Part shown: positions 1-17,784 of the stretch, piece after piece
Numbering within the stretch: position 1 is the stretch's first letter
Layout: each line of letters begins with the position of its first letter
DNA from: Antrodiella citrinella
Lineage: Eukaryota; Basidiomycota; Agaricomycetes; Polyporales; Steccherinaceae
Assembly: GCA_004802725.1 (NCBI GenBank)
Contig: SGPM01000455.1
Location: 1-17,784 of the forward strand
DNA: 17,784 nucleotides
Reading direction: 5' to 3'
Notes under the pieces: generated by a model
The model's input: only the letters and a program-made list of their open reading frames with translations
Told to the model about the DNA's origin: nothing
Database searches by the model: none
Position numbers and translations under genes: made by a program

Positions 1-219
1 ATGGAGGACTTCGAGACCTTGATCGCTGACGCTCTGGCGGCTGCCCATCTGCTGCGAGTTGTGCGTCCCAGCGAATCTTGTTCGCGTCGTTTGCTTCTCT
101 CCACCGAGTCTCTCGGATATCTGCAAAGTCTAGATCTGGGTGATGCAGAATATACATCTCATGCATATCTGCGTATTCCGGTCCCCTGTAATTTGGGCAT
201 AGTTCGTTGTATGGATTAA
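1..219 (+). CDS. Unrecognised ORF or exon at window edge
   Basis: A 72-codon open frame begins with ATG at the first base of the window and ends at TAA/TGA-rich sequence after residue 72. I recognise no domain in it. A plausible intron (donor GTGATG near 142, acceptor CAG near 228) would replace the tail with a short alternative ending, so the frame may be one exon of a gene cut by the window edge. Its coding status rests only on its being open and moderately GC-rich. It could equally be chance. Confidence 0.2.
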   Translation: MEDFETLIADALAAAHLLRVVRPSESCSRRLLLSTESLGYLQSLDLGDAEYTSHAYLRIPVPCNLGIVRCMD

Positions 220-888
220 TGAGCAGACGCTCCTGAGGTGGGAGCTCCATGCGAGTAGGTGATTGAGTAAAAGAATGTCTGGTTTTGAATGACAGAAAAG
301 AAAAGCAAACAGCGTAGCTAGTGCTCTCACTAGCACGATGTGGAGGAAGAGAGAAGGGCGACGACTCTTGACGCCCGCCACGCGAACATAGACTCACCTC
401 TATGAGACGCTCGTACCTCACGTATCCTAGACTATCCAACTTGAGACCTACGGCATTTGCCGTGATCGTGATTTGTCAGAGTTCCCTCATCATGATCTTC
501 TTGGCCGTCGTCCGAGTCTTTTCACTCCGAATGCGTGTGCAGTGATATCCTGGACAGCCGATACAGAAATCTCATAATTGCTTTCCGCATTCAGGTTCAC
601 GAAATGGGTTTACTGTGTTCGTATCGCAACGTGTAAAGCAACGTGGAACCGGCGCTGCCAGAGTCAACTTGAAGAAGGCAAACCGATGGGCACTTGGAGA
701 CTCCTCCAAGCATACATCTTGTCACCATGCCACGACCAGGTATAAATATGCTCAAGTCCCTTGCTCATCGCTTGAACACAAGCAAATACGAAAGAAACGC
801 TGCCAGTGTTCTATCTGTGAGTTCCCTCTCAGGCCTCAGATCTCAGTGTGATTATTCATAAACTCAATAGCCACAGTCCGAGTCCGCG
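220..888. other. Intergenic region upstream of the F-box gene
   Basis: I see no supportable gene here. The right half holds the promoter of the downstream F-box gene (TATAAATA at 741-748). A possible 5'-UTR intron runs from GTGAGT at 817 to an AG at 870 or 876, just before the ATG at 889. The remaining open frames in this stretch show no recognisable protein character. Confidence 0.5.
741..748 (+). promoter_or_regulatory. TATA box of the F-box gene
   Basis: TATAAATA lies 141 bases before the ATG of the F-box gene, a usual distance for a fungal TATA promoter with a 5' UTR of roughly 110 nt. This is inferred from sequence and position only. Confidence 0.5.
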
Positions 889-2124
889 ATGACTATGACA
901 CCTCCAGATCGACGCGTAATCGAGGCAACAGTTGTCTTTCCACCAGAACTGGACGACTACCTCATGAACATCATGTCCAAAGATCCCAACAGCTTGAAGA
1001 CGTGCGCGCTGGTATGCAGGGCATGGCTCGCCGCCAGCCGGGTCTATCTCTTCCGCGATGTCACTATCGAGAACGAGGACATGTTCCTCCGCTTCGAAGA
1101 TGTCGTCGTCCACTCACCCATGATCCAGGACCGCGTCCGTACTCTCCGCATCGACAGATCGGGGCGAAGGTTTGAGATGACCTTTCCCTGGATCAATAAC
1201 AACCTCTCCCTTACGCTGCCCACCCAATTGACTCTATTGGAGGCGTTCGAGATGCACACCGTACAAGAGAAGCACTGGAAGCCGGAGACATTCCACAACT
1301 TGTCCCAATTCACCACCGTCACGCGTCTCTCCGTCCTCCATTGTGGCTTCTCCACTGACGAGCTGTTCGGCATCGTTTCTGCGTTCCCCGCTCTCAGTGA
1401 ACTGCGTATCTCGCACTTCATCGAGTTGTTTAGCGGTGGACGCAAGCAGCCCGTTCCGATGATACATAAACCGAAATTGGAAAGCCTCGTTCTACACTGC
1501 AGCGATATCCCCGCGCGGGATTTCGGAACTGAGAACCTCCTGGACTTCCTGACAAGTAGAGGTTGCGTGGTGTCTCTGAAGAGGTTAGATATAGAGATGT
1601 CCAGGCGCAACGTGGTAAAGGTGGGCGCGTTCGTGCGGAGGTTGGGCCCGCCTTTGAAGGAGCTTCAACTCCGTTTCGTGGGTCGGTTCGGGTATCACGA
1701 CGGCGATCTACCAAGTGCGTTGCATTTTCACTTGATGTCTCTTAACACTAGAGAGACTGATCACACGTCTGCGTACACAGATCTCCTGGATAATGTCAAC
1801 CTCACAGAGCACGTAAATTTGAAACAGCTCACGCTGGAACACCCAGCGCACCCCGCCACGCGCACCCTCCTCGCGCGTATCGCGTCGCCGACCATCCGGG
1901 TTATCGAGTTCTACTTCCAACTCTTCGATGTGAAGACCATCATTGACATAGCGCCGGACCTCGAGCGGGCCTTAACCGCTCCCCACCTCGAACGCCTCGC
2001 GGAAGTGCGTTTCGCGATTGAGTGGGCGACCGAAAATGTGAAAGCAGTGGAAGAGACGTGTAGGAATGCGTTTCCGGAGTTGCATCAGAGGAAGATCTTG
2101 CGTGTTGTTCGTCGTGGTGATTGA
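889..2124 (+). CDS. F-box domain protein, single exon, 411 aa
   Basis: The protein is a probable substrate-recognition subunit of an SCF (Skp1-Cullin-F-box) ubiquitin ligase. Residues 17-60 match the basidiomycete F-box pattern: FPPELDDYLMNIM, then LKTCALVCRAWLAASR, then YLFRDV. The rest is a leucine-rich C-terminal region with irregular LRR-like spacing (for example the stretches LTRLSVLHCGF-like and LSELRISHF), as in the large, fast-evolving F-box families of Agaricomycetes. The ATG at 889 is the first in frame after the TATA box at 741 and lies just upstream of the F-box. The frame is uninterrupted to TGA at 2122-2124. The gene converges on the Bud6 gene. The substrate cannot be predicted. 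Confidence 0.85.
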   Translation: MTMTPPDRRVIEATVVFPPELDDYLMNIMSKDPNSLKTCALVCRAWLAASRVYLFRDVTIENEDMFLRFEDVVVHSPMIQDRVRTLRIDRSGRRFEMTFPWINNNLSLTLPTQLTLLEAFEMHTVQEKHWKPETFHNLSQFTTVTRLSVLHCGFSTDELFGIVSAFPALSELRISHFIELFSGGRKQPVPMIHKPKLESLVLHCSDIPARDFGTENLLDFLTSRGCVVSLKRLDIEMSRRNVVKVGAFVRRLGPPLKELQLRFVGRFGYHDGDLPSALHFHLMSLNTRETDHTSAYTDLLDNVNLTEHVNLKQLTLEHPAHPATRTLLARIASPTIRVIEFYFQLFDVKTIIDIAPDLERALTAPHLERLAEVRFAIEWATENVKAVEETCRNAFPELHQRKILRVVRRGD

Positions 2125-2446
2125 TGTCTTGTGTCTTGTGCTTCATGTTCTGTCTGGAACCTGTGTACTACCGTCGTGTCTGCTTATACCGAATGGAGTT
2201 TTCAGAGGATATGAGTATTCAAAGCGAGTCCATTGGTGGCAAGAATGATTGTAACGAATGATAGCGAGATCCCCAACGCGCCAGCGCCGCAAAGGCCACA
2301 AGACAACAAAGTGAATCGAAAACAAGAACAAATTACAATTGTCCATGCAAGTATGAGCATAACAGAACCTCGAATATGAGAGCAGTGATACGTATTGATC
2401 CATTCCATCGTTTCCATCCGTCCTTCAATCTTCATCGCGGGGGAGA
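2125..2446. other. Convergent intergenic region
   Basis: These 322 bases separate the 3' ends of the F-box gene (+) and the Bud6 gene (-). The stretch is AT-richer than its flanks and presumably holds both 3' UTRs and polyadenylation signals. I see no gene in it. Confidence 0.6.
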
Positions 2447-5400
2447 CTAAGGCGACACAGGGAGCGGGGGCAGGTCTCCATCCACAGACGTCGCCGACGA
2501 CGAGGGCGTCAGCGTCCCTCCAGTGAACATCGCCTTTAACGTCGACTCGTTCCTCTTCTGTCTTATCCTCTCCACCTCCTCCGCTCCACCCGTCATCTTG
2601 AGCTTCTTTCCATCTACGAACCCCGTCAATTCCGCCTGGAACTCGTCCGAGCGCGCCGCGAGCTCCTTCTCCCTTTGCTTCTCGTTCGCCGCGATCGCCT
2701 TCATGCGCCGCTCGGCGTCCACCGTTGCTGTACGAATCTCCAGCATCACGTTGCCGATCCCCGCGCTGCTGTCTTCCACTGGCGGTGGCTTGAACCCGCG
2801 CCCTGTGCGCAGGGCACGTGCGGACCCTGTCCCTCGCAACGAGATGACCTTCTCGACGTGCCCGTACACCTCCAGAACAGCCTTCTGGTCCTCGAGGAGG
2901 TCGGTGAGGAACTCCTCCTGATGACTCAAGAACTGCTGCTCCTCCACGATATTCTGCAACTCCTCCTCCCACGTCTTCTTCCACATCGGCTTGATTGTCT
3001 GGATATGGTCCTTCAAGCTCTGCAGCTCCGCCGACACGGAGTCCACGTCCGCCTTAATGTTCTTCAAAACCTGCGGGCGGGGCGAGATGTTCCGCTTCAA
3101 AACGTCGTCCTTGATGCTCTCCACGGTATCCTGCAGCTCCTCCATCTTCGTCAGCGCATTCTGACTGCGCGAGTCGAGCTTCGTCTTCCCGTCGTCGATG
3201 TACGCACGCGCGCCGCCGACCTTGTTCGTCGCGAGCTGCCGTACGTTCTGCGTCTTCGCGCGGAGCGTCCCGAGAGATTCTTTCGTCTGCTTCATGAACT
3301 CGGTGTAGAGTTGCCGCATGATCCCCAGGTCCCGGCGCAGGTTCTGCACTTCGTCGAATTGATTCTTAAGATCGCCGACGATCCGGGCGGAGGATTCGGT
3401 CATGACTGACATGCCCGTCATCTGGGGTTGGATGGAAGAGCCGGTCATCTGTGAGATGATGGGCTCGCTTCGAGTAGGTGTGGGACCGTCTTCGTCTTTC
3501 TCGGGGATGAGGCGAGATAGTTGACGCGCTGCTTGACGGAAGCTGCGATCTGACGGACGGTTAGGTGCTGGGGTGCTCTCAGCCAGCGGTTGACCGAGGA
3601 TCATGGGAGGAATGGACATGGAGGCACGGCGACTACTGGCGACGGTAGCACGGAGATCTTTGATGTCTTGAGATAGCGTGGAGATTTGCGAATCAATATG
3701 CTGCTTGATCTGGTCGAGGGCTAGAGAGCATATTAGCACAAGACTCTAGACGTACAGAGTAAATCGCGGGACGTACGTTCAATGTTCAAAGACAGAAGAC
3801 ACCTATCCTTGATCTCTTCAATGTCTTCCAGCTCATACTGAACTCCACTCGATGGATCTCGGATGTAGATTGCGGGGAAGTTGTCCTTTCCAGGAGAATA
3901 TGAGAACCTGTCCACAAAGAGCACCCGCAAGCTCGAGAACGTCAAGCCTGGCTCAATAGTAACTTTCTTCACCTCCCGTCCCACTTGCAAGAACACCGTC
4001 AGCGACGTAGGTTTCGTCTCCATCGTGGCACTCAGGAAGGGCGTCGGAGGCGTTACGGCCACAGAGATAGACGTGTCTTGCCGCAGTGATTTGGAAGGAG
4101 AGACATCTCTGGAAGGCAATGGTGGGACCGGAGGAGGTTCTTCGTCGTCTTCGGTGATAGGTGATGGATTCCGCCCTCCTCTACGAGTCCTCTTATTCGG
4201 AGAAGGCGACCTCTCATCTTCCTCGTCCAACGTAGCCAGATCACCCGGAGTCAGCGCATTTGACGCAGCGATAGACATCCGCGATCCATGGTTCCCATTC
4301 GTCATCCTCTCCCTGATAGACCCACCCGTCATCTTCGAGATGTTGTACGTCGAGAACCGCTTCGACGCTCTCCGCTCCAGGACGTCGCTCTTCTTTAACG
4401 CTGCAAGCGAGTTCTGAACCGCCGGAGTAGCATCTGGCTCGATAGGTGATGGCGGGATGCGTGAGGTCGGGGTCTCTTCGTTACCAATCTGAGGGCTCAT
4501 GGCTTCGTCAATTACAACAGCTGGAGGGGGCGGCGTGGACGTAGAGAGGATGGGTTTGTCGGATAACGAGAAACGTGGAACATGACTGGGAACGGGTGCA
4601 TACACAGACGTCGGTCGTGGTAAAGGCTCCTTGTCTTGCTGAGGAGTAGACGATGGAGGGACCGGAGGTAGATCTGGGGGAATTTGAACTGGTGTTGATC
4701 CCGTCCTGGATGGGACGCCGTTCGCTGCTCTGCGTCCTGGGGTGGATGATCGTGAAATCACAGGGTCCTCCGCCTGCATCGCAAACCCTCCCACAAACTG
4801 CTCTGATCCATTCGTCGGTGGACGCGACGATCCAGAAACGCTCTCCTTCCGGCTCTTCGTCGACGACGCACTCCTCCTCGCCAAGCTATCCGAATCCCCC
4901 ACGCTCTTTGACGGCCTCCTTCCTCCGCTGCTCGACGTGCTCTCGTGTCTCGACGAAGTCCGACTCTCCGGACGCTCCGGGTTGCTCACGCTTGAAGTGG
5001 TGTGTTTGTGTTCGGAAACAAGGCGTCGGTAGAGAGACTGCTTCCCCCGCAAGCCTTGCAGAAGACGAGTGATGATCTTGCGTACATCTGGAAGGAAGAT
5101 CTCAAGGTTCTCAGCCGTAGCGTCCTCCGCAAGGCACAACTCGAGGATGGCGCGCAGGTCGTCTGGTACGGATAGCAGCTCGCTGCAGGACGTCAGTGCT
5201 TTTCGTTCCCGTCGGATACGATGAGGTACAACTCACGTCATGTCTATGTTGAAAGAAGCAAAAGCCGCTACTGCTGCGTTAAAATCATTGCCCAACCGCA
5301 CATATACATCGCTGACGTGTGTCTCTGCCACCTTCTGCTGACTCCATAGGGTTAACGACTCCAGTAGCTGTTTGATAGCGACCAAGAGGCGAGTGACTGC

Positions 5401-5595
5401 GGATTCGACCGCAGGCTAATGCAAGACGTGAGTATCAGACCGAAAACACGGAACAAAGCTGCGTACATTCCCACTCCCAGACGACCGGGTGGTGCTGGTG
5501 CTCGACCGTTCACTCTTTGCAGAGGACGATGAGACCTGATTGTCTCGTCTTGATGAGCTGACCGATGCTGTCTTCGAGCTCGTAGACATCGACAT
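2447..5595 (-). CDS. BUD6: Bud6/AIP3-type actin-interacting polarity protein, 4 exons, ~995 aa
   Basis: This is a homologue of yeast Bud6/Aip3, which binds actin monomers and formins and promotes actin-cable nucleation at sites of polarised growth (polarisome). My model has exons 5595-5467, 5415-5237, 5182-3777 and 3720-2447, with introns of 51, 54 and 56 nt. Donors are GTACGC, GTGAGT and GTACGT, all junctions are in frame, and the stop is TAG. Residues 44-140 hold the conserved N-terminal block (AVTRLLVAIKQLLESLTLWS at its start). A long Ser/Pro-rich, probably disordered linker follows (about 145-485). From about residue 490 comes the AIP3 core: LTVFLQVGREVKKVTIEPG, then DRFSY, then a coiled-coil region beginning LDQIKQHIDSQ and continuing almost to the end. 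The start ATG gives MSMSTSSKT; a second in-frame ATG lies two codons on. The last junction yields NIEPLDQIK. The identity is firm at family level. Exact exon ends are my inference. Confidence 0.93.
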
Positions 5596-5865
5596 TGCGC
5601 CTCTTTATGATGGATTGAGCAGCAGTCACTCTAGAATGAAGACAAATGGACGAAAGCCAGGTAAAATTAATGATGGGATTGTGACGGCCAGAACAGAGCG
5701 AACGGAAAGAGTCTGTTTGGCGCTATTTGCCAACCGCCCCGTCAAGCACCCCGTTTCCGGATTGCTCGGGAACAAACAGATACAGAAGATGCATTTCGAG
5801 AGACAGGTAACAAATACAAGACGAATAGTATGTGCACAACAATGTTAGGCATCCTGGACAGACGT
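5596..5865. other. Bud6 promoter / Crh-like 3' region
   Basis: These 270 bases separate two genes on the minus strand. They should contain the Bud6 promoter and the 3' end of the Crh-like transcript. I see no clear TATA box and no gene. The open frame running across it in the plus sense shows no protein character. Confidence 0.5.
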
Positions 5866-6848
5866 TCAATACGGGCATTCGACAGTAACCCTTTGGAACA
5901 CGGCCGTCATCCTAGAAGGCGTTGAGTCCCAATCAATCGGCCCACGAGCCCATTCGGAAGTCCCAATAGGATTGCTGGCATCCCAAATTCCAAGCTGGAT
6001 ACGAAGAGGATGCGTCGGATAATGATACGTCCCATTGACACGCGTTTCATCTGTACGCCAACACAACTCAGCCATCTCATCTTAGATGCACGATGTGATT
6101 AACGTACCCTTCTGTAAGGTCCTCACTTGCGACCCATCCACGCTCCAGATAATCCGCTCGGCATTCCAGTCTATGGTATAGTTGTGCGCCTTGCTGATAG
6201 AAGATTTATTGGGGTACTTTTCGATCCCTCCAAATACGCCGAACAAGGGTATCTTCTCCTGCGGGGCTCATAGTAAAGACGTTGGTCTGCCAATGCGATG
6301 GGTCGCCACCTAGTAGTTCTACATCGACCTCATCATGGTTGTCGTTACCTGCGGCTGCAAACGGAGTTGAACATTAACGCGTTATATGTCAACATGAAGA
6401 CGCACCGATCAGGATAGCAGCTGTAACTGCTCCGGCCACCTCTGGAGCCTTGACGACCATCGTCACAATTCCATGGCTGCAAGCATCCAACATTCAACAC
6501 ATCACTAACAGATGAACATCAAGAAACGCACGTGAAGGCAAAAGTCGAATTGACCGTCGCACCCTCTGCGACGACATCGTTCACGCCGTGCTTGGTGGTG
6601 ACGTGACTCTTCGGCTTGTCCATAAACAAACTCAGACCATTGTCGTCCACAGCGTAAGATCTTGGTATGCTGACTGGCACGAACGGAGGGCGGGAGAATA
6701 GACTTGGAGGAGAGACGTCGGAGGGAGAGAACGTGCTGTAAAAAGGCTCGCAGTTGGTGGAACTCGACCGGCGAGCTGAAGCAGCAGAGACACCAAGACC
6801 AGCAGAAAGAACGACTAGAAAAGTAAGAAGAGTACGATAATAACCCAT
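5866..6848 (-). CDS. Secreted GH16 Crh-like transglycosidase, 4 exons, with an apparent +1 frameshift
   Basis: This is a cell-wall enzyme of the GH16 Crh type, a family that links chitin to beta-glucan outside the cell. Exons are 6848-6532, 6476-6406, 6354-6108 and 6050-5866, with introns of 55, 51 and 57 nt. A signal peptide opens the protein (MGYYRTLLTFLVVLSAGLG, cleavage near residue 22-25). The catalytic motif ExDxE is present as EVDVE (residues 138-142), followed by LLGGDPSHWQTN. Later blocks are FGVFGG, YTIDWNAERIIWSVDG and IQLGIWDASNPIGTSEWARG. In exon 3 the frame shifts by one base at about 6258-6259 (a GG where a single G would keep the family alignment). Read literally, this reaches TAA at 6208-6206 and loses the second half of the catalytic domain. 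Without the surplus base the protein would be 272 aa, normal for the family, with no GPI signal. The shift could be a real null allele or a sequencing error. Confidence 0.9.
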
Positions 6849-7623
6849 TATGACGAGGCTTGGACCAGGGACGCGTCGAGCACAACGTTCAAGGTCAACG
6901 TTCAAGAACGCGACCAAGTCATGTGAACGGCCAATGCCGAAACCACCGAAAACAGCGCGCTCATGCCATTGCTTGCTTGACTTCCGTGCGAAGTTGCTGC
7001 ACAGTGCAGCGAGTAGTTCCTTTAAGATGGATCTCGAAGGTCTCAATGTTCTCAACAGCGAGCGTCGTGTAGAACCGCGCGTGTCGTAAACAAAAGGGTG
7101 AGTTTGAAATTAGACTTCTGGCTGTATCGAGTCATCTCCCAAGAATACTTATCCGGAAAACCACCTTGGTCTTTCCATGCAGCTAGGGTCATTTCGGCTC
7201 GCCATTCACACTGTATGGCGACTTCAGCAGCTGACAGCACCAGGAACTGCGAACAGTCGCGTTGCCTTTTGATTGCGTTAAGCGCCTAAAAAGTTGCCAA
7301 CACAATAAGAACGACCCCTCCTGGACGAACCTGATCACGACCAGCGCCACATGGGGATTCATCCACTGGAACGCGACGCCCGCCTTATTGTCTTGTACGG
7401 GGAGGCTTTCGGAAATTCGCTAAACGTGCTGATGTCGAGTGAGCAGGGCCTTTTGTCTCCCAATCTGTGATCGAGATTCGAAGGGCTCCAGGTGCGGATC
7501 CTCCGTCCAAATTTTGGTGCGCAGCGTCAGGAAGCAGCTCGTATTGCTGGACGAGTGGCTGTTTCTTCGTCATCCGATACCCTCGATTCACATCGCTTCG
7601 GTCCGGAATTCTGTGCCCCGATG

Positions 7624-7665
7624 TCTTGACAATAACACCTGCTCCGAAGTCTTCACAATAACCCT
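7624..7665 (+). promoter_or_regulatory. Tandem ACAATAA boxes, candidate HMG-factor sites
   Basis: Two copies of TCTT(G/C)ACAATAAC start 26 bases apart (7624 and 7650), the second ending about 15 bases before the TATA box of the pheromone-like gene. ACAAT is the core recognised by HMG-box (SOX/SRY, Mat/Prf1-like) factors, which control pheromone genes in other basidiomycetes. The repetition is seen directly; the binding factor is inferred. Confidence 0.4.
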
Positions 7666-7680
7666 GGCTCCCGCTGGGGG

Positions 7681-7686
7681 ATATAA
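7681..7686 (+). promoter_or_regulatory. TATA box of the pheromone-like gene
   Basis: ATATAA, within GGATATAAGG, lies about 105 bases before the ATG at 7788. This fits a short 5' UTR of about 70-80 nt, followed by a pyrimidine-rich stretch that suits a fungal transcription start. Confidence 0.55.
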
Positions 7687-7787
7687 GGTGAGACATCTGC
7701 GAAGGAAGACGATATCCCACCACCCCTAAGCAACTCTCACTTGACACTTTTTCGTTCTCAAGTCAATCACCCTGACCCTCAGTTGCT

Positions 7788-7910
7788 ATGGACGCCTTCA
7801 CATCTACCGTTACCGCCCCCGTCACCACCACCCCTCCTCAGGAGGTTGACATGCCCTCCGACTACGAGAGCGGTAGCCCTGGCGGGTCAAACGGCTGCAT
7901 CATTGCTTAA
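7788..7910 (+). CDS. Mating-pheromone-like lipopeptide precursor with CAAX box (CIIA), 40 aa
   Basis: The gene encodes a 40-residue precursor that starts MDAFTST and ends SNGCIIA before TAA. The N-terminal MD(A/S)F, a Thr/Pro-rich middle, an acidic stretch (QEVDMPSDYESG), a Gly/Ser-rich tail and a C-terminal CAAX box together match Agaricomycete pheromone precursors. In that family, Cys (here C37) is farnesylated, the last three residues are removed, the Cys is carboxymethylated, and the N-terminal part is cut at a charged site. The mature peptide would then be about 10-14 residues ending SGSPGGSNGC; the N-terminal cut site is uncertain. In other basidiomycetes the product is exported and sensed by STE3-type receptors. 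A TATA box and two ACAATAA boxes lie upstream, and an intron follows the stop codon by 7 bases. No STE3 gene is visible here, so it may be a non-mating 'orphan' pheromone-like gene. Confidence 0.85.
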   Translation: MDAFTSTVTAPVTTTPPQEVDMPSDYESGSPGGSNGCIIA

Positions 7911-7917
7911 ATGCCAC

Positions 7918-7978
7918 GTACGTACGCTCACTAGCTCTACAACACATCCGATTGACTAACCTCTTGCTTGATACACAG
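7918..7978 (+). other. Putative 3'-UTR intron of the pheromone-like gene
   Basis: GTACGT at 7918 (or GTACGC at 7922) pairs with ACACAG ending at 7978. The branch-like sequence GACTAAC lies 18-24 bases before the acceptor. The intron would be 61 (or 57) nt, like the coding introns in this window. It starts 7 nt after the TAA and so leaves the protein unchanged. Transcript evidence would be needed to prove it. Confidence 0.6.
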
Positions 7979-7999
7979 GTAGCTTGCGCTTCACTATTA

Positions 8000-9871
8000 T
8001 CACACTGCGATCTCTGATACCACACACCGCACCATTATCCCCTACATTATCCGCATCACCCACCCATTCATATCCACGCGAAACATTTTTCATGTCCGCA
8101 CGCACATTCATCATCTTCTCAATTCCGCACACGCATTTTTCGTTCTGCGTTTTTATCAATTTCGGTTCAGATTTGGCGTCGATGTACTCCGCCTTTTAAC
8201 TTATCCTGTTGTCTTGTTTGGTTGGGTCATTTGTTAGCAGAGGCAAGGGAATTGCAGAAGGAGAGGCGAGGGGCGATTAGTAGATTGGTTATTCGTCAGG
8301 CTTAGTAAGGTCTGGACGACACGAATGAGATGAATGCATGATTACTGTTGCAGCTTCTTGTCAACTTGGCCTGCCAGACCCGGTAGTAGCTTCACCATAA
8401 TACAAGTCTTCTCTGAGATCGTATCAATGGTAATCTCGCCTGCTCGCAAAAATCGGGGAGTCGGATAGCTTAGGGTTACAAATATGGAGTGATATATATA
8501 CATAGTTTTATCGACTGTCGTAAAACATCGTTATAGTTTGCCACGGAGACTAGGAGCGATACTACAGCGACGCGTTGATATGTCAGCTTGAGTGAGTCCT
8601 GAGATTACGACGAGCGCGGCGACAATAAGATCGAACACATAAGTTCTTCAACTTCGAATAAGCCTCCTTGACGTGTCAAACGACCATACTGGATGGCAGT
8701 ATTTGGGAATTATCTCCTATGCAAGGTGGAAGGTTTGGTGAGAAGATACATATTGTCGTCACTTGGATGTCTGATCGACGAGTCTCACATCTTCCGGCTC
8801 AAGAAATGCAGGTCAACTCAAATACTGAATCTCTAAGAGTTGAACACTTCCTATAATAACAAGAACTCATAGGACAAGGTCGTCCCCAAGACGCGTTAAG
8901 AACTTGAAGAAACGGCGAAACTGAGAACCACGTGCACGAGCTCATCGGGACCCGGGATCCGGCGAGACCCGCCCCCTCGGTCTCGACATAAGCCGGGTCG
9001 TCTTGAGGTCGTCGGCAACAGGAAGAAACGACCTGGGCCATTGAACTTCCTCTTCTCTTTCCTTCATCCTTGCTTCACCCTCATTCTAGGGAATATTGTG
9101 CACACAGCTGCCCATGAATACTCGGTATCTCCATACAATGTACATGCGGTTCTATTCAAAGCGGACTCGGTAGCTAGTTGGCTCGGACCGTCAACTTCAG
9201 ATACATTTGCATCTCCACTTCCATGCCGTTCCTGCGCAAACGTCAAGTCATGTACAGTAATACATAGGAGAACACCCCATGACCCACCGAGGTTTTCGAA
9301 GGGATTCGTCAACCGCGCGCTGTTCCAACGCTTGAATTGTGAGTCGTTGTCGAACTTTCCAGAAGATTCAGAATTTCCGCGCAAAGGAAGTGACAAAATG
9401 CTTTGGCTTACCTTTCAAGCTCCGATGCGGTTGAGAACACGCGAACTCGGGAGAAAGGACCTCCGACCTGAGACGAGATGGGAAAAATCAGAGATGATAA
9501 GATACTGATCTATCAGTGAGCGGGAACGTCTGCGCACGAGCAGGAAATAGTAACCTTACTGTGAATGGAGCTTGAGATTAAGGTGATAATGAACAGTGAG
9601 CATGGATGAAACAAGTAGCTGAATGATATCGATAGATATCATGCAGTCGCCCTGGGGAATGAGCACAGGGAGAAATCAATGTTTTGGAGCCTATTTCTCA
9701 CTATAAGCCACTCACACATGCAAAGGCGAGACGCACGACCTTGACCCCGATCAGCCAGCCGTGCTTATCCTGCCACATCTTGCTGCATATTCTTGCACCT
9801 CTTCCAGAGGCGGGCCTGCCTCTCATCTTCAGGACCTCGGTCCGTTGCGAGGAGAGTGTCGTCCTCGCAAA
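8000..9871. other. Gene-poor stretch between the pheromone-like and BTB genes
   Basis: The left part is the probable 3' UTR of the pheromone-like gene: CA-rich sequence to about 8200. The rest holds an AT-rich patch at 8490-8510, a further ACAATAA at 8622-8628, a GC-rich patch at 8930-9020 and the BTB-gene promoter (CTATAAG near 9700). The open frame at 9041-9508 has no recognisable domain and no ATG at its start, so I do not call it. I see no tRNA. Confidence 0.5.
9623..9642. repeat. Perfect 8-bp inverted repeat with a GATA loop
   Basis: ATGATATC, then GATA, then GATATCAT form perfect arms around a 4-nt loop, 230 bases upstream of the BTB gene. It contains GATA/TATC on both strands, so it could be a binding site for a dimeric or GATA-type factor as well as a small hairpin. 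No function is demonstrated. Confidence 0.5.
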
Positions 9872-11088
9872 ATGGCCTTCTTCGATAACGACTTTGCTAT
9901 GGAGCTATTTGGAGATGTGGGAGGCGCAGGAATGGAGGATGGCGACGTGTTCCACGATCAATTCCATCCCTTCCAAGGCCATGGCAACGGGCCTATCCAG
10001 AACGCAACTCCAGTCAGTACTGATTACTGAACGCTTTGTGATCACACCAACTCACCTGAAGTAACGCTCCAGGCTGATACGCCCTTAGCCGACACACAAC
10101 CGAACATGCAGTACGCGCCACAGACTGCATACTCCGTCTCGCATACCTTCCACGCGGGATTCGTGGCAAATGGTCAAACACCGGACACCATTCTCGTAAC
10201 CCCTGACCACATTCTCTTCCACGCACACACAATGTACCTCAGCGTTACATCACAAAACGGGTTCAATGGCTTGGTGGATCCTGCGGCTGCAGGTCCCGTC
10301 ACGCCAGGGGTACCGATGATCATATCGGTCCCAGAAGACGCAATCTTGTTCAACGTTGTCATCCACACGATCTACCACTTGTCATGCTGCGAATACAACC
10401 CACCATTAGACATCTTATTGAGCGCCGTCAATGTCTTGAAGAGATACGGGATACATCCTCAGGACGTCGTCGTACCCACTATGCCGTTATACGAGCACAT
10501 CTTGTTGGAGGCCCCTCGAAAGCCTCTTGACGTCTTCATCGTCGCCGCGGAGAATCGGCTGGAGGATCTCGCTGTGGCAACATCGGCACATCTGCATTCG
10601 CTGCAGCTTCCGGATATCACAGACGAAATGGCAGAGCGCATCGGATCTTTATACCTCAAGCGACTGATTCAGTTGCACGTCGACAGGGCCAACGACCTCA
10701 AGAGAGCCCTGCTCGACACTCCCAAAACCCACCTCGATACAGTGGACTGTGGATATGTCGAGCAGAAGAACCTCGAGAGGGCGTGGGCTCTCGCCGCCGC
10801 CAACTTGCTTTTGACCGTCCAACCCGGTACGAGCTCATTGGTTGTGATTTTTAGGACTAGGGAGCTTACCATGGTTTGTTTGGATGAAGATCTGCCTGTC
10901 AGTGTGTTGCGATCTTCTCTAGGCTCGGTGGAGCGGCAACTAAGGTGCGAAGATTGTAAGGCGTCACTTCACGCCAGGGTGCGCCAGATCATCCTGCAGT
11001 GGACGACGATGACGAGAGTAAGTGACTGAGTTCCATCTATCATTCGTGCGAGACACTTACAGAACTAATGTTTCAGCGCACAATCTAG
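9872..11088 (+). CDS. BTB/POZ-type protein, 3 exons, ~365 aa
   Basis: This is a member of the many Agaricomycete proteins with a single divergent BTB (POZ) domain, a protein-interaction fold often used as an adaptor. Exons are 9872-10012, 10073-11017 and 11077-11088. The first intron (60 nt) has the unusual donor GTCAGT and acceptor CAG. The second (59 nt) has donor GTAAGT, branch CTAAT and acceptor CAG, after which only RTI and the stop follow. Exon 1 is acidic, MAFFDNDFAMELFGDVGG onward. The BTB-like region starts near residue 83 with DTILVTPDHILFHAHTMYLS and runs to about 190, where YHLSCCEYNPPLDILLSAVN gives the typical helices. A helical C-terminal region ends in a Cys-containing stretch, LRCEDCKASLHARV. 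The BTB assignment is from pattern and family experience; partners are unknown. Confidence 0.72.
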
Positions 11089-11177
11089 ACCGCAGACCCC
11101 CACCATCTCTCCTTCCCAGCCCCTCGCCCCCACGAGATTCTTCATCCGCGCAAATAGAGAATTTGTCTTGAACTCAG

Positions 11178-11442
11178 CTAGGAGATTCGATTCATTGACA
11201 TATAGCTAACATTTAATGAAGATGCCACGAACCTCTTGCGATTGAAGTCGTCTGCGATGTGCGGTGGGATCCGTCGAAGGCATGCCTGTTGGGCGCGATA
11301 AGCAACTGCGCCAGGCTGTGAGTATTCTGCTTGCTCCGCCGTCTGTGGGTCTTTCAGGATGGCTATCAACGAGTCATGGCGGATAGGATGAATATGTTTA
11401 TTTACGCACTGTGATTGCGCTGACCAAGGCTTGGTCGGCCAT
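11178..11442 (-). CDS. Small two-exon hypothetical protein, ~73 aa
   Basis: Exons 11442-11406 and 11362-11178 join in frame across a 43-nt intron (donor GTAAAT, acceptor ATAG). The protein starts MADQALVSAITV and continues ILKDPQTAEQAEYSQPGAVA, then YRAQQACLRRIPPHIADDFN, with balanced, non-repetitive composition. This looks like real coding sequence, not an ORF shadow. I do not recognise the family. It is soluble, with no signal peptide or membrane segment. The final 16 residues after DFNRKR look less protein-like, so the gene may be truncated or have another exon. It converges on the BTB gene, with stop codons 90 bases apart. Confidence 0.35.
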
Positions 11443-13608
11443 CTTCAGATACCGAGAGAACGAGCTGCGGATGGACGATGTTTGCGACTGATGCCTTGAG
11501 AATAAATAACTCTTGTCGGGAATATACGAGGGGTTCCAGGATGTTGGGACGATGGAGGATTGAAGAATAAAAAAATGTTTGAGAGTAAGGAAGTAAGGAA
11601 GGGGGAAAGGCGAAGGGCGCTCGAGTCCAAGCAACCCTTCTCCTGTGCACGATCACCTTACCGCTTTTTCACTTCCTAGATCCTTGTCCGATGTCCTCAG
11701 AAATATATTGTACTTGTCCGTCTGTTTTGTACGGAAAATCCGCCGCATCCCATCGCTCGACATATCCTCCTCCTGTATTATTGCTTGACGAAGAGACACG
11801 TTGCAGTACCAGGAAGCAAGTGGCGAAAACCAAGAAATAATGGAACATTACAACACATCCAGTCCCAACAGCCGAGCGTTTTATATCTTTCCCCGCTCCT
11901 GTGTCGGGGTAAAACTACGCCTATGACTCCTCTCCTGCATCCTTGCATCCTAATTTACTTTCCAAGAATCATCACCGACGGTGTTCTGCTTCCGGTGCTA
12001 CTCTACACAGCGGTCCGACATGAGGAGGAGGGAGGGACGGCGTATGGCAGATGATACACGGTCAGCACCAGTCCCTTATCCGCAGTTGCACATTATCCAG
12101 CTCACCCATTCATTGACATGTCTTCCAACTATGTTTTGTTACGCTTCCTCTCGTCACAGCTTTGCGCCGCTTGTTGTCCGTATCTATCGGTAGCCTGCCT
12201 TCGAATATCAGGACTCAAGGTAATTTACGCTCAAGAAGACGTCTTTGGCCACGCTCTTCAACTTCGTGGAATAGGTTCTCCCCTACATTCTATGTTCAAC
12301 GGTCACCCTTCTCCACATACACCCAGTATTCTCCCGTGAAGAACGACCATCGGACAGGCCCAGCACCTGGTCGGTCTCGCCCTCCACGAGTCCCGGAACT
12401 TGAAGCTGACCAACGTCGACACCAGTTGGGACGCAGTGCCTTCCCTCTCCATTGCAACCTCTCTATCCCCCCTCTGGACGAACGCGACAAGAGGCGCACC
12501 GTTACAGACTGTGTGCCAGTGGCTCGTTCACATACCCAAGCTCCTCCTATTTCTCTACCAAGCCACCGACGATGTTGTCGACTCCTAGTGGCAAGGTGTG
12601 TTTCTTTCCTCGTAGTATCGCTCGCATAGCAGAAGAAGGCAAGGTTACAATGTAAGTAGCACGACGCTGCTTCGCCGTCCACTGGCAGGCTGTTGACGTC
12701 GTCGCGATGGGCCGGTGGGTACTGGTGGTACCTTGGCTCCACTTGATCTAAGGCGGGCGCTCGTGGGTTTCATGGCGGAACGCTGACGGATAGCTCGGTC
12801 CTTCAAACGCTTTGGTCAATTGCGACATTCGCAACCAAGTAAATCCGTTATTTCCTCGTTGTAATGTGTCTCAGTAATTCATCAGGCTTTCCATACCGTC
12901 GCTATTGCCGCGGAAGTTGTCTTGCAGACCCTACACATGGACGTCGCATGTCTCCAACTGTACCCGATGTTCGCATGCGGTGTATATTTTGCACCACATC
13001 GTTCTGAGTATCAGTGACGTCCGAAATCGCTTCGCTTGTCCTTCCTATCATAGCATGGGTCAACCTCTCAGGGGGATGAGGATGATGAGCCGGTGCTCAG
13101 AAACGAGTTGTCCGCCGATTTTTATGTCGTCTGAAGCATTATATGGCAAGATGTGCGCAGCTTCCAAGAATTTTGTTGGGAATAGGAAGCGTTCAAGAGG
13201 GTGCAGCATAACAACCGCAAATAGCGGGATTTTTCGCGCTTGTTGCACGTCAAGGTTCGCGGAGATCCAGAACTCTTCCTTCTCGAGCTCACTTGTCTAG
13301 ACTGAACGGCAACTGAACGGTTTGTCTTTCGCATTGCAATCGCATATCCAGATTGGGAAAATATTCTTTTGCGGGCCGTCGAGGCGGTGGGAGGCAACTC
13401 GCTCACCCGGACGTTATAGAGCGTGTGACCCATTAATATTGACATGGCACATCAACACCTGGAGTCTGGACCAAGTATTATCTGGCGGTTACCGCTCTGG
13501 AAGTTTGGTCACGAGGGTGCCAGTGAGTTGTGTAATTGTTCGCCATCGATATCCTTGCTCTAAGTACTACCGATAAACCGATACACCGCATCTCAGGCCT
13601 CCCGCACC
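11443..13608. other. Long stretch without a recognisable intact gene
   Basis: About 2.2 kb have no gene I can name. Several open frames of 60-155 codons overlap on both strands with no consistent winner. At 12581-12652 one frame reads SGKVCFFPRSIARIAEEGKV and then meets a GTAAGT donor; this resembles the end of an SH3 domain (usual pattern G-x-x-G-x-F-P). The minus frame at 13060-13248 is also protein-like. Both could be remnants of decayed genes. Confidence 0.4.
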
Positions 13609-14433
13609 ATGGCTCTACAAACATTGCGGACTAAATGGGCCTTTATCCAAGGTCAATCGCGTTATCCGGACGACGTCGGATTCAGGACTTCCAGAGTCAG
13701 CGACAAGTCCCTTGTGAAAACTGGACCGGGTATCGACCTCTTTGAAGCAGAAACCCTAACGTTCGTTCGTTGCCAGACATACATCTATACCCGTACCCGC
13801 CATCAAAAAAGCTTGGACGCACAAAGGGCGTACTTTCATCAAGATGGAGTTCGTCGACGGGGTTGACCTGGGATCTGTGGTGGCCTACGATGTCTGAAGA
13901 GACAAAGACTATCGTCATACAACAGTTGAAGGGTTTTGTCGCTGAGCTCAGGTCGCTCCCGGGTTGCCCTTTGGGTGACGGGGCAGTATGCTCCGTGTCC
14001 GGTGGCTACGTTCGAGCTGTTGGGCGCTTAGGCTTCGCCAAAGCTGGCCCATTCCCCAATGTTGACGCGTTCCATGCCCATCTTCGTTCAAACACACCTT
14101 TCAGCACCATAGAACGGCACATTGATGGCGCACCCGTCTCAGCTTTCCACAGACGCGCATTCCCTACATCCAAATTCACGCCATGGCGACCTTGCTCCTC
14201 GTAACATCGGAGTCGACAAAGCAGGGACCGGCAAGATCATGGCACTGTTAGACTGGGACGCGTCTAGATGGTATCCGGAGTACTGGGAGTACTCCAAGGC
14301 CATGCGGGGCCATTAAGAATATGCGGATTGGTCTTCTCGCATCAAAGAGTTCGCAGGAGACTTTGACGAGGAATACAGGCAGGACAACCTGGTTGAGGCT
14401 TTGTGTGGGAATATGATAGACGGGGAAATATAG
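13609..14433 (+). pseudogene. Broken phosphotransferase (APH-like kinase) gene
   Basis: This is a relic of a fungal protein of the aminoglycoside phosphotransferase / choline kinase-like fold, a family that transfers phosphate from ATP to small molecules. In order it shows GPGIDLFEAETLTFVR, then HTSIPVPAIKKAW and FIKMEFVDGVDLGSV, then WPTMSEETKTIVIQQLKGFV, then the catalytic loop HGDLAPRN and the metal-binding segment LLDWDASRWYPEYWEY. These pieces lie in three different reading frames. One-base shifts (+1 each) occur near 13777, at 13880 and at 14181, and an in-frame TAA lies at 14314-14316 before the natural-looking end at 14431-14433. No intron with usable borders explains the shifts. The motifs remain readable, so the decay is recent. 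Substrate unknown. Confidence 0.85.
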
Positions 14434-15882
14434 TTGTCGGAACCACGGAGGAATCAAAAGTTGTGTAATCCTCCAGGTTTTGTTTGAGCTAGCGTGCGGC
14501 CATTCAGCAGCATAACACACTCAGTTCCCTCCGTTGACACGGGAAATGACTGACATACCGCGGTGAGTCCAAGTTACTACCCAGCGGGCACCAAGCAACA
14601 GAGTCTGGTGAGGCCTCATCGTCACAGTTCACCAGGCTGCATCGTCGTCGTCGTTGTTGTCCGCTCACCTACTAATTATATTACACTGTTTGACGCCAGA
14701 CTGTCATATGCATGTTTCGGTGAGTCCAAATCCCCATACAAGAGGGTCTGCTGAAGCCTAGAACCATGGGAAGCCTAATTTGTCTGGGTCGTGGCCACGC
14801 TCCTTTCGAAGCATCTCGTACTTCGTCGTCAAGGGAATCCTGAACGCAACTTAACACACACCCCGTTGAGAGCCCATGATACGATACAAGGTCGTCGCCG
14901 TCGTCAACGTCAACGACATCGGCTGTCCCTCGGTTCCAAAGTAGGCCCGTGTATGGAGAGTCCCAAGTTCCTACTCAGCGTCGCACTATGCAAGCGTCCG
15001 CTGAGGCAACAAACCATCTATCCTGGTAGGAATAAACTTCATGCTGGAAATGTCAAACAAGGTACTCACAAAATTCAAATTTAGCAAACGCGACAACCTG
15101 CTGCTTGACGTTGGAGGCCCAACATCTACCGTCACGATGATGATGCATCTACTTACGAGACCATCATGATGAACCTCGCGATTGGTCCGTAGATCTCCGA
15201 TTTAATTTTTTGCATGGCGGAGTTATAACAGTGGGTCTCCGAACGACAACAGCCGTCGGCTGATGTGGCAACTTGAACTCTCAGACTTCAGAATATTACT
15301 GTCTGTTGGTCCTTCGTGAACCCTTCACTGCTTGATAGCACGCCGTATTCTTCAGTACTTTTCACCGAAGCTATCTGTTCCAAGATGTAAGCAGCAGGGA
15401 ACACGTTTCAGAGACATCAATGATCCAACTACGTGACTTCGACCGACTCAGATATGGTGACTCGGATAGAATCACTACTACCTCACTGATATCGGTACGC
15501 CCGAACTCATTTAATCTCAACATCTCATGTCCTAGGATCCTGATTCGCGCTTTCCTTCTCCAAGGAAGCTTCCTTCTCGACGACCTGTCATCGATATCCT
15601 TGGGCAGCCGCATGGCGGCGTGCAAAGATACCATGAAACACGCCACTGGGGATCTCATGTGTAAATTGCCTCATCTCAGGATATTCAAGAGCGCGTATAT
15701 TGTAACTGACGCCTGCGCTTGCGTGCAACCCGAACCCTCAGGAAACTCGGACTTGGAAAACAAGGACCCTGTGGCAGCACCGCGCGCGAAGTGAAAATCT
15801 TCAGCAAGAGCGTCTTAGACGTGTTATAAGCATTGCAGCTGATGTGGAAAATCCTCAGCTTTACTTGGTCGTTTTAGCGGAC
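14434..15882. other. Relic-like stretch with weak degenerate repeats
   Basis: No intact gene is visible in about 1.45 kb. Three related segments begin near 14561 (GTGAGTCCAAGTT), 14719 (GTGAGTCCAAATC) and 14955 (GAGAGTCCCAAGTT), and each runs into a G(G/C)TGA(G/A)GC-like block about 30-45 bases later. GTC/GTT trinucleotide runs lie near 14643 and 14892. The open frame at 15420-15794 has no recognised domain. The right end holds the DUF6533 gene promoter, with TATAA at 15825. Confidence 0.4.
15825..15829 (+). promoter_or_regulatory. TATA-like element of the DUF6533 gene
   Basis: TATAA, in GTTATAAGC, lies 58 bases before the chosen ATG at 15883. This is close, but it leaves room for a short 5' UTR. 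It is a weak, position-based call. Confidence 0.35.
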
Positions 15883-17382
15883 ATGGCACCGAGTGAAAGC
15901 AAGTGAGTACTCTTGTAAGATTATCGGCTACGAACCTGATAGAACGAACTCATGATATTCAGGCATCTAGAAAACTGCTTCATCGTCATTGCATTGGGTC
16001 CGTGTCCTTTCGCTTTATGATTTCCTTGCGTTAGCTGCTGACCATATCATCAGTCGTAGCAACATACGACACGCTCCTCACGCTTTCTCGCGAGATTGAT
16101 TGCATATGGAGACGGAAAATCACAGCAGTCACGGGGCTTTATTTTATCCAACGTTACTGCAGGTTGTGCATATATACGCTCTACATAATGAAACCACTAC
16201 GCAACTCGGTACGAAGTATTCAACATTACTGCGTCGCTCACCCACTGATTTCTTGTAGGAGTACGTTTATATTGTCATCTTTCACAGCATTGTGGATGAA
16301 CGCTATCGCACAGTTGTAAAGCCGTTATGATCACACAAGAGACGCTGTCAGTAATGGCTGCTTTTGGGACCGCATGTGCGTAAGCTCTGGGATCTTTCCT
16401 GGCGATGTCTAATAAGCAACTCCAGCATTCTCAACGCTGCGTGTCTGGGGAATATGCGGGAAGATCAACACGCTCGTGGTCGCAGTATTCTTGTGCAGCA
16501 TGTTCGTACCATGCGTTAACATTGTGAGTTTTGGAATCGCATGATACCCGCTCCAAACACTAACTATTTCTAGTACAATTTTAGTAGACCAACTACATTT
16601 CAAGAGGCAGATGAAGTCTGTGATACAATTAATCCTCCGCCACCTGGACCCTCCGGACTGTGAGTCCTCCTGTCCTCGTAACGATGCAAAATGACTTCAT
16701 CAACCTAAACTACTGTGACACGTTCAGCTGTAGGTGCACGTCGTCACTAGACAGGCGATTCATTGAATACCGATATTGCAGTCCCCATCTTCACGCGCAG
16801 CATTGCAATCGTCACCGATGTCCTAGTACTTGTAATTACTTGGATGAAGACGGCTCATCTGAGATCGACTATAATGGTCGTGAGCGACCGGCCAAGGATG
16901 TCGATCTTGCGTGTTCTGATTTTGGACGGTACGTCGTGTTCGTCTTTGTGAGTTTTGTTTGACTCACTGTTCCCTCCAGGCACGCTCTATTTTATGTAAG
17001 GCATAGATATTGGTCATTTCGTAGCCTCACTCACCCGAATTATCAGCGCTCTCTTCACACTCAATACAGTAACTTTACTGTTGGATGTACTTGTCAGTGA
17101 TGGCCTTGGATCGGGGTTCATCATCGTCAACGACGCGTAAGTCAACACTGTGAATTGATGTATCGGGTTTCTCAAAATTCAGTTTCTCATATCTTCAGAA
17201 TTTCTGCGACCCTCATCTCGCGATTCATTCTGAACCTGCGCTCCGTCTACGTCCCCGACGACAGCGTTGGAGGACCCTTGTCGAGCGTCTACTTTACGGA
17301 CGGCGATTTTGTGACGCCTCTTGGAGTCAGCTCTGCCTGGGAGAACTCATCAGGTGGCGATATTGAACACGAGAGCGCATAA
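15883..17382 (+). CDS. DUF6533 multi-pass membrane protein, ~12 exons, ~298 aa, splicing partly uncertain
   Basis: This is a probable seven-helix integral membrane protein of the DUF6533 family, common in Agaricomycetes and of unknown function. Exons: 15883-15902, 15963-15997, 16054-16208, 16259-16260, 16314-16375, 16426-16523, 16574-16659, 16728-16729, 16782-16928, 16980-16995, 17047-17136, 17199-17382. The sum is 897 nt, exactly in frame. Family blocks seen: VATYDTLLTLSREIDCIWRR (helix 1 and the hallmark acidic turn), CKAVMITQETLSVMAAFGTA, FSTLRVWGICGKIN, SIAIVTDVLVLVITWMKT, GTLYFIALFTLNTVTLLLDV and ISATLISRFILNLRSVYVPD, with an acidic tail ending HESA. Two junctions need 2-nt microexons (GA and CT). 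The alternative is that the gene is damaged there. The donor at 15998 is the unusual GTCCGT. The start is the ATG that fits the first donor. No CAAX box or signal peptide. Confidence 0.82.
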
Positions 17383-17784
17383 TGGCATGAGAGGCCACTA
17401 GCCTGACACCACTGAGCCTCGGAAGCTCTGGAGAGAGTGCTCCCACCTCGCTGGCGAAGAAGGATCATCTATCATAGAGCCCTGAAACCACTGTATCATA
17501 CGTTATATCACTTACTGTATCGAGTATATCGCAGAAAGAACGCGATCGGTCACGGTCACGTGCTGAGTGACTGTCACTCCGTGCAGGGCAGAATATCCGC
17601 TAGACGATATATAACCCGAGACTAAAATCGAGACTAAAATTGATAACTATCGAATTCTGAGGGAAATACTCACCGCATTAAGCAATCGATACGAAAGACA
17701 ATACGTCAGCTTTCACGTGCCAGATATGGCGTGTATTGCCGGAGAAATACGGACCCAATCTCCCGAAAGATATGCGCGGTTTCG
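17383..17784. other. Downstream intergenic end of the window
   Basis: These 400 bases hold no gene I can see. They should include the 3' UTR of the DUF6533 gene. Two CACGTG E-box-like palindromes occur near 17557 and 17715, which may belong to a promoter of a gene beyond the window. Confidence 0.45.
17617..17640. repeat. Two tandem copies of a 12-bp unit
   Basis: CGAGACTAAAAT occurs twice back to back in an AT-rich intergenic context. It is short, and no function is apparent. Confidence 0.6.

Follow-up and report, generated by a model that had tools for sequence, protein, structure and literature searches.

Lipopeptides of the a-factor type are farnesylated, lose the aaX residues, are carboxymethylated, receive an N-terminal cut and are exported, and are then sensed by an STE3-type GPCR. 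The accessible parts of PMC8305134 are a second source for these steps, from farnesylation to sensing. Previous studies have found non-mating-type pheromone-like precursors in Coprinopsis cinerea, L. bicolor (Laccaria), A. bisporus (Agaricus), and P. cinnabarinus (Pycnoporus) (PMC8305134, PMC4101180). In the accessible text, A. bisporus has four such Gly-rich genes; ESTs show expression and a 3' UTR intron for at least three, and three flank a transposon-rich centromere (PMC8305134). P. cinnabarinus also has four (PMC4101180). On the receptor side, overexpressed non-mating receptor-like genes of S. commune are described as altering colony growth or growth direction and raising self-avoidance (PMC8161036), and available passages of two papers describe non-mating STE3-like receptors as unexplored so far or as needing further work (PMC4101180, PMC8970355).

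Here, we describe a gene of Antrodiella citrinella whose 40-aa product is probably a dispersed non-mating-type precursor of an a-factor-like farnesylated peptide that would signal via an STE3 receptor. The dispersed peptide class is already known in mushrooms, and this gene adds a member with a different core. Compared with the non-mating precursors in the accessible literature, A. citrinella likewise has a set of genes that resemble one another and lie outside the PR locus, with an MDA/SF-type start, a CAAX end, a Gly-rich core and a 3' UTR intron, the latter seen in ESTs there and predicted here. Conversely, the core is -GSNGC or -SHSGC here and GGGSGNGAYC or GGGSGNNAYC there; one of the A. 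citrinella genes (C155) is Ser/Asn-rich, and three of the four have a common upstream element. The exact tails (SNGCIIA and five others) were not found in the open-access main texts searched. The S. commune Brl system shares a possible receptor side, namely STE3-like receptors outside mating; receptors are reported there whereas ligand genes are read here, and neither the accessible text of PMC8161036 nor this analysis pairs a ligand with a receptor.

A short CAAX gene and its dispersed relatives

The window, the whole stretch of DNA analysed, is the complete contig C395 (17,784 bases), and the genome examined comprises 30.0 Mb in 602 contigs. The gene, whose product reads MDAF...GSNGCIIA (Table 1), combines the MDxF N-terminus, short length and C-terminal CAAX box (here CIIA) of basidiomycete lipopeptide pheromone precursors. 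Because the stop-to-stop frame spans only 44 aa, the start is closely bounded, and translation confirmed the 40-aa peptide, with its MDAF start and GCIIA end, that a first-pass annotation had reported. ORFs of 30-70 aa with the pattern MDxF...C(AVILT)(AVILT)x arose in none of 1500 second-order Markov simulations of the window. Outside it, the strict MDxF-CAAX pattern has 16 matches in 187,169 examined bases (including two 200-base overlaps), 13 on contigs C502 and C581 and three that are paralogs. The frame is not a chance ORF. Elsewhere, the window holds a Bud6/AIP3 polarity gene at 2447-5139 on the minus strand, in two long frames (PF03915, 2.8e-107 and 8.9e-31), and an F-box/LRR-like protein at 889-2124 on the plus strand, below Pfam cut-offs.

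Table 1. Features of the window, dispersed paralogs, and receptor places in the A. citrinella genome. Positions are those of the window unless a contig is named; negative numbers count from the start codon.
Feature	Position	Strand	Remark
Upstream block	7374..7480 (-414 to -308)	+	81% identical to block upstream of C203
18-base upstream element CAATCTGTGATCGAGATT	7461..7478	+	core of upstream block, CAATCKGTGATCGAGATT
TATA-like box	7681..7688	+	at -107
CDS, 40-aa CAAX precursor, stop TAA	7788..7910	+	translation MDAFTSTVTAPVTTTPPQEVDMPSDYESGSPGGSNGCIIA
MDAF N-terminal signature	7788..7799	+	translation
Codon of E27, putative processing site	7866..7868	+	invariant in four paralogs; aligns with E of ER in P0009
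CAAX box CIIA	7896..7907	+	putative farnesylation at Cys37
Predicted 61-base intron in 3' UTR	7918..7978	+	GT 7918, CTAAC 7956, AG 7977-7978, after TAA
16-base 3' UTR motif GTCGATGTACTCCGCC	8178..8193	+	common to C395, C203, C453, C/T at one place
Paralog C203	C203:35228-35347	-	69% identical to window protein
Paralog C453	C453:1710-1826	+	63% identical to window protein
Paralog C155	C155:42480-42608	+	50% identical to window protein
STE3 places	four on C581 (127-166 kb), two on C502, one on C86, one on C107		PF02076
B mating-type genes	C581:127282-166055 and C502:1-11892		six STE3 places, 14 CAAX precursors

All four dispersed proteins start with MD[AS]F and end in SNGC-x-x-A. A DNA pattern for NGC-x-x-A-stop occurs at four places in the genome, which are these four genes, and its reversed control at one; four is a lower bound, CAAX ORFs having been sought in selected regions of the genome. 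Gly makes up four of the last ten residues to the Cys in C395 and C203, three in C453 and one in C155, whose tail is without the Gly-rich character. The three paralogs are identical, letter for letter, to deposited A. citrinella hypothetical proteins (EUX98_...), as are two peptides of the B clusters, so the earlier claim that length-filtered gene finding would miss such a gene holds only in part. All three sit no more than 1-2 kb from the end of their contig, which may mean adjoining repeats. Viral contigs gave no match.

A single-protein search with the window protein returned that protein alone and missed its own paralogs; alignments were required. The profile of all 18 A. citrinella precursors weakly matched one Cerioporus squamosus protein (P0007, E 7.7), the second half of which, MDAFTIAPALP...GTSGSHSGCIIA, resembles the dispersed family with 40% identity to the window protein. 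P0007 was deposited as 84 aa with two MDAF starts and is perhaps the product of two adjacent precursor genes fused by the gene predictor. Once this piece was included, the profile matched seven further proteins (39-70 aa, E 4e-12 to 2e-4), which lean towards C. squamosus because the profile contains a C. squamosus piece; they are 32-41% identical to the window protein and come from contigs of 626-3863 bases. The eight relatives in all carry the MDAF signature, internal in P0013 (excluded from alignment A4), and a CAAX-type end, the first a of which is T in P0004 and P0011; P0014 ends in SECVVA, not SGC. The three paralogs and eight relatives support the first-pass description of a CAAX precursor of basidiomycete pheromone type, and the lack of conservation that, according to that annotation, would refute it was not observed, since the MDAF start and CAAX end recur in the relatives.

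Sequences shared around the dispersed genes

The TATA box noted in the first pass is present as a TATA-like ATATAAGG/TATAAGGT at -107/-106. Such a box precedes all 18 CAAX precursor genes, at -97 to -154 (searched from -160 to 0); by comparison, 237 of 7347 ATGs (3.2%) have one in -160..-85, in a control set that includes the precursor genes' own ATGs. The upstream block has one other copy found in the genome, upstream of C203. With at most one mismatch, its 18-base element occurs at three places genome-wide, all upstream of dispersed genes, at -327 (C395), -235 (C203), and -243 (C453), the C203 copy having G at the sixth position and the C453 copy one further mismatch. Two mismatches add four more places, and the reversed control pattern gives one. 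Upstream of the 14 precursor genes of the B locus, the best match has 5-7 mismatches within the 326-800 bases available (326 for C581a and 765 for C581f), and the element is absent upstream of C155 (best match five mismatches). PRE-like motifs are scattered and uninformative.

Downstream, the intron proposed in the first pass is present as an intron-like stretch, predicted and placed in the 3' UTR after the TAA. All four dispersed genes have such a stretch 3-13 bases past the stop, but 14% of ORFs of 30-70 aa (246 of 1774) have one just as near the stop, so that the predicted intron by itself argues little. Within 80 bases of the stop, it is found in seven of the 14 B-locus genes, which says little of them because the background is 41%. 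The 3' UTR motif GTCGATGTAYTCCGCC has two copies in C453, the second carrying a single mismatch, and one copy in each of C395 and C203. It is weaker than the upstream element because, when up to two mismatches are allowed, it matches at 49 places, compared with 16 for the control, and because C87 holds an additional exact match. A further family member beside that C87 match was rejected, with no CAAX ORF in 1001 bases. A larger duplicated segment was also rejected: over 2 kb on each side (less upstream of C203, 1048 b, and C453, 1709 b, and downstream of C155, 1197 b), what the loci have in common is confined to the gene with its close surroundings, to the upstream block or 17-base core, and to 3' UTR pieces, plus one 21-base match.

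These features bear on whether the window gene might be a relic, a dispersed pheromone gene that used to function but has ceased to be expressed or sensed. A dN close to dS in some paralog pairs would be in keeping with decay, and dN/dS is indeed not low in every pair (C395/C453, 0.28/0.36; C203/C155, 0.69/0.81), although these values are indicative only, being based on ~28 synonymous sites. Conversely, frame and CAAX box are intact in all four copies, the TATA-like box is retained in all four and the upstream element in three, and the C395/C203 changes (dN 0.18, dS 0.72) fall mostly at third codon positions (7, 5, and 15 at positions 1, 2, and 3), an indicative lean towards purifying selection. 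We therefore regard a relic as unlikely.

STE3 receptors and the B mating locus

Searching the genome with PF02076 (STE3) gave 25 exon matches, grouped into eight receptor places. Contigs C581 and C502 hold six of these together with 14 other CAAX precursors, nine on C581 (129-147 kb) and five on C502, of which 13 start with MDxF and one with MDPQ. On C581 (240495 bases), 74 kb or more of sequence separates the cluster from each end of the contig, and C502 (11892 bases) carries the second receptor/precursor cluster. Three C502 precursors resemble C581 ones (e.g. MDTFECLPIS...), which would be expected if they were alleles or close paralogs, and the two clusters may perhaps represent two haplotypes of the B mating locus; allelism is without receptor support because identity between the receptor fragments of C502 and C581 does not exceed 52%. 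According to the accessible text of PMC12878558, the A. citrinella reference genome has 1228 contigs and 33 Mb, compared with the 602 contigs and 30.0 Mb examined here, the culture was started from pieces of fruit body, which would be compatible with a dikaryon, and population reads also exist. Other short ORFs have a CAAX-like end, and a few start with MD rather than MDxF (C581 at 154,599; C203 at 17,076); these were set aside as chance by eye.

Some receptor places stand apart from precursors. About 18 kb separates the 165-kb receptor of C581 from the precursor closest to it, and on C86 (54.6 kb) and C107 (51.5 kb) a scan of 20 kb per contig found no MDxF-CAAX precursor. In a tree of eight receptor fragments, from A. 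citrinella only and with no outside references, C107 is the most divergent (17-26% identity), whereas the C86 fragment shares 20-40% identity with the rest and clusters with that of the 165-kb C581 receptor (support 0.98); such a tree does not type the receptors. Solved structures gave no match to the C86 receptor fragment.

None of the four contigs bearing dispersed genes has an STE3 match, all four being short, at 15-44 kb (C453, 14877; C395, 17,784; C203, 36395; C155, 43676 bases), so that linkage to the B locus over a larger distance is conceivable. The absence of STE3 near the window gene, already reported in the first pass, extends to the entire window contig, and the 10 kb downstream cited there is the contig end and no biological limit, because the window is a whole contig. 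Clustering with STE3 genes, a mark of B mating-type pheromones, is thus not seen for this gene. It could still be a mating-type-specific pheromone of the B locus or of a displaced sublocus, as it shares length class, CAAX box and TATA position with the 14 B-locus genes and the MDxF start with 13 of them, and as the C502 cluster fills its 11.9-kb contig, so that a rearranged second haplotype is possible. Set against this, the window contig is without STE3, and the C581 cluster lies well inside its contig; the tail resembles the three dispersed paralogs and not the B-locus peptides; the upstream element differs, and a match to the Pfam pheromone model is missing. Moreover, the Bud6 gene of the window has a single match in the genome, which argues against an extra haplotig, and a duplicate haplotig was rejected on that ground. 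Membership of the B locus is accordingly very unlikely. Between the two alternatives of the first-pass annotation, an orphan or non-mating signalling peptide fits, while the edge of a B mating locus was judged unlikely from the contig positions, the window being a whole contig free of STE3, C502 being separate, and the C581 cluster lying at ~127-166 kb of a 240-kb contig.

Proposed processing and possible role

The Pfam model PF08015 (Pheromone), run at E<=10, did not list any of the four dispersed proteins, in a search where HMMER filters drop most matches above ~0.1; it matches 11 of the 18 A. citrinella precursors, the one shown passing the cut-off with 22.6 vs 22 bits. We retain the class of pheromone precursor on the other features, because PF08015 is a sequence model and not a defining requirement. 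Around the expected site, 10-15 residues before CAAX, the window protein has none of the cleavage dipeptides of other species given in the accessible text of PMC8305134 (ER, DR, EH, NH, EE, and DE), a genuine weakness of the processing proposed here. The relative P0009 has ER at the putative cleavage site, and the position of E27, ten residues before Cys37, is occupied by D or E in the relatives aligned in A4.

Assuming that the window protein is a dispersed non-mating-type precursor, we propose that it would be farnesylated at Cys37, after which IIA would be clipped and the exposed Cys37 carboxymethylated. A protease cut near Glu27 would then leave ~10 residues, close to SGSPGGSNGC-farnesyl, and the mature peptide may be exported and perceived by an STE3-type receptor. 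A prenylated peptide acting inside the cell or at the membrane, and no pheromone, is extremely unlikely: CAAX alone is no proof of export and the canonical dipeptide is missing, but in its MDxF start and overall design the protein matches the precursors beside STE3 receptors and published ones (PMC8305134, accessible text).

The likeliest role for such a pheromone-like peptide would be an autocrine or colony-level signal via an STE3 receptor, during vegetative growth or dikaryon development. The colony level is proposed because, in the accessible text of PMC8161036, non-mating receptor-like genes of S. commune affect colony growth, by analogy only. Non-mating STE3-like receptors and pheromone-like peptides recur across mushroom-forming fungi. 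In a single sequenced polypore, a ligand family with a conserved core and an upstream element now stands alongside isolated candidate receptors, so that the pairing of ligand and receptor can be put to a direct test. Short genes of the sort passed over here by the Pfam pheromone model can, moreover, be sought with the core motifs. More tentatively, we hypothesize a Polyporales-wide second lipopeptide channel apart from mating, a doubtful though possible arrangement in which GSNGC/SHSGC peptides, partly co-regulated by their own upstream element, would act through a non-mating STE3 receptor. If so, the receptors on C86 and C107 would be the first candidates and the 165-kb receptor of C581 the third, and the peptide would serve self or colony recognition.
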